Shown here: positions 1-64,000 of the stretch, piece by piece | Layout: each line of letters opens with the position of its first letter | How positions within the stretch are numbered: position 1 is the stretch's first letter | NCBI RefSeq assembly: GCF_017104565.1 | Contig: NZ_JAAGPD010000009.1 | Coordinates: 186,001-250,000 of the forward strand | Length of the DNA: 64,000 nucleotides | Reading direction: 5' to 3' | Origin: Paraburkholderia sp. Tr-20389 | GTDB lineage: Bacteria; Pseudomonadota; Gammaproteobacteria; Burkholderiales; Burkholderiaceae | Made by a program: the position numbers and the translations under genes | The notes under the pieces: model-generated | Seen by the model: the letters and a program-made list of their open reading frames with translations, nothing else | Told to the model about the DNA's origin: nothing | The model's database searches: none

Positions 1-16
1 TTAATCAGGGTAGTGC

Positions 17-670
17 TCAGAACTTGAAGCGCGGTGCGTGCACGGCGTTCTGCAGCGGTTCGACATAGGTTTCGAACACGTCGGCGATGCGGAACTGCTT
101 CTCGTCGACGCGCGTGATGATCTGCGCCTTCATCACGGGCGCGGTGCCGACGAACGCGGCAAGACGGCCGCCGACCTTCAGATGCTCGAGGATTTCCTGC
201 GGCAGCACGGGCAGGCCGCCCGACACGCAGATGATGTCGTACGGTGCGGCTGCCGCCCAGCCGCGTGCGCCGTCGCCCGTGGCGACTTCGGCGTTCAGCA
301 CGCCGTTCGCGGCGAGATTCGCCTTCGCGAGTTCGGCCAGTTCCGGCTCGATATCCACCGTCAGCACATGCTGGGCACGGTGCGCGAGGAGGGCTGCCAT
401 GTAGCCCGAGCCCGCGCCGATTTCCAGCACCGACTCGTGCTTCTTCACCGCCAGTTCCTGCAGCACGCGTGCCTCGACGCGCGGCGCGAGCATGTGCTGT
501 CCGGCGGGCAGCGGAACTTCGAAATCGACGAACGCCAGCTCGCGGTATGCGGCGGGCACGAAATTCTCACGCTTGACGATCGACAGCAGATTCAGCACGT
601 CCTGGTCGAGCACTTCCCACGGACGGATTTGCTGTTCAATCATGTTGAAACGCGCTTGTTCGATGTTCAT
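17..670 (-). CDS. pcm: Protein-L-isoaspartate O-methyltransferase family protein
   Basis: A 217-residue SAM-dependent methyltransferase of the PCMT family, which methylates isoaspartyl residues in damaged cytoplasmic proteins. The glycine-rich SAM motif I (VLEIGAGSGY) lies at residues 81-90 and is followed by an acidic residue after VLTVD, as in class I methyltransferases. The ATG at 670 was chosen because the family N-terminus (MNIEQARFNMIEQQIRPWEV) begins there; the frame stays open to 811, but the extra 47 residues are low-complexity and unlike the family. The divergent neighbour at 938 is a LacI regulator. In Burkholderiaceae this gene often precedes rhodanese and tolC genes, which would lie beyond the left edge. 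The family assignment is firm; true repair activity is not proven, since these shorter PCMT-like proteins are divergent. Confidence 0.9.
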   Translation of the reverse strand: MNIEQARFNMIEQQIRPWEVLDQDVLNLLSIVKRENFVPAAYRELAFVDFEVPLPAGQHMLAPRVEARVLQELAVKKHESVLEIGAGSGYMAALLAHRAQHVLTVDIEPELAELAKANLAANGVLNAEVATGDGARGWAAAAPYDIICVSGGLPVLPQEILEHLKVGGRLAAFVGTAPVMKAQIITRVDEKQFRIADVFETYVEPLQNAVHAPRFKF

Positions 671-903
671 GATCAATTCGGCGGTGTGGTTGGGACGCGG
701 GAAGTGGGCAAGCGGGTGGATCGAGGGACCACTTTTGCCGTTGTTCCCGTTGTTCGTTAACTGCGAAATTGTACCAAACCACGCGGCCCCGCCGTCCGCT
801 CGCGGGCACATCGTCTGCAGGCAGCCGCTCGGGCCGAGCGCAGCGAGCCTCGGTGAAAGTCCCTAGGCAATAGGGCTTGCGATTCGCCGCCGTGTCGACC
901 AAG

Positions 904-921
904 AATGTAATCGATTACATT
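904..921. promoter_or_regulatory. LacI-type operator, perfect 18-bp palindrome
   Basis: The sequence AATGTAATCGATTACATT is a perfect palindrome with a central CG, the typical form of a LacI/GalR operator. It ends 16 bp before the GTG start of the LacI-family gene and lies between that gene and the divergent methyltransferase gene. Autoregulation and control of the downstream sugar operon are inferred. I saw no second copy in the window, including upstream of the binding-protein gene at 5306. Confidence 0.8.
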
Positions 922-937
922 TCCGGAGCGAAACCCG

Positions 938-2029
938 GTGGACAAACCGTCCCAGCGCGGGTCTCAGCGCGTGTCACAGCATGACCCGCACGCACAGCCG
1001 TCCTATGCCGCCGAGCCCGGCGCACGCGCTGGCGGGGAAGGGCTGTCGATTGCGGGCGTCGCGGAACAGGCGGGGGTGTCGGTGGCCACCGTGTCGCGCG
1101 TGCTGAACGGACATTCCAACGTGCGCCCGGAAACGCGCGACAAGGTGTTGGCCGCCGTCGCGACGAGCGGTTACCGCGTGAACGAACTCGCGCGCAACCT
1201 GCGTACGGCCGAAAGCCGCCTGTTGCTGACGATGGTGCCCGACGTCGGCAACCCGTTTTACGCGGAGGTGATACGCGGCATCGATTTCATCGCGCGCCAG
1301 CACGGTTACTTCATGCTGTTGTGCGACACGGGTGCCGATCCGGGCCGCGAGCGCAGCTATTTCGACCTGCTGCGCCGCCGTCGCGCGGACGGCGCGATCT
1401 GCCTCGATCCCGCCACCGTGCAGCAGGCACTCGCTGAGGAGTCGAACGCGCTGCCGTGGGTCGCGTGCTGCGAATTCGATTCGTCGGTGGGCGTGCCGTA
1501 TGTCGGCATCGACAACTACCGTGCAGCGGGCGACGCCGTGCGCCATCTGCTCGTGCGCGGTCACCGGCGCATCGCGCTGATCAATTCCGACGATCACTAT
1601 CTCTACGCGCAGCAGCGTCAGCAAGGCTATCTGGATGCGTTGCGCGACGCCGGCATTGCGCCCGACGAGCGCTGGCGCATCAACGTGAACAGCCTCGACT
1701 ACGAGGCGGGCGCGTCGGCGGCCGCGCTGCTGATGACATACGCCGACGCGCCGACAGCGGTGTTCGCGGTGTCCGACACGCTTGCCATCGGCGTGATGAG
1801 CGGCTTGCGCCGCGTCCGCAAGCGTGTGCCGGACGACGTGGCCGTGGTCGGGTTCGACGACATTTCGCTGGCCGCGCAGATCGATCCGCCGCTCACGACG
1901 ATCGCGCAGCCGATGCGCGAGCTTGGCGAAACGGCCGCGCGTCTGCTGTTGCAGCGGCTGGCGAATCCGAATGAAAACGTGCCGGGCGTGCTGCTGCAGC
2001 ACCGGCTCGTCGTCAGACAGAGCGCTTGA
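938..2029 (+). CDS. LacI/GalR-family transcriptional regulator of sugar operon
   Basis: A 363-residue repressor-type regulator. The LacI helix-turn-helix (SIAGVAEQAGVSVATVSRVL) covers about residues 37-56, followed by the hinge and a periplasmic-binding-protein-like effector domain with the usual closing motif (VVGFDDISLAAQIDPPLTTI). The GTG at 938 has a purine-rich site (GGAGCG) near 924. A second in-frame GTG at 971 would give a shorter N-terminus; about 35 disordered residues precede the HTH either way. It heads a co-directional operon, with the ABC ATPase starting 12 bp after its stop. The ligand is probably the sugar or phosphosugar handled by the operon, but its identity cannot be read from the sequence. 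Confidence 0.93.
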   Translation: MDKPSQRGSQRVSQHDPHAQPSYAAEPGARAGGEGLSIAGVAEQAGVSVATVSRVLNGHSNVRPETRDKVLAAVATSGYRVNELARNLRTAESRLLLTMVPDVGNPFYAEVIRGIDFIARQHGYFMLLCDTGADPGRERSYFDLLRRRRADGAICLDPATVQQALAEESNALPWVACCEFDSSVGVPYVGIDNYRAAGDAVRHLLVRGHRRIALINSDDHYLYAQQRQQGYLDALRDAGIAPDERWRINVNSLDYEAGASAAALLMTYADAPTAVFAVSDTLAIGVMSGLRRVRKRVPDDVAVVGFDDISLAAQIDPPLTTIAQPMRELGETAARLLLQRLANPNENVPGVLLQHRLVVRQSA

Positions 2030-2041
2030 GAGGAAGCCGCG

Positions 2042-3529
2042 ATGAGCCTCGCCGTCCGCTTCGACGATATCCGCAAAGACTTCGGGCCGGTGCGCGTGCT
2101 GCACGGCGTGAGCTTCGATCTCGCGCCTGGGCGCATCTACGGTTTGCTCGGCGAGAACGGCGCGGGCAAGTCGACGCTGATGAAGATTCTCGCGGGCTAC
2201 GAAACGGCGACGGAAGGCACGGTGCTGATCGACGGCCACGCGCAGCGGTTCGATGGGTCGCGCGAAGCGGAAGCCGCGGGCATCGTGCTGATTCACCAGG
2301 AGTTCAACCTCGCCGAGCATCTGACGATCGCGCAGAACATGTATCTCGGCCACGAGAAGCGCAAGGGCTTATTCGTCGACGACACGGCGATGCGTAGCGA
2401 GGCGAAGCGATATCTGGAACAGGTCGGGCTGCACAAGCATCCCGACACGAAGGTCCGCGATCTGATCGTCGCGGAAAAACAGATGGTCGAGATCGCGAAG
2501 GCGCTGTCGCGGCGTGCGCGGCTGTTGATCATGGACGAGCCGACGGCGACGCTCACGCCGTCCGAAACCGAGCGTCTCTTCGCGCTGATGAGCAAGCTCA
2601 AGTCCGACGGCGTGACGATCGTCTACATCTCGCACAAGCTCGATGAAGTCGAGCACATCACCGACGAAGTGATCGTGATGCGCGACGGCCGCTTCGTCGC
2701 GCGCAGCGAGACGGCCTCGCTCGCACGGCAGCAGATGGCGAACCTGATGGTCGGGCGCGAACTGTCCGACATGTTCCCCGACAAAACGCCGCCCGCGGAC
2801 GACGCGCCCATTGCGTTACGAGTGCGCAATCTGAGCGTGCCCGAGTGGGTCGACGACCTGAGTTTCGAGGTGCGCGCGGGCGAGGTGTTCGGCTTCGCGG
2901 GGCTGGTCGGCGCCGGGCGCACGGAAGCGTTCGAGGCGATCATCGGTTTGCGCAAGCGCACGGCGGGCACGATCGAGATCGCCGGACGCAAGGCCGATCT
3001 GCATAGCCCGCGCGATGCGATGCGGCGTGGTCTCACGTATCTGAGCGAAGACCGCAAGGGTAAGGGTTTGCATGTGAACCTGAGTTTGCAGGACAACCTC
3101 ACGCTGATGACGCTCGATCGCTACGCACATCCTCTGCTGGACATGAAAGCGGGACGCGAGGCATTGACGCGCGCCGTGCGCGAGTTCGGCATTCGCACGG
3201 GCGATCTGGGCAGCCGCGCGCGCATGCTGTCGGGCGGCAACCAGCAGAAGCTCGCGCTTGCCAAGTTCCTGCAGCCGGACCCGAACGTGATCGTGCTCGA
3301 CGAGCCGACGCGCGGCGTCGATATCGGCGCGAAGCGCGACATCTATTTTCTGATTCACCGGCTCGCTGCCGAAGGGCGTGCCGTGGTCGTCATCTCATCC
3401 GAACTGATCGAGCTGATCGGGCTATGCCATCGCGTCGCGGTGATGCGCGCGGGCCGCCTGCAGGCGACGCTCGGTCTCGGCCATCTGACCGAAGAGGAGT
3501 TGATCGCTCATGCAACGGGCACACACTGA
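2042..3529 (+). CDS. Sugar ABC transporter ATP-binding protein (RbsA/MglA type)
   Basis: A 495-residue fused double ATPase of the CUT2 class, which energises uptake of ribose, galactose, xylose or similar monosaccharides at the inner membrane. The first half has Walker A (GENGAGKST, residues about 37-45) and Walker B ([12 protein letters not shown]). The second half has a degenerate Walker A ([14 protein letters not shown]) and a clear signature motif ([14 protein letters not shown]) with Walker B ([14 protein letters not shown]), as is normal for CUT2 ATPases. It overlaps the permease gene by 20 bp, indicating translational coupling. Substrate is unassigned. Confidence 0.94.
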
Positions 3530-4523
3530 CGCCGCGCCGGCGGGGCGCGCGATGCGGCTTGCGCATCGTCTGCACGGGCTGGGGCCGCTCGCGGGCCTGA
3601 TCGTGCTGTGCATCGCGGGCACGCTGCTCAATCGCGACTTCGCCACTGTCGACAACATGATGAACGTGCTGACGCGCACGTCGTTCATCGGGATCATTGC
3701 TGTCGGCATGACGTTCGTGATTATTTCGGGTGGCATCGATTTGTCGGTTGGGTCGATGGCTGCGCTGATTGCGGGCAGCATGATCTGGTTGATGAATGCA
3801 CTCGCTGCGTCGCCTGGCGGGCATGCATTTGCGCCTTTGACGATCGTTTTGATCGGTATTGCCAGTGCCTTCGTGCTGGGCGGTGTGTTTGGTTGTGCGC
3901 ATGGTTTGCTGATTACAAAGGGGCGCATCGAGCCGTTCATCGTCACGCTCGGCACGTTGGGGATTTTTCGTGCTGTGCTGACATGGCTTGCCGACGGTGG
4001 TGCGTTGACGCTCGATAACAATCTCTCCGATCTCTATGGGCCTGTTTATTACGCGAGTCTGTTCGGCGTGCCGGTGCCTATATGGGTTTTTCTCGTCGTT
4101 GCGGCGGGCGGCGCGTTGATCTTGAATCGCACTGCGTTTGGGCGTCACGTGCAGGCGATCGGCTCGAATGAGCAGGTTGCAAGGTATGCCGCGATTCGCG
4201 TCGATACCGTGAAGATCGTAACTTATGTTTTGCTCGGGATTTGTGTTGGTGTGGCCACCGTGTTGTATGTGCCGAGGCTTGGGTCGGCGACACCTACTAC
4301 GGGCTTGCTTTGGGAGCTTGAAGCGATTGCCTCTGTTGTAGTCGGTGGCACCGCGCTTAAGGGCGGTGAAGGGCGGGTTGTCGGTACTGTTATCGGTGCG
4401 GTCTTGCTCTCGGTGATCGCTAATATTCTTAATCTCACTAGCATCATTAGTGTTTATTTGAATGCGGCTGTGCAGGGTGTTGTGATCATTGTTGTCGCTT
4501 TCTTGCAGCGGGGGCGCCGCTAG
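3510..4523 (+). CDS. Sugar ABC transporter permease (RbsC type)
   Basis: A 337-residue polytopic inner-membrane protein of the BPD_transp_2 family with eight or more hydrophobic segments and the conserved [15 protein letters not shown] stretch near residues 70-85 that marks CUT2 permeases. It forms the translocation channel with the preceding ATPase. The first 60 codons use the GC-rich codons normal for this genome, but from about 3700 onward the third positions become strikingly T-rich (GTT, CTT, GGT, ATT, TAT), peaking at the 3' end next to the repeat element. The binding-protein gene is separated from this one by about 780 bp of repeats, which is unusual for such an operon. Confidence 0.93.
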
Positions 4524-4532
4524 GCGCTTTTT

Positions 4533-4720
4533 GTCTGCGACGTAGTCGCGGTTCTGGCTTTTTTGGGGTTTTGGTTTTTGCTGGCATCCGCGCTGTGTTG
4601 TCTGTCGCTGGCATCCGCGTTTTGCCTTCGTGCTTCATGCGTTGCCCCTGTGCGGGGCGGCACCTACTTTTCTTTGCAGCGGCAAAGAAAAGTAGGCAAA
4701 AGAAAGCCGCTCACACCGCC
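4533..4720 (+). repeat. Dispersed hairpin repeat, copy 1 (core part)
   Basis: It starts 9 bp after the permease stop with GTCTGCGACGTAGTCGC (4533-4549, a small GCGAC/GTCGC hairpin) and a T-rich run. A GCCCC-TGTGC-GGGGC hairpin follows at 4644-4658, then a perfect 14-bp hairpin (CTACTTTTCTTTGC at 4664-4677, its complement at 4682-4695) and the conserved GCTCACACCGCC end. The roughly 230 bp that follow look like a degenerate version of the unit tail seen in copies 2, 4 and 5. The unit points away from the 3' end of the upstream gene. Confidence 0.9.
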
Positions 4721-4953
4721 AGTGCTTGTTATTACCCACGGGACCTCATCGTCCCCGTGGCGCATACGGCAACTTGCTCGCCTGGCTCAGTTGCTAATGC
4801 ATGAGCAATTGCCTCGCCCGCTTCATGTTCTCGTGCGGCGGCTGGCGGTGGCGGAAGTTCGACGCCGCTTTGCAGCGTGCAGGTTGTCATACCGTTGATG
4901 TCTGGGCACGGGATGTTTTTTGGCAAGAACGCAATGCTTCGCGGCGCGAAAGA
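4721..4953. other. Non-coding stretch between inverted repeat copies
   Basis: No credible gene is present. Fragments resemble the tail of the repeat unit in inverted orientation, for example CGGCAACTTGCTCGC, which is close to CGGCAACGTGCTCGC in copy 4, but the region is much more degenerate than the equivalent part of the pair at 30387-31112. Short open frames here translate the repeat and are not considered genes. Confidence 0.55.
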
Positions 4954-5240
4954 CTACACACAGTTTGCCACCTGGGCGGCGGCGGAAGTCTGGTAACGCG
5001 GGCTGTGACGCGGGAGTGTGAAGTGGGTGAGGCGAATCCAGGGGCGCTGGCAACGGGCGTGAAATAGCGTGTTGCCGTCTGGAGTGCGGGACCGGTTGGG
5101 GGCCCGCAGGCAGGAAGAAGAATGAGCGGTGTGAGCGGCTTTCTTTTGCCTACTTTTCTTTGCCGCTGCAAAGAAAAGTAGGTGCCGCCCCGCACAGGGG
5201 CAACGCATGAAGTACGAAGGCAGTTCGCGGATGCCAGCGA
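4954..5240 (-). repeat. Dispersed hairpin repeat, copy 2 (inverted relative to copy 1)
   Basis: This is a full unit in reverse orientation. The tail begins at GTTTGCCACCTGGGCGGC, continues through CTGGCAACGGGCG and GGTTGGGGGCCCGCAGG, and ends in the core at 5126-5240. The 14-bp hairpin arms lie at 5150-5163 and 5168-5181 with loop CGCT. It faces the sugar-binding-protein gene starting at 5306, and lacks the outer GTCTGCGACG end found on copies 1, 4 and 5. It is the only copy that abuts the 5' end of a gene. Confidence 0.9.
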
Positions 5241-5305
5241 AAGTGCAAAGCAGGCAAAAAACAGCAGTTCGGCAACCCATTGACGAAAAACAGGAGACAA
5301 GAACC

Positions 5306-6271
5306 ATGAACAAGATCATTCGTGCAGTTGGCGCCGGCATGCTGGCGCTAAGCGTCTCAACCATCGCAATTACAGCGGCACGCGCCGACGAAAAAGTAAC
5401 CCTCGGCGTCGCCATCCCCACCGCCGATCACGGCTTCACAGGCGGCATCGTGTGGTGGGCGAACAAGGCAAAAGCCGATCTGGAAAAAGCCCACCCCGAC
5501 CTGAAAGTCATCGTCAAGACAGCAGCCAACGCGCCGGAACAGGCGAACCAACTGCAAGACCTCGTGACCGTCAACAAGATCAATGCGCTCGTGATCTTCC
5601 CGTATGAATCGGCGTCCCTCACGCAACCCGTCGCGCAAGTGAAGAAGAAAGGCGTCTACGTGACGGTAGTCGACCGCGGCCTCACCGACACCAGCGCACA
5701 AGACGCGTACGTAGCCGGCGACAACACCGCGTTCGGCAAGATTCCCGCCGAATATCTCGCGAAAGCACTCGACGGCAAAGGTGACATCGTCGCGCTGCGC
5801 GGCATTCCGACCACGCTCGACAACGAACGCTGGACTGCCTTCACAGGCGTGCTAAAAAACTATCCAAACATCAAGATCCTCGACGCGAAATACGCGAACT
5901 GGAATCGCGACGACGCCTTCAAGGTGATGCAGGACTACCTGACGCGCTTCAAGCACATCGACGCCGTCTGGGCCGCCGACGACGATATGGCCGTCGGCGT
6001 CATGAAGGCGATCGATCAGGCCAAACGCAGCGACATCAAGATCGTGTTTGGCGGCGCGGGTTCGAAAGGCATGGTCAAGAACGTGATGGACGGTGCGCCG
6101 CTCATCAAGGCCGATGTGTCGTACTCGCCGAAATTCATCTACGACGCGATCAAGCTGACGGCCGAAGCACGCCTCAAAGGCGACAAGCTGCCGCCGACGA
6201 CGATCATTCCCTCCGTGCTGATCACGAAGGAAAACGCGAAGGACTTCTACTTCCCGGATTCGCCGTTCTGA
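5306..6271 (+). CDS. Sugar ABC transporter periplasmic substrate-binding protein (RbsB type)
   Basis: A 321-residue periplasmic-binding protein of the Peripla_BP_4 type that captures the sugar for the RbsA/RbsC-like components upstream. It has a signal peptide ([20 protein letters not shown], cleavage expected after the TAARA stretch) followed by the mature fold. The ATG at 5306 is preceded by AGGAGA at 5292-5297. The frame stays open back to 5207, but that extension only translates repeat DNA and is rejected. The first 80 or so codons use many A- and C-ending codons (GCA, ACA, CTA, TCA) compared with the rest of the gene. Because of the repeats upstream, it may have its own promoter or altered stoichiometry relative to the membrane components. 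Confidence 0.93.
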
Positions 6272-6343
6272 TCGCACACGCTGCGCTTCGCGGCAATACG
6301 CGCGAAGCGCAACGCTTTCCCATTCATCACACGGAGCAGCACG

Positions 6344-7393
6344 ATGAAAACGATCAAAGGTCCGGCGATCTTTCTCGCGCAGTTCATGGGAGACGATGCG
6401 CCATTCGACAATCTCGCGCATCTCGCACAATGGGCCGCGAGTCTCGGCTACAAGGGCATTCAGGTGCCCGCCGATCCGCGCCTCGTCGATCTCGAACAGG
6501 CGGCATCGAGCCAGACGTATTGCGACGATCTGCTCGGCGTCGTCGCGAATGCGGGCGTCGCAATCACCGAACTGTCGACGCATCTGCAAGGTCAGCTCGT
6601 CGCCGTACATCCTGCGTATGACGTGCTGTTCGACGGCTTTGCCGCGCCGCATGTGCGCGGTAATCCCGCCGCGCGCACCGAATGGGCCGTGCAGCAGATG
6701 AAGTGGGCCGCGCAGGCATCCGCGCGTCTCGGGCTCACGACGCACGTGACGTTCTCGGGCGCACTCGCGTGGCCGTATATCTATCCGTGGCCACAGCGTC
6801 CCGCAGGTCTCGTCGAAGCGGCATTCGACGAACTCGCGCGTCGCTGGACGCCCATTCTCGATGCGTTCGACGCAGCCGGCGTCGACGTCTGCTACGAATT
6901 GCATCCGGGCGAGGATCTGCACGACGGCGTCACTTTCGAACGGTTTCTCTCGGTCGTGAAGAATCACAGGCGCGCGAATATCCTGTTCGATCCGAGCCAC
7001 TTCGTGTTGCAGCAACTCGACTATCTCGCGTTCATCGATATCTATCACGAGCGCATCAAGGCCTTTCACGTGAAGGACGCCGAGTTTCGTCCCGATGGGC
7101 GGCAAGGCGTGTATGGCGGTTATAGCGGGTGGGTCGAGCGCGCGGGACGCTTCCGTTCTCTGGGCGACGGCCAGATCGATTTCGGCGCGATCTTCTCGAA
7201 GATGGCGCAGTACGATTTTCCGGGCTGGGCAGTGCTCGAATGGGAGTGCGCGCTGAAGCATCCCGAAGACGGCGCGCGAGAAGGCGCCGACTTCATCCGT
7301 CGACACGTCATCCGCGTGGCCGAGCATGCGTTCGATGACTTCGCAGGCAGCGGCGCGGATCAGGCGCAATTGAACCGCGTACTCGGGCTCTGA
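6344..7393 (+). CDS. Sugar phosphate isomerase/epimerase-like TIM-barrel protein
   Basis: A 349-residue protein of the AP_endonuc_2 / xylose-isomerase-like TIM-barrel superfamily. Metal-ligand-type residues expected of the family are visible: the Glu and His in YELHPGEDLHDG, Asp and His in FDPSHF, His and Asp in FHVKDAEF, and Glu in VLEWECALKHPEDG near the C-terminus. Members act as isomerases, epimerases or dehydratases on sugars and inositols. It lies between the binding protein and a Gfo/Idh/MocA dehydrogenase, the usual pairing in catabolic operons that work through keto-sugar intermediates. The exact reaction cannot be assigned. Confidence 0.85.
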   Translation: MKTIKGPAIFLAQFMGDDAPFDNLAHLAQWAASLGYKGIQVPADPRLVDLEQAASSQTYCDDLLGVVANAGVAITELSTHLQGQLVAVHPAYDVLFDGFAAPHVRGNPAARTEWAVQQMKWAAQASARLGLTTHVTFSGALAWPYIYPWPQRPAGLVEAAFDELARRWTPILDAFDAAGVDVCYELHPGEDLHDGVTFERFLSVVKNHRRANILFDPSHFVLQQLDYLAFIDIYHERIKAFHVKDAEFRPDGRQGVYGGYSGWVERAGRFRSLGDGQIDFGAIFSKMAQYDFPGWAVLEWECALKHPEDGAREGADFIRRHVIRVAEHAFDDFAGSGADQAQLNRVLGL

Positions 7394-7440
7394 GGCCGGC
7401 GGTCGAACCCGTCGAACCCGTCGAACAGGAGCAGATCGCG

Positions 7441-8586
7441 ATGACACGAAGACTCAGGCTGGGCATGGTCGGCGGCGGGCAGGGCGCGTTCATCGGCGCG
7501 GTGCACCGGATCGCGGCGCGCATCGACGATCGCTTCGAACTGGTGGCGGCCGCGCTGTCGTCCGATCCGCAGCGCGCGCAAGCCAGCGCCGACGAGATCG
7601 GCGTCGCGCGCAGCTACGCGAGCTGGGACGAGATGGCGCGCGCCGAAGCCGCTCGCGACGACGGCATCGACGCGGTGTCGATCGTCACGCCCAACCATTT
7701 GCATGCACCCGTGGCGACGGCATTTCTCGATGCCGGCATCCACGTGATCTGCGACAAGCCTCTGGCGATGACGCTCGAAGAGGGCGAAGCGCTCGCGCAA
7801 CTCGCGCGCGACAAGAAGCGGCTCTTCGCGCTGACGCACACGTACTCTGGCTATCCGATGGCGCGTCATGCGCGCGAACTCGTCGAGGCGGGCGAGATCG
7901 GCGAGCTGCGCGTCGTGCAGGTCGAGTATGCGCAAGACTGGCTCGCAAAGCCGATCGAACTCGCGGGCGACAACCGCCAGGCTGCATGGCGCACCGATCC
8001 GAAGCAGGCGGGGCGGGCGGGCTGTCTCGGCGACATCGGCACGCATGCCTACCATCTCGCGGCGTTTGTGACGGGCGTGCTGCCGATCGAGATCGCCGCG
8101 GAATTGCATACGTTCGTCGCAGGCCGTCAGGTCGACGATCATATTCAGGCTATGTTGCGCTATGAGAATGGCGCGCGCGGCATGTTGTGGGCGAGCCAGG
8201 TGGCGAGCGGCGCGGAGAACGCGCTGCGTTTGCGCGTTCATGGGACGAAGGCGGGCATCGCGTTCGATCAGGAGAACCCGAACGAACTGCTGTTCACGCC
8301 ATTGGGCGGCGCGACGCAAAGGCTCACGCGCGGGCGTGTCGACAGCGCGGTTGCGCGACACGCGACGCGCGTGCCACCTGGGCATCCCGAAGGTTATCTG
8401 GAAGCATTCGCGCAGCTCTATAAGGACGCCGCGATGCAGATCGAAGCGATCGACGCGGGCCTGCCCGTGCCGCCCGAAAGCCGTTTGCTGACGACCGTCG
8501 ACGACGGGGTCGCGGGCTTGCGTTTCATCGATGCCGTTTTCGAAAGCCACGCTAAGCTCGCGTATTCACGCGTGAAAAACGGCTGA
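7441..8586 (+). CDS. Gfo/Idh/MocA-family NAD(P)-dependent oxidoreductase
   Basis: A 381-residue dehydrogenase with an N-terminal Rossmann fold ([17 protein letters not shown], residues about 5-21), the CDKPLAMT motif that corresponds to the family's conserved EKP lysine site, and a C-terminal Gfo/Idh substrate domain containing [10 protein letters not shown]. Such enzymes oxidise a hydroxyl on sugars or inositols in the cytoplasm. It is the last gene of the sugar operon, 47 bp after the isomerase-like gene; that gap contains a short CGAACCCGT repeat. No sugar kinase is present in the operon, so an oxidative rather than a kinase-first route is inferred. Confidence 0.9.
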
Positions 8587-8601
8587 TGTGCGGCCGCGTA
8601 T

Positions 8602-8859
8602 TCAGCTCTTGCTGCGTTTGATCTGTTCTTCGAACGCGAGGTCGAGCTTGCTCGCCTTGCGCGGCTTCTTCGGGCCGTAATCGTCGACGAATTTGACGAA
8701 CTCGTCGAGCGGCAGCGGATCGGACACCTTCTGGTCCGTGCCGCTCGATTTGTCGACGAGATAGAACAGTCCGCCCGACAAACTGATCGCCGCAAAGCGA
8801 GGATTGCCGCTGCGGGTCTTCAGCCGTTCGACGGCGTGGATGGCTCGGGTCGTGCGCAT
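8602..8859 (-). CDS. Small conserved hypothetical protein
   Basis: An 85-residue protein with a basic N-terminus, a central segment (FAAISLSGGLFYLVDKSSG) and a charged C-terminal part (GPKKPRKASKLDLAFEEQIK). It has no signal peptide or membrane segment. The composition is globular and coding-like, and the gene ends 13 bp from the convergent dehydrogenase. I do not recognise a function. The start may be the ATG at 8859; an overlapping divergent gene region starts nearby at 9026. Moderate confidence that it is real, based on protein-like composition and compact placement. Confidence 0.6.
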   Translation of the reverse strand: MRTTRAIHAVERLKTRSGNPRFAAISLSGGLFYLVDKSSGTDQKVSDPLPLDEFVKFVDDYGPKKPRKASKLDLAFEEQIKRSKS

Positions 8860-9025
8860 GATGAGGTGCTGCCGTGCAGTGCTTGAGTTTTTGAGATCGC
8901 TGCACGATTCTACGACGTATACTCGCCCGCCGGTCGTCGGCCGTTTTCATTGGCCGATCAGTCCTCCCATCACGTTCACGCTGGTCCAGCAGCGTTGCGT
9001 AGAAAACCTCGAAGCGATACTCGCC

Positions 9026-10414
9026 ATGCCTTCACTCCAGGACGCTCTCGATGCGCTCGCCCACGCGCCCGACGACATCGAACGGTTGCGCGCCGTCTGT
9101 GTCGCGCTGCTCGAGGACATGCGCGACGACGAACTGCTGCCGTACACCGAGCGCGCGCTCGCGATCGAGCCGCGGGATCTCCATTTCGTGAACTGGCATG
9201 CGAATGCGCTAACGCTGCTGGGTCGGCATTTCGATGCCGTTGCGACATGGCGCAAGCATGCGGCGTTACCGTGGCGGCCCGCCTACTACAAGATGAGCCT
9301 CGGCCAGAGCCTCGTCATGTCGGGCGATACCGAGCGCGGCATCCCCATGCTGCACGACGCGTGGCAGCAGGCCGCGGCCGAAAGCGAATGGTTCATGCAC
9401 AAGGCAGCGCATCTGTACGGCGAGGCCTTGCTGCGCACGTCGCGCCCGGCGGGCTTCGAGCCGTGGCTCGCCCGCAATCGCGGTGACACGGGCAGTTACC
9501 GGCCCGCCGATATACCGGCATGGTCGGGTGAGCGGGACCTGCGCGGCAAGCGCGTGCTGATCGTGCATCAGATGGGTTTCGGCGATCAGTTTCTGCTGTT
9601 CTCCGGCATATCGCAGTGGCGCGCGGCGGGCGCCGAGCTGATGATCACCTGCGATGCTCAACTGCATCCGCTGTTGCAGGCGTCGCTGCCCGACTGCCAC
9701 GTCGTGAGCGCAACGCGTCCGTTGCGACACGACGAGCCGTTACCGGATGCGCTGGCCGACGAGGTGCGCGCGTTCGCGCCCGATCTGTACGCGACGCTGC
9801 TGCATCTGCCGTTGCTGGCCGCGCAGCAGTCGCCGCTGCCGTCGCCGTTTTTTCCGGCCTATCTGCGCGCCCCCGAGAGCGAGCGCGAGACGGCTGCCGC
9901 GTGGGCGAGCGATCTGCGCGCGGCTCAGCCCGGTAAATCGCTGGTCGGCATTTTCTGGGACTGCAACCAGCGGCATGCGCATGAAGTCGGCGCGGTGATG
10001 CGTTGTTCGGCGATCCGGCGTAGTTTGCCGCTGACGGAAGTCGATCATCTGGTAACGCAGCCGTCGGTTGCGGCGAAGCGGCATTTCGTGAGCCTGCATC
10101 ATCCTGTCGTGCAGAGCTTCGCCGGCATGCCGTCGGGCAACATCAGCGTGTATGAACCGGGGATCAGGACGTTTGCGGAAACGGCCGCGTGCATCGAACA
10201 ACTGGACGCCGTCGTTGCCGTCGATTCAGGCGTCGCGAATCTGAGCGCGATGCTCGGCCAGCTGACCATCGTTCCGCTGAACCTGGCAAGCGAATGGCGT
10301 TGGGGCGTGGATGGCGACTGCTCGCCGTGGATGGAGAATCTCAAGCCGCTGCGCCAGACGCTGATGGGCGACTGGCGCAGCGTGATCGACGAGGCGATCG
10401 CGTTTCTGTCGTAA
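9026..10414 (+). CDS. TPR-containing GT9-like (glycosyltransferase fold) protein
   Basis: A 462-residue protein. The N-terminal 170 residues are helical and TPR-like (ERALAIEPRDLHFVNWHANALTLLG), and the C-terminal part resembles family 9 glycosyltransferases (VLIVHQMGFGDQFLLF after residue 175, and DAVVAVDSGVANLSAMLG near the end). The ATG at 9026 follows a conserved-looking start (MPSLQDALDALAHAPDDIER); the open frame back to 8804 overlaps the antisense small gene and looks non-coding. It stands alone, convergent with the binding-protein gene at 10471. A second protein of similar architecture is at 46165-47835. The sugar donor and target are unknown. Confidence 0.75.
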   Translation: MPSLQDALDALAHAPDDIERLRAVCVALLEDMRDDELLPYTERALAIEPRDLHFVNWHANALTLLGRHFDAVATWRKHAALPWRPAYYKMSLGQSLVMSGDTERGIPMLHDAWQQAAAESEWFMHKAAHLYGEALLRTSRPAGFEPWLARNRGDTGSYRPADIPAWSGERDLRGKRVLIVHQMGFGDQFLLFSGISQWRAAGAELMITCDAQLHPLLQASLPDCHVVSATRPLRHDEPLPDALADEVRAFAPDLYATLLHLPLLAAQQSPLPSPFFPAYLRAPESERETAAAWASDLRAAQPGKSLVGIFWDCNQRHAHEVGAVMRCSAIRRSLPLTEVDHLVTQPSVAAKRHFVSLHHPVVQSFAGMPSGNISVYEPGIRTFAETAACIEQLDAVVAVDSGVANLSAMLGQLTIVPLNLASEWRWGVDGDCSPWMENLKPLRQTLMGDWRSVIDEAIAFLS

Positions 10415-10470
10415 GAGCAGGCGTGGCAGGTCGCACGCCTTGCTTTAGTCGACGCGGGCGCGCGAAACGC

Positions 10471-11655
10471 TCACTGGCTGAGGTAGGTGAACTTCCCGCC
10501 CTTGATGATCCCCATCACGCTCGCCCGCTGATCGAGGCCGACGTGATCCTTCGCGCTCGTATTCACGACGCCATTCGGCACCACCAGTTCATGCGCATGT
10601 TCGAGTTCCGTGCGCAGCGCCGCGCGAAACTCCGGCGTGCCCGGCTGCGCCGTCTTCAGCGCGCGCGCAACGGCGTCCTGCAGACGCGGATAGACACCCG
10701 CCGCATCGCCCGCGAACTGCGTGACCGTGTTCGGTCCATATTGCTTTTCATACGCATCGACGAAAGCCAGCGCGGCCTTCTTCGCGGGATGATCGGCGGG
10801 CAGCGTACGTGCGACGACGACCGGCTGCGTCGGAAACAGGGTGCCTTCGACATCCTTGCCGCCGAGCTTGATGAACTCGGGCGTCGCAATGCCGTGCGTC
10901 TGATAGATCGTGCCTTTATAGCCGCGCTCGACGAGCGTGCGCTGCGGCAGCACCGTCGGCGTGCCAGCGCCTGCGATCAGCACGGCATCGGGCTTCGCCG
11001 CCATCAGCTTGAGGATCTGGCCCGTGACGCTCGCATCCGTGCGGTTGAAGCGCTCGGTCGCGACCACCTGAATGTGGCGCAGCGCCGCGAACTTCGTGAA
11101 CTCGTTGAGCCAGCTGTCGCCGTAACTGTCCGCGAAGCCGATGAAGCCGACCGTCTTCACATTGTGATTCGACATGTAGCGGGTCATCACGTCGGCCATC
11201 GCGCTGTCCGTCTGCGCCATCTTGAACGCCCAGATCTTCTTGCCTTCCTGCGGCTCGACCACGCTTGCCGAGCCGATCAGCGTGATCATCGGCGTCTGGC
11301 TTTCGGCGACGGGATCGAGCGCGGCGAGCGCCGCCGGCGTGATGTTCGGTCCGACGATCACGTCGACGTGATCTTCGTTGATGAGCTTGCGGATGTTGCG
11401 CACGGCCGCGCCCGGATCGGAGCCGTCGTCGAGCACGATGTATTGCGCCGGCTGTCCGGCGATCGTCTTCGGCCACATCAGCATCGCGTTCTTGCTCGTG
11501 ATGCCGATCGCGGCGGCGGGCCCCGTGCTAGACAGGTCGATGCCGACCTTGATGTCCGCGTGCGCGGCGGCGGCGGCGAACAGCGTGCCGATCGCGGCGG
11601 CGCGCGTCAGACGGCGCAAGGTGTTGCTCAGCTTGTTCTTGTTGTGCGACGACAT
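10471..11655 (-). CDS. ABC transporter substrate-binding protein (branched-chain amino acid type)
   Basis: A 394-residue periplasmic-binding protein of the Peripla_BP_6 (LivJ-like) type. The N-terminus has a signal peptide (SNTLRRLTRAAAIGTLFAAA, cleaved near AAHA), and the mature part begins DIKVGIDLSSTGPAAAIG, typical of the family. The ATG at 11655 has a GGGAGA ribosome-binding site, so the longer frame to 11724 is rejected. No permease or ATPase genes are adjacent, so it is an orphan binding protein here and its partners must be encoded elsewhere. Its ligand could be an amino acid, amide or aromatic compound. It lies between a TPR protein and cysB. Confidence 0.9.
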   Translation of the reverse strand: MSSHNKNKLSNTLRRLTRAAAIGTLFAAAAAHADIKVGIDLSSTGPAAAIGITSKNAMLMWPKTIAGQPAQYIVLDDGSDPGAAVRNIRKLINEDHVDVIVGPNITPAALAALDPVAESQTPMITLIGSASVVEPQEGKKIWAFKMAQTDSAMADVMTRYMSNHNVKTVGFIGFADSYGDSWLNEFTKFAALRHIQVVATERFNRTDASVTGQILKLMAAKPDAVLIAGAGTPTVLPQRTLVERGYKGTIYQTHGIATPEFIKLGGKDVEGTLFPTQPVVVARTLPADHPAKKAALAFVDAYEKQYGPNTVTQFAGDAAGVYPRLQDAVARALKTAQPGTPEFRAALRTELEHAHELVVPNGVVNTSAKDHVGLDQRASVMGIIKGGKFTYLSQ

Positions 11656-11720
11656 GCGAAAGATCTCCCGGCGGGTAACTTTTTGGCCAACGCGGCTGTT
11701 GTTATAGCGAATCAAAAAAC

Positions 11721-12662
11721 TCAAAGCTCGTACGTTTCGTGCTCGCCCTTGAGCGCCTGTTCGATCAGCCTGCGATTCAGGTTCGGCGACAGCAGTTCGA
11801 CGAGCGTGTACACATAGCTGCGCAGATACGCGCCGTGCTTGAGCGCGACACGCGTGACGTTGCTGCCGAACAGGTGCCCGACGGGCATCGCGCGCAGATG
11901 GCGGTCGCGTTCGGCATTGAACGCGATGTCGGCCATGATGCCGACGCCCAGACCCAGTTCGACGTAGGTCTTGATCACGTCCGCGTCGATTGCTTCGAGC
12001 ACGATGTCGGGATGCAGCCCGCGCAGACGGAACGCGTCGTTGATCTTCGTGCGACCGGCGAACGCATTGTCGTAGGTGATCAGCGGATATTGGGTCAGAT
12101 CGTCGAGCGACAGCTGCTTGCGCTCCAGCAGCGGGTGGTCGGCGGGCATCACGGCCAGATGGTGCCAGGTGAAACAGGGCAGCGACACCAGTTCCTTATA
12201 GGTCGAGATCGCTTCCGTCGCGATCGCGACGTCGGCCTGGTCGTGCAGCACCAGTTCGGCGACCTGGGTCGGGCTGCCCTGCAGGATCGACAGGTGCACC
12301 TTCGGGAAGCGCTTCTTGAATTCGGCGATGGCGGCGGGCAGGGAGTAGCGCGCCTGCGTGTGCGTCGCGGCAATCACGAGGTTGCCCTGATCCTGGGCCG
12401 CGTAATCTTTACCGACCCGTTTGAGGCTCTCGACCTCCTGCAAAATCCGCTCGACGGACGCCAGAATGATCCGTCCCGGCTCCGTCAGCGAGCGCACGCG
12501 TTTGCCGTGCCGTGTGAAGATCTCGACACCCAGCTCGTCTTCCAGCTCGATGATCGCCTTGGAGACGCCAGGCTGGCTTGTATACAGCGCCTTGGCGGCC
12601 TCCGTCAGGTTGAAATTCTGGCGGACGGCCTCGCGCACGAAGCGGAACTGATGCAGGTTCAT
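11721..12662 (-). CDS. cysB: CysB-type LysR transcriptional regulator of sulfur assimilation
   Basis: A 313-residue LysR regulator that activates the sulfate-assimilation genes in response to O- or N-acetylserine. The N-terminal winged HTH (AAKALYTSQPGVSKAIIELE) matches CysB, which characteristically reads TSQPGVSK rather than the usual LysR helix. The C-terminal effector domain keeps the family run VVIATHTQARY-like sequence (LVIAATHTQARYSLPAAIAE) and the length matches CysB (about 313-324). It is divergent to cysI with a 237-bp shared control region. High confidence from both sequence and neighbourhood. Confidence 0.95.
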   Translation of the reverse strand: MNLHQFRFVREAVRQNFNLTEAAKALYTSQPGVSKAIIELEDELGVEIFTRHGKRVRSLTEPGRIILASVERILQEVESLKRVGKDYAAQDQGNLVIAATHTQARYSLPAAIAEFKKRFPKVHLSILQGSPTQVAELVLHDQADVAIATEAISTYKELVSLPCFTWHHLAVMPADHPLLERKQLSLDDLTQYPLITYDNAFAGRTKINDAFRLRGLHPDIVLEAIDADVIKTYVELGLGVGIMADIAFNAERDRHLRAMPVGHLFGSNVTRVALKHGAYLRSYVYTLVELLSPNLNRRLIEQALKGEHETYEL

Positions 12663-12899
12663 ATATAACCTCGCCGCATATCAAAAGAATTTTTTAGTCG
12701 TTTGAAATATAAGGCGAGTTTATTACGATTTGTCCAGTTTTTCCAATATGGATATCTGTTTTTGTCATTAGCAAATGAGAGATGCGTCTAAACGGCATGC
12801 TGCCGGCGCACTCCAAGCTGACTGGTAAGACGAATCCGAGGCGCAGCGTAACCGGAACGCCGCGTCGTGTGAGACGAACACAAATCTTGGGGTCCCCGA
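12663..12899. promoter_or_regulatory. cysB-cysI divergent control region
   Basis: A 237-bp AT-richer region between the divergent cysB and cysI genes, the expected place for CysB binding. A possible promoter toward cysI reads TTGTCC (12730-12735), a 17-bp spacer, then TATCTG (12753-12758). AT-rich tracts at 12685-12720 may be CysB sites; no exact consensus can be fixed by eye. The cysI ribosome-binding site is weak. Confidence 0.45.
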
Positions 12900-14579
12900 A
12901 TGTACCAATACGATCAGTACGACCAGACCATCGTCGATGAACGCGTCGCGCAGTACGCCGACCAGGTTCGTCGCCGCCTGTCGGGCGAATTGAGCGAAGA
13001 AGAGTTCCGTCCGCTGCGCCTGCAGAATGGCCTGTACATGCAGCGCCACGCGTACATGCACCGCATCGCGATTCCGTACGGCAACCTGCGCAGCGACCAG
13101 CTGCGTATGCTCGCGACCATCGCGCGCGAGCACGACCGCGGCTATGGCCATTTCTCGACGCGCTCGAACATCCAGTACAACTGGATCCAGCTCGAGGACA
13201 CGCCTGAAATCCTGCGCAAGCTCGCGTCTGTCCAGATGCACGGCATCCAGACGTCGGGCAACTGCATCCGCAACATCACGGCCGATCAGTTCGCGGGCGT
13301 CGCGCCCGACGAGATCGTCGATCCGCGTCCGTGGGCGGAAATCATGCGCCAGTGGTCGACGTTCCACCCCGAATTCGCGTGGCTGCCGCGCAAGTTCAAG
13401 ATCGCCGTGTCCGGCACGAAGGAAGACCGCGCGGCGGTGCAGATCCACGACCTGGGCGTCTATCTGAAGAAGAACGCCGCGGGCGAAGTCGTCGCGAGCA
13501 TTCTCGCGGGCGGCGGACTCGGCCGTACGCCGATCATCGGTGCGATCATCAAGGAAGACCTGCCGTGGCAGCACCTGCTGACGTACTGCGAAGCCGTGCT
13601 GCGCGTGTACAACCGCTATGGCCGCCGCGACAACCTGTATAAGGCGCGTATCAAGATTCTCGTGAAGGCGCTGTCGCCCGCGAAGTTCGCGCAGCAGGTC
13701 GACGAAGAATGGCAACACCTGAAGGACGGTCCGTCGACGCTGACGGAAGCCGAAGTCGCGCGCGTGTCGCAATACTTCCAGCCGCCCGTGTACGAGAAGT
13801 TGCCGGACACGGACGCTTCGTTCGAAAAGCATCTGCTCGAAAGCAAGCCGTTCGCGCGCTGGGTCGAGCGCAATGTGCGTCCGCACCGTGTGTCGGGCTA
13901 CTCGTCGGTGACGATCTCGCTGAAGCCGCGCGACATCGCACCGGGCGACGCAACGGACACGCAGATGAACGCTGTCGCCGACTGGGCGGATCAATACTCG
14001 CTCGGCGAAATCCGCGTGTCGCACGAACAGAATCTGATCCTCGCGAACGTCAAGAAGCGCGATCTGTACGCGCTGTGGGAACAGGCGAAGGCGCAAGGTT
14101 TCGCGACGCCGAACATCGGCCTCTTGACCGACATCATCGCGTGCCCGGGCGGCGATTTCTGCTCGCTCGCGAACGCGAAGTCGATTCCGATTGCGCAAGC
14201 CATCCAGGAGCGCTTCGACAACGCGGACTTCGTGTATGACCTCGGCGACCTGTCGCTGAACATCTCCGGTTGCATGAACTCGTGCGGTCACCACCACGTC
14301 GGCAACATCGGCGTGCTGGGCGTCGACAAGGACGGCTCCGAGTGGTACCAGGTGTCGCTCGGCGGTGAGCAGGGCACGGGTGCGGACGGTGCGAAGCTCG
14401 GCCGCGTGATCGGCCCGTCGTTCTCGGCGGAAGAAATGCCGGACGTGGTGTCGAAGGTGATCGACACGTTCGTCGAAAACCGTATCGACGGCGAACGCTT
14501 CATCGACACGTACAACCGCATCGGCATCGCACCGTTCAAGGAACGCGTGTACGCATCGCGTCAACCGGCTCACGCGTAA
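12900..14579 (+). CDS. cysI: Assimilatory sulfite (nitrite/sulfite) reductase hemoprotein
   Basis: A 559-residue siroheme and [4Fe-4S] enzyme reducing sulfite to sulfide. The four cluster cysteines are visible as C-X5-C (CPGGDFC, C415 and C421) and C-X3-C (CMNSC, C458 and C462), followed by GHHHVGNIGV. The two ferredoxin-like halves (substrate side HFSTRSNIQYNW and later RVSHEQNLIL) are present. It is the first gene of the cys operon, 17 bp before DUF934. No CysJ flavoprotein gene is adjacent, so the electron donor is probably ferredoxin or a separate reductase. High confidence in the family; nitrite activity is also possible. Confidence 0.95.
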   Translation: MYQYDQYDQTIVDERVAQYADQVRRRLSGELSEEEFRPLRLQNGLYMQRHAYMHRIAIPYGNLRSDQLRMLATIAREHDRGYGHFSTRSNIQYNWIQLEDTPEILRKLASVQMHGIQTSGNCIRNITADQFAGVAPDEIVDPRPWAEIMRQWSTFHPEFAWLPRKFKIAVSGTKEDRAAVQIHDLGVYLKKNAAGEVVASILAGGGLGRTPIIGAIIKEDLPWQHLLTYCEAVLRVYNRYGRRDNLYKARIKILVKALSPAKFAQQVDEEWQHLKDGPSTLTEAEVARVSQYFQPPVYEKLPDTDASFEKHLLESKPFARWVERNVRPHRVSGYSSVTISLKPRDIAPGDATDTQMNAVADWADQYSLGEIRVSHEQNLILANVKKRDLYALWEQAKAQGFATPNIGLLTDIIACPGGDFCSLANAKSIPIAQAIQERFDNADFVYDLGDLSLNISGCMNSCGHHHVGNIGVLGVDKDGSEWYQVSLGGEQGTGADGAKLGRVIGPSFSAEEMPDVVSKVIDTFVENRIDGERFIDTYNRIGIAPFKERVYASRQPAHA

Positions 14580-14596
14580 CGGCAAGGGATCAAAAG

Positions 14597-15142
14597 ATGG
14601 CATCGATTATCAAGGACCGCGCAATCGTCAACGATGACTTCACGGTTGTCCGCGCAGCCGAAGACGGCGCGCTGCCCGAAGTGAGCGCCTTGCCCGCCGG
14701 CAAGATCATTGTTCCCCTCGCGTTGTGGCAAGCCTCGCGTGACGAACTGACGGCCTCGCGCGGCGCGCAGGAAATCGGCGTGTGGCTCGCGCCGGACAGC
14801 GAACCGGCCGACATCGTCGCGGACTTCGACAAGCTCGCGCTGATCGCGGTCGACTTTCCCGTGTTCCGCGACGGCCGTGGCTACAGCACCGCGCGCCTGT
14901 TGCGCGAGCGCTATGGCTACAAGGGCGAGATCCGCGCGATCGGCGACGTGCTGCGCGACCAGATCCGCTTCTACGAGCGTTGCGGCTTCAACGCGTACGC
15001 GCTGCGTGCGGACAAGGATCTCAACGACGCGCTTAAGGCGTTCACCGAATTCACGGTGCAATACCAGGGCGCCTTTGACGATCCGTCGCCGCTGTTCCGT
15101 CGACGCGAAGCGGCCGCTGCTGCGCAAAAGGCAACGGCATGA
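14597..15142 (+). CDS. DUF934 family protein of the cys operon
   Basis: A 181-residue soluble protein of the DUF934 family. Recognisable family features are the DFDKLALIAVDFPVFRDGRG segment and the following YSTARLLRERYGYKGEIRAIGDVLRDQ, which form an alpha/beta domain. It lies between cysI and cysH, overlapping cysH by 4 bp (ATGA), so co-translation is likely. Because it consistently sits beside cysI-type genes lacking cysJ, a role in sulfite reduction or electron transfer is inferred, but the biochemical activity is not established. Confidence 0.88.
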   Translation: MASIIKDRAIVNDDFTVVRAAEDGALPEVSALPAGKIIVPLALWQASRDELTASRGAQEIGVWLAPDSEPADIVADFDKLALIAVDFPVFRDGRGYSTARLLRERYGYKGEIRAIGDVLRDQIRFYERCGFNAYALRADKDLNDALKAFTEFTVQYQGAFDDPSPLFRRREAAAAAQKATA

Positions 15143-15879
15143 CAGACGCCGCCGCTATCACGCCCGAACTTCAGGCGAAGATCGAACGACTCGACGCGCT
15201 GCTCGATTCGATCGGCCAGCGTCACGAGGTGGTCAAGTTCGCCAGCAGCCTCGCAGCGGAAGACATGCTGCTGACGCACGCGATTCTGTCGCGCGGCGTA
15301 AAGATTGGCATCTTCTCGCTGAATACGGGTCGCCTGCATGCGGAGACGCTCGGTATGATCGACCGCGTGCGCGAGCGCTATGGCTACGAGATCGAACAGT
15401 TTCATCCGCAAGCGGCCGCCGTCGACGAATACGTCACGCAGCACGGTCTGAATGCGTTTTACGAAAGCGTCGATCTGCGCAAGCGTTGCTGCGAAATCCG
15501 CAAGGTCGAGCCGCTGAACCGCGCGCTCGCCGAAGTCGGCGCGTGGGTGACGGGGCAGCGTCGCGAGCAGTCGGTGACGCGCGCGGAACTGCACGAGGAA
15601 GAGCAGGACGGCGCTCGCAACATCGCGAAGTACAACCCGCTCGCCGACTGGACGGAAGCCGATGTATGGGCTTACCTGAAGGCTTTCGATGTGCCCGTGA
15701 ATCCGCTGCATGCGCGCGGCTATCCGAGCATCGGCTGCGAGCCGTGTACGCGCGCCGTGCGCCCCGGCGAAGACAGCCGGGCAGGGCGCTGGTGGTGGGA
15801 ATCGCGCGATACGAAGGAATGCGGCTTGCACATCACGACGATCCCGGTCACGGTGATCGGCGAAAACGCCTCCGCCTGA
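15139..15879 (+). CDS. cysH: Adenylyl-sulfate (APS) reductase, [4Fe-4S] type
   Basis: A 246-residue reductase producing sulfite from adenylyl sulfate with thioredoxin. The cluster-binding cysteines of the APS-specific type are present: adjacent C117-C118 (KRCCEIRK) and C200/C203 (CEPC), and the catalytic Cys in ECGLH (C228). This separates it from PAPS-specific enzymes, which lack the CC and CXXC pairs, and agrees with the absence of an APS kinase gene (cysC) in the operon. The start overlaps the DUF934 stop. Confidence 0.95.
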   Translation: MTDAAAITPELQAKIERLDALLDSIGQRHEVVKFASSLAAEDMLLTHAILSRGVKIGIFSLNTGRLHAETLGMIDRVRERYGYEIEQFHPQAAAVDEYVTQHGLNAFYESVDLRKRCCEIRKVEPLNRALAEVGAWVTGQRREQSVTRAELHEEEQDGARNIAKYNPLADWTEADVWAYLKAFDVPVNPLHARGYPSIGCEPCTRAVRPGEDSRAGRWWWESRDTKECGLHITTIPVTVIGENASA

Positions 15880-15984
15880 TGTGCATCGCCACGCCGACGA
15901 CGCAGATTTCGATTGAATCTTTACGTGTCGCACGCATCTGGTGAGAACCTGATCATGCGACACGAACCAACGAAGGACCCAAAC

Positions 15985-16947
15985 ATGAGCACGACGCTCG
16001 ATTCGAATCTCAACGCACCGCTGTCCGTGACGGCGAACCGGATGGATCACCTCGACTGGCTCGAGGCTGAGTCGATTCACATCCTGCGCGAACTCGTTGC
16101 CGAATGCAGCAAGCCTGCGCTGCTGTTTTCGGGCGGCAAGGACTCCGTCGTCGTGCTGGCGCTCGCGTTGAAGGCGTTCGGCCTCGGCGCGAACCGCAAG
16201 ACGCAGCTGCCGTTCCCGCTCGTGCACATCGACACGGGTCACAACTACGATGAAGTGATCGATTTCCGCGACCGTCGCGCGCAAGAGATCGGCGCGGAAC
16301 TGGTGGTCGGTCACGTCGAAGATTCGATCAAGCGCGGCACCGTGCGTCTGCGCCGCGAAACGGATTCGCGCAACGCCGCGCAAGCCGTCACGCTGCTCGA
16401 AACCATCGAGCAATACGGCTACACGGCGATGATCGGCGGTGCGCGCCGCGACGAAGAAAAGGCGCGCGCGAAAGAGCGCATCTTCTCGTTCCGCGACGAA
16501 TTCGGCCAGTGGGATCCGAAGGCGCAGCGCCCGGAACTGTGGAGCCTGTATAACGCGCGTCTGCATCAGGGCGAGCACCTGCGCGTGTTCCCGATCTCGA
16601 ACTGGACGGAACTCGACGTGTGGCAATACATCGCCCGCGAGAACCTCGAACTGCCGTCCATCTACTACGCGCACAAGCGCGAGATCGTGCGCCGCAACGG
16701 CCTGCTTGTGCCCGTGACGCCGCTCACGCCGATCCGCGAAGGCGAGTCGAGCGAAGAAGCGCTGGTGCGCTTCCGCACGGTGGGCGATATCAGCTGCACG
16801 TGCCCGGTCGAAAGCGATGCCGACGATGTCGAGAAGATCATCGCTGAAACGGCCGTGACGGAAATCACGGAGCGCGGCGCGACGCGCATGGACGACCAGA
16901 CGTCGGAAGCGGCGATGGAACAGCGCAAGAAGCAAGGTTATTTCTAA
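15985..16947 (+). CDS. cysD: Sulfate adenylyltransferase subunit 2
   Basis: A 320-residue ATP pyrophosphatase-type subunit that forms APS from ATP and sulfate together with CysN. The PP-loop (ALLFSGGKDSVVVLAL) lies at about residues 46-61, and the C-terminus contains PVTPLTPIREGESSEEALV and the CTCPVESDADDVEKI stretch. The ATG at 15985 is preceded by GAAGGA; the frame is open back to 15913 and an ATG at 15955 is possible, but the family usually starts near the chosen residue. It is 25 bp upstream of cysN in the cys operon. Confidence 0.95.
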   Translation: MSTTLDSNLNAPLSVTANRMDHLDWLEAESIHILRELVAECSKPALLFSGGKDSVVVLALALKAFGLGANRKTQLPFPLVHIDTGHNYDEVIDFRDRRAQEIGAELVVGHVEDSIKRGTVRLRRETDSRNAAQAVTLLETIEQYGYTAMIGGARRDEEKARAKERIFSFRDEFGQWDPKAQRPELWSLYNARLHQGEHLRVFPISNWTELDVWQYIARENLELPSIYYAHKREIVRRNGLLVPVTPLTPIREGESSEEALVRFRTVGDISCTCPVESDADDVEKIIAETAVTEITERGATRMDDQTSEAAMEQRKKQGYF

Positions 16948-16972
16948 AGAGCACGCAGAGGAAAGAGTCAAC

Positions 16973-18289
16973 ATGAGCACTACGCATCAACCTGAAGACC
17001 TCGGCGTGCTTCGCTTCATCACGGCAGGCAGCGTCGACGACGGCAAGAGCACGCTGATCGGCCGCCTGCTGTACGACAGCAAGGCTGTGCTGTCGGACCA
17101 GCTGTCGGCGCTGTCGCGCGCGAAGAACAAGCGCACCGTAGGCGACGAAATCGATCTGTCGCTGCTGACGGACGGCCTCGAAGCCGAGCGCGAACAGGGC
17201 ATCACGATCGACGTCGCGTACCGCTACTTCGCCACGGCGAAGCGCAAGTTCATCATCGCCGACACGCCGGGCCACGAGCAGTACACGCGCAACATGGTGA
17301 CGGGCGCATCGACGGCGCACGCGGCCATCATTCTCGTCGACGCGACGCGCGTCACGTTCGAGAACAACGAAGCGCAACTGCTGCCGCAGACCAAGCGCCA
17401 CAGCGCCATCGTCAAGCTGCTCGGCTTGCAGCACGTGATCGTCGCGATCAACAAGATGGACCTCGTCGAGTACAGCGAAGCGCGCTTCAACGAGATTCGC
17501 GATGCGTATGTCGCGCTCGCGCGCCAGCTCGGTTTGAGCGACGTGCGCTTCGTGCCCGTGTCGGCACTGAAGGGCGACAACATCGTGACGGCGAGCGAAC
17601 GCATGCCGTGGTATGCGGGCGAGCCGCTGCTCGACGTACTCGAAGCACTGCCCGTCGATACCGCAACGCATGAAGCGCTGCGTTTCCCGGTGCAATGGGT
17701 CGCGCGTCAGGACGGCAGCCAGGCCGACGACTTCCGCGGCTACATGGGCCGCATCGAATCGGGCGAAGTGAAGCTCGGCGATTCGATCGCCGTGCTGCCG
17801 GCGAACCGTGCGGCGACTGTCGCTGAAATCATCGCGCCTGTGCCGGGCGGCACGGCGCAGGTGGACCGCGCGTTCGCGGGCCAGACGGTGACGATCCGCC
17901 TCGCGGAAGACGTCGACGTCTCGCGCGGCGACACGTTCGTGCTCGCTTCCACGCCCGTGCAGCCGGCGAAGAAGCTCGAAGCGGACCTGTGCTGGTTCGA
18001 CGAGACGCCGCTGTCGACGGCTCGCAAGTATCTGCTGAAGCAGACCACGAACACGGTGTTCGCGCGCGTCGGCGGCATTCAGCAGGTGCTGGACGTGCAT
18101 ACGCTGTCGCACGCGACGGACCGCCACGAACTGGCGATGAACGATATCGGCCGCGTGTCGCTGACGCTGCAAAAACCGATCGTCGCCGACGAGTACGACG
18201 CGCATCCGGGCACGGGCGCCTTCGTGCTGATCGACGAAGCGACGCATCACACCGTCGCGGCGGGCATGATCCGTTCGGTTTCCGCCTGA
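16973..18289 (+). CDS. cysN: Sulfate adenylyltransferase subunit 1 (GTPase)
   Basis: A 438-residue EF-Tu-like GTPase that stimulates APS formation by CysD. Motifs are G1 (GSVDDGKST, residues about 19-27), G3 (DTPGHEQYTRNM) and G4 (NKMD), followed by two beta-barrel domains. It has no C-terminal APS-kinase domain, consistent with the APS-type CysH. It follows cysD and precedes the uroporphyrinogen methyltransferase gene by 35 bp. Confidence 0.95.
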   Translation: MSTTHQPEDLGVLRFITAGSVDDGKSTLIGRLLYDSKAVLSDQLSALSRAKNKRTVGDEIDLSLLTDGLEAEREQGITIDVAYRYFATAKRKFIIADTPGHEQYTRNMVTGASTAHAAIILVDATRVTFENNEAQLLPQTKRHSAIVKLLGLQHVIVAINKMDLVEYSEARFNEIRDAYVALARQLGLSDVRFVPVSALKGDNIVTASERMPWYAGEPLLDVLEALPVDTATHEALRFPVQWVARQDGSQADDFRGYMGRIESGEVKLGDSIAVLPANRAATVAEIIAPVPGGTAQVDRAFAGQTVTIRLAEDVDVSRGDTFVLASTPVQPAKKLEADLCWFDETPLSTARKYLLKQTTNTVFARVGGIQQVLDVHTLSHATDRHELAMNDIGRVSLTLQKPIVADEYDAHPGTGAFVLIDEATHHTVAAGMIRSVSA

Positions 18290-18324
18290 AGCGTTTGAAG
18301 TTCGCAGCGGAACGGAGCCAGCAA

Positions 18325-19089
18325 ATGGGTAAGGTGTATCTGATCGGCGCGGGGCCGGGTGCGGCGGACCTCATCACGGTTCGCGGCGCGCGGCTGCTGG
18401 AACGCGCCGATGTCGTGCTGCACGATGCGCTCGTCGAGCCGGCGATGCTCGACTACGCGCCGCATGCGCGCAAGATCGCGGTGGGCAAGCGCTGCGGCAA
18501 GCGATCGACGGCGCAGCACTTCATCAACAAGCAGATCGTCGATGCCGCGCGCGAGCATGACGTCGTCGTGCGGTTGAAGGGCGGCGATCCGATGCTGTTC
18601 GGTCGCGCCGACGAAGAAATGCGTGCGCTCGAAGCTGCGGGCATTGAATACGAAGTCGTGCCGGGCATCACGGCGGCGCTGGCGAGCGCGGCTTCGCTGC
18701 GCCGCTCGTTGACGCTGCGTGGCGTGTCGCGCAGCGTCGCGCTTGCGACTCATAGCCGTGCGCCGGATTCCGCCGAGATTCGCGAGCAGGTGAATGCCGA
18801 CTCGCTGGTGTTCTACATGGGCCGCGACAGCGCGCCTGAGATCGCGCAGCAGTTGATCGACGCGGGCCGTGCCGGGTCGACGCCCGTGGCGATCGTCGAA
18901 GCCTGTTCGACGCCGCGCGAGCGCATGCTGACGCTGACGCTCGATGGTCTTGCAGCGGGCGAGGCACAGTTGTGGCTCGATCCGTCGCAACCTTCGCTTC
19001 TGATGATCGGCGAGGCGTTTGCGGAGAGAGTGGCGGCTGGCCAGTCGCACACCGGTGAGCACGACGAGGCTGCGTTACGAGTTGCCTGA
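18325..19089 (+). CDS. cobA: Uroporphyrinogen-III C-methyltransferase
   Basis: A 254-residue SAM-dependent methyltransferase that makes precorrin-2 for siroheme and cobalamin. The family start KVYLIGAGPGAADLITVRGARLL is at residues 3-25, with VVRLKGGDPMLFGRADEE and EVVPGITAALA further on. The ATG at 18325 has a GGAG site upstream; longer in-frame openings run through cysN and are rejected. It lacks the dehydrogenase/ferrochelatase domain of CysG, so the remaining siroheme steps must be done by other proteins. As the last cys operon gene it supplies siroheme for CysI. A hairpin terminator follows at 19110. Confidence 0.93.
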   Translation: MGKVYLIGAGPGAADLITVRGARLLERADVVLHDALVEPAMLDYAPHARKIAVGKRCGKRSTAQHFINKQIVDAAREHDVVVRLKGGDPMLFGRADEEMRALEAAGIEYEVVPGITAALASAASLRRSLTLRGVSRSVALATHSRAPDSAEIREQVNADSLVFYMGRDSAPEIAQQLIDAGRAGSTPVAIVEACSTPRERMLTLTLDGLAAGEAQLWLDPSQPSLLMIGEAFAERVAAGQSHTGEHDEAALRVA

Positions 19090-19109
19090 GTCGTCGCGGT
19101 CTCTACTAG

Positions 19110-19150
19110 ATCGGCCGCATTCGCGCGAGTGAATGCGGCCGATTGTCTTT
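19110..19150 (+). terminator. Rho-independent terminator after the cys operon
   Basis: A 13-bp perfect stem (ATCGGCCGCATTC and its complement, 19110-19122 and 19131-19143) with an 8-base loop is followed by TGTCTTT. It lies 20 bp after the cobA stop. Confidence 0.75.
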
Positions 19151-19219
19151 GGTCGATCTGTGGGCCGGGCACGTGCATTGCGTTAAGCTTTCCTTTCGCT
19201 TTGCATTCAGCCTTTGCTC

Positions 19220-20116
19220 ATGTCTTTTTCTTCCTTGCGTCGTTCGCTGTTGATTGCGCTTGCGGCTGGTCCGATGATCGGCGCGCGTGCGCAGCCTGCT
19301 TCTTCCGTATCGATCAATCTTGCTGCGCGCGAGCGGTTCGAACAGCTGGAGGCGTCGAGTGGCGGCCGCCTGGGCGTCGCGGCGCTCAGAACGTCGGACG
19401 GTGCGTATGTCGGCTATCGGGAGTCGGAGCGTTTTCCGATGTGCAGCACCTTCAAGCTGCTGGCCGTCGCATTGATCCTGAAGCGCAGCATGGCCGAACG
19501 CGGCTTGCTCGACGAGCGCATCCGATACGGCGATGCGGAACTCGTCGCCAATTCCCCAGTGACGAAGGGGCGCTCAGGCGAGGGGATGACGATAGGCGAG
19601 TTGAGCGCGGCGGCGCTCCAGCACAGCGACAACACGGCGGCCAATCTGTTGCTGACGGCGCTTGGCGGGCCGGAGGTGTTGAACCAGTTTGCGCTGTCGA
19701 TCGGCGATACGTGGTTCGATCTCGTACGCAAAGAAACCGAAGTGAATACATCGGTGCCGGGCGACATGCGCGACACCACTTCACCGCGCGCGATGATGCT
19801 CGACGCGCAGAAACTGCTGCTCGCAGACGACGTGCTGGGTTCGCGCGAGCGCGAGCAGTTGAAGGCGTGGATGTTGGGCAATACGACGGGCGCAACGCGC
19901 ATCCGCGCGGCCGTGCCGAATTCAGGTTGGCAGGTTGCGGACAAAACGGGGAGTGGAGATTACGGCACGGCGAACGACGTTGCGGTGGTGTATCCGCCAT
20001 CGTCGGCGCCGTTGGTCGTCGCGATCTACTTCACGGGCGTGACGCCGAAGGAAACGCCGCCGCAGGACGAAATCGTGGATGAGGCAGCGCGGATCGTCTT
20101 CGATGCTTTGCGGTGA
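19220..20116 (+). CDS. Class A beta-lactamase (PenA/Pen-like)
   Basis: A 298-residue periplasmic serine beta-lactamase. All class A elements are present: the active-site STFK (S76-K79), the SDN loop (136-138), the omega-loop glutamate in ETEVN (E172), and KTG (K242-G244) followed by SGDYGTAND. A cysteine directly precedes the catalytic serine (MCSTFK), as in Burkholderia Pen enzymes and some carbapenemases. The signal sequence contains SLRRSLLIALA, so export may be by Tat, as reported for Burkholderia PenA. An in-frame TTG lies at 19214, but the ATG at 19220 is preferred. No penR-type LysR regulator is adjacent. The hydrolysis spectrum cannot be read from the sequence. Confidence 0.93.
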   Translation: MSFSSLRRSLLIALAAGPMIGARAQPASSVSINLAARERFEQLEASSGGRLGVAALRTSDGAYVGYRESERFPMCSTFKLLAVALILKRSMAERGLLDERIRYGDAELVANSPVTKGRSGEGMTIGELSAAALQHSDNTAANLLLTALGGPEVLNQFALSIGDTWFDLVRKETEVNTSVPGDMRDTTSPRAMMLDAQKLLLADDVLGSREREQLKAWMLGNTTGATRIRAAVPNSGWQVADKTGSGDYGTANDVAVVYPPSSAPLVVAIYFTGVTPKETPPQDEIVDEAARIVFDALR

Positions 20117-20322
20117 TTCGGGGATATGCGGCGGCAATGGCGGCGCGACAACTTGCACACGGTTTGCGGCAAGAGGTCCGGCGCGAGCGATGACACAATC
20201 CGCTGGAGCAGCGGGTCAAGCGGGTGGGGCGATGGTTAGAGCGCGGGCAACGGACAAAGACAAGCACGTTGCCGCATGAAGGGTGGGGACGTCGAGAGCC
20301 CTTGGGAAAACGTCAAGCACTG
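20117..20322. other. Intergenic stretch before repeat copy 3
   Basis: About 200 bp without a credible gene. The part from about 20239 (GCGGGCAACGG through CACGTTGCCG) resembles a degenerate repeat-unit tail, with ACGGTTTGC near 20160 perhaps a remnant of the GTTTGCCACC end. Confidence 0.45.
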
Positions 20323-20434
20323 GCGGTGTGAGCGGCTTTCTTTTGCCTACTTTTCTTTGCCGCTGCAAAGAAAAGTAGGTGCCGCCCCGCACAGGGGCAA
20401 CGCATGAAGTACGAAGGCATAGCGCGGATGCCAT
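20323..20434 (-). repeat. Dispersed hairpin repeat, copy 3 (solo)
   Basis: Core of the repeat in reverse orientation, with the 14-bp hairpin arms at 20347-20360 and 20365-20378 (loop CGCT), the GCCCC-type small hairpin, and the GCATGAAGTACGAAGGC end. It lies 34 bp from the 3' end of the minus-strand cbiX gene, so relative to that gene it is a downstream unit. No inverted partner is present, and the outer GTCTGCGACG motif is missing or degraded. Confidence 0.9.
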
Positions 20435-20467
20435 CGACAACACAACGCTGATGCCGGCGAAAAAAAC

Positions 20468-20848
20468 TCAGAAAGCCTGCCGCAGGCAATAAGCAGCAAT
20501 CGCCTCGATGACGTCGTCATCTTCGCCGACGGCAGTCGAACACCGAATGTCTAGAGAAGGATGCGCGGCGCGACACTCATCGAGAATGACGGGCAAGTCA
20601 CGCCGGATATGCCCGCCTTGTCCGAAGAAAACCGGCACGACGGTAACGACAGAAACGCCATTGGCGACCTGCGCCGCCACTGCCGTAGGCAAATCCGGCG
20701 TCATGAGTTCGAGAAACGCGAGGGAGACGGGCCCCGCAGAGGCCCCCCGCAACGCGACAAGACGCGCGGAGAGCCGCTCAAAGGGCTCAGCCCAGCGAGC
20801 ATCGCGGGCCCCATGCGCGAACAGCACGATTCCATGAGATCCCATCAT
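20468..20848 (-). CDS. cbiX: Sirohydrochlorin chelatase, short CbiX type
   Basis: A 126-residue single-domain class II chelatase that inserts Co2+ or Fe2+ into sirohydrochlorin; the short form acts as a homodimer. The metal-binding histidines are visible in LFAHGARD near the N-terminus and in FFGQGGHIRRDLPVIL in the middle. The ATG pair at 20848 and 20845 gives the family start (GSHGIVLFAHG); a TTG further up at 20863 is less likely. It lies 1.4 kb from the cys operon, so it could complete siroheme synthesis there (the cobA product lacks a chelatase domain) or serve cobalamin. The 3' end has more T-ending codons than the 5' half and adjoins the repeat. Confidence 0.88.
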   Translation of the reverse strand: MMGSHGIVLFAHGARDARWAEPFERLSARLVALRGASAGPVSLAFLELMTPDLPTAVAAQVANGVSVVTVVPVFFGQGGHIRRDLPVILDECRAAHPSLDIRCSTAVGEDDDVIEAIAAYCLRQAF

Positions 20849-20874
20849 CCGAGCGCCCCGCAAAGAAGAAAAAG

Positions 20875-22023
20875 CTAGTGCCGATCAACCCACTTCAGCC
20901 CGACCAGGCCGAGCACGAGATAGATCAAAGCCGGCGTCGCGGCCGTCAACGGCGCAGGCCAGGTATTCAGATTACCGATATGCGAGAACAGCGTATTGAA
21001 CAGCTGAAAGCTCATCCCCAGCATGATCCCGCCGAACACCTTCATGCCGACCACGCCGGCACGCGTATGCAGATACGCGAACGGCAGCGACAGCACCAGC
21101 ATCACGAACACCGCGAACGGATACAGCAGCTTGCGCCACAACGCGATCTCGTAGCGCTGCGTGTCCTGATGATTCTCGGTCAGATGCTGGATGTAGCGGA
21201 ACAGGTTGAACATCGACATCCGTTCCGGCGCGACCAGCAGCACCGACAGAATCTGCGGCGTGAGTTCCGAGCGCAGCGAATATTCCGGCAACGTCACCTG
21301 CTTCGCGCGATACACCGGGTTCAACGCATCGGCGGGTTTGCTGGCGTCCTGCGCGACGTCGATCAACTGCGTGTCGGTGACGTCCGTCAGCAGCCAGTGG
21401 CCGGGCGGCTGATACTTGCCCGACTTCGCGATGCGCACGTTCGACAGGCGGAACTTCGAATCGAATTCGTAGATGCGCACGTTCGAGATCGTCGCGTCGG
21501 GCTGCAACTGTCCGACGTTCACGAAGCGCGTCACCTGCTCGCCGTCGGCACGCGCCGTCAGCGTGTCCTTCACCCAGACGCCCGACTCGAAGTTGCTCGA
21601 CACCGACGAGCCCAGCGCCTCGAGACGTACGCGCTCCGACAGCTGGTCCGTGTACGGTCCGACCACTTCGCCGATCAGGTACGTCAGGAACACGAGCGGA
21701 ATGCCGATCTTCAGCAGCGAACGCAGCGCCTGATTCGTCGCGAGACCGGACACGCGGAAAATCGTGTACTCGGAATTCGCCGCCATCTGCGCGAACACGT
21801 AGATCGCGCTGATCAGCGCGGCGACGGGGATGATTTCGTAGAAGCGCGACGGTGTCTGCAGCGCGACGCGCAGCACCGCGTACTGGAACTTGTAGTTGCC
21901 GTGGCCGACCGAGTTCAGTTCGTTGATCAGGTCGAAGAAGAAGAACAGACCTGAAAACGCGAACAGAATGAAAACGAACGTGAGGTAGACCTGACGCGCG
22001 AAATACTTTTCATAGATGCGCAT
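20875..22023 (-). CDS. lptG: LPS export permease LptG
   Basis: A 382-residue inner-membrane permease of the YjgP/YjgQ family, part of the LptB2FGC complex that extracts LPS for transport to the outer membrane. It has N-terminal transmembrane helices (MRIYEKYFARQVYLTFVFIL), a large periplasmic jellyroll domain in the middle, and C-terminal helices (YPFAVFVMLVLSLPFAYLH and beyond). The start is 3 bp after the lptF stop, so the two are co-transcribed. The length is close to the usual 360. Confidence 0.93.
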   Translation of the reverse strand: MRIYEKYFARQVYLTFVFILFAFSGLFFFFDLINELNSVGHGNYKFQYAVLRVALQTPSRFYEIIPVAALISAIYVFAQMAANSEYTIFRVSGLATNQALRSLLKIGIPLVFLTYLIGEVVGPYTDQLSERVRLEALGSSVSSNFESGVWVKDTLTARADGEQVTRFVNVGQLQPDATISNVRIYEFDSKFRLSNVRIAKSGKYQPPGHWLLTDVTDTQLIDVAQDASKPADALNPVYRAKQVTLPEYSLRSELTPQILSVLLVAPERMSMFNLFRYIQHLTENHQDTQRYEIALWRKLLYPFAVFVMLVLSLPFAYLHTRAGVVGMKVFGGIMLGMSFQLFNTLFSHIGNLNTWPAPLTAATPALIYLVLGLVGLKWVDRH

Positions 22024-22026
22024 CGG

Positions 22027-23139
22027 TTACGCCCCCTGCGTCGAGCGGTCAGCCGAGCGGCTGAACATGGCTCGCGTGAAGAGCGGCCGGTTGCGTACCC
22101 GCAGCCAGAAAATGAACACCACGATCAGCGAGACGAGAATATGCAGTCCCACGAGACCCACGCCGAACGACATCTTGCCCTGCTCGATCCACGACTGCAC
22201 GACGTTCAGCAGGTTCGAATAGGTCAGATAGATCAGCACGGCCATCACGAGGTTGATCGTGCGGCTGCGGCGCGGATTCTGGTGCGCGAGGGGAATGGCG
22301 AGCAGCATCAGGTTGATCGCGATCAGCGGCAGACCCGCGCGCCATGCGAACTCGGCGAGATTCTGGCGGGTCGGGTCGCGGAACAGATCGAGCGTCGGCG
22401 TGCCCGTCGTGGTCGGCGTGCTGACCACCGGCTGGCTCTGGATCTTCACGCCGTAGCGCTCGAACTCCATGATGCGGAAGTCGGGATGGCCCGGTTCGCC
22501 GTCATAGCGGCGGCCGTTTTCGAGCACGACGAAGCGGTCGCCGTTCTTGTGCGTTTCCGTGTGGCCGTTCTTCGACACGACCACGTTCAGCTTGCCGTTC
22601 TCGGTGCTGGTGACGAACACGTTTTCGACGTGGCCCTGGTCGGGCGACATCTTCTCGATGAAGAACACACGATGGCTCGTAGCCGATTCGCGGAACTGGC
22701 CCGGCGCGAGCAGCGAGACCTCGTCGCGCTGCTGGAAGCGCGCGCGGATCAGCTTGCTCTGCTGGTTCGACCACGGCCAGCCGACGAACACGAAGAATGC
22801 GATCAGAATGATGATGGGCGTCGCGAACAGACCGATTGGCTTGATGAAGCGCGCGAGGCTCACGCCCGAGGCGAGCCACACGACCATTTCGGAATCCTTG
22901 TACCAGCGCGTGAGCACGAACAGGATCGACACGAACAGCGTCGCGACCAGCATGATCGCGAGATAGCCGATGACCGTCAGGCCGATCAGCACGAGCACGT
23001 CGCGCGGGTCGATTTCACCTGACGCCGCGAAGCCGACGATGCGGATCATCATCGTCGTCAGAACCAGCGTGAGCAAAACCATGAACACGGCACCAGCCGT
23101 GTACGCCAGTTCGCGCTGGAGAGAGCGTTCAAAAATCAT
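22027..23139 (-). CDS. lptF: LPS export permease LptF
   Basis: A 370-residue partner of LptG with the same topology. The N-terminus [20 protein letters not shown] is typical of LptF, followed by a periplasmic jellyroll domain with [20 protein letters not shown] toward the C-terminal helices. It is the first gene of the pair and is divergent to pepA, sharing a 137-bp region. This divergent arrangement with pepA is conserved in many proteobacteria. Confidence 0.94.
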
Positions 23140-23276
23140 GGTTGATGAAGAGAGGGCGCGCTCCGGTAGACGGCGGGGTTGGGCCCCATCACGCCTTTCG
23201 TGCAGCCGCCGCGGGAAAAATAGCGGATAATTGCGGCTTTCATCCTAAGCCCAGATTTTATCCGAGGACAAGCGCG

Positions 23277-24788
23277 ATGGACTTTAGCATAAAAGCCTGT
23301 GATTGGAGCAAAGGCTCGACCAACGGGTTCCTTACCGGCAAATCGGATTGCATCGTGATCGGCGTCTTCGAATCGCAGACGCTGTCGGGCGCGGCGCTGG
23401 AAATCGACGCTGCCACCAAGGGACTGCTCACGCGCATCATCAAGGCGGGCGACATGGACGGGAAGACGGGCAGCACGGTCTTCCTGCATGAGGTGCAGGG
23501 CATCGGCGCGTCGCGCGTGCTGCTCGTCGGCCTTGGCAAGCAGGATTCGTTCACACAGAAGGTCTACGGCGACGCCGTGCGCGCCGCGTGGCGCGCGATC
23601 CTCGGCACGAAGGTCGCACAGGTCACCTTCACGCTGGCGCAGGCGCCCGTCAAGGAGCGTTCGTCCGACTGGGCGGTGCGCGCCGCGATCCTCGCGCTGC
23701 GCGAGTTGACCTACAAGTTCACGCAGATGAAGAGCAAGCCCGACACCAGCACGCGTGCGCTGAAGCGCATCGTGTTCAGTGTCGACGCGGCGGACGAGAA
23801 GCTCGCGAAGGTTGCCGTCAAGCAGGGCGTCGCGCTCGCGAACGGCATGGATCTCACGAAAGATCTGGGCAATCTGCCGGGCAACGTCTGTACGCCCACC
23901 TATCTCGGCAACACCGCGAAGAAGCTCGCGAAAGACTGGAAGCTGAAGGTCGAGGTGCTCGGCCAGAAGCAGATCGAAGCGCTGAAGATGGGCTCGTTCC
24001 TCGCGGTCACTCAGGGTTCCGTCGAGCCGCCTCAATTCATCGTCCTCCAGTATCAGGGCGGCGCCGCGAAGGCCGCGCCCGTCGTGCTGGTCGGCAAGGG
24101 CATCACGTTCGACACGGGTGGCATTTCGCTGAAACCCGGCGACAGCATGGACGAGATGAAGTACGACATGTGCGGCGCGGGCTCGGTGCTCGGCACGCTG
24201 CGCGCGGTCGCCGAAATGGGCCTGAAGCTGAACGTGGTCGGCATCATTCCGACCTGCGAGAACATGCCCGCGGGCAACGCAACCAAGCCGGGCGACATCG
24301 TCGCCAGCATGAAGGGCCTGACGATCGAAGTGCTGAACACGGACGCGGAGGGGCGCCTGATTTTGTGCGACGCGCTCACCTACGCCGAGCGCTTCAAGCC
24401 GGCCGCCGTGATCGACATCGCGACGCTGACGGGCGCCTGCATCATCGCGCTCGGCCATCACAACAGCGGCCTGTTCTCGAAGGACGACGCGCTTGCGGGC
24501 GAACTGCTCGACGCTTCGAAGGAAGCGTCCGACCCGGCATGGCGCCTGCCCCTCGACGACGAGTACCAGGATCAGCTCAAGTCGAATTTCGCTGACATCG
24601 GGAACATCGGCGGCCGTCCGGCGGGTAGCGTGACGGCGGCGTGCTTCCTGTCGCGCTTCACGGAAGCGTATCCGTGGGCGCACCTCGACATCGCGGGCAC
24701 CGCGTGGAAGAGCGGCGCTGCGAAGGGTGCGACGGGCCGTCCCGTGCCGCTGCTCGCGCAGTTCCTGATCGACCGCGCCGCACAATGA
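23277..24788 (+). CDS. pepA: Leucyl aminopeptidase (M17 family)
   Basis: A 503-residue cytosolic metallo-aminopeptidase releasing N-terminal residues from peptides; PepA homologues can also bind DNA. The M17 signature [18 protein letters not shown] lies near residues 353-370, with metal-binding motifs [16 protein letters not shown] and [13 protein letters not shown]. The ATG at 23277 was chosen because [11 protein letters not shown] begins the family sequence; the frame is open to 23142 but that part overlaps the lptF 5' region. It is followed by holC after 46 bp. Confidence 0.95.
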
Positions 24789-24834
24789 CGCATCGCAGTT
24801 CGATCGTACGTAAGGTAGTGAACCAGGATCGCCG

Positions 24835-25251
24835 ATGACCCGAATCGACTTTCATTCGAACGTCGGCGATTCGCTGGTGTATGCATGCCGTCTCGTGCGC
24901 AAGGCGTATCAGGCCGGCCAGCCGCTCGTCGTGCTGGCCGAGCCGCCGCGTCTGCGCGCGTTTGACGAGCAGTTGTGGACTTTTTCCGCACTCGATTTCA
25001 TCCCGCACTGCCTCGCGGCGAGTCCTCTCGCGGCGCAAACGCCCATCGTGCTGGCGTCGTCGCTCGACGACGTGCCGCATCATCAGATACTGTTGAATCT
25101 GAGCGCGACCGTGCCGCCGCAGTTCGCGCGCTTCGAGCGCCTGCTGGAAATCGTCGGCAACGCGCCCGACGAACTGGCTGCGGGGCGCGACCGCTATCGC
25201 TTCTATCGCGATCGCGGCTATGCTTTGAACAACTACAAGCAGGGCGCCTGA
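24835..25251 (+). CDS. holC: DNA polymerase III subunit chi
   Basis: A 138-residue clamp-loader accessory subunit that connects the replicase to SSB. The family N-terminus TRIDFHSNVGDSLVYACRLVRKAYQAG and the RYRFYRDRGYALNNYKQG end are clear. It follows pepA, the conserved order in many proteobacteria, and lies 93 bp before the DUF2486 gene. Confidence 0.92.
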   Translation: MTRIDFHSNVGDSLVYACRLVRKAYQAGQPLVVLAEPPRLRAFDEQLWTFSALDFIPHCLAASPLAAQTPIVLASSLDDVPHHQILLNLSATVPPQFARFERLLEIVGNAPDELAAGRDRYRFYRDRGYALNNYKQGA

Positions 25252-25344
25252 CCGGTTCCTGTTCGCTCGATGCGCGGTGTTGTCCCGCGGTCTTGTCCGA
25301 TAGGTGCAGAACCGGCGTGTCCGATCTTTAAAGGGAGTGTTTTC

Positions 25345-26055
25345 GTGTCCCAATCTTCCGATCCTTCCGATCAAGACATCCCCCTTCTGACCGACGTGAT
25401 GGAGGCGGGGCACGACCCGCATGCGAAAACGAAGCGCCACAAGCGCAGCGGCTCGCATGAGCATGAGGGTTCGCATGCGCGCAAGCATCGGGCGGGGCAT
25501 GAAGCGGCGCATGAAGCGGCCCATGACGCGCACGAGTCGGCACAAGTCGAACCGGCAGCGCCGCCCGCCGACGATGACGACGTGCCCGTGCTCGATTCCG
25601 TCTACGAGTCGCCCGAAGTCCCGAGTGGCCACGCGCTGCAGTCCGACGAACCCGTCGCCCAGCCCTTGCACGAAGCGCCGCATGCGCCGGCGCGCGAGCC
25701 TGCACAGTTCGTACCGGGCGAAGCGGAATTCACGTCGGGCTCGACGGCCGAGCGCTACGTCGCGCCGCCCGCTCCGGATTCGGCGCCGGAGCAGCCCGCA
25801 AGCGTGCCCGCTGCCACATCCGACTACGACGCCGACGTACTGGCCGAGCGCCTGCGCGGCCGTTTCGCGACGTATCTGAAAGGAGATGGAAGGAATCTGA
25901 TCGAGGCGCGTTGTCGTGATGCCTTCCAGGATCACACGATCTGGCTCGTCAATCAGATCACCCGCGAAGTTGCGCTCGCGCTGGAAACGGAGATGCTTAG
26001 CTGGGTGCGCGAAGCGATTCGCGAAGAACTCGGCAACTCGACGACGGGCAAGTAA
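25345..26055 (+). CDS. DUF2486 family protein with His-rich region
   Basis: A 236-residue protein starting at a GTG with a clear AAAGGGA site at 25330. The first 170 residues are low-complexity: residues about 22-67 contain about a dozen histidines in KTKRHKRSGSHEHEG-like and HEAAHEAAHDAHESA runs, then an acidic and proline-rich part. The C-terminal 70 residues form an ordered helical domain (RLRGRFATYLKGDGRNLIEA through WVREAIREELGN). It follows holC, as DUF2486 genes do in Burkholderia. No function is known; metal or nucleic-acid binding by the His/Lys stretch is only a guess. Confidence 0.8.
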   Translation: MSQSSDPSDQDIPLLTDVMEAGHDPHAKTKRHKRSGSHEHEGSHARKHRAGHEAAHEAAHDAHESAQVEPAAPPADDDDVPVLDSVYESPEVPSGHALQSDEPVAQPLHEAPHAPAREPAQFVPGEAEFTSGSTAERYVAPPAPDSAPEQPASVPAATSDYDADVLAERLRGRFATYLKGDGRNLIEARCRDAFQDHTIWLVNQITREVALALETEMLSWVREAIREELGNSTTGK

Positions 26056-26098
26056 CGGGCAAGTAACGAGCAAGTAACGAGCAAGTAACGAGCAACTA
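26044..26098 (+). repeat. Five tandem 11-bp repeats at the gene 3' end
   Basis: Five copies of ACGRGCAAGTA (last one ACTA) run through the stop codon of the DUF2486 gene. Because each unit carries TAA across its junction and 11 is not a multiple of three, successive stops fall in all three frames. Units 1 and 2 read ACGGGC, units 3 to 5 ACGAGC. Confidence 0.9.
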
Positions 26099-26110
26099 AG
26101 CGGCGCGCGG

Positions 26111-26437
26111 TTATTTGAGCGTCAGGATCCAGCTTGCCAGCGAGGTGGCTTCGTCCGGCGTGAGCTGGGTGTTCGCGGGCATCGGCACCGGGCCCCAGAC
26201 GCCTGCGCTGCCTTCGAGAATCTTGTGCGTGAGGTAATGAACGGCGTCGCTGCGCGACGCGTATTTCGCGGCGACATCGTGCAGCGACGGTCCCATGAAT
26301 TGCCGCGTCACCGAATGGCAACTCATGCAGTTCTGCTTCTGTGCCAGCGCAAGCCCCTGAGCCGGCTCAGCGCGCGCCGCGCCCGTGAATGCCAAAGTGC
26401 CTGCCAGCACGCATGCTGCATACGACTTCGATTTCAT
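26111..26437 (-). CDS. Class I cytochrome c, periplasmic
   Basis: A 108-residue cytochrome c with a signal peptide (MKSKSYAACVLAGTLAFTGA, cleaved after ARA), the heme motif CMSCH at residues 37-41 and an axial methionine in VPMPANTQL (M86). The size and layout are those of the c551/c552 group, small electron carriers to terminal oxidases or denitrification enzymes. It is a single-gene unit, downstream of and co-directional with ilvD but separated by a terminator. Confidence 0.9.
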   Translation of the reverse strand: MKSKSYAACVLAGTLAFTGAARAEPAQGLALAQKQNCMSCHSVTRQFMGPSLHDVAAKYASRSDAVHYLTHKILEGSAGVWGPVPMPANTQLTPDEATSLASWILTLK

Positions 26438-26491
26438 TGTGGTCTCCGCCGGTGACTATGGCCGGCTCGTGGTGGACGCATTATAAGAGCA

Positions 26492-26521
26492 AAGGGGCAC
26501 ACGGCGATCCGTGTGCCCCTT
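26492..26521 (-). terminator. Hairpin terminator downstream of ilvD
   Basis: A 13-bp perfect stem (AAGGGGCACACGG, complement at 26509-26521) with a CGAT loop, followed on the minus strand by TGCTCTTATAA. It lies 73 bp past the ilvD stop and before the cytochrome gene. The U-run is imperfect. Confidence 0.65.
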
Positions 26522-26594
26522 CGTCAATCGAAGCATGGCTTGTCGGCTGGCGATGCTGCGCCGCGTCAGTGACGCGACGCTTCCCGTCGATGCG

Positions 26595-28268
26595 TCAGCC
26601 CGTGACGGCGCCCTTGTTGGCCGGTTTCGCGAGCGCCGCGAACTTGGCCAGCACGCCGCGCGTGTAGCGCGGCGCGGGCTGCTTCCATGCGGCGCGGCGG
26701 CGCTGCAGTTCGCCGTCGTCGACGTTCAACTGCAACAGCAGCTTGTGTGCGTCGATCGTGATCGAATCGCCTTCCTGAACGAGCGCGATCGTGCCGCCGA
26801 CGAATGCTTCCGGCGCGACGTGTCCCACCACCATGCCCCACGTGCCGCCCGAGAAACGGCCATCCGTGATGAGGCCGACCGACTCGCCCAGTCCCTTGCC
26901 GATGATCGCCGATGTCGGCGCGAGCATTTCCGGCATGCCGGGGCCGCCTTGCGGGCCGAGATAGCGCAGCACGACCACGTCGCCCGCCTTGATCTTGTCG
27001 GCGAGGATGGCTTCCATCGCGCTTTGCTCGTCGTCGAATACGCGCGCCGGCCCTGTGATGACGGGGTTCTTCAGCCCGGTGATCTTCGCGACCGCGCCGT
27101 CTTCCGCGAGATTGCCCTTGAGAATGGCCAGATGGCCTTCGCTGTAGAGCGCCTGGTCGATCGGATAGATCACCTTCTGGTCCGCGCGCGGCTTGGCCGG
27201 CACGTCCTTCAGTTCTTCGGCGATCGTCTTGCCCGTGATCGTCATGCAGTCGCCGTGCAGCATGCCCGCATCGAGCAGCAGCTTGAGTACCTGCGGGATG
27301 CCGCCGGCCTTGTGCAGATCGGTGGCGACGTACTTGCCCGACGGCTTCAGATCGCAGATGACGGGCACCTTCTTGCGCATGCGCTCGAAGTCTTCGATGC
27401 TCCATTCCACTTCCGCCGCGTGCGCGATGGCCAGATAGTGCAGCACGGCGTTGGTCGAGCCGCCCGTCGCCATGATCAGCGCGACGGCGTTTTCGATCGA
27501 TTTCTTCGTGATGATGTCGCGCGGCTTGAGATCCTGCTTGACGGCTTCGACCAGCACGCGCGCCGACTCGGCCGCCGAATCGACTTTCTCCTGATCCGGG
27601 TTCGCCATGGTCGACGAATACATCAGCGACATGCCGAGCGCTTCGAATGACGAACTCATCGTGTTGGCCGTATACATGCCGCCGCACGAGCCCGTGGTCG
27701 GGCAGGCGTTCTGCTCGACCCCTTCGAAATCTTCCTGCGACATGCGGCCCGCGGTGAACTCGCCCACTGCCTCGAAGGACGACACGATGGTCAGGTCGGT
27801 GCCTTTCCAGTTGCCCGGCTTGATGGTGCCGCCGTACACGTAAATACCCGGCACGTTCATCCGCGCGAGGCCGATCATGCCGCCCGGCATGTTCTTGTCG
27901 CAGCCGCCGATCACGACGACGCCGTCCATCCACTGACCCTGCACACAGGTCTCGATGCAGTCGGCGATCACTTCGCGTGACACGAGCGAGTACTTCATGC
28001 CTTCCGTGCCCATCGACATGCCGTCCGAAATGGTCGGCGTGCCGAACGTCTGCGGATTCGCGTCGCTGCGCTTGACGGCTTCGACGGCGGCGTCGGCGAG
28101 GCGTTGCAGGCCCGCGTTGCACGGCGTGATGGTCGAGTGGCCGTTGGCGACGCCGATCATCGGCTTGTCGAAGTCTGCCTTCTGGTAGCCGAGCGCGTAA
28201 TACATCGAGCGGTTCGGCGAACGCGCGACGCCTTGCGTGATGTTCTTCGAACGACGGTTGTACGGCAT
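26595..28268 (-). CDS. ilvD: Dihydroxy-acid dehydratase
   Basis: A 557-residue Fe-S dehydratase of branched-chain amino acid synthesis, converting dihydroxy-isovalerate and dihydroxy-methylvalerate to the 2-oxo acids. Cluster and Mg sites are recognisable in [10 protein letters not shown] and [16 protein letters not shown], plus the early THVPCN-like TITPCNAG. The ATG at 28268 follows a GGAG site and gives the family start [13 protein letters not shown]; an upstream ATG at 28280 is less likely. A LysR regulator is divergent at 28457. Confidence 0.96.
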
Positions 28269-28280
28269 GGGGAGCTCCAT

Positions 28281-28456
28281 CCAGTTGTTTTGTGATGCGC
28301 CGCCGTGCTCGCGGTCCGCGTGCGGCGCAACGGCCTCACGCGGGTTCCGGCGCAGTTCTCTAGTCTAGTTCGGGCGGCGCGTTGGACAAGAATGGAGTGC
28401 GGGGAAAAGAATGTCCAATATATTATTCATGGGTGATTAGGTCGTAAAATGTATCA
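28281..28456. promoter_or_regulatory. ilvD-lysR divergent control region
   Basis: A 176-bp region between divergent ilvD and the LysR gene. Near 28411-28440 there is an AT-rich, partly symmetric stretch (TGTCCAATATATTATTCATG) that stands out from the GC-rich surroundings and is a reasonable LysR-binding site. Promoter elements cannot be fixed with confidence. Confidence 0.4.
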
Positions 28457-29410
28457 ATGAGCCTGCCATCGATGCCTGACCTGCGCCAGCTGCGCTACTT
28501 CGTGACCGTCGCCGAAGAGAAGCACTTCGGACGCGCGGCGGCGCGGCTATCGATGACGCAGCCGCCGCTGTCGCAGGCGATCCGTGCGCTCGAAGACACG
28601 CTCGGCGTCGAGTTGTTCGCGCGCACGAAGCGCTCGGTCGAGCTGACGCCCGTCGGCGCGGACCTGTTGCCCGAGGTGAGGCGTTTGCTCGCGGGCGCGG
28701 AAGGGTTGCGGCCGTTCGCGCAGAGTCTGGCTCGCGGCGAGGCGGGCGTGTTGTCGCTGGCGTTCGTGTCGACGGCGGACTACGGGCTGCTGCCGCCGCT
28801 GTTACGCGAATTCGGCACGCGTTATTCGCGCGTGCGGCTCGAACTGCTCGAAGCGACCAGCGACGTGCAGATCGACGAACTGGTCGCGGGCCGCATCGAC
28901 GCGGGCCTCGTGATCGGGCCGCTGCCGCCGCGCTATGCATCGCAACTGTCGTGGCTGCCGCTCGCGCGCGAGCCGCTGGTGATCGCGATGTCGACGGAGA
29001 TGGCGGCGCGCATCGAGGGCGCTGACGAGGGTGCTGCCGAATGGCGTGATGAACCGTTGAGCCTCGCGCAAGCGGGCGATGTGCCCCTCGTGGTCTTCCC
29101 AAGGCGTCTGGCCCCAGGCTTTTATGACATCATTATGGATTGCTACGGCGCGGCCGGTCTCACGCCGCGGGTCGGCCAGGAAGCGATCCAGATGCAGACG
29201 ATCGTGAGTCTCGTGTCGGCGGGCATGGGCGTCGCACTGGTGCCGCAATCGCTGCGTAACCTGCGGCGCACGGGTGTCGTGTATCGTCCGTTGCGCGAGG
29301 CGGTGCCTGCCGTGGTCACGGGGCTCGTGTGGCGCGCGGCGGAAGCGAGTCCCGTGCTGGCCGGTTTCATCGACATCGTGCGTGCGCATGCCGATGTGCT
29401 CGCCGTCTAG
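28457..29410 (+). CDS. LysR-family transcriptional regulator divergent to ilvD
   Basis: A 317-residue LysR protein. The N-terminal HTH (FGRAAARLSMTQPPLSQAIRAL) covers residues about 26-47, and the effector-binding domain begins near residue 95 (LSLAFVSTADYGLLPPLLRE). It belongs to the CatM/BenM-like group by overall layout, with MTQPPLSQAI in the recognition helix. The divergent position next to ilvD suggests it regulates that gene or itself, but the effector is unknown. Confidence 0.92.
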   Translation: MSLPSMPDLRQLRYFVTVAEEKHFGRAAARLSMTQPPLSQAIRALEDTLGVELFARTKRSVELTPVGADLLPEVRRLLAGAEGLRPFAQSLARGEAGVLSLAFVSTADYGLLPPLLREFGTRYSRVRLELLEATSDVQIDELVAGRIDAGLVIGPLPPRYASQLSWLPLAREPLVIAMSTEMAARIEGADEGAAEWRDEPLSLAQAGDVPLVVFPRRLAPGFYDIIMDCYGAAGLTPRVGQEAIQMQTIVSLVSAGMGVALVPQSLRNLRRTGVVYRPLREAVPAVVTGLVWRAAEASPVLAGFIDIVRAHADVLAV

Positions 29411-29480
29411 CGAACGCTTTGCTGTTGCATGCGTCCAATGCGCTTGAGTCTCAGATTTCCCGAACCCCTATAACGATACG

Positions 29481-30383
29481 ATGCACATCCACCCGAATTT
29501 CGATCCCGTCGCCATCCATCTGGGGCCGCTCGCCGTCCGCTGGTACGGCCTGATGTATCTGGTCGCCTTTGTCATGGCGATCGTCGTGGGCCGGCTGCGG
29601 CTGCGTCTGCCGCACGTCGCCGCGCAAGGCTGGACGCCGAAGGACATCGACGACATGCTGTTTTACGGCGTGCTCGGCACGATCCTCGGCGGGCGCCTGG
29701 GCTACGTGCTGTTCTACAAGGCGAGTTGGTACTTCGCGCATCCTCTCGATGTCTTCAAGGTCTGGGAAGGCGGCATGTCGTTTCACGGCGGCTTTCTCGG
29801 CGTGACGCTCGCGATGATTCTGTTTGCATGGCAGCGCAAGCGCACGTGGCTGCAGGTGACGGACTTCGTCGCACCGATGGTGCCGACGGGTCTTGCGGCG
29901 GGGCGCCTCGGCAACTTCATCAATGGCGAGTTGTGGGGGCGTGTGACTTCGCCCGATGCGCCGTGGGCGATGCTGTTCCCGGGCGCCGCGAACGAAGACG
30001 CGGGCTGGCTTGCTGCGCATCCGGCGCAGGCTGCGCAATGGCATCTCGCCGATGTATTCGCGCAATATCACATGTTGCCGCGACATCCGTCGCAGTTGTA
30101 TGAGATCGCACTCGAAGGTGTCGTGCTGTTTCTTGTGCTGTGGTTCTTTTCGCGGAAGCCGCGGCCTGTAGGTGCTGCATCGGCCGTGTTTCTGATTGGG
30201 TATGGGCTTGCGCGGTTTACCGTCGAGTTCGCTCGGGAGCCGGATGATTTTCTTGGGTTGCTGGCGCTTGGGTTGTCGATGGGGCAATGGCTTTCGCTGC
30301 CGATGATCATCGGCGGTGTCGTTATGTTGTTGTGGGCGTATCGGAGGAATGGGCGCTCGGCCGCGCAGGTTGCCGGTGTTTAG
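29481..30383 (+). CDS. lgt: Prolipoprotein diacylglyceryl transferase
   Basis: A 300-residue integral inner-membrane enzyme that transfers diacylglycerol to the lipobox cysteine of prolipoproteins. The signature [14 protein letters not shown] is near residues 137-150, and the N-terminal [26 protein letters not shown] is typical. Several transmembrane helices are visible. The last 80 or so codons shift to T- and G-ending third positions (TTT, CTT, GGG, TAT) compared with the C/G-ending 5' half, next to the repeat element that starts 4 bp after the stop. Confidence 0.95.
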
Positions 30384-30386
30384 TTT

Positions 30387-30709
30387 GTCTGCGACGCTAG
30401 TCGCTCTGTTTAGGTTTTTTTTGAGGCTGGCGTCCGCGTGATGCCTCTGGTTCGCTAGTGTTGCCCCTGTGCGGGGCGGCACTTACTTTCTTTGCCGCCG
30501 CAAAGAAAGTAAGCAAAGAAAGCGGGCTCACACCGCCAATCCTTGTTGTTGCCTGCGGGCCCCCAACTGTTCTTACGCTTCACGCGGCAACGTGCTCGCT
30601 TGCGCCCGTTGCCAGCGTGCTAACTGGACGCATCACGCGCTTCACATTCCCGCGTCACGGCCTGCCTTACCAAGCGTTCACCGCCGCCCAGGTGGCAAAC
30701 TGTGTGTAG
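30387..30709 (+). repeat. Dispersed hairpin repeat, copy 4 (full unit)
   Basis: A full 323-bp unit beginning 4 bp after the lgt stop with GTCTGCGACGCTAGTCGC and a T-run, then the GCCCC/GGGGC hairpin and a 14-bp perfect hairpin whose arms differ in sequence from the other copies (CTTACTTTCTTTGC at 30482-30495, complement at 30500-30513). The tail includes GCGGGCCCCCAACTG, GCCCGTTGCCAGCG and ends at GGTGGCAAACTGTGTGTAG. Confidence 0.9.
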
Positions 30710-30791
30710 GCTGTCGCACCGTATGCGTTCGCGTTCCTACGACACCGATCCCGTTTTTTCGTCCGGAGTGGTGCATCTACGTCGCGATGGC
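30710..30791. other. Spacer at the centre of the inverted repeat pair
   Basis: 82 bp between the two inverted units. No gene or clear motif was seen; it contains a T-run (GATCCCGTTTTTTCG). Confidence 0.6.
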
Positions 30792-31112
30792 CTACACATA
30801 GTTTGCCACCTGGGCGGCGCAGATGAATCGCTGCCGCTGGCTGCACTGTGGGTGATTGGAGAGGGTGATGCGCCTGTTCAAGGCGCTGGCAACGGGCGCA
30901 AAACGATGGGTTGCCGTGTGGAGTGCGGGACCGGTTGGGGGCCCGCAGGCAAGTACAAAAGCTGGCGGTGTGAGCGGCTTTCTTTTGCCTACTTTTCTTT
31001 GCCGCTGCAAAGAAAAGTAGGTGCCGCCCCGCACAGGGGCAACGCATGAAGTACGAAGGCACAACGCGGATGCCAGCAAAAAAACCCCAAAACGGCGACT
31101 AGCGTCGCAGAC
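30792..31112 (-). repeat. Dispersed hairpin repeat, copy 5 (full unit, inverted)
   Basis: A 321-bp unit in inverse orientation to copy 4, starting CTACACATAGTTTGCCACC and ending with the complement of GTCTGCGACGCTAGTCGC at 31095-31112. The 14-bp hairpin arms are at 30989-31002 and 31007-31020. It ends 9 bp from the stop of the minus-strand SIMPL gene, so it is a 3' unit for that gene. With copy 4 it forms a 726-bp imperfect palindrome. Confidence 0.9.
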
Positions 31113-31121
31113 ATAAAAACA

Positions 31122-31844
31122 TCACTTCATCTGCACGGACCCAGACACGTTAACGGTCACAGTCGAAGTCCCACCCTCGACAGGCACAGGAGCAGCGGCC
31201 TTAGCGCTCACATCCGACCGCATGCTCATCATCATCACGGGCCGCGGCGGTACGCCGCCGCTATGCCCGACGCTCACTTCGCGGATCGTATAGCCGCTGT
31301 AGCCAAACGCCTGCGCCGACGCCGTCGCCTGCTGTTTGAAGGAAGCGATTGCCTGACCCGTCAGCTTCTGCTCGGCAGCACGCTGCGCCTCCGGCGACAA
31401 AGAGAACTGCACATTGCCAACCTGCATGATCGAAGCAATCTGTCCCGCGAGCTTCGACGCCGCCGCGAAGTCGTGCGACTCCAGCACGATCTCCGTGCGG
31501 CCGCGCCACGCGGAAATGCGTCCATCGCGATCCGTCGACGGATAGATCGAGAACGACCCCGTGCGCGCCGTCACGCCGCTCACGCCCTTGGCCTTTTGCA
31601 ACGCCTGGTCGGCATGCTGGTTCAGCGTGCCCGTCAACGACGACGGATCGCTCGCTTCCTGTTCGTAGAACAGCGTGATGTCGACGACGTCCTGCGGCAC
31701 TTCGGCGCTAGCCTGCGCGTTCAGCGACAGCACACCGGCCGGCTGATACTGCTGCACAACGGTTTGCGCATTGGCCGCAGCGGCCGTGAGCGCGAGTGCG
31801 AGCGGCGCCGCGAGCGTCCACACGAGCGCGGATTTTTTCGTCAT
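31122..31844 (-). CDS. SIMPL (DUF541) domain protein, periplasmic
   Basis: A 240-residue exported protein with a signal peptide (SALVWTLAAPLALALTAAAA, cleaved after NAQ) and a SIMPL/YggE-type DUF541 domain (VLSLNAQASAEVPQDVVDIT through VSVSGSVQ-like NVSGSVQMK). E. coli YggE is linked to oxidative-stress protection; the molecular role of the family is unclear. The ATG at 31844 is preferred over longer openings to 31928. The 3' end, adjacent to repeat copy 5, shows T-ending codons (GCT, CCT, ACT, GTT) unlike the 5' half. Confidence 0.87.
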   Translation of the reverse strand: MTKKSALVWTLAAPLALALTAAAANAQTVVQQYQPAGVLSLNAQASAEVPQDVVDITLFYEQEASDPSSLTGTLNQHADQALQKAKGVSGVTARTGSFSIYPSTDRDGRISAWRGRTEIVLESHDFAAASKLAGQIASIMQVGNVQFSLSPEAQRAAEQKLTGQAIASFKQQATASAQAFGYSGYTIREVSVGHSGGVPPRPVMMMSMRSDVSAKAAAPVPVEGGTSTVTVNVSGSVQMK

Positions 31845-32041
31845 TGTTCGACTCCTTCGTTGAGCAGGTTGTGCGTGCATGCATCGGCGCATACGTTTGC
31901 CGCCGGGTTCGCTCGGCGCGAGTGGCATGACGCTTGCGAGGCGATTAGGCGCCTGAAAGGGTCGTCTGGTTCCCCGAGTCTCTCTTCAAATCTCGCTCGA
32001 AACTAATTGTCATGCGCCGAGCGAAAACGCTCATCGCGCAT

Positions 32042-32512
32042 TCATGCTGCGCGCTTCGCGAGCCGCTTCGTGATGAACGCCCATTCGGCTTCCGTGACGG
32101 GCGTGATCGACAGACGGTTGCCCTTCGCGAGCACGCGCATGTCGGCGAGTTCGGGATGCTCGCGCAACTCGGCCAGCGGGATCAGCGCGATCTTCTTCTG
32201 GAACACGACGTCGACGAGCGTCCAGCGCGGCGTTTCCCGGTTCGATTTCTCGTCGTAGTACGGGCTCTTCGGATCGAACTGGGTCGGGTCGGGGTAGGGC
32301 GTGGACGACACCTCGGCGATGCCCGCGATGCCCGGCTCCGGGCAGCTCGAGTGATAGAACAGCACGCCGTCGCCGACCTTCATGATGTCGCGCATGAAGT
32401 TGCGCGCCTGATAGTTGCGCACGCCCGTCCACGGCAGCGTGCGCTGCGGCGCGTTCGCGAGATCGTCGATGCTTGCTTCGTCCGGTTCGGACTTCATCAG
32501 CCAGTAGCGCAT
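32042..32512 (-). CDS. EVE domain protein (PUA-like)
   Basis: A 156-residue single-domain protein of the EVE/thymocyte nuclear protein 1 family: MRYWLMKSEPDEASIDDLAN at the start, then WTGVRNYQARNFMRDIMKVGDGVLFYHS, which is diagnostic. EVE domains share the PUA/YTH fold and are proposed to bind modified bases in nucleic acids. It lies just downstream of the 6S RNA gene on the same strand, an arrangement common in Burkholderiales. Function is otherwise unknown. Confidence 0.93.
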   Translation of the reverse strand: MRYWLMKSEPDEASIDDLANAPQRTLPWTGVRNYQARNFMRDIMKVGDGVLFYHSSCPEPGIAGIAEVSSTPYPDPTQFDPKSPYYDEKSNRETPRWTLVDVVFQKKIALIPLAELREHPELADMRVLAKGNRLSITPVTEAEWAFITKRLAKRAA

Positions 32513-32610
32513 GAGTCGATTGAACGTGAGGGAGAGGAAAGTGATCGGGGAACAGTCAACTGCTTGTCACACGGCGCACGACGCTTGCATGAAGCGCAGG
32601 CGAACGGACA

Positions 32611-32643
32611 AAGAAAAACGGCATCGGACGTGGTCCGATGCCG
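32611..32643 (-). terminator. Terminator of the 6S RNA transcript
   Basis: An 11-bp perfect stem (CGGCATCGGAC at 32619-32629, complement at 32633-32643, loop GTG), followed on the minus strand by TTTTTCTTT. It ends the 6S RNA transcription unit. Confidence 0.85.
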
Positions 32644-32647
32644 TTCG

Positions 32648-32838
32648 TATAGGTCCCCGCCTTAGCCGCTAGGTCGGCATCCTGAACCTGAGGTTCAGAA
32701 TTGGTCGCAGTTAGCAGCACTTCGGGTACATCAGACTGAGTGACGCGCACGCCCGTGCTACAAATTTCCGCAACCGTGCATATAGCATTGGTTCAAGGAA
32801 TATATGACCTTGGCGAACCAGGCAGGGAAGCTGAAAAA
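32648..32838 (-). ncRNA. ssrS: 6S RNA
   Basis: A minus-strand RNA of about 190 nt between zapA and the EVE gene, the usual ssrS location. The closing stem is visible: the 5' arm (minus TCCCTGCCTGGTTCGCC, + strand 32806-32828) pairs with the 3' arm (GGCTAAGGCGGGGA, + strand 32654-32675). The 3' half contains CTGAACCTCAGGTTCAG, comparable to the CTTGAACC/GGTTCAAG hairpin of E. coli 6S RNA. 6S RNA mimics an open promoter and binds sigma-70 RNA polymerase in stationary phase. The exact 5' end is estimated. A poor -35/-10 pair (TTGGTT, 17 bp, TGTAGA on the minus strand) lies just upstream. Confidence 0.82.
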
Positions 32839-32895
32839 CGTTTGCTCTACAACATGGGCCCGACTGCCAACCAATCAAGCCCGTCAGAATTCTAT

Positions 32896-33210
32896 TTACT
32901 GCACGCTGTACTGTTGAATCACAGTGCCCAGCTGCTCATTCATCTGGTGCATTGTACGCCGGATTTCTTCGGCGGGAAATGATTCTCCATGTCGCACGCT
33001 GGCTTGCAGCCTAAGCAGTTCCGATGCCAGCGACAACGCCGCCATCACTGCGATACGGTCCTGACCGCGCACGTTGCTGTTGGCGCGGATCCGGTTCATC
33101 TCGGCGTCGACACGTGCCACCGCTTCGAGCAGCGCCGCTTCCGTTTCCGGCGAGCAGGCGAGACGATACGGCTGGCCAAGGATCGACACTTCGATCTGCT
33201 TCGTGGTCAT
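32896..33210 (-). CDS. zapA: Cell division protein ZapA
   Basis: A 104-residue FtsZ-ring accessory protein that cross-links FtsZ filaments. The start MTTKQIEVSILGQPYRLACSPE and the C-terminal coiled coil (AALSLASELLRLQASVRHG) are family features. The ATG at 33210 overlaps the stop of the ZapB-like gene by 4 bp (ATGA); longer frames are rejected as they run in that gene's region. The 6S RNA gene lies downstream on the same strand. Confidence 0.93.
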   Translation of the reverse strand: MTTKQIEVSILGQPYRLACSPETEAALLEAVARVDAEMNRIRANSNVRGQDRIAVMAALSLASELLRLQASVRHGESFPAEEIRRTMHQMNEQLGTVIQQYSVQ

Positions 33211-33569
33211 ACGTTTTCTCCGTGGCGGGTCGCGTCGTTGTTCGCGTCGTGATTGGCCTGCGCCTGCTGTTCGGGTGCAAGGAGATCGAGTTGATTGTCG
33301 GCTTCGTGAGCGCGAGCGCGCGGCAGTTTCTCGAGGATGGCGTTGAGGCGCACCTGGGCGTCGTCGATTTTCGCGGACAGCGCATCGCGCTCCGCCTGCA
33401 ATGCGTTGCGTTCTTCGCGGGTCTGTTCGAGTTCTACGCGGGTGGCTTCGCACTCGGCTCGCGCCTGGGCGAGCTGTTCTTCGAGCGCGATGCGCGCTTC
33501 GTTATAGCGCTGGCTGATCTCGATCAGCCGGCCGATGTTCTGTGACAGTGTTTCGAGTTCGGTGAGCAT
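33207..33569 (-). CDS. ZapB-like coiled-coil protein
   Basis: A 120-residue, nearly all coiled-coil protein: heptad-rich from residue 1 to about 85 (LETLSQNIGRLIEISQRYNE, then EEQLAQARAECEATRVELEQ), followed by a polar tail. It precedes and overlaps zapA by 4 bp, so the two are translationally coupled. Proteins of this kind (TIGR02449 type) occur beside zapA in many proteobacteria and probably act in division. It is not clearly orthologous to E. coli ZapB. Confidence 0.82.
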   Translation of the reverse strand: MLTELETLSQNIGRLIEISQRYNEARIALEEQLAQARAECEATRVELEQTREERNALQAERDALSAKIDDAQVRLNAILEKLPRARAHEADNQLDLLAPEQQAQANHDANNDATRHGENV

Positions 33570-33716
33570 GTGCTGCGTCCTCTAAAGACATGGCATTCTA
33601 GCGCGGAATGTCGCACGCTCGGACATTTGTCTCGTTTCGAGACGTAACAGTAGCGCTTTAACGCGGCATTATCCAGTGCGTTGCCCGGATGCGGGATCAC
33701 GATCCACGCATTTTTA

Positions 33717-33739
33717 CCCTTTAAAAAGGGGCTTTTTTA
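33717..33739. other. AT-rich hairpin of unknown role
   Basis: CCCTTT and its complement AAAGGG flank a short AT loop and are followed by GCTTTTTT, giving a terminator-like structure with no upstream + strand gene. It lies between the ZapB-like gene and the cobalamin riboswitch and could be part of the divergent promoter region. Confidence 0.35.
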
Positions 33740-33807
33740 ACAGACGTCCGTCGGGATGCGGATGATGAATCCCGTTTCTTGACGCGTCTACTCGCCACTT
33801 CTACACT

Positions 33808-34040
33808 TGCGGCACTTTGGTGCCCGCACGCGGTATCGCACCGCGCGCAGTTAAACGGGAAGCAGGGAGCGAAGTCCGCCCGGACGAGCCAACCTGCGCT
33901 GTCCTCGCAACGGTACAACGATGCAAGTCGATCCATGCACGTGTCGAGCCGCCCATCGGCCGATACCGTGCGACACACGCCACTGCGCATGATGCGCGGG
34001 AAGGCGGATCGGCCAGTCGTCAGCCCGGATACCGGCCAGA
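33808..34040 (+). ncRNA. Cobalamin (AdoCbl) riboswitch upstream of btuB
   Basis: The conserved parts of a B12 riboswitch are present in order: a 5' stem (GGCACTTTGGTGCCCG), TTAAACGGGAAGCAGG at 33851, CTGTCCTCGCAACGGTA at 33899 (core CCxCGCAAC), GCCACTGCGCATGATGCGCG with GGGAAGGC near 33979-34005, and the B12-box-like GTCAGCCCGGATACCGGCC ending at 34037. An 8-bp hairpin (CGGGAAGC at 34043-34050, GCTTCCCG at 34056-34063) and a GGGCC/GGCCC hairpin next to the ribosome-binding site (34088-34104) follow. No T-run is seen, so translational control is inferred. It should repress the btu operon when cobalamin is plentiful. Confidence 0.93.
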
Positions 34041-34118
34041 GCCGGGAAGCATGGCGCTTCCCGAACAGGCATCGGCCCACGAGGAGCGGGCCGCGCACAG
34101 GCCCACAGGATTCTTTCG

Positions 34119-36113
34119 ATGCTGACCCCGCTGTTCGTTCATCCGGCGTATTCGCGTCCGGTGTTTTCGCGCCCGCATGCGCCGCGCCTGCCCGTCGCGC
34201 CGCTCGCCGCGCTCGCCATCCTGGCCTATGCGTGCGTGCCGCTCGCTGCGCACGCGCAAACTGACGACACCGCGAACCCATCCGCCACATCTACGGATCG
34301 ATCGGACAACGCGTCGAATCGTCCGCGGACGGCCGCGTCCTCTTCGCAGGATACGGCGACGCTGTCGCCCATCGTCGTGACGGCGGACCGCGGCGCGCAG
34401 CGTCTTGCCGACGCGATTCCGCAGACCACGCTGTTCGACGCGCAGGACATCGCGGACACGACTGCACGCGATTTGCCAGGCCTGCTGCAGTTCGCGCCCG
34501 GCGCACAGATCGTGCGCAACGGCGGTCCCGGCTCGACGTCGAGTCTCTTTCTGCGCGGCGCATCGGCAACGCAGTCGCTGGTGCTGATCGACGGCGTGCG
34601 GGTCGATTCGGTAAGTCAGGGGGCCGCGCAGCTCGAGCAGATTCCGCTCGACCAGATCGATCATGTCGAAGTCGTGAACGGCAATGTCTCGGCGTTATAC
34701 GGGTCGGGTGCGATTGGCGGCGTCGTGCAGGTGTTCACGAAGGACGGCGGCAATCATCCGCCGCGTTTTCATTTCGAGGTCGAGTACGGCAGCTATCGCA
34801 CGCAGCGTCAGGCGGCGGGTGTCGACGGCGCGCTCGACAAAGACGGCAGAACGACCTTCAGCGTTACGTTCGCGCGCGCGAAGACAGATGGCTTCTCGTC
34901 GATCGATCCGGCGCTCGCGCCAGTCAATCCGAACGCGAACGGCTACTTCAACGAGAGCGTGAGCGCGTCGCTGCGTCACAAGCTCAACGACAGATGGGAC
35001 ATTGGCTTGCGCTACTTCCAGTCGAACGGCAACGACAGCTTCGACAATCCGTTCAGTCTGCCCACCGATCTCAACAACTTGCACAGCAAGGTTCAGACCG
35101 CGTCGGCCTTCGCGAACGGCAAGCTCGCCGACTGGTGGACCACGCACGTCGTCGTCGCGACGGGCAACGATCGCAGCAACACGTCGCTCAATGGCGACTA
35201 CCTTTACCGCTACGATTCGGACAACCGGCAATACACGTGGCAGAACGATTTCACATTGGCGCGCAACCAGAAGCTGCAACTCGGCTATGAGCATCTCGAC
35301 CAGACGCTCGATTCCAACCAGTACAGCGCGCCCGACCGTCACGTGAACTCTGCTTTCGGGGGCTACACGGCACGCTTCGGCAACAGCCAGATCCAGGCGA
35401 ATCTGCGGCGCGACCAGTACTCGGATTTCGGCGGCGCCAACAGTTACTATCTCGGCTATGGCTACGATTTCGACGAACACTGGAAGGCGACTGCAAGCTG
35501 GTCGGATGCGTTTCGCGCGCCGAGCTTCAACGACCTGTACTACCCGTATAGCGGCAATCCGCTGATCCAGCCGGAGCGCAGTCATTCCGTCGAAGCGGCG
35601 CTGCAATACGCATCGGATGCGCTCGGCCTGATGAAGCTAACCGCGTTCCAGACGCGCTATACGAACCTGATCGACTATGTGCAGACGACGCCCGGCATCT
35701 ATGTCGCGGAGAACGTGGGGCATGCGAAGGTGCAGGGCATCGAGGGATCGTGGGCGGGCCATGTCGGCAAGACGGACGTGCGCGCGGCCGTGACGTTTCA
35801 GAATCCCGTCGACGAAGACACGCACACGGAGCTGAACCGGCGCGCGCGTCATTTCGCGTCGTTCTCAGCGAATCGCAACATCGGCGGCTGGCGTGTGGGC
35901 GGCGAGTGGATCGTGAGCGGCGAGCGCGACGACAGCGGCACGCCGCTCGGCGGATACGGCGTCGTGAACCTGTCCGCGCGCTACAACATCACGAAGGCCT
36001 GGTACGTGGCCGCGCAAATCCAGAATCTCTTCGACAAGGACTATGAACTCGCCTACACGTACAACACGCCGCGACGCGGCGCGTACCTCACGCTGGGCTG
36101 GCAGCAGCCGTAG
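34119..36113 (+). CDS. btuB: TonB-dependent cobalamin receptor
   Basis: A 664-residue outer-membrane receptor. It has a long signal peptide (LPVAPLAALAILAYACVPLA, cleaved after AHA), a TonB-box-like DTATLSPIVVTADRG near residues 85-100, a plug domain (LFLRGASATQSLVLIDGVRV, GSGAIGGVVQVFTK) and a 22-strand-type barrel ending in a terminal aromatic-rich strand (RRGAYLTLGWQQP). The cobalamin riboswitch immediately upstream and the btuCD genes downstream make the substrate assignment strong. The start has ACAGGA 13 bp upstream. Confidence 0.93.
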   Translation: MLTPLFVHPAYSRPVFSRPHAPRLPVAPLAALAILAYACVPLAAHAQTDDTANPSATSTDRSDNASNRPRTAASSSQDTATLSPIVVTADRGAQRLADAIPQTTLFDAQDIADTTARDLPGLLQFAPGAQIVRNGGPGSTSSLFLRGASATQSLVLIDGVRVDSVSQGAAQLEQIPLDQIDHVEVVNGNVSALYGSGAIGGVVQVFTKDGGNHPPRFHFEVEYGSYRTQRQAAGVDGALDKDGRTTFSVTFARAKTDGFSSIDPALAPVNPNANGYFNESVSASLRHKLNDRWDIGLRYFQSNGNDSFDNPFSLPTDLNNLHSKVQTASAFANGKLADWWTTHVVVATGNDRSNTSLNGDYLYRYDSDNRQYTWQNDFTLARNQKLQLGYEHLDQTLDSNQYSAPDRHVNSAFGGYTARFGNSQIQANLRRDQYSDFGGANSYYLGYGYDFDEHWKATASWSDAFRAPSFNDLYYPYSGNPLIQPERSHSVEAALQYASDALGLMKLTAFQTRYTNLIDYVQTTPGIYVAENVGHAKVQGIEGSWAGHVGKTDVRAAVTFQNPVDEDTHTELNRRARHFASFSANRNIGGWRVGGEWIVSGERDDSGTPLGGYGVVNLSARYNITKAWYVAAQIQNLFDKDYELAYTYNTPRRGAYLTLGWQQP

Positions 36114-36119
36114 CAGGCG

Positions 36120-37169
36120 ATGAACGGGGTCGTGCAACATCAACGGATGCGGCCCGCGCGCGGCATGAGCGCGAAGCGCGCACTGGCCATCTGGGCCGCC
36201 CTCGCGTTTGCTGCGCTCGCCGTGTTCGTCGCATCGCTTGCATTGGGCAGCGTGAGCGTTGCGCCGCTGCAGGTGTTCGATGCGCTGCTGCCGTCGCATG
36301 ACGGATCGTCCGATCTCGCCGTGCAGATCGTGCGCACGCTGCGCCTGCCGCGCGCGCTCGCAGGCTTCGGCTGCGGCGCGCTGCTTGCGCTGGCGGGCGC
36401 GTTGCTACAGGTGTTGCTGCGCAATCCGCTTGCGGAGCCGTATGTACTCGGCGTATCGGGCGGCGCGGCGAGTTTCGAGCTCGTCGCGATGATCGCGGGC
36501 TGCGCGTGGTGGCTCGTCGATGCATCCGCGTTCGCGGGTGCGTTCGTGTCGATTCTTCTTGTGCTGGGTCTTGCGCGCGGTGCGCTGTGGCGCGGCGAGC
36601 CGCAGGATGCATCGCCGCGTCTGTTGCTGACGGGTGCCGTCATCGCGGCCGGGTGGGGCGCCGTCATCACCTTGCTGCTGACGGTCGCACCCGAGAGCCG
36701 CTTGCGCGGCATGCTGTTCTGGCTGACGGGCGATCTGAACGGCGGCGGCATGCCGTGGCTCGCGCTCGCGGCGTTGTGTGTGGCGTTGATCGCGATCGTG
36801 CCCGTCGCGCCGCAACTGAATGTGCTGCTGCGCGGCGACGCCGCGGCGCAGGCGCTCGGCGTGCAGGTGACGCGCACGAGGCTGCGTGTCTATCTGGTCG
36901 CGTCGCTCGCGGCGGCGGCGGCCGTGACGACGGGCGGCACGATCGGCTTCGTCGGACTGGTGGTGCCGCACATGCTGCGCCTCGCGTTCGGCAACGATCA
37001 ACGGATGCTGCTGCCTGCGGCGGCGCTCGGTGGCGGCGTCGCGGTGATGGGCGCCGATCTGGTTGCGCGCACCGTGATCGCGCCGGCGCAGTTGCCCGTC
37101 GGCGTGATCACCGCGCTGATCGGCGTGCCTGTGTTCCTGTGGATGCTGCTGCGTCGGAGGCACGCATGA
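36120..37169 (+). CDS. btuC: Cobalamin ABC transporter permease
   Basis: A 349-residue FecCD-family inner-membrane permease with about ten hydrophobic segments. Family motifs are RTLRLPRALAGFGCGALLAL, the LLQVLLRNPLAEPYVLGVSGG stretch, and GFVGLVVPHMLR. It sits 6 bp after btuB and overlaps the ATPase gene by 4 bp. It should carry B12 delivered by the BtuF-like protein encoded at 40483-41394 on the other strand. Confidence 0.93.
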   Translation: MNGVVQHQRMRPARGMSAKRALAIWAALAFAALAVFVASLALGSVSVAPLQVFDALLPSHDGSSDLAVQIVRTLRLPRALAGFGCGALLALAGALLQVLLRNPLAEPYVLGVSGGAASFELVAMIAGCAWWLVDASAFAGAFVSILLVLGLARGALWRGEPQDASPRLLLTGAVIAAGWGAVITLLLTVAPESRLRGMLFWLTGDLNGGGMPWLALAALCVALIAIVPVAPQLNVLLRGDAAAQALGVQVTRTRLRVYLVASLAAAAAVTTGGTIGFVGLVVPHMLRLAFGNDQRMLLPAAALGGGVAVMGADLVARTVIAPAQLPVGVITALIGVPVFLWMLLRRRHA

Positions 37170-37975
37170 CCGCCCGTGCCTCCAACGGCATCACGCTGCA
37201 TGCCGATCAACTCACGCTGCGCGCAGGCTTGCGCACGTTGCTCGACGACTTCACGCATACGTTCTACCCAGGCGAAGTCTGGTGCATCGCGGGGCCGAAC
37301 GGTGCGGGCAAGACGACGTTCATCTCGACGCTAGCCGGTCTGTTGCGCCCAGCCAAAGGGCACATCGAACTCGACGGACGGCGCGTGAACGAATGGCCGC
37401 TTGCGCGTCTCGCGCAGCGCCGCGCATTGATGCCGCAAGCGTCGCACGATGCCTTCAGCGCGAGCGTGCTCGACATCGTGCTGCTGAACCGCTTTCCGCA
37501 TCTGGCCGGCTGGGGCTGGGAGCGCGACGAAGACCGCAGGGCCGCGCACGCGGCGCTCGACACGCTCGGTCTCGCGGATTTCGCGTCGCGCGACGTGCTG
37601 TCGCTGTCGGGCGGCGAGCGGCAGCGCGTCGCGCTCGCGGCCGTGCTGTGCCAGGACGCGCCGCTGCTGTTGCTCGACGAGCCGCTTGCGCATCTGGATC
37701 TGCACCATCAGATCGATTGCCTCGAGGCGTTGAATCGATGGACACGCGGCGCCGGGCGTACAGTGATGTTCTCGTGCCACGATCTGAACCTGGCGCGGCG
37801 TTTCGCGACGCATGCGCTGCTGCTGGAAGGCAACGGCGTCGCGCATGCGGGACGCGCGCGCGACGTGCTGACGCCCGAACTCGCCAGTCGCGCATTCGGC
37901 TATCCGCTCGTGCTGATTCGCGACGGCGACGATGAGGCGCTGATTCCTGCATCGCGCCCGCCGGCTCACCCCTGA
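37166..37975 (+). CDS. btuD: Cobalamin ABC transporter ATP-binding protein
   Basis: A 269-residue FepC/BtuD-type ATPase: Walker A GPNGAGKTT (residues about 43-51), signature LSGGERQRVALA, Walker B LLLLDEPLAHLD and H-loop histidine in MFSCHDL. The start ATG overlaps the permease stop (ATGA); a longer open frame runs antisense-like inside the permease and is rejected. cobT begins 6 bp after the stop. Confidence 0.94.
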   Translation: MTARASNGITLHADQLTLRAGLRTLLDDFTHTFYPGEVWCIAGPNGAGKTTFISTLAGLLRPAKGHIELDGRRVNEWPLARLAQRRALMPQASHDAFSASVLDIVLLNRFPHLAGWGWERDEDRRAAHAALDTLGLADFASRDVLSLSGGERQRVALAAVLCQDAPLLLLDEPLAHLDLHHQIDCLEALNRWTRGAGRTVMFSCHDLNLARRFATHALLLEGNGVAHAGRARDVLTPELASRAFGYPLVLIRDGDDEALIPASRPPAHP

Positions 37976-37981
37976 ACACGC

Positions 37982-39064
37982 ATGAACCGAACCATTCAAG
38001 CAGATACCAACATGACCACTTCGCATTCCCTGCCTCACGTCGCGCCGCTCGAACAGTCGCTGCGCGCCGACTTGCAACGCATCATCGATCTGAAGACCAA
38101 GCCGCCCGGCAGCCTCGGTCAGCTCGAAACGCTCGCGCGTCAGATGGGCATGATCCAGCGGACGACGCAGCCGTCCGTCACGCGGCCTGCGATGATCGTC
38201 TTCGCCGCCGATCACGGCATTGCGAACGCGGGCGTCAGTCCGTATCCGCAAGCGGTGACGGCGCAGATGGTGCTCAACTTTCTGGCGGGCGGCGCGGCGA
38301 TCAATGCATTCAGCCGCGTCGCGGGCCTCGAACTCGAAGTGGTGAATGCGGGTGTCGCGCATGATTTCGAACCGCACGACAGGCTCGTCGATATTCCTCT
38401 GGGTAAGGGCACGCGCAACTTCGCGCAAGCGCCCGCGATGACGCGCGACGAAGCGCTCGCCGCGATGCGTGCGGGCGCCGAACGCGTGCGGCATCACGCT
38501 GCGCTCGGCACCAACGTGATCGGCTTCGGCGAGATGGGCATTGCGAACACGTCGTCGGCGGCATGCCTGATGAGCCGGCTGTGCAGCGTGCCCATCGACG
38601 ATTGCGTCGGGCGCGGCACGGGGCTCGATAACGCGGGCCTCGTGAAGAAGCGCAACGTGCTGGCGGCGGCGCTCGCCCATCACCCGGCGTCGGACGATCC
38701 GCTCGATGTGCTCGCAACCTTCGGCGGCTTCGAGATCGCCATGATGGCGGGCGCGTATCTCGCGGCGGCGGAGGCGCGCATGACGATCGTCGTCGACGGT
38801 TTCATCGCGACTTCCGCGCTGCTGGTCGCCGATGCGTTCGCGCCCGCCGTGCGCGACTACTGCGTGTTTGCGCATGCATCGCACGAGGCGGGGCATCGGC
38901 GCATGCTCGATTATTTCGGCGCGGTGCCGCTGCTCGCACTCGATCTGCGTCTCGGCGAAGGCACGGGCGCGGCGCTTGCTATGCCGCTGCTGCGCGCGGC
39001 TGTCGCGTTCGTCAACGAGATGGCGAGCTTCGAGTCGGCAGGCGTCGCGCAACGCGATGCATGA
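37982..39064 (+). CDS. cobT: Nicotinate-nucleotide--dimethylbenzimidazole phosphoribosyltransferase
   Basis: A 360-residue enzyme that activates the lower ligand base to alpha-ribazole phosphate for the nucleotide loop of B12. KTKPPGSLGQLETLARQMG, the VFAADHGIANAGVSPYPQAVT motif and the catalytic-glutamate region LDLRLGEGTGAALAMPLL near the C-terminus match CobT. An alternative ATG at 38012 would remove 10 residues. It follows btuD and precedes cobS by 89 bp. Confidence 0.95.
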   Translation: MNRTIQADTNMTTSHSLPHVAPLEQSLRADLQRIIDLKTKPPGSLGQLETLARQMGMIQRTTQPSVTRPAMIVFAADHGIANAGVSPYPQAVTAQMVLNFLAGGAAINAFSRVAGLELEVVNAGVAHDFEPHDRLVDIPLGKGTRNFAQAPAMTRDEALAAMRAGAERVRHHAALGTNVIGFGEMGIANTSSAACLMSRLCSVPIDDCVGRGTGLDNAGLVKKRNVLAAALAHHPASDDPLDVLATFGGFEIAMMAGAYLAAAEARMTIVVDGFIATSALLVADAFAPAVRDYCVFAHASHEAGHRRMLDYFGAVPLLALDLRLGEGTGAALAMPLLRAAVAFVNEMASFESAGVAQRDA

Positions 39065-39153
39065 TGCTTCGCGTGCACATCAAAACAGACGTTTGACCGT
39101 GATAGAACAGCGTTGACAACAGACAGTGAATCGACGGCGATGAGTAGATCACG

Positions 39154-39903
39154 ATGAATGAGCTGCGTTATTTCTTCACGGCGCTCGGTTACTTCACGCG
39201 CGTGCCCGTGCCGCGCTGGGTCGGCTACGAGCCGCATTATCTGAACGCGGCGGCGCGTTACTTCCCACTGGTCGGCGCGCTGGTCGGCGCAGCAGGCGCG
39301 ATCGTATACATGGCGGCCTTGCGCATCTTTCCGGCGGGCGTCGCCGTACTGCTGTCGATGGCGACGACGCTGCTGATCACGGGTGCATTCCACGAAGACG
39401 GGCTGGCCGATTGCGTCGATGCATTCGGCGGAGCCTATACGCGCGACGATGCGCTGCGCATCATGCACGACTCGCGCATCGGTGCATTCGGCGCGATTGC
39501 GCTGCTTGTCGCGCTCGCGCTGAAGTGGCAAACGCTCGCTGCGTTGCCGCCGCTGCGCGCGGCATGGCTGATGATCGCGGCGCATGCCGCGAGCCGCGCA
39601 TGCGCAATCAGCTATCTGGTCACGCTCGACTACGTGCGCGCGGAAGGCAAGGCCAAGCCCGTTGCACAACGCATGTCACGCAATGCGTTCGGCTGCGCTA
39701 TCTTTCTGGGTATGCCGTGGCTTTTCTGGCCGCAGTGGCGCGCCGGCTGCGTCACGCTGCTCGTGCTGATCGCGTTGCGCTTCATGCTGGGCCGCTATTT
39801 CGTCAGACGCATCGGCGGCTATACGGGTGACTGTCTGGGTTTTGCGCAGCAGATTTTCGAACTGGCCATCTATCTGGTGGGACTCGCATGGATATCGTTC
39901 TGA
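39154..39903 (+). CDS. cobS: Adenosylcobinamide-GDP ribazoletransferase (cobalamin synthase)
   Basis: A 249-residue membrane enzyme joining adenosylcobinamide-GDP and alpha-ribazole, the last assembly step. The catalytic Asp-rich motif GAFHEDGLADCVDAFGG lies near residues 75-91, and hydrophobic helices fill the rest. It overlaps the phosphatase gene by 16 bp. The length is close to the usual 250. Confidence 0.94.
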   Translation: MNELRYFFTALGYFTRVPVPRWVGYEPHYLNAAARYFPLVGALVGAAGAIVYMAALRIFPAGVAVLLSMATTLLITGAFHEDGLADCVDAFGGAYTRDDALRIMHDSRIGAFGAIALLVALALKWQTLAALPPLRAAWLMIAAHAASRACAISYLVTLDYVRAEGKAKPVAQRMSRNAFGCAIFLGMPWLFWPQWRAGCVTLLVLIALRFMLGRYFVRRIGGYTGDCLGFAQQIFELAIYLVGLAWISF

Positions 39904-40478
39904 TCCGTCACCCGGCCGTCTCCGTCGATGCAGGCGTGTGCTATGGGCAAAGCGACGTGGCGCTTACGGACGCGCCAGAAACGTCGGCGGCCGCGCTCGC
40001 TGTGCGTCTCGCGACCTTGCAGGTGCCCGCGCCGCGCGTGCTGCTGTCGAGTCCACTCACACGCTGTGCGACGGTCGCGGCTGCGCTCGCGGCGAACTTC
40101 GGTTGCGCCTACAGCACCGACGACAGTCTGAAGGAAATGGACTTCGGCACGTGGGAACTGCAACGTTGGGACGATATCGATCGCGCGTTGCTCGATGCAT
40201 GGGCCGAAGATTTCACAGGCGCTCGCTCGCATGGCGGCGAAAGCGTCGAGCAGTTCATGACGCGCGTGCGCGCCTGGTTCGACGCGTTCCAGCAAACGCG
40301 CGAACTGACGCCTGCCTACGTCGTCACGCATGCGGGCGTGATGCGGTTGATCGCGGCGACGGTACTCGGACTGCCTGTCGAGCGATGTCTGAAGTGGTCG
40401 ATCGATATGGCGGGTTGCGTCTGGTTGCGACGCGACGACACCAGCCAGGAGTGGTCGGTCGTCCGCTGGAACGCGTGA
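39888..40478 (+). CDS. cobC: Alpha-ribazole phosphatase-like histidine phosphatase
   Basis: A 196-residue histidine phosphatase: RHP motif near the N-terminus (DIVLIRHPAVSVDAGVCYGQ), SSPLTRCATVA, and VTHAGVMRLI with the second histidine. In this context it would remove the 5' phosphate from alpha-ribazole phosphate or adenosylcobalamin phosphate. It overlaps cobS and is convergent with the BtuF-like gene 4 bp away, so it closes the plus-strand operon. Confidence 0.9.
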   Translation: MDIVLIRHPAVSVDAGVCYGQSDVALTDAPETSAAALAVRLATLQVPAPRVLLSSPLTRCATVAAALAANFGCAYSTDDSLKEMDFGTWELQRWDDIDRALLDAWAEDFTGARSHGGESVEQFMTRVRAWFDAFQQTRELTPAYVVTHAGVMRLIAATVLGLPVERCLKWSIDMAGCVWLRRDDTSQEWSVVRWNA

Positions 40479-40482
40479 TGTC

Positions 40483-41394
40483 CTAGTGGCCTGCGCGGCG
40501 TGCGCGCGCTGTGTCGAGGTCCGCGCACAGTTGCGCCGCGCCTTGCGCGATACGCGGTGCAGGGCGATTGATCAGATCGCCGTCGATCGCGAACAGGTTG
40601 TTGCGCGCCACGGCCGTCATCGCGGGCCACGCCATCCATTTATCGAGCGACGGCAACGGGCGGCCGGGTTGCGTGGCGCCGGGCGCGGCCGTGACGATGG
40701 CTTCGGGATTGGTGGCCAGCACCGCTTCAGTCGAGACCGTCGGCACCAGCGGTTCGAGCTTTGCGAACACATTGCGGCCGCCGCACAGCGCGATCACATC
40801 GCTGATCATGTGTTCGCCGTTGAGCGTCATCAGCGGCTCGTCCCACACCTGATAGAACACGCTCACCAAGGGCTGCTTCGCGTAGCGTTCGCGCAGCCCC
40901 GCAATCTGCTGGCGAAAGTCGCGTGCCGCTGCATCGGCGGAAGGAGACGTGCCGAGCAGCACGCCGAGTTTCGTCAACGACGCGGCGATATCGTCGAGAC
41001 GATGCGGCTCGCTGAAGTAGAGGGGGATGTGCAGCTCGCGCAGGCGGTCGGTTTGCCGCTGCGCATTGCCATGCCGCCACACGACGATCAGATCGGGCTT
41101 CAACGCGACGATGCGTTCGAGATCGAGCGCCTTGTTGTCGCCGACGCGCGGCACCTGTTTCGCCTCGGGCGGATAGTCGCTGTACGTGACCGCGCCGACG
41201 AGCTTCGCACCGCCGCCGGCCGCATAGATCATTTCCGTCACGTGCGGCGCGAGGCTGATCACGCGTTGAGCGGGCTGCGCGAGCGTGACCTGCGCGCCCG
41301 TGTCGTCGACGGCGGTGACGGCCGCGTGCGCATGCAAGGTGAGGGCGAGGGCGCATGCCGTGGCGAGCGCGCGAAGCGATGGGCAGCGTTGCAT
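40483..41394 (-). CDS. btuF: Cobalamin-binding periplasmic protein of ABC transporter
   Basis: A 303-residue binding protein with signal peptide (MQRCPSLRALATACALALTL, cleaved after HAHA) and a TroA/BtuF-like fold (RVISLAPHVTEMIYAAGGGAKLVGAVTYSDYP through LEPLVPTVSTEAVLATNPEAI). The ATG at 41394 overlaps the stop of the upstream cobD gene by 1 bp. It would deliver cobalamin from BtuB to the BtuCD pair on the other strand. The longer frame to 41727 runs into the cobD gene and is rejected. Confidence 0.92.
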   Translation of the reverse strand: MQRCPSLRALATACALALTLHAHAAVTAVDDTGAQVTLAQPAQRVISLAPHVTEMIYAAGGGAKLVGAVTYSDYPPEAKQVPRVGDNKALDLERIVALKPDLIVVWRHGNAQRQTDRLRELHIPLYFSEPHRLDDIAASLTKLGVLLGTSPSADAAARDFRQQIAGLRERYAKQPLVSVFYQVWDEPLMTLNGEHMISDVIALCGGRNVFAKLEPLVPTVSTEAVLATNPEAIVTAAPGATQPGRPLPSLDKWMAWPAMTAVARNNLFAIDGDLINRPAPRIAQGAAQLCADLDTARARRAGH

Positions 41395-42401
41395 TATTTC
41401 TGGAGCATCGTCATCGCGTGATGCAGCGCGGCCTCGAAGCGGGTCCACTCGCCGTCGGTTGCGGGCAGGCCGAAACGCACGCTCGCGGGACTGGCGAAGA
41501 AGCGCGTCCAGACGCCTTGCGTGGCGAGCGCGTGATGCAAATGCGCAGCGCGTGGGTCGGCGATCCATGCGAACAGCGGCGTCGAATGCGCCGTGAAGCG
41601 ATGGGCGTGCAGAAGCGCGACGAGCCGCGCGCCGTCGCTCACGAGTTGCGCGCGCATGGCTGCTTGCCACGCCGGGTCGGCGAAGGCTGCGCTGACGGCA
41701 TGACGGGCAGGCCCGCTGACGGTCCACGCACCCAGCGTTTCATCGAGCGATTGGAGTAGTCGCGGACACGCCAGCACGAAGCCGGCACGCACGCCGGCGA
41801 GACCGAAGAACTTGCCCGGCGAGCGCAGCACGACGAGGCCTTCGCGATGTGTGTGCGCAGCGATCGATTGAGACGGCAGCACGTCGGCGAACGCTTCGTC
41901 GACGATCAACGTGCCGCCGCGCGCGCTGAGCGTCGCATGCCATTGCAGCAGTGTCGAAGCGCTCAGATGTTCGGCTGTCGGATTGTTCGGATTGACGACC
42001 ACGACATGCATGATCTCGTCGGGCAACAACGCGCACGTGACGTCGAGCGTCGTCACGCGATGTCCCGCGCGCGCGAACGCAGGCGCGTATTCGCCATACG
42101 TCAGCGGCGCGATGCCGACCGTGCCGCGCGGGAGCAGCAGCGGCAGCGCGCGGATTGCCGCCTGGCTTCCCGCGACGGGCAGCACATGCGATGCATCCGG
42201 CGCGCCGTAGTAGCGCGCTGCGCGTTCCGCGAAACCATCGCCGTTGTCGGGCAGACGACGCCATGCATCGGCGGGAACGGGCGGCACCGGGTAGCCGTGC
42301 GGATTGATGCCCGTCGACAGATCGAGCCACGCATCGTAAGGAATGCCGTAGCGGCGTGCCGCTTCGTGCAGGTTACCGCCGTGCTGAATGATCGGCGTCA
42401 T
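41394..42401 (-). CDS. cobD: L-threonine-O-3-phosphate decarboxylase (PLP)
   Basis: A 335-residue class I/II-type aminotransferase-fold enzyme (Salmonella CobD; named CobC in Pseudomonas) that makes aminopropanol phosphate for the nucleotide loop. The PLP lysine is in RSPGKFFGLAGVRAGFVLA, and DLSTGINPHGYP near the N-terminus is a family motif. It lies 3 bp after the cbiB stop in a minus-strand operon (cobU-cbiB-cobD-btuF). Confidence 0.92.
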   Translation of the reverse strand: MTPIIQHGGNLHEAARRYGIPYDAWLDLSTGINPHGYPVPPVPADAWRRLPDNGDGFAERAARYYGAPDASHVLPVAGSQAAIRALPLLLPRGTVGIAPLTYGEYAPAFARAGHRVTTLDVTCALLPDEIMHVVVVNPNNPTAEHLSASTLLQWHATLSARGGTLIVDEAFADVLPSQSIAAHTHREGLVVLRSPGKFFGLAGVRAGFVLACPRLLQSLDETLGAWTVSGPARHAVSAAFADPAWQAAMRAQLVSDGARLVALLHAHRFTAHSTPLFAWIADPRAAHLHHALATQGVWTRFFASPASVRFGLPATDGEWTRFEAALHHAMTMLQK

Positions 42402-42404
42402 CGG

Positions 42405-43346
42405 CTAGCTCTGGAACGGCACGCTCAGCAGCGCGAGCGCGATAAACGCGGCGAGCCACAGAATCACGCTCCGCTCGACCAGTATCAATGCCGCCTCGAC
42501 ATGCCGCGCGCTCGCCGTGTGACCTGCGCCGAGCATCGGACGCTGTTCTATCACGCCGTGATAGACGGCGGCGCCGCCGAGCAGCACGTTGAGGCTGCCC
42601 GCGCCGGATGCCATCACGGGCCCCGCGTTCGGGCTGTCCCAACGCGGCGCCTGATCGCGCCAGCATTGCAGCGCGGTGCGTGTATCGCCGAGCAGCGCAT
42701 AGCTGAGCGCCGTCAGGCGTGCAGGCACGTAGTTGAGCGCGTCGTCGAAGCGCGCGGCCGCCCAGCCGAAGCGCAGGTAGCGCGGCGTGCGATAACCCCA
42801 CATCGCATCGAGCGTATTCGCGAGACGAAAGGCCAGCGCGCCCGGGCCGCCGAAAATCGCGAACCAGAACAGCGCGCCGAAGATCGCATCGTTGCCGTTC
42901 TCGAGAGCGGATTCGACGGCGGCACGCGACAGCGCGCCTTCATCGGCATGCGAGGTTTCGCGCGACACGATGCGCGCCGTCAAGATGCGCGCCTGCGCGA
43001 GATCGCGCTTCGCGAGCGCACGGCCGATCGGCTCGATGTGATCGTGCAGACTGCGTGCGCCGAGCGCGAAGTAGAGCAGCGCGACGTGCACGGCGCACGC
43101 CAACACGAACGGCAGCACGAATACGAGCCATGTCGCGACCAGCACGGGCGGCGCGACGGCGAGCAGCCACGCGAGGATGCCCAGCAGCCGGCCTCGCCGC
43201 CCGGTGTTCAGCGCGGCTTCGATTTTTGCCGCCAGCTTGCCGAACCCGACGAGGGGATGCCCGCGTTCCGGCTCGCCGAGCCATCGGTCCACGGCGACGG
43301 CTGCCGTGGCGAGTGTCGCGACGAACGGCAGGGACAGCAGCATCAT
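42405..43346 (-). CDS. cbiB: Adenosylcobinamide-phosphate synthase
   Basis: A 313-residue polytopic membrane protein (CbiB; CobD in Pseudomonas) that attaches aminopropanol or its phosphate to cobyric acid. The start MMLLSLPFVATLATAAVAVDRWLGEPERGHPLVGFG is characteristic of the family, with ESALENGNDAIFGALFWFAIFGGPGALAFRLANTLDAMWGYR further on. It overlaps cobU by 4 bp. Confidence 0.94.
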   Translation of the reverse strand: MMLLSLPFVATLATAAVAVDRWLGEPERGHPLVGFGKLAAKIEAALNTGRRGRLLGILAWLLAVAPPVLVATWLVFVLPFVLACAVHVALLYFALGARSLHDHIEPIGRALAKRDLAQARILTARIVSRETSHADEGALSRAAVESALENGNDAIFGALFWFAIFGGPGALAFRLANTLDAMWGYRTPRYLRFGWAAARFDDALNYVPARLTALSYALLGDTRTALQCWRDQAPRWDSPNAGPVMASGAGSLNVLLGGAAVYHGVIEQRPMLGAGHTASARHVEAALILVERSVILWLAAFIALALLSVPFQS

Positions 43347-43891
43347 GCGCGGCTCGCCGGTTTGAGTTGCAGCGGGAGGCCCGCCACCATCATCGTGGCC
43401 TGCGTACTGATGGCCGCGATGCGTTGATTGAGGCGTCCCAGTTCGTCGACATAAAGGCGCGTCGCTGCGCCCATCGGCACCACGCCGAGACCGATCTCGT
43501 TACTGACGACGATGATCTTCGAGCGCGCCTGCGCGAGCGTCGTTTCGAGCGCGGCGAAGCGGTCGAGGTAATCGGCAAGCGGCGGCGAACCATCGGCAGG
43601 GCAGAGCAGGTTGGCGAGCCACAGCGTCAGGCAGTCGATCAGGATGCAGTGTTCCGGACGGTCGATCGACGCGATCGCTTGCGGCAGATCGAGCGGCGCT
43701 TCGAGCAGAGCCCAATGCGCGGGCCGCCGCTCGCGATGACGTGCGATGCGCGCTGCGAATTCGTCGTCGCCGATTCGTGCGGTTGCGACATAGGTGACGG
43801 GCCAGGCGCTCGCGCTCGCGAGTTCTTCGGCATGCAGGCTTTTGCCCGAGCGTGCGCCGCCGAGGACGAAGGTGAGGTCGCGGGAAATCAT
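43343..43891 (-). CDS. cobU: Bifunctional adenosylcobinamide kinase / guanylyltransferase
   Basis: A 182-residue enzyme (CobU/CobP) that phosphorylates adenosylcobinamide and transfers GMP to it. The P-loop (FVLGGARSGKSLHAEELA) is at residues 7-24, with DCLTLWLANLL and EIGLGVVPMGAATRLYVDELG in the second half. The ATG at 43891 starts the family sequence ISRDLTFV; the longer opening to 44053 overlaps the divergent cobQ and is rejected. First gene of the minus-strand cobalamin operon. Confidence 0.93.
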   Translation of the reverse strand: MISRDLTFVLGGARSGKSLHAEELASASAWPVTYVATARIGDDEFAARIARHRERRPAHWALLEAPLDLPQAIASIDRPEHCILIDCLTLWLANLLCPADGSPPLADYLDRFAALETTLAQARSKIIVVSNEIGLGVVPMGAATRLYVDELGRLNQRIAAISTQATMMVAGLPLQLKPASRA

Positions 43892-43991
43892 CGCGTGATT
43901 GTACCGGCTGTGCACGCCCGCGCCGCCGCATAGCGCGTGGACTCGGGTGCGATGGGATAATGCGGGCTTCCCCATTTTGCCCTTCGCGCAC

Positions 43992-45512
43992 GTGGCCACT
44001 GTGTCCGCTTCACTCAACGCTTCGCCTGATTCCCTGGACGTGCCGCGCGGCACACTGATGATTCAAGGCACGACTTCCGACGCGGGCAAGAGCACGCTCG
44101 TCGCCGGTCTGTGCCGCCTCGCGCGGCGCGCAGGCGTGCGGGTCGCGCCGTTCAAGCCGCAGAACATGGCGCTCAACAGCGCGGTGACCGTCGACGGCGG
44201 CGAGATCGGCCGCGCGCAGGCGTTGCAGGCGGTGGCCGCCGGCATCGACGCGCATACCGACCTGAACCCTGTGCTGCTCAAGCCGACCAGCGACCGGGGC
44301 GCGCAGGTGATCATCCACGGCAAGGCGCGCATGAATCTCGACGCGCGCGCGTATCACGACTACAAGCCCGTCGCGTTCGAGGCCGTGCTGGCGTCGTATG
44401 CGCGGCTGAAGGCGTCGTACGACACGATCTTCGTCGAAGGCGCAGGCAGTCCCGCCGAAATCAATCTGCGCGAGCGCGACATCGCGAACATGGGCTTTGC
44501 GGAGGCGGTGGACTGCCCCGTCGTGCTCGTCGCCGACATCGATCGCGGCGGCGTGTTCGCGCATCTGACGGGCACGCTCGCGTGTCTGTCCGACAGCGAA
44601 CAGGCGCGCGTGCGCGGCTTCGTGATCAATCGCTTTCGCGGCGACGTGAGCCTGTTGCAGCCGGGGCTCGACTGGCTCGAGGCGAAGACGGGCAAGCCCG
44701 TGCTCGGCGTCGTGCCGTATCTGCACGGCCTCACGCTCGATGCCGAAGACATGCTGCCGCGCGAGCTGCGCGCCGCGCAGGCCAGCGCGGACGCGCTGCG
44801 CGTCGTCGTGCCCGCGCTGCCGCATATCAGCAATCACACCGATTTCGACGCGCTGCGCGCACATCCGCAAGTCGACTTCCACTACGTGCGCGCGGGCAGC
44901 ACGCCGCCGCCTGCCGATCTGATCATTTTGCCGGGCTCGAAGAACGTGCAGGGCGATCTTGCGTTCCTGCGCGCGCAGGGCTGGGACGCGGTGTTGCAAC
45001 GGCATCTGCGCTACGGCGGACGTGTGATCGGCATTTGCGGCGGTATGCAGATGCTCGGCCGCGAAGTGGCCGACCCGTATGGCGTGGAAGGTCCGCCCGC
45101 GACAGTCGCCGGCCTCGGCTGGCTCGACTTCTCGACGACGCTCACGCGCGACAAGACGCTGAAGAACGTGACGGGGCGCCTGGCGACGGACGCCGCCGAC
45201 ATCGCGGGCTACGAGATTCACATGGGAGAAACGCACGGGCCCGCGCTCGACGCGCCCGCGCTGCTGCTCGCCGACGAAGGGGGCGGCGTGCGCCCCGACG
45301 GCGCCCGTTCCGCCGATGGCCAGATTCTCGCAACCTACGTGCACGGTCTGTTCGACACGCCCGCCGCGTGCGCGTCGCTGCTCGCGTGGGCCGGGCTGAA
45401 AGACGCCGGGGCGATCGACTATCCGGCGCTGCGAGAAGCGTCGCTGGAGCGGCTCGCCGACACGCTCGCCGAACACCTCGATCTGAAGCGTCTATGGGCG
45501 GCTGTCTGCTGA
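43992..45512 (+). CDS. cobQ: Cobyric acid synthase
   Basis: A 506-residue glutamine-dependent amidotransferase (CobQ/CbiP) amidating adenosylcobyrinate a,c-diamide. The N-terminal P-loop-type [19 protein letters not shown] and the C-terminal class I glutaminase ([15 protein letters not shown], with the nucleophilic Cys, and [10 protein letters not shown]) are present. The start is uncertain: GTG at 43992 gives a length matching CbiP, GTG at 44001 or ATG at 44061 are alternatives, and none has a strong ribosome-binding site. Divergent to cobU with a gap of about 100 bp, which contains no recognisable riboswitch. Confidence 0.92.
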
Positions 45513-45635
45513 TTCGTTCTCGATAGGAATTAATCTAAGTCAATAGGGCGGTTTTTCCCGCGCAGTGGTTCGAATACAGTCCGTTCCATCGACGACGCAA
45601 CCGGCGCCGTCAAACCTGATCTCTGAGGAACCGAC

Positions 45636-46070
45636 ATGAACCCGACCGCAAGCAACCAAGCCGATCTTGCCGCCACCATCCTGCGCGTCGCGCTAGGCGT
45701 GCTGTACCTCGCGCACAGCCTGCAAAAAATCTTCGTCTTCACGCTGCCGGGCACGGCGCAGTTCTTCCAGTCGATCGGCTTTCCGGGCTGGCTCGGCTAT
45801 CTGACCGCGTTCGTCGAACTGGCTGGCGGGATCGCACTGCTGCTCGGCGTGCAGGTCCGCTGGGTCGCGCTGGTGCTGGTGCCGTTCATGCTCGGCGCGC
45901 TGTCCGTGCATCTGCCGAACGGCTGGGGCTTCGCGTCGCCGCACGGCGGCTGGGAATATCCGGCGTTCTGGGCTGTCACGCTCGTCGTGCAGTCGCTGCT
46001 GGGTAACGGCCTGTTTGCGGTGAGCGGCGCGAAGGCGGCGCCCGTTGCCCAGGCTCGCAACGCGGCCTGA
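45636..46070 (+). CDS. DoxX family membrane protein
   Basis: A 144-residue four-helix membrane protein of the DoxX family. LRVALGVLYLAHSLQKIFVF marks the first helix and GFPGWLGYLTAFVELAGGIALLLGV the second. Functions in the family are mostly unknown; some members associate with quinone or thiol redox systems. It is a single-gene unit with a ribosome-binding site (TGAGGAACC) just upstream. About 120 bp separate it from cobQ. Confidence 0.9.
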   Translation: MNPTASNQADLAATILRVALGVLYLAHSLQKIFVFTLPGTAQFFQSIGFPGWLGYLTAFVELAGGIALLLGVQVRWVALVLVPFMLGALSVHLPNGWGFASPHGGWEYPAFWAVTLVVQSLLGNGLFAVSGAKAAPVAQARNAA

Positions 46071-46164
46071 TCCGGATGGGCGGCGGGTGAGCGGGCTTCT
46101 TGCGCCTGGCTTGCCCGCTCGATCGCCTCCGCTTGCTTACTTCCGCTCGTTCACTTCTGCGCGA

Positions 46165-47835
46165 TCACCTCGGCCATTGCCGTAACGCATCCGCCATGCG
46201 TTCAGCCACTTCTTCCCAATCGCGCGCGGCCGATTGCCTGAACAGGCGCATCACGCCCGGATACCACGGCGAATCGTCGCGTTCGAGCAGCCAGCGCCAG
46301 TCGGTCCAGTCATGCGGCAGCATCAGCCAGCACGGTTTGCCGAGCGCGCCCGCGACGTGCGCCGCAGCCGTGTCGACGGCGATCAGCAAGTCCAGTTGCG
46401 TGATGATGGCCGCCGTATCCGCGAAATCCTCGATCGCCGAGCCGAAATCCACGATGGGCTGCCCGGCGGGCGGCGCGGCCGCTTCGTCCTCCCCCTGGCC
46501 TTTCTGCAGGCTGAAGAACGTTATGTCGGGCACGCTCCACAGCGGCGCGAGCGGCGCGAGGCCGGGAAGCGAGCGCGTCGCGTCGTGCTGGTTTCCGGCG
46601 AAGCCTTTCCACACGAGTCCGACTTTCAGGCCACGCCCCGTCGGCAGACGGGCGCGCCAGCGCTCGATGCGTTCCGGCGAGGCGTGCAGATAAGGCAGCG
46701 CGGCGGGAAGGGTATCGAGGGTCGTGCCGAACCGCAACGGCAGGCTCAATGGATACACCCAGAAGTCGTGCCGGCCGATCTGGCCGCTGTGCGTCTTGAC
46801 CTCGTCGACGCTATCCAGCGTTTTCATCAGCGGTTCGAGGGGCGCGGGACACATCAGCGTCAGATGCCGCACGCCGAGCGTCTTCAAAAGCGGCGCGTAG
46901 CGCGCGAACTGCACACAGTCGCCGTAGCCTTGCTCGTGCCACAACACGAGCGTCTTTCCGTCGAGCGATTCGCCTTGCCACTGCGGCGTCCCGGCCGGTG
47001 GCGGGACGTCCTTCGGACAGCGTTGCGGCGCATAGCGCGCTTCCGCGTGCGGCCAGCCTTCTGCGAGGCGGCCTTGGGTGAGCAGGAGAACGGCGAGGTT
47101 CCAGTGGGCGTCGGCGAAATCCGGCGCAAGCGCGAGGGTCTGACGATAGACGGCCTCCGCTTCGTCGTAGCGGCGGGTGAGCTTGAGGGCCGTGCCCAGA
47201 TTGTGCAACGCGTCGCGGTGATCGGGCTGCACGGCAAGTGCCCGCCGGAACACCGTCTCTGCTTCCGCGGGCTGCACGCTGCGCAGCAACGCCATGCCGA
47301 GGTTGTACAGCGCGTGGACATAAGTCCCGTCGATTTCGAGCGCCGCGCGGAACATGGCGACGGATTCGTCCAGACGGCTTTCTTCCATCAGCAGGTTGCC
47401 GAGATTGTTGCGGGCGGCGAGGAGCTTCGGTTCGAATTCGATCGCCCGGCGATAGGCCGCTTCGGCTTCACGCGCACGCGATGTTTTCGTCAGCGTTTCA
47501 GCCAGGTAGAAATGCGCCAGCCCGCAGCGCGGGTCGAGTTCGAGAGCCCGAAGGCAGGTTGCTTCGGCCTCCTGCGTTCGCTGGCGCCGCAGCAGCATCT
47601 CACCGAGATTGGCGAGAAAATGCGCGTCTTCACGCAACGCGATGGCGCGGCGCAGCAGCGCTTCGGCTTCGATCCACACGCCTCGCGCCGACAGCACGAC
47701 GCCGAGCAGATGCAGTGCGTCGGCGTGATGCGGGTCGTGTTCGAGCGTGGCGCGATAGCCGCGTTCGGCTTCGTCGAGACGGCCGGCAAGGTGGGCTTCG
47801 AAGGCGGCCTGGAAGTTCGGAGATACAGTGGGCAT
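46165..47835 (-). CDS. TPR-repeat protein with C-terminal GT9-like domain
   Basis: A 556-residue protein with about seven tandem TPR units (34-residue periodicity, typical PDHRDALHNLGTALKLTRRY) over residues 10-260 and a C-terminal glycosyltransferase-9-like domain (LVLWHEQGYGDCVQFARYAP, DLLIAVDTAAAHVAGALGKPCWLML). The architecture is widespread in Burkholderia, often beside flagellar or polysaccharide genes; here it has neither. It may glycosylate a protein or be a degenerate transferase. Similar to the protein at 9026-10414, but longer and with clearer repeats. Confidence 0.82.
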   Translation of the reverse strand: MPTVSPNFQAAFEAHLAGRLDEAERGYRATLEHDPHHADALHLLGVVLSARGVWIEAEALLRRAIALREDAHFLANLGEMLLRRQRTQEAEATCLRALELDPRCGLAHFYLAETLTKTSRAREAEAAYRRAIEFEPKLLAARNNLGNLLMEESRLDESVAMFRAALEIDGTYVHALYNLGMALLRSVQPAEAETVFRRALAVQPDHRDALHNLGTALKLTRRYDEAEAVYRQTLALAPDFADAHWNLAVLLLTQGRLAEGWPHAEARYAPQRCPKDVPPPAGTPQWQGESLDGKTLVLWHEQGYGDCVQFARYAPLLKTLGVRHLTLMCPAPLEPLMKTLDSVDEVKTHSGQIGRHDFWVYPLSLPLRFGTTLDTLPAALPYLHASPERIERWRARLPTGRGLKVGLVWKGFAGNQHDATRSLPGLAPLAPLWSVPDITFFSLQKGQGEDEAAAPPAGQPIVDFGSAIEDFADTAAIITQLDLLIAVDTAAAHVAGALGKPCWLMLPHDWTDWRWLLERDDSPWYPGVMRLFRQSAARDWEEVAERMADALRQWPR

Positions 47836-47972
47836 GGTGCAGCCGCAGCGAAAGCTGCGGCAGAAATCGCAGTGGAATCGCCTATCTTAATCGCCCGATG
47901 TTCGGGAGTGCTCGCCAGATTTGTCGTAAATCGTCATATCCGTGCGAGCCTCTGCGCTGCCCGTTCGAGCCT

Positions 47973-48398
47973 TCAGTACAGCACGATCTGCGTACAGCGG
48001 AACAGCGCCATCGTCTTGCCGTTGGGATCGGTGACGGTCGCATCCCACACCTGCGTGCTGCGCCCCAGGTGCACGGCTTTGGCGACGGTGCGGATCGTCC
48101 CATCCCGCGAGGTGCCGAGGAAGTTGCTCTTCAGTTCGATCGTCGTGAAGTTGGTCGCGTTGTCGGGCAGATGCGCGAGACACGCATAGCCGCACGCCGT
48201 ATCGGCGAGACCGATCACGGTGGCCGCATGCAGAAAGCCGTTCGGCGCCAGCAGTTCGCTGCGCACGGTCAGCTCGGCCGTCAGCGTGCCCTCGTCGAGC
48301 GCGATGACGCGCACGCCCAGCAGGCCCGGGAGCGAGCCCTTCTGGCGTTCGTGAAGCCGGTCGATCGTGTAGTCGCTGCGAAGTTTGCTCATGGTCAT
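47973..48398 (-). CDS. PaaI-family hotdog thioesterase
   Basis: A 141-residue hotdog-fold thioesterase. The motif LLAPNGFLHAATVIGLADTACG contains the conserved NGxxHxG-like site (N, H and D), and the C-terminus TVTDPNGKTMALFRCTQIVLY is typical. Members hydrolyse aryl or acyl-CoA thioesters in the cytoplasm; substrate unknown. Two ATGs, at 48398 and 48392, are close together; either is plausible. No operon partner; divergent to the ParA gene. Confidence 0.88.
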   Translation of the reverse strand: MTMSKLRSDYTIDRLHERQKGSLPGLLGVRVIALDEGTLTAELTVRSELLAPNGFLHAATVIGLADTACGYACLAHLPDNATNFTTIELKSNFLGTSRDGTIRTVAKAVHLGRSTQVWDATVTDPNGKTMALFRCTQIVLY

Positions 48399-48618
48399 GG
48401 TTCTCAAAAAAAGGGGCTGGAAGCGTCCTTCAAGCGTGTAGGGGCTTCGGCCTGACAGGTTTTGCCGATATTATCAACGCCTGGAACGAATGGGCCACGC
48501 CGCGCGCACGGGCATCGGCAGCAGGAGCCGCCGACTCAGCGAACCGCCGCGCGCGGGCGGGCCGGAAGTCGAGCGGCAAACCGGCTGGCCAGCGCCAGCC
48601 ATCTTCCCGGGAGAATTC

Positions 48619-49338
48619 ATGACGGTGATCGTGGTGGCGAATCCAAAAGGCGGCGTGGGCAAGAGCACGCTGTCGACCAATCTGGCTGGCTACTTTGCGG
48701 CTGAAGGCCAATGGGTCGCGCTCGCCGATCTGGACCGGCAGCAGTCCGCGCACGCATGGCTCGATCTGCGTCCGGAAACCTTGCCGGCCATCGAAACCTG
48801 GCAGGTCGACCCGGACGCGCCGGCGAAGCCGCCCAAGGGCCTCGAGCAGGCCGTGATCGATACGCCTGCCGGCCTGCATGGCAACCGGCTGAACGTCGCG
48901 CTGTCGCTGGCCGACAAGGTGATCGTGCCGCTACAGCCGTCCATCTTCGATATTCTCGCGACCAAGGAATTTCTCGAGCGGCTCGCGAAGGAAAAGGCCG
49001 TGCGCAAGGGCGCGATCGAGATCGGCGTGGTCGGCATGCGGGTAGATGCACGCACGAAGTCGGCGGACCAGCTGCATCGCTTCGTCGAGGGGCTCGATCT
49101 GCCCGTCCTCGGCTATCTGCGCGACACGCAGAACTACGTGCAGCTGGCGGCGCATGGCCTGACGCTGTGGGACGTCGCGAAAAGCCGCGTCGAGAAGGAT
49201 CTGGAGCAGTGGGAGTCGATTACCGCGTGGGTCGACGGGAAGGGCCACGGCGTCAAAGCCGGGAGCGGGAAAGCCGAAGGCGGGAAAGCCGAAAACGGCA
49301 AGGCCGCGAACGGGAAGGGCGCAAATAAAAAGGGCTGA
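48619..49338 (+). CDS. Orphan ParA/MinD-type ATPase
   Basis: A 239-residue deviant-Walker ATPase: VVANPKGGVGKSTLSTNLAG at the start contains the signature lysine, and VIDTPAGLHGN is the Walker B region. The overall layout matches plasmid-partition-like ParA proteins, but there is no ParB or centromere-like repeat beside it. The C-terminal 25 residues are a Lys/Gly-rich repeat (GKAEGGKAENGKAANGKG) that may bind DNA or membrane nonspecifically. The ATG at 48619 has CGGGAGA upstream. Role in positioning some cargo is inferred. Confidence 0.85.
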   Translation: MTVIVVANPKGGVGKSTLSTNLAGYFAAEGQWVALADLDRQQSAHAWLDLRPETLPAIETWQVDPDAPAKPPKGLEQAVIDTPAGLHGNRLNVALSLADKVIVPLQPSIFDILATKEFLERLAKEKAVRKGAIEIGVVGMRVDARTKSADQLHRFVEGLDLPVLGYLRDTQNYVQLAAHGLTLWDVAKSRVEKDLEQWESITAWVDGKGHGVKAGSGKAEGGKAENGKAANGKGANKKG

Positions 49339-49362
49339 AGGCGCGTCTCGCGCATCTTCAGC
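49322..49362 (-). terminator. Terminator of panD, overlapping the parA 3' end
   Basis: GGGCTGAAG (49331-49339) pairs with CTTCAGCCC (49354-49362); on the minus strand the stem is followed by TTTTTATTT. It lies 37 bp past the panD stop and overlaps the last codons of the convergent ParA-like gene. Confidence 0.75.
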
Positions 49363-49398
49363 CCGTCTGCAGCTCCGGCGGCCCGACGGCCGCGGTGC

Positions 49399-49785
49399 TC
49401 AGGTCCAGCTTTGCGTCGGCACGTGATCGCGGCTGCCCTTGATCGCGTTGTTCTCGTCGACGAACACCAGATCCGGCTTCCAGCCCGCCTTGAGTTCTTC
49501 CTCGTCGACGTTCGCGAACGCCGCGATGATCACCAGATCGCCCAGTTGCGCGCGCCGTGCCGCCGAGCCGTTCAGCGAGATCATGCCGCTGCCGCGCTCG
49601 CCCTTGATCGCATACGTCGAAAAGCGCTCGCCGTTGTTGATGTTCCAGATGTCGATGCGCTCGTTCTCGACGATATTCGCCGCTTCGAGCAGGTTCTCGT
49701 CGATCGCGCACGATCCTTCGTAGTGCAGTTCGCAGTGCGTGACCACCGCGCGGTGAATCTTCGACTTCAGCATGTTGCGTTGCAT
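49399..49785 (-). CDS. panD: Aspartate 1-decarboxylase
   Basis: A 128-residue pyruvoyl enzyme making beta-alanine for pantothenate. The self-cleavage site Gly24-Ser25 is in [11 protein letters not shown], and the start [20 protein letters not shown] is the family signature. The length is usual. It follows panC after 17 bp, so the two are co-transcribed; panB is not adjacent. Confidence 0.96.
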
Positions 49786-49802
49786 GGCTAATCCTTCCGG
49801 CG

Positions 49803-50885
<1,083 letters not shown>

Positions 50886-51758
50886 TCAGGCGGGCAGGTA
50901 GGCCAGCCGCACGTAAATTGGCGCGAAGGGCTCGGCCTGCGTGATCTCGACCAGCGATTCACGCGACAGTTCGAGCATCGCAATGAAGTTCACGACCACG
51001 ACGGGTACGCCGCGCGTCGTGTCGAACAGCTCGGAAAACTCCATGAAGCGCGCGTTCTGCAGCCTGCGCAGGATCACGCTCATGTGTTCGCGCACGGACA
51101 GTTCCTCGCGCGAAATCTTGTGATGCTGAACCAGCTTGGCGCGCTTGATCACGTCGGCCCACGCGGAACGCAGGTCGTCCGTGTTCACATCCGGAAAGCG
51201 CGGCGTGATGCTCTGCTCGATGTACACCTCGGCGCGCAGGAAATCGCGCCCGAGTTGCGGCAACTGGTCGAGGCGCTGCGCGGCGAGCTTCATCTGCTCG
51301 TATTCGAGCAGACGGCGCACCAGTTCGGCGCGCGGGTCTTCCGCTTCCTCGCCCGTGTCCGCCTTCTTCACGGGCAGCAGCATGCGTGACTTGATCTCGA
51401 TCAGCATCGCGGCCATCAGCAGATATTCGGCGGCGAGTTCGAGATTGGTCTTGCGCAGTTGTTCGACATAGCCGAGGTACTGGGCCGTCACATCGGCCAT
51501 CGGAATGTCGAGCACGTTGAAGTTCTGCTTGCGGATCAGGTACAGCAACAGATCCAGCGGGCCTTCGAAAGTCTCCAGAAAGACTTCGAGCGCGTCGGGC
51601 GGAATGTACAGGTCCTGCGGCAGCTTGAAGAGCGGCTCGCCGTACAGGCGAGCGAAAGCAATGCCGTCGACGGTGTTGGTCGTCGAATCGGTGGCGGGCG
51701 CGGCGAGCGCTGCGTCGGACTGTTCCGATGCGGCGCGGGCCTCGTCGGCGGTGGTCAC
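50886..51758 (-). CDS. scpA: Segregation and condensation protein A
   Basis: A 290-residue kleisin that bridges the SMC dimer in chromosome condensation. The N-terminal FEGPLDLLLYLIRKQNFNVLDIPMADVTAQYL is diagnostic, with the winged-helix C-terminal region (LQNARFMEFSELFDTTRGVPV). The GTG start at 51758 follows the stop of the DUF3460 gene directly, so translation is probably coupled. Its first 35 residues are variable and acidic. No scpB gene is adjacent. Confidence 0.93.
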   Translation of the reverse strand: MTTADEARAASEQSDAALAAPATDSTTNTVDGIAFARLYGEPLFKLPQDLYIPPDALEVFLETFEGPLDLLLYLIRKQNFNVLDIPMADVTAQYLGYVEQLRKTNLELAAEYLLMAAMLIEIKSRMLLPVKKADTGEEAEDPRAELVRRLLEYEQMKLAAQRLDQLPQLGRDFLRAEVYIEQSITPRFPDVNTDDLRSAWADVIKRAKLVQHHKISREELSVREHMSVILRRLQNARFMEFSELFDTTRGVPVVVVNFIAMLELSRESLVEITQAEPFAPIYVRLAYLPA

Positions 51759-51944
51759 TTAAAAGTTCTGGTAGTAGACGTACGAGGTCTGGTTCACGCG
51801 TGCAGCCTGATTGGACGCGCGTTCGTCGAGGTCGATAGGCTGCTTGTCCCACAGCAGCGCGCGGCCGCGGCGCTGCTCGTCTTCCAGAGAGGGCTTTTGC
51901 TGCTTCAGTTGATTCAGGAACTGCGTGATATCCGATTGATACAT
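51759..51944 (-). CDS. DUF3460 family small protein
   Basis: A 61-residue protein of the DUF3460 family (MYQSDITQFLNQLKQQKPSL, RGRALLWDKQPIDLDERA), small, soluble and found upstream of scpA in Burkholderiales. It has no known function. The stop is immediately followed by the scpA start. Confidence 0.88.
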   Translation of the reverse strand: MYQSDITQFLNQLKQQKPSLEDEQRRGRALLWDKQPIDLDERASNQAARVNQTSYVYYQNF

Positions 51945-52305
51945 GGCTCGACGTCCGTGAATGAAGATGACGGCGCCCGGAAGGTGGGTCTGATGCGGGG
52001 CCGCTGGTGCAGAACAGGATTTTACCGCAAGCCTGCGCGAGCCAAGTGAAAAGTCAGCGGAACCGCGAGCGGTGGGCGGCGTCCAAGGCGGGCAACCGGT
52101 CTGCCAGGTCGGCGCCGCGCGCCGCTATCCCGGCGGCTATCCCGTTAATGGCGTGCTGCCGCCGATGTGTTCAAATAGCGCCGTTCCCCTGTGCCGCGAC
52201 GGCGCCGGGTGTCGGCAGTGTTCAACAAATCGTCAAAAGAGCCGGAGGTCGTGTTTGGCGGGGTGGGCCATCGAGCGATCGCGCGAGCGCCGCAGCGAAA
52301 ACACA
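51945..52305. other. Intergenic region between DUF3460 and tamA
   Basis: 361 bp without a convincing gene; it carries the divergent promoters of the scpA operon and tamA. A short direct repeat (GGCTATCCCG twice, separated by GC-rich sequence) occurs near 52135. No structured RNA was recognised. Confidence 0.5.
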
Positions 52306-54102
52306 GTGACGGACGGTCGCGCCGGGCGGCGCGCATCGTTGGCGGCGATGCTGCTGCGCGCCTGTCTGTCGTGCGGCTTCTGCGCGCTGCTGCTGGCGAC
52401 GACGCACGCCCACGCCGCGCGCGCGAAGCCGACTTACAAGGTCGACGTCGAGGTGGAGCCGCGCTCGCTGCGCAAGCTGCTCGAAGAACATCTCGACATT
52501 TCCCGCTTCGCGAAACGCGACGACATCAGCCCCGAGCAGTTCGAGTTTCTCGTGACGGCGACGCCGCAGCAGGTGCGCGATCTGGCGTCGACGGAAGGCT
52601 ATTTCACGCCCGTCGTGCGGACCGACGTGCGCACGATCGACGACAAGAGAGTTGTGCGCGTGTCCGTCGATCCCGGTCCGCGCACCACCATATCGTCGAT
52701 TTCACTGTCGTTTCGCGGCCCCGTGCTGACGGAAGACCCCGAGCAGGAGAACAAGACCCGCTTCGCGTTCTCGCTGCACGAGGGCGATCCATTCACCCAA
52801 GGCAACTGGGACGATGCGAAGGAAGCGGCGCTCAAGGCGCTGCAGTCGCGCCGCTATCTGGGCGCGAAGATCGCGCGTTCGGAAGCACGGGTCGATCCGC
52901 GTACGCACGACGCGCAGCTGTCCGTCACCTTCGACAGCGGTCCCACGTTCACGATGGGCAAGCTCGACGTGTCGGGCCCGAGGCGCTATCCGGAACGCAT
53001 CATCGAGAACGTGAATCCGATTTCGCCGGGCGAAGTCTACGACGTGCAGCGCGTGACCGAACTGCAGCGTCAGTTGCAGAACACACCGTACTACGCGAGC
53101 GTCGCGATCGACGTCGGCAACGACACGGAAAAGCCGCTCGAAACGCCGATGCACGTGAAGGTGAGCGAGTATCCGTACAACAGCGTGCGCGGCGGCGTCG
53201 GCTATTCGACGGACACGGGCGCGCATATCCAGGGCTCGTATTCGTATCTCGACACGTTCGGCGCAGCCTGGCCGTTCACCGTCGCCGGCCGGCTCGACCA
53301 GATCCAGCAGTACGGCCAGGTGACGCTCGCGATGCCGCCCGGCCTGCGCGGCTGGACCAACAGCGCGCTCGTGTCGTACACGAGCACCGATGTGTCCGAC
53401 ACGCGTATCTACAGCTTGCGGGCGGGCTTGCAGCGCGCCCGCACGTCGCAGTACATCGACTACGCGTATTCGCTCCTCTACTACCAGGACAGGCTGGACC
53501 AGAACACCCAGGCACCGACCACGAGCCGCGCGCTCGTGCCCGGCTGGTCGTGGACGCGCCGCAATACCGACGACCCGCTGTTTCCGCGCTCGGGCAACCT
53601 GATTCACGTCGAGGCAGGCTTTGCCGTGAAAGGCGCGCTGACCGATCAGACCTTCATCCGCGGCTATGCGCGCGGCCAGCAATACTTGCCCGTCGGCGCG
53701 CGCGACCTGGTTCTGTTTCGCGCGGAACTGGGCGGCGTGTTCACGAGCGGGCCGTCGAGCGGCGTGCCGGCGTCGCTGCTGTTCCGCGCGGGCGGCTCGA
53801 ATTCGGTGCGCGGCTACGGGTATCAGAGTATCGGTAACAACGTCGGCGGCTCGATTCTGCCGACCAAGTACCTCGTGACGGGCACTTCCGAATATCAGCA
53901 CTGGTTCAACCGGGACTGGGGCGCCGCCGTGTTCTTCGATATCGGCACGGCTACCGATACCTGGGGCGAAAAGATTTTCTATCCGGGCGTCGGCCTGGGC
54001 GCGCGCTGGCGCAGCCCCGTCGGCCCGGTGAACATCGATCTCGCATACGGCACGCGCAACCGCAGTGTGCGGCCGTATCTGACGCTCGGCATTGCGTTCT
54101 GA
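52306..54102 (+). CDS. tamA: Translocation and assembly module protein TamA
   Basis: A 598-residue outer-membrane protein of the Omp85 family that works with TamB in envelope assembly. It has a signal sequence (MLLRACLSCGFCALLLATTH, cleaved near HAHA), three POTRA-like domains over residues 45-290, and a 16-strand barrel ending in VRPYLTLGIAF with terminal Phe. The GTG at 52306 and ATG at 52348 are both possible starts, since both retain the signal sequence. tamB begins 15 bp later. Confidence 0.92.
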   Translation: MTDGRAGRRASLAAMLLRACLSCGFCALLLATTHAHAARAKPTYKVDVEVEPRSLRKLLEEHLDISRFAKRDDISPEQFEFLVTATPQQVRDLASTEGYFTPVVRTDVRTIDDKRVVRVSVDPGPRTTISSISLSFRGPVLTEDPEQENKTRFAFSLHEGDPFTQGNWDDAKEAALKALQSRRYLGAKIARSEARVDPRTHDAQLSVTFDSGPTFTMGKLDVSGPRRYPERIIENVNPISPGEVYDVQRVTELQRQLQNTPYYASVAIDVGNDTEKPLETPMHVKVSEYPYNSVRGGVGYSTDTGAHIQGSYSYLDTFGAAWPFTVAGRLDQIQQYGQVTLAMPPGLRGWTNSALVSYTSTDVSDTRIYSLRAGLQRARTSQYIDYAYSLLYYQDRLDQNTQAPTTSRALVPGWSWTRRNTDDPLFPRSGNLIHVEAGFAVKGALTDQTFIRGYARGQQYLPVGARDLVLFRAELGGVFTSGPSSGVPASLLFRAGGSNSVRGYGYQSIGNNVGGSILPTKYLVTGTSEYQHWFNRDWGAAVFFDIGTATDTWGEKIFYPGVGLGARWRSPVGPVNIDLAYGTRNRSVRPYLTLGIAF

Positions 54103-54117
54103 CATCACACTTTGAGC

Positions 54118-57100
54118 ATGACGACGGATCCATCCGCGAATTCATCCGGGAACACGCCTGACGGTACGCCGCCGGACGGCGCGCCGCCGCGCGGTCCGGA
54201 CGGTCCGGACACGCCGCCGCCCGCCCGCAAGCCGCGGCGCCGGCTGTGGAAGGTGATCGCGTGGGCGATCTTCGCGCCGCTGATGATCGTCGCGCTCATC
54301 GGCGGCTTGCTGTACGGCGTCGTGGTGACCGAGCGCGGCACCGCGTACGCGTGGCAGACGGCCGTGAAGCTGCTGCACGGCCAGCTCGAAGGCAAGCTCG
54401 ACGGCGGCTCGATTGCAACGGGGCTGCACATGCGCGATGTGCGCTGGCGCAGCCTCGACGGCAGCGGCACGGACATCCGTGTCGACCGGATCGACGCGCG
54501 ATGGGCGCTCGACGACAAGCCGTGGCGCTTCGTCGTCGATTACCTGCACGTGGGCACGGTCGACGCGCGCATCGCGCCGTCCACGTCGAAGTCCGAGCCG
54601 ATGAGCCTGCCGAAGGATTTGCGGCTGCCGCTGCAACTGGCTGTGCGCGATCTGAGCGTCGAGAAGCTGGTGTTGCACGAAGGCGCGTCGACGAATGAAT
54701 ATTCCCGCCTGCTGTTCCACGGACGCAGCGACGGCCGTCATCACGAGGCTTCCGTCGATCGCCTCGATACGCCGTTCGGCGCGGTGACGGCCGCGGCGAA
54801 GCTCGACGGCATGCGGCCGTTTCCGCTGACGGGCGACGCAGGCTACTCCGGCAAGGTCAACAACGAAGCCGTGCAGGTGAGTGCGCACCTGTCGGGCTCG
54901 CTCGAAACGCTGATCGCCGAACTCGACGCGACGGGGATGAAGCTGACGGGCCACGCGCGCGTCGAGGCGACGCCGTTTGCGGACGTGCCGCTGCAGCGGG
55001 CAACGCTGACCTTCGATCACGTCAACCCGCAGGCCTTCGCGCCGGGCGCACCGCTGGCGGATCTCGCCGTGCGCGCGGAACTGCACCCGGTGCAGCGCGA
55101 TGCGTCAGGGCAGGGCATGACGGGTGCGCCCGACGCGGCGAGCATCGCCAGCGCCGTGATTGCCGCCAGTGCAGCGTCAGGGGCCAGCGCCGGGAGCCAG
55201 GCGAAATCCGCGCGTTCGGCCAGTTCTGCCGGCGCGACGAAAGCGGGCCGCGCGGCCAGCGGCCCGGTCCTCGCGAGCGCGGCCAGTCTGGCCAGCGCGC
55301 CCCTCGCTACGCCGACAGCCGACGCGGGTGCCGACCACCGCCCGCCGGGCTTTGCGGTGCAAGGTGAGGTGTCCATCGTGAACGCGAAGCCGGGCTCGAT
55401 CGACGAACATCTGCTGCCGCTGATCGACGCGCGCGCCGACGTTCAGCTCGATGCAAAGGCGCAGCGCATTTCGAATCTCAACGTGCGTCTCGTCAAGGAC
55501 GCGACGATCACGGGCGGCGGCGCGCTGATGGGCAAGCGCGGCCAGTTCGACCTGCAGGTCGCGAAGCTGGATCTGAACGCGCTGCAGTCGAGCGTGCGGC
55601 CGACCCAGTTCGGCGGTCCCGTGTCGATTCGCCTGAACGACGACGTACAAAGCGTGACGCTCGATCTGAACGATCCGAAGGCGGCGCTGCGTGCGCAGGG
55701 CAAGATCACGCTCGATCGCGCGCGCACGAGCTTCAACGACGTGCGCGTGAGCGCCGGTAAGGGACGCATCGACCTCAACGGTGCGATCAAGCGCGATGCC
55801 AGTTCGACGTACAACCTCAAGGCGACGCTGACGGATTTCGATCCCTTGTTGCTGACGACGCAAACGCCTTCGCGCTCGGCGGCGCCTGCCCACGCGGGTG
55901 CTGCAGGCGGAAAAGGCAAGCGTGCTACCAACGCAAGCGAACCGAAACCAGCGCCGAAACCCCCCGCGAAAACGTCAACGAAAGCGCCTGCGTCACGCAA
56001 GATCGAAGCACGCGTGAACGGCACGCTGACGGCGGCGGGCGTGCTTGCACCAACCTTCACGACCAAAGCCGAATTCCGTCTCGGCGAAAGCGTCTACGAC
56101 GGCCTGCCGATGACGGGCAGCGGCACCATCCAGCTGGCCGGCTCGCGCATCCTGCCGAGCCGCGCGAACCTGTCGGTGGCGGGCAATCAGGTCGATCTGC
56201 AGGGCAGCTTCGGCGCACGCGGCGATCGCCTGCGTTTTCACGTCGACGCGCCGGAACTGGAGCGGCTCGGCTTCGGCCTTGCCGGTCTGGTGGCGGCGCA
56301 GGGCGATGTGACGGGCACCTTCGAGCATCCGAACGTCGCGCTCGACTACAAGGCGGAGAATGTCGTCTTCGGCGCGAACACGATCGGTCACGCCGAAGGT
56401 CACGCCGAACTGCGCGACGGCGCCAACGGCGCGATGGTCTTCACGACGGACGCGCGCAACGTCAGCACGGCGGGCGTCGAGCTGAACACGCTCACTGCGC
56501 GCCTGAACGGCACGCGCGCGAAGCACACACTCGATGCCGCCGCGACGGGCACGCTGCAGGGCCGCCCGCTCGATCTGGCCGTCGCCGCGAACGGCAAGCT
56601 CACCGACGCGCGCGACGGCACCCACTGGGACGGCACGGTGACGCGCCTGTCGAACAAGGGCACGCCCGCGCTGAACATGGAGGCGCCGCTCACCGTCAGC
56701 GCGGGCGGCGGCCGCTTGACGCTCGGCCCGACGAGGCTCGCGCTCGAAGGCGCGGTGCTCGACCTGAAGTCGTTCGCGCTCGATCGCGGGCGCATCCGCT
56801 CGGCGGGCACGCTGACTGGGGTGTCGGTGGCGCGCATGCTCGAATTGCGTCAGGAATTCACGGGCGTGCCGTCGACGCTCAAGACCGACCTCATCTTCGA
56901 CGGCAACTGGGATTTCGCGCTCGGCGAGACGGCGACGGGCCATATCGAGCTGAAGCGGCGCGGCGGCGACATCACGATCGAAGTGGGGCGCGGCTTTGCG
57001 CCGCTCGGCATCACCGACGTCGCCGCACGCACGGACTTCAGCGGCGGCAATCAGCTGAACGTGACCGCGCATGCGCAGGCGAGCCGGATCGGTGTGATCG

Positions 57101-58473
57101 ATGTGTCGGCGCACACGACGCTCGTGCCGCGCGACGGCGTGCTGACCGTCAACGACGAAGGTCCGCTGACGGGCACGATCAACGCGAACGTGCCGTCGCT
57201 GAAGACGACGGGCGGCCTGTTCGGGCCGAGCTACCTGCTCGACGGCCATCTGGCGCTGAAGCTCGCGCTCGGCGGTACGGTCGCGAAGCCGAACCTGTCG
57301 GGATCGCTGGTCGGCGACGATATTTCCGCGACGCTCGTCGATCTCGGCGTGCAGCTGAAGGACGGCATCGTGCGGATTGCGTTGTCCGAGAATCTCGTCG
57401 ATTTCCAGCAGGTCGAGTTTCACGGCGCGACGGGCACGCTGCGCGCGACGGGCCGCGTGCGCCTCGACAACGCCGAGCCCGATCTGACGGCGAGCATCGT
57501 CGCCGACAAGCTCGAACTGTTCGCGTCGCCGGACCGGCAACTGACGATGTCGGGCAGCGCGAGCATCGCGAACGCGGGCACGCAGGGTGGCCTCGCGATC
57601 AACGGCAAGTTCGTCATCGATCACGCGCTCTTCGACATGCCCGACAAGTCCGAGCCGCGTCTGGGCGACGATGTCGTGGTCGTGCGTCCGGATGGATCGG
57701 TGGCGGGCGGCAAGCCGCAGGAAGTCGGCAACTCGAACAAGCCGGTCGGCCGGTTCGCGCCGCGCGCCAATATCGATATCGATCTTGGACAGAAATTCCG
57801 TTTCCGCGGACAGGGCGCGGATGTCGGCCTGCGCGGCACGATCACCGCGCTGAGCGCGCCCAACATGCCGCTGCGCGCCGTGGGCAACGTGCGCGTGACG
57901 GAAGGCTCGACCTATACGGCTTTTGGCCGCAAGCTCGGCATCGAAAATGGCTTCTTCACCTTCAACGGGCCGGTCGCGAATCCCGGCATCAATATTCTCG
58001 CGATGCGGCGCAACCAGCAGGTCGAAGCGGGCGTGCAGGTGACGGGCACGATCCAGTCGCCCGTCGCGAAGCTGGTGTCGGAACCGAGCGTGCCGGACAA
58101 CGAAAAGTTGTCCTGGCTGCTGTTCGGCCACGGCACCGACCAGGGCAACAACGTCGGTCAGCAAAGCACGATGACGACGGCGCTGGCGCTGCTTGGCAGC
58201 GCCAGCGGCAAGCGCATCGCGCAAGAGTTCGGACTCGACGAATTCTCGATCGGGCGCAGCGAAGTGGGTCTGACCGACCCACAGGTCGTGATGGTGTCGA
58301 AGGCGATCAGCGAGTGGCTCGTGATCGGCTACGAACAGGGATTGCAGTCGGCCAGCAACGCGATCAAGGCGACGGTGAACCTGACGCGCTACTGGTCGGT
58401 GGCCGTGTACGGCGGCACCTTCCAGGGGATGGATCTGCAATACACGCGGCGCTTCGACCGGTTGCGGTGGTGA
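54118..58473 (+). CDS. tamB: Translocation and assembly module protein TamB
   Basis: A 1451-residue AsmA-like protein spanning the periplasm. An N-terminal transmembrane anchor (LWKVIAWAIFAPLMIVALIG) lies around residues 40-68 after a proline-rich cytoplasmic tail, then a long beta-rich region, and the C-terminal DUF490 domain (TVNLTRYWSVAVYGGTFQGM, LQYTRRFDRLRW) contacts TamA. Two Ala/Ser- or Lys/Pro-rich insertions at residues about 332-410 and 581-628 interrupt the beta repeat. It is thought to move lipids or assemble outer-membrane proteins with TamA. Confidence 0.93.
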   Translation: MTTDPSANSSGNTPDGTPPDGAPPRGPDGPDTPPPARKPRRRLWKVIAWAIFAPLMIVALIGGLLYGVVVTERGTAYAWQTAVKLLHGQLEGKLDGGSIATGLHMRDVRWRSLDGSGTDIRVDRIDARWALDDKPWRFVVDYLHVGTVDARIAPSTSKSEPMSLPKDLRLPLQLAVRDLSVEKLVLHEGASTNEYSRLLFHGRSDGRHHEASVDRLDTPFGAVTAAAKLDGMRPFPLTGDAGYSGKVNNEAVQVSAHLSGSLETLIAELDATGMKLTGHARVEATPFADVPLQRATLTFDHVNPQAFAPGAPLADLAVRAELHPVQRDASGQGMTGAPDAASIASAVIAASAASGASAGSQAKSARSASSAGATKAGRAASGPVLASAASLASAPLATPTADAGADHRPPGFAVQGEVSIVNAKPGSIDEHLLPLIDARADVQLDAKAQRISNLNVRLVKDATITGGGALMGKRGQFDLQVAKLDLNALQSSVRPTQFGGPVSIRLNDDVQSVTLDLNDPKAALRAQGKITLDRARTSFNDVRVSAGKGRIDLNGAIKRDASSTYNLKATLTDFDPLLLTTQTPSRSAAPAHAGAAGGKGKRATNASEPKPAPKPPAKTSTKAPASRKIEARVNGTLTAAGVLAPTFTTKAEFRLGESVYDGLPMTGSGTIQLAGSRILPSRANLSVAGNQVDLQGSFGARGDRLRFHVDAPELERLGFGLAGLVAAQGDVTGTFEHPNVALDYKAENVVFGANTIGHAEGHAELRDGANGAMVFTTDARNVSTAGVELNTLTARLNGTRAKHTLDAAATGTLQGRPLDLAVAANGKLTDARDGTHWDGTVTRLSNKGTPALNMEAPLTVSAGGGRLTLGPTRLALEGAVLDLKSFALDRGRIRSAGTLTGVSVARMLELRQEFTGVPSTLKTDLIFDGNWDFALGETATGHIELKRRGGDITIEVGRGFAPLGITDVAARTDFSGGNQLNVTAHAQASRIGVIDVSAHTTLVPRDGVLTVNDEGPLTGTINANVPSLKTTGGLFGPSYLLDGHLALKLALGGTVAKPNLSGSLVGDDISATLVDLGVQLKDGIVRIALSENLVDFQQVEFHGATGTLRATGRVRLDNAEPDLTASIVADKLELFASPDRQLTMSGSASIANAGTQGGLAINGKFVIDHALFDMPDKSEPRLGDDVVVVRPDGSVAGGKPQEVGNSNKPVGRFAPRANIDIDLGQKFRFRGQGADVGLRGTITALSAPNMPLRAVGNVRVTEGSTYTAFGRKLGIENGFFTFNGPVANPGINILAMRRNQQVEAGVQVTGTIQSPVAKLVSEPSVPDNEKLSWLLFGHGTDQGNNVGQQSTMTTALALLGSASGKRIAQEFGLDEFSIGRSEVGLTDPQVVMVSKAISEWLVIGYEQGLQSASNAIKATVNLTRYWSVAVYGGTFQGMDLQYTRRFDRLRW

Positions 58474-58488
58474 CTTTCAAAACGACGT

Positions 58489-58523
58489 AAAAAAACCGGC
58501 GGGCGTCTCGCGCCTCGCCGGTT
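58489..58523 (-). terminator. Terminator of the GT41 gene, usable from both sides
   Basis: AACCGGCG (58494-58501) and CGCCGGTT (near 58516-58523) form a stem over a GC-rich loop; on the minus strand it is followed by TTTTTTT. It lies between the convergent tamB and HMW1C-like genes. Confidence 0.75.
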
Positions 58524-58546
58524 CGTCTGCTGACTGCAGAAACGCG

Positions 58547-60481
58547 TTACTTCGATTTCGCCCGCGATTTGCTGCTCTTCCTCGTATCGGACCGCGGCTT
58601 CGCGTGGTCTTGCGCCTGCGCGTTGACCAGCGCGAGCACATGCCGGCCGAACGCTTCAGGCCGGCCTTCGAAAATCCGCTCGACGGCCTTCTTCTCGATC
58701 ATCTGACGGCGCAAGGCTTCACGCTCATCGTGTTGGGTGGCGAGGCGCACGGCTGCGCGCACGTACTCGTCGATCGAATGCGCCGTCAGCCACGCGGGCA
58801 TGCCGGCGCGTTCGAACAGACCGCTGTCGATGTGCTCGAACACCTCGGGGCCGCACAGATTCACACCGGGCAAGCCGAGCGTGAATGCGTCGACGATTCC
58901 GTTCGTATTGCCGAACGGGAATGGGCTCACGAACATGTCCATGACGTTGATGACCTTCAGATACGTGCTGTAGCTCAATCCGCCGTACACCAGCACGTTG
59001 CTGCGCGGTAGCGCGGACTCCACCAGCTTGCGCACATAGGCGATGTCGAGGCCTTCGGACCACGACGTCATGAAGTGGAAGCACACGCGAACCCCGGCCG
59101 TTTCGATGATCTGCCGGCACGCGTCGAGGAAGCGCGGATTGAGCTTCATCGCGCTCGCGGTCACGGCGATGTTCAGATATGCGCCGCGCTCGGGAACGCT
59201 CGGGGTGATGTCGGTCAGCAGCTTGGACGGCACATACGGCTGGCCGTCCTTCGGCAGACGCATCAGCTTCTCGCTGAAGCACGCCGGGTCGCCGACGAAA
59301 TCTTCCTCGACGCTCACATAGTCGATGCACTCGGCGTGCATCGTCGCGGGATGGCCGAGCGCGGCGATCTGTAGCGGCGCAACGCGCACGTTCGTCATGA
59401 AGATGGTGTGCGGGAACATGCCGACGCTCGGCATGTAGAGCACGGCGGGCGGGTTCTCCCGCGCGAAGTTCTGGATCTGGCGAACGATCTCGCCGACATA
59501 CTCAGGATGCTCGAACGGAATAAAGCGGTCGAACACCTCGCGTCCCGCGGCGTCCACATGTTGCGCTTCACCGAACGCGACGACTTCGAAGCGCTCGCGT
59601 GCCGCGAGCATCGTGCGCGAATGCGTGCGGTAGATCGAATGGCCGCCGTTGAACCATTCGAGCACGACGATCATCAGCGGCTTGCGGGCAGCGCCGTTTT
59701 CACGCTTTCCGGCGTTGTCAGGCAGGACGGCGCGTCCGGCTTCGGCTTCGTGCGCGAGCAGGCCGAGTTCGCCCAGCTTTCTGCGTACGAGCTGGCTGAT
59801 GCCGCGCTTCATCGCGTGCCGGTTCGGCAGGTCCGAGTAGCTGCAATGCATGTAGGCGCCGCAGACGGCCGGGCCCGGCAAGTCGTCGAGATCCTGGATG
59901 GATTCGAGCGCATGCGGCAGCCACTCGATCAGACGTTCACGCTTCTCATGCGCAGCCGGTGAGATCACCACGGCGGAACTGACGACCGACATGCCGAGGC
60001 TCGTTGCCAGTACCGGCTCGCTTTTCGCGAGATCGGCGAGGTCGATGTCGTATTCGGATTCGACCGTGTACAGCACGATCTGTTTTCTGATCAACGCCTT
60101 TGCGGCTTCGGGATCGTCTGGTTGGGGCGAGTGCGCGAGCAACGCGTGCAGGATGTGATCCATGCTGCCGTACGACGATGCGACGAATAGCATGTTGAGC
60201 CAGTGGCGGCTCGAGAAAAGCTGATTGAACTGCAGGTCATTCAGTCGGAAGTGCGGATCGGCGAGGAGGGCGGTGATTGCGTCGGCGATGCGCTGCAGCG
60301 TCGAGGTGCCTTCTTCGCTTATCGGGCGAGTGGGATCGGCGAAGGCCAGGTCGACGCCCGGCAGCCGGCTGCGGTTCGAGATGAACGTATTGATCAGCAC
60401 GACCAGCGCTTCATGCGCTGCTTCGTAGTCGCGCGCGGCGACGAGGGTTTCGAACTGCTCCAGGGAAAATTCAGTGCTCAT
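58547..60481 (-). CDS. HMW1C-like (GT41) cytoplasmic glycosyltransferase
   Basis: A 644-residue protein resembling the HMW1C/NGT group of family GT41, cytoplasmic enzymes that N-glycosylate adhesins using UDP-sugars. An all-helical N-terminal domain (residues 1-250) is followed by a GT-B fold with ALGHPATMHAECIDYVSVEE (around residues 374-393) and the AMKLNPRFLDAC motif; its Lys446 is at the position expected for the UDP-binding lysine of the family. FPFGNTNGIVDAFTLGLPG is the donor-side loop. The C-terminal tail is Lys/Ser-rich. No adhesin or secretion gene is nearby, so its target is unknown. The ATG at 60481 fits the family start (MSTEFSLEQFETLV). Confidence 0.82.
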   Translation of the reverse strand: MSTEFSLEQFETLVAARDYEAAHEALVVLINTFISNRSRLPGVDLAFADPTRPISEEGTSTLQRIADAITALLADPHFRLNDLQFNQLFSSRHWLNMLFVASSYGSMDHILHALLAHSPQPDDPEAAKALIRKQIVLYTVESEYDIDLADLAKSEPVLATSLGMSVVSSAVVISPAAHEKRERLIEWLPHALESIQDLDDLPGPAVCGAYMHCSYSDLPNRHAMKRGISQLVRRKLGELGLLAHEAEAGRAVLPDNAGKRENGAARKPLMIVVLEWFNGGHSIYRTHSRTMLAARERFEVVAFGEAQHVDAAGREVFDRFIPFEHPEYVGEIVRQIQNFARENPPAVLYMPSVGMFPHTIFMTNVRVAPLQIAALGHPATMHAECIDYVSVEEDFVGDPACFSEKLMRLPKDGQPYVPSKLLTDITPSVPERGAYLNIAVTASAMKLNPRFLDACRQIIETAGVRVCFHFMTSWSEGLDIAYVRKLVESALPRSNVLVYGGLSYSTYLKVINVMDMFVSPFPFGNTNGIVDAFTLGLPGVNLCGPEVFEHIDSGLFERAGMPAWLTAHSIDEYVRAAVRLATQHDEREALRRQMIEKKAVERIFEGRPEAFGRHVLALVNAQAQDHAKPRSDTRKSSKSRAKSK

Positions 60482-60730
60482 GTCGGTAATCGAGTGAAGG
60501 CGGCCCGGGTCTGGTCGGGCGCGTCGTGTCAACATGGGGAAGCGGGCGAGACCTGGCGGCGTGTGGGAGCGCCGTCGATACATCCGCCGTGATGTCCGTG
60601 TCGTCAGCGAAGGGGCTCGCTGACGCGCGTGTCACAAACAGGTCTCAATTTTCAAAGAATTCGTGCCGAATGAATCTAGGAGCAGTCTTATTTTGAGAGA
60701 GGAGCGACTCGCCGGAGCGCGGTTCGAGAC
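60482..60730. other. Intergenic region between metG terminator and GT41 gene
   Basis: About 250 bp without a gene, presumably carrying the promoter of the glycosyltransferase gene. A perfect 8-bp hairpin occurs at 60603-60624 (GTCAGCGA-AGGGGC-TCGCTGAC). Nothing else was recognised. Confidence 0.5.
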
Positions 60731-60762
60731 GAAAAAAAAGCACGTCCGAAGACGTGCTTTCT
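60731..60762 (-). terminator. metG terminator
   Basis: AGCACGTC and GACGTGCT form a stem around a CGAA loop (60739-60758), followed on the minus strand by an eight-T run. It lies 38 bp past the metG stop. Confidence 0.88.
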
Positions 60763-60799
60763 GGTTGGCGACGAGTGCGCCGGTAGATCGATGCGAGCG

Positions 60800-62980
60800 T
60801 TACTTGACGCGCATGCCCGGCTTCGCGCCGCTGTCCGGTTCGAGCACGTAGATGCCCGGTTCGGCCTTCTCGTCAGCCGCCGATGCCGCGAGCACCATGC
60901 CTTCCGACAAGCCGAACTTCATCTTGCGCGGCGCGAGGTTCGCGACCATGACGGTCAGCTTGCCGACCAGTTGCTCCGGCTGATACGCCGACTTGATGCC
61001 GGAGAACACGTTGCGCGTCTTTTCTTCGCCGACGTCGAGCGTCAGTTGCAGCAGCTTGTCCGAGCCCTCGACCGCTTTGCAATCGACGATCTTCGCAATG
61101 CGCAGATCGATCTTCGCGAAGTCGTCGATCGAGATGATGCCGCTGTCGTCGGGCTTTGCCGCTGCATCGCCGTGGGTGGCGGCCGTCGCTTTCGCGTGCG
61201 CCTTGGCTTTGGCCTTGGCGTCGGCCGATTGTGCTTCGGCGGATGCGGCCGGTTGCAGCGAACCGCGGTTTGCGGCGAGCAATGCTTCGATCTGCTTCGG
61301 ATCGACGCGCGTCATCAGATGCTTGTACGCGTTGATCGCGTGCGTCGAGCTGAGCGGCGCATCGGCGTCCGTCCACTTGAGCGGCTCGATGCCGAGGAAC
61401 GCCTCGGCCGCTTCCGCGACCTTCGGCAGCACCGGCTTGAGCGCCAGCGACAGCAGACGGAACGCCTCCAGCGACACGCTGCACGTTTCGTGCAGCGCGA
61501 CTGCGTTGGCGGGATCTTTCGCCTGATCCCACGGCTTGGCCGTGTCGACGTATGCATTGACGGAATCCGCGAGTTCCATCGTCAGGCGTAGTGCGCGGCC
61601 GTAGTCGCGTGCCTCGTAGTGCGCGGCGATCTGCGGAATCGCATTGCGCAGCGAGGCGAGCAGCGGATGCTGCATCGCGCTGTCCTGCACGCGGCCGTCG
61701 AAGCGCTTGATCAGGAAACCCGCCGCGCGGCTCGCGATGTTCACGTACTTGCCGACGAGGTCGCTGTTCACACGCGCCTGGAAGTCCTCGAGGTTCAGGT
61801 CGATGTCTTCCATCGTGCTGTTCAGCTTGGCCGCGAAGTAGTAGCGCAGCCATTCGGGGTTCATGCCCGTTTCGATCACGCTGTTGGCCGTGATGAATGT
61901 GCCGCGCGACTTGGACATCTTCGCGCCGTCGACGGTCAGGAAGCCGTGCGCGAACACGTTGGTCGGCGTGCGATGACCCGAGAATTCGAGCATCGCCGGC
62001 CAGAACAGCGTGTGGAAGTACAGGATGTCCTTGCCGATGAAGTGGTACTGCTCGGTCGTTGCGCCTTGCTTCGTCCACGCGTCGAAATCGAGGCCGCGCT
62101 TTTCGGCGAGGTTGCGGAAGCTCGCGTAATAGCCGACGGGCGCATCCAGCCACACGTAGAAGTACTTGCCCGGCGCGCCCGGAATCTCGAAGCCGAAATA
62201 GGGCGCGTCGCGCGAGATGTCCCAGTCGGCAAGCTTCGCTTCGCCTGCGTCGCCGAGCCATTCGCGCATCTTGTTGGTCGCTTCCTGCTGCGCGAGACCG
62301 CCCACCCAGCCGCGCAGGAAATTCTCGCAGCGCGGGTCGGACAGCTTGAAGAAGTAGTGCGTCGACGTCTTCTTGATAGGCGTCGCGCCCGACACGACGG
62401 AGTACGGGTTGATCAGTTCAGTCGGCTGATAGGTCGAGCCGCACACTTCGCAGTTGTCGCCGTACTGGTCCTTCGCGTGGCACTTCGGACATTCGCCCTT
62501 GATGAAGCGGTCCGGCAGGAACATCTCCCTGACGGGGTCGTACGCCTGCTCGATGTCGCGTGCCTCGATCAGGCCGGCTGCCTGCAACGACGTGTAGATC
62601 GACTCGGAGAGCACGCGGTTCTCTTCGGAGTCGGTCGAGTAGTAGTTGTCGAACGAAATGCCGAAGTTGTCGAAGTCGCGCTTGTGTTCCTGCCACACGC
62701 GGTCGATCAGCTGCTTGGGCGTGATGCCTTCCTGCTCCGCCTTCAGCATGATCGGGGTGCCGTGCGTGTCGTCGGCGCCGACGTAGTAGACCTCGTGCCC
62801 GTGCATTCGCAGCGCGCGGACCCAGATGTCCGTCTGGATATATTCGACCAGATGGCCGATATGGATTTGCCCGTTCGCGTACGGCAGGGCAGACGTGACG
62901 AGGATCTGGCGGCGGGCCTTCGGCGCGCCGGCGGCGGTGAGGTCCGCGGATTGAACCGCGGTGGCGTCGGTTGCTGACAT
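60800..62980 (-). CDS. metG: Methionyl-tRNA synthetase
   Basis: A 726-residue class I synthetase. HIGH is at residues 40-43 ([12 protein letters not shown]), the zinc knuckle follows ([18 protein letters not shown]), and the KMSKS loop appears in [14 protein letters not shown]-terminal tRNA-binding (EMAP II-like) domain occupies about residues 620-726 ([20 protein letters not shown]). The ATG at 62980 was chosen over an opening at 63067. A low-complexity Ala/Lys linker precedes the C-terminal domain. Confidence 0.96.
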
Positions 62981-63325
62981 GTGGGTTCTGTGGACTGGCG
63001 CAAGGTACGGGCGGCTGTCCGTCACGACGTTCGACGTCGGTGGACGGCGCTGTGCCCAGGACCGCACGGGCGGGGATGTCCGCTCATGCAGCTCGGGTTG
63101 TCGAACGCGGCGGCGCTGACTTTCGTCGCGGGAAACCGGCCCGAACCGCTGATTTTACCAGCGTGATTCATCGAAGGCAGCGCGTATGCGTTGTGCAAGC
63201 ACCCGTGTGCGTGTCACGCCGCATTCATATTGGCCACGCGGTGAAAGAGGAAGAGGGATGTGTTGCTGGAGGAATGCACGCTGAAGCGGTCGAAACGCGG
63301 TCACGCAGCAGGCAAAAACAGCAGG
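62981..63325. other. Intergenic region upstream of metG
   Basis: About 345 bp between the metG start and the terminator at 63326. No gene, riboswitch or tRNA was recognised; it presumably contains the metG promoter. The base composition around 63200-63320 is less GC-rich than in the genes. Confidence 0.5.
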
Positions 63326-63353
63326 CAAAAAAAACCGGGGCTATGGGCCCCGG
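63326..63353 (-). terminator. Intrinsic terminator downstream of the OmpA-family gene
   Basis: A 7-bp stem (CCGGGGC at 63335-63341, GCCCCGG at 63347-63353) is followed on the minus strand by TTTTTTTT. It lies about 240 bp past the OmpA-family stop codon, leaving a long 3' untranslated region or a separate small transcript in between. Confidence 0.8.
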
Positions 63354-63594
63354 AGCAACAACGACAAGAGGAGAATGGTGACGCGGCGGCATCGCCGCAC
63401 ACGTACCGTAAAGACAGACCATGGATTTTCACAAGAGTTCGAAAATTTTTTCGATTGCTTGTGAGACTTGCCGCACGGTGGATCGCGAGGCAGTCGGGGG
63501 CTTCCGGCTGAGCCGCCGTCTCGCGATCATGTCTGTCGAACGGTCTTCGCAGGCTTGCCGCGAAGACCCGTCCATCTCCCAAACGTTACTGCGG
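63354..63594. other. Long 3' region between OmpA-family stop and terminator
   Basis: 241 bp with no credible gene. On the minus strand it contains a C/U-rich stretch (CCATTCTCCTCTTGTCG) just before the terminator, a pattern seen in some 3'-UTR-derived small RNAs. A short AT palindrome-like stretch (CGAAAATTTTTTCG) lies at 63439-63452. Confidence 0.45.
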
Positions 63595-64000
63595 TTACTG
63601 CGCGTGCTGTGCCGTTGCGCGCAGGTAGATCTCCACGCGACGGTTCTGCGCACGGCCTGCTTCCGTGTTGTTGTCGGCGATCGGCTGGTTCGCGCCCATG
63701 CCCGTAGCGGACAGGCGCTGAGCCGCGACGCCGTCCGTCGCGAGCTGCTGCGCCACGCTCTGCGCGCGGTTGACCGACAGCGTCTGGTTGTAAGCGGGCT
63801 GACCCGTGCTATCCGTGTGGCCCACGACTTGCGCCACCACTTCCGGGTTCTGGTTCAGCGTTTGCGCAACTTGCGACAGAACCGGCGCGAACGACGGCTT
63901 GATTGCGTAGCTGTTGGTGTCGAACGTGACCGAACTCGGGATGTTCAGCTTGAGCGAGCCGTCCGGCTGCTCGGTGATCTGCGTGCCCGTACCCTTCGTC
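63595..64000 (-). CDS. OmpA-family protein, C-terminal part (runs off window)
   Basis: The last 134 residues of an outer-membrane protein with an OmpA C-terminal peptidoglycan-binding domain. KLNIPSSVTFDTNSYAIKP opens the domain and VVGHTDSTGQPAYNQTLSVN contains the conserved HTDS/TG site; NRAQSVAQQL and QNRRVEIYL complete the motif. The residues immediately before (TGTQITEQPDGS) are typical of YiaD/Pal-related lipoproteins. The N-terminus lies beyond the right edge, so lipobox or barrel cannot be judged. Confidence 0.9.
   Translation of the reverse strand, partial: TKGTGTQITEQPDGSLKLNIPSSVTFDTNSYAIKPSFAPVLSQVAQTLNQNPEVVAQVVGHTDSTGQPAYNQTLSVNRAQSVAQQLATDGVAAQRLSATGMGANQPIADNNTEAGRAQNRRVEIYLRATAQHAQ

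Follow-up and report, generated by a model that had tools for sequence, protein, structure and literature searches.

A mirror-image base-composition footprint beside a dispersed inverted repeat of Paraburkholderia, possibly left by recurrent breakage and resection

Two copies of a palindromic repeat element lie in the window (the whole 64,000-nucleotide stretch of Paraburkholderia sp. Tr-20389 DNA that was analyzed), and the genes beside them change their codon usage as they approach the repeat. This raises the question of what such an element could do to the base composition of its neighbors. A reading made from the sequence alone had described a permease gene drifting to T-ending codons on the left of the first copy and a binding-protein gene that starts A-rich and then reverts on the right, with a matching pattern in lgt and a SIMPL gene at the second copy. 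We measured codon use in the window in blocks of 60 codons and recovered each of these shifts. Third-position T in the permease gene was 0.10 in the first block and 0.28-0.35 in those that follow, reaching 0.46 in the last (from 4410); third-position C fell from 0.38 to 0.22-0.28 toward the element. Third-position A in the binding-protein gene was 0.22, 0.18, and 0.17 in successive blocks and then 0.08. At the 3' end of lgt, third-position C fell from 0.47 to 0.15-0.17 as T rose from 0.10 to 0.28, and the SIMPL gene near the element had coding G of about 0.52 against C of 0.28 (its last 28 codons lie outside these figures), making it C-rich on the plus strand. The AT skew changed from about -0.38 (3751-4750) to +0.36 (5251-5750) and the GC skew from +0.19 (3751-4250) to -0.11. 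Taken gene by gene, the significance was only moderate (permease third-position T, P = 0.03; binding-protein third-position A, P = 0.015). The sequence-only reading had also regarded the excess of C on the right as unexplained by C-to-T change, which was an oversight: C-to-T change on the minus strand depletes the plus strand of G and so produces a negative GC skew by itself.

Positions in the window of the repeat element, its parts, and the flanking footprints
Feature	Positions	Strand	Details
Left footprint, copy 1	3690..4601	+	Plus strand T-rich, C-poor; spans the permease gene (BPD_transp_2) minus its first 60 codons
Full element, copy 1	4602..5243	.	Inverted arms 4602-4748 and 5097-5243, 348-bp middle
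34-bp core palindrome, left arm of copy 1	4663..4696	.	CCTAC...GTAGG ends
34-bp core palindrome, right arm of copy 1	5149..5182	.
Right footprint, copy 1	5244..5845	-	Plus strand A-/C-rich (minus strand G/T-rich); spans codons 1-180 of the binding-protein gene (Peripla_BP_4)
Solitary right arm	20314..20439	.	G+T toward arm 0.529 (left), 0.578 (right)
Left footprint, copy 2	29841..30425	+	3' part of lgt
Full element, copy 2	30426..31081	.
Right footprint, copy 2	31082..31750	-	3' part of the SIMPL gene (minus strand)

The element consists of two inverted arms of ~147 bp around a middle of ~350 bp, with a 34-bp core palindrome in each arm; the arms of the first copy are 88% complementary to each other. 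We located the core, CCTACTTTTCTTTGC...GCAAAGAAAAGTAGG, five times in the window, once in a form diverged to 71%; the solitary arm had no partner within 800 bp. Rfam matches in the window were to 6S RNA (32650-32831), a cobalamin riboswitch (33801-34054), and the Burkholderia sRNA ncS16 (63326-63406). We took 40 stretches of the 9.0-Mb source genome, choosing 37 for the close match of their arms to that in the window, and they contained 48 full copies; these copies are therefore not a random sample. They are dispersed and mostly intergenic (by the crude calls of a simple gene caller of our own), and their short palindromes carry GTAG/CTAC flanks, two properties of the GTAG class of REPs and REPINs; a third, a linked RAYT (HUH Y1 transposase), was not found in the source genome. 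Weak conservation reaches beyond the arms, so the innermost 100-150 bp of the flanks may include element DNA. Beside one full element (L020:9191-9470; contig C128:140190-140469), four additional partial units of the left arm recur every 72 bp.

Across the family, an 86-bp core was present in 56 of the 150 genomes searched, the element's own genus included, and in 7 of 25 genera. Likeness was 0.83 for arms at orthologous positions, 0.85 for other copies from different genomes, and 0.86 for other copies of the same genome, with 0.93 among copies within genome G042 and within G053. That arms are no more alike at orthologous positions modestly suggests that gene conversion, a form of recombination, may act at the elements.

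To follow the composition across copies, we counted bases on the strand that runs 5' to 3' toward the element (the right flank being reverse-complemented) from 100 to 1000 bp out, ending each side halfway to any neighboring arm; 92 of the 96 sides were long enough for this. G+T exceeded 0.5 on 90 of the 92 measurable sides of the 48 full copies, compared with 46.6% of sides at 2000 random places lying over 3 kb from the nearest arm (sign test, P about 2e-27), and both sides exceeded 0.5 in 42 of 44 copies, compared with 18.7% of the random places. The skew flip that had been predicted for the average over copies was present, from -0.43 to +0.40 for AT and from +0.18 to -0.22 for GC within 250 bp of the element (45 left and 47 right flanks), and the mean skew faded over about 1-1.5 kb. 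The skew observation is therefore genuine and stronger than could be seen from the window. Three solitary arms in the source genome had weaker values, 0.52-0.58 on both sides. Two other unpaired arms (L012 and L016) each had one side at 0.485; another arm lies ~460 bp away on the low side of the former, and only a weak inverted match on that of the latter.

The pattern tracks the DNA strand and not the coding strand, as had been claimed, since it takes mirror-image forms in genes of the two orientations relative to the element. In genes pointing toward the element, T at two-fold pyrimidine (NNY) sites climbed from a fraction of 0.27 to 0.66 while A at two-fold purine (NNR) sites dropped from 0.35 to 0.16; in genes pointing away, on the coding strand, the NNR A fraction went from 0.36 to 0.67 and the NNY T fraction from 0.31 to 0.15, both toward the element. 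First and second codon positions also shifted, more weakly. A mirror-image bias independent of the coding strand is what a break-associated mutational footprint should show. Mutation coupled to transcripts converging on the element could be imagined as a source, for 58 of 84 adjacent genes read toward it by our crude gene calls. Genes reading away nevertheless bear the same DNA-strand pattern, and at 121 gene 3' ends with no arm within 3 kb, where the same codon shift would have spoken against a role of the repeat, there was none; we consider transcription a very improbable cause. The fitted decay length was 357 bp (about 360 bp), with fits at 300 and 400 bp worse by 2.4 and 0.9 log-likelihood units. 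A strong base-context preference was rejected, the shift appearing in every context tested and being larger before G and after T.

A static pattern of this kind would look the same within one genome if the element simply inserted at pre-existing switches from G/T-rich to A/C-rich sequence. We therefore compared orthologs of glgB, ppk1, recJ, and astE with and without the element, using the last 200 codons in the best 30 of 59 genus genomes for each gene. Mean third-position C/T was 0.24/0.25 with the element (8 genomes) and 0.47/0.10 without (22) for glgB, 0.27/0.21 (5) and 0.38/0.11 (25) for ppk1, 0.30/0.15 (8) and 0.48/0.07 (22) for recJ, and 0.24/0.28 (3) and 0.37/0.14 (27) for astE. The C ranges were disjoint for glgB (0.16-0.30 with, 0.42-0.53 without) and recJ (0.27-0.36 with, 0.44-0.53 without), so that none of the 22 element-free orthologs of either gene reached the element-bearing range. 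Beyond the glgB element lies glgX, which reads away from it; mean coding A in glgX was 0.21 with the element and 0.07 without, and third-position A at the gene start was at most 0.12 in the 22 genomes without and 0.12-0.25 in the 8 with.

The ranges overlapped for ppk1 and astE, and the mild shift of several element-free ppk1 orthologs (e.g., G038, C 0.32 and T 0.17) and of some element-free astE orthologs, which reach T 0.21 (G042, G022), is in keeping with insertion at pre-existing switches. One genome, G021, is hard to place in both sets: its ppk1, counted as "with", rests on an incomplete match where a contig ends and is only mildly shifted (C 0.33, T 0.13), and its astE (T 0.25), counted as "without", has only 199 bp of flank, so its class is uncertain. 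Within a close clade, third-position T in ppk1 was 0.18-0.26 where the element is present (the source genome, G020, G001, and G043) and 0.06-0.14 where there is no ppk1 element within 1.5 kb (G042, G053, and G005), and we found no convincing element remnants at ppk1 in the latter three. In a tree built from sections of glgB, ppk1, and recJ distant from elements, the eight carriers of the glgB and recJ elements fall on one side and ten others on the opposite side, so the two genes together amount to one evolutionary contrast; the contrasts for ppk1 and astE lie inside the clade. The shift thus goes with the element in related genomes, with the overlap noted for ppk1 and astE, and on this ortholog comparison, together with the raised divergence described below, we rejected target-site preference, to which we give next to no chance. 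At one locus (L060:3900-4150), where four relatives have the element and it was not found in two, 250 intergenic bases are shifted and the gene is not, suggesting from this single locus that the footprint grows with age. The intergenic DNA to the right of that element is extremely A/C-rich, as if filled before the gene.

We then polarized changes at sites conserved in outgroups, counting cells of genome by site, such that an inherited change is counted several times. C-to-T change was 0.42 near the element and 0.10 far from it, A-to-G change was 0.64 near and 0.28 far, and the reverse changes (T-to-C and G-to-A) were rarer near the element than far; other cut-offs gave the same picture. At fourfold sites, C-to-G rose from 0.12 far to 0.30 near and C-to-T from 0.06 to 0.155, alike at about 2.6-fold, and G-to-T rose from 0.03 to 0.07. 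Since C-to-G is up as much as C-to-T, simple deamination is not the whole spectrum. In close relatives without the element, near A-to-G at two-fold purine sites was 0.64 (25 cells), compared with 0.635 with it, and near C-to-T was 0.18, intermediate relative to 0.42; past loss of the element could account for both values, although ppk1 yielded no remnant of one.

Fourfold divergence was also raised beside the element, a further mark of a break-associated mutational footprint. The mean ratio of near to far divergence, for pairs both with the element, was 1.56 in glgB (28 pairs), 1.75 in ppk1 (10), 1.23 in recJ (28), and 2.31 in astE (3, its far part being very short), compared with 0.88 (227), 1.31 (300), 1.12 (231), and 1.38 (301) for pairs both without it; only pairs with far divergence below 0.45 were kept. 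Selection for G/T-rich strands at fragile sites, through Chi-like words or RecA loading, should leave divergence lower near elements, the opposite of what we observed. Chi is indeed G/T-rich and polar, according to the accessible text of PMC6061781, and near elements GCTGGTGG appears five times on the toward strand, against a single time on the opposite one. No octamer stood out beyond composition, the best z near elements being 2.3, and we rejected selection of this sort as highly unlikely. The raised divergence and the transversions would fit error-prone synthesis, and a polymerase origin, in which repair forks started on both flanks converge on the element, so that the plus strand on the left and the minus strand on the right would be made again and again as leading strands and gain their usual G/T excess, predicts the same sign; such convergent synthesis in the repair of palindrome breaks in E. 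coli is described in PMC4752480. The local excess is, however, larger than the chromosome-wide skew (far G+T was 0.523 and 0.496 on the two sides), so very many rounds of synthesis would be required, and we regard a purely polymerase-driven origin as rather unlikely.

The footprint is shared by other genomes carrying the repeat. G+T exceeded 0.5 on 19 of 24 sides in G042, 19 of 20 in G053, and 36 of 38 in G018, G002, and G015, whose copies have shorter arms; some single copies in G042 and G020 showed no excess. Among the matches listed by a pattern scan of named genomes were 80 of 113 stretches, spread over about 40 strains of Paraburkholderia, Caballeronia, and "Burkholderia sp."; of the 86 outer flanks in these 80, GC skew was negative in 80, AT skew was positive in 64, and A+C was above 0.5 in 73. 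Twenty loci from three further genera of the family gave 47 measurable sides, every one of them above 0.5; ten of these loci are one locus in ten genomes, and the remaining ten fall in eight groups. At the ten-genome locus, the arms lie 2-3 kb apart in three genomes, each arm there being its own center with inner sides of 0.50-0.55. In those three, the arms enclose cargo genes (L368:4042-5290, L376:5410-6646), which in L368 match PAAR and the type VI amidase Tae4 and in L376 encode proteins similar by eye; in the other seven, the arm pair spans about 0.65-0.75 kb.

That the footprint might be a property of palindromes generally was not borne out in two small controls. Ten other intergenic hairpins from the same stretches of the source genome had 9 of 20 sides above 0.5, and ten REP clusters from 250 kb of E. 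coli K-12 had 11 of 20, with a GC skew of +0.07 and an AT skew of +0.06 at 100-250 bp. Nor did the strength of the footprint follow arm complementarity (rho 0.21, P 0.19, 41 copies), and we rejected such a dependence for want of a correlation.

We consider breakage followed by resection to be the best overall explanation of the footprint, with a probability of roughly 0.5. Each repeat unit would be a site of recurrent chromosome opening, most simply by a two-ended break where the palindrome folds or close to it. Resection from 5' to 3' would then leave the strand with its 3' end at the element single-stranded on each side for a few hundred bases, where deamination of cytosine and adenine could produce C-to-T and A-to-G changes and lesion bypass could produce C-to-G and C-to-A, all to be fixed in repair synthesis. 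Over a long residence of the element, synonymous sites and intergenic DNA would drift to G+T with a decay of ~360 bp. The footprint itself, its strand rule, its tie to the element, the direction in which bases changed, and the raised divergence are observed; the single-strandedness, the break, the resection, and deamination as the chemistry are what we infer from the pattern, and the C-to-G change and raised overall divergence suggest that lesion bypass or error-prone repair synthesis takes part as well. The sequence-only reading had named C-to-T change on single-stranded 3' tails; its sign, symmetry, and dependence on the element held up, but C-to-T alone did not, given A-to-G and C-to-G.

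The relation to replication bears on what kind of event may open the DNA. With fork direction taken from the position of dnaA and the terminus assumed opposite, the excess in 20 copies was 0.039 +- 0.013 on the side met first and 0.048 +- 0.011 on the side met last. A roughly equal excess on both sides is as a two-ended event predicts, and 3'-ending single strands on both sides whatever the fork direction are what resection from a two-ended break gives. Left and right strengths of the same copy were uncorrelated (rho 0.05, 41 copies), which is unexpected under one break rate per locus, although gene context adds noise. Resection by RecBCD in E. coli normally covers kilobases, longer than 360 bp, and this counts against breakage and resection as the explanation.

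The shortness of the decay would be easier to understand if single strands arose without breakage, by nicking, or where a helicase or exonuclease opens a cruciform or stalled hairpin. Such opening is also favored by the footprints of solitary arms and of copies with short arms, and by our failure to identify a cutter in the source genome, where SbcD is below the family cut-off with weaker partial matches only and SbcCD cleavage was not supported. RecB is present there. Gaps at hairpins stalled on the lagging strand would, on the other hand, be one-sided relative to the fork, in contrast to the symmetric excess. Among nickases, those of the Y1 type need the HUH histidines and a Tyr motif. The source genome has a single Y1_Tnp match (L224:9682-10389; contig C12), the protein appears to be without either motif, and no repeat arm was found in its 19.9-kb locus. 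Nicking by a RAYT was thus unsupported, and we think opening without breakage unlikely as a whole. The Y1_Tnp protein of the source genome may, from its sequence, be domesticated; a Y1_Tnp match was present in all 59 genus genomes searched, arm-free genomes included. SbcD was above the cut-off in 6 of the 59, among them arm-rich G043 and arm-free G039. The sign of the footprint fits the breakage and resection at palindromes that the sequence-only reading proposed, and we regard that reading as partly supported. A broader proposal, that the repeats are natural, long-lived fragile sites, tens or more per genome, where a nuclease or nickase repeatedly opens the chromosome, the mirrored scar alters the codons of adjacent genes, and gene conversion keeps the copies alike, we put forward tentatively, at somewhat less than even odds.

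If true, breakage and resection at these repeats would leave an evolutionary trace from which sites of breakage or opening in bacterial chromosomes could be read, some gene ends would lie in mutation hot zones set by the adjoining repeat, and the element could be used as a natural reporter of breaks and of resection length. The footprint could also confound scans of codon usage, gene transfer, and selection in Burkholderiaceae. We found no account of such a footprint in the open literature, as judged from titles and the starts of abstracts, with subscription journals mostly outside this coverage, which is a weak indication of novelty.

Several known systems resemble parts of what we describe. 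In mammals, meiotic break hotspots carry opposite strand biases on the two sides of recurrent breaks; unlike the repeats here, these hotspots are eukaryotic, meiotic, and programmed by other machinery. In the E. coli system of Shee 2012, mutation is reportedly raised beside breaks. Those breaks were laboratory-made and did not belong to a repeat family, and we know of no strand-mirrored composition footprint for that system.

In another E. coli system, a long palindrome is broken by SbcCD and repaired by RecBCD, according to the accessible text of PMC6061781. The parts of PMC6061781 and PMC4752480 available share with our case palindromic DNA, a two-ended break (inferred here), and RecB, but they concern an artificial 246-bp palindrome whereas the repeats here are natural, they contain in those parts no evolutionary footprint in base composition, and the SbcCD that cuts palindromes in E. 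coli contrasts with an SbcD below the cut-off in our source genome. GTAG-tagged REPs and REPINs, as presented in the available portions of PMC3733652 and PMC3116915, are likewise short palindromes marked by GTAG, arranged in inverted pairs and in many intergenic copies. The element described here differs from those of PMC3733652, in whose main text the words Burkholderia and skew are absent, in being a 655-bp composite with a footprint and with no intact RAYT. A parallel to the spectrum is the strand bias of mitochondrial genomes, for which deamination of C and A in single strands is a proposed source in the accessible part of PMC3269012: there, as in replication strand asymmetry, C-to-T and A-to-G changes fall on one strand and are graded in space. 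Those asymmetries extend over a whole genome or chromosome, whereas the footprint here is local, mirrored, and repeated at many dispersed repeats.
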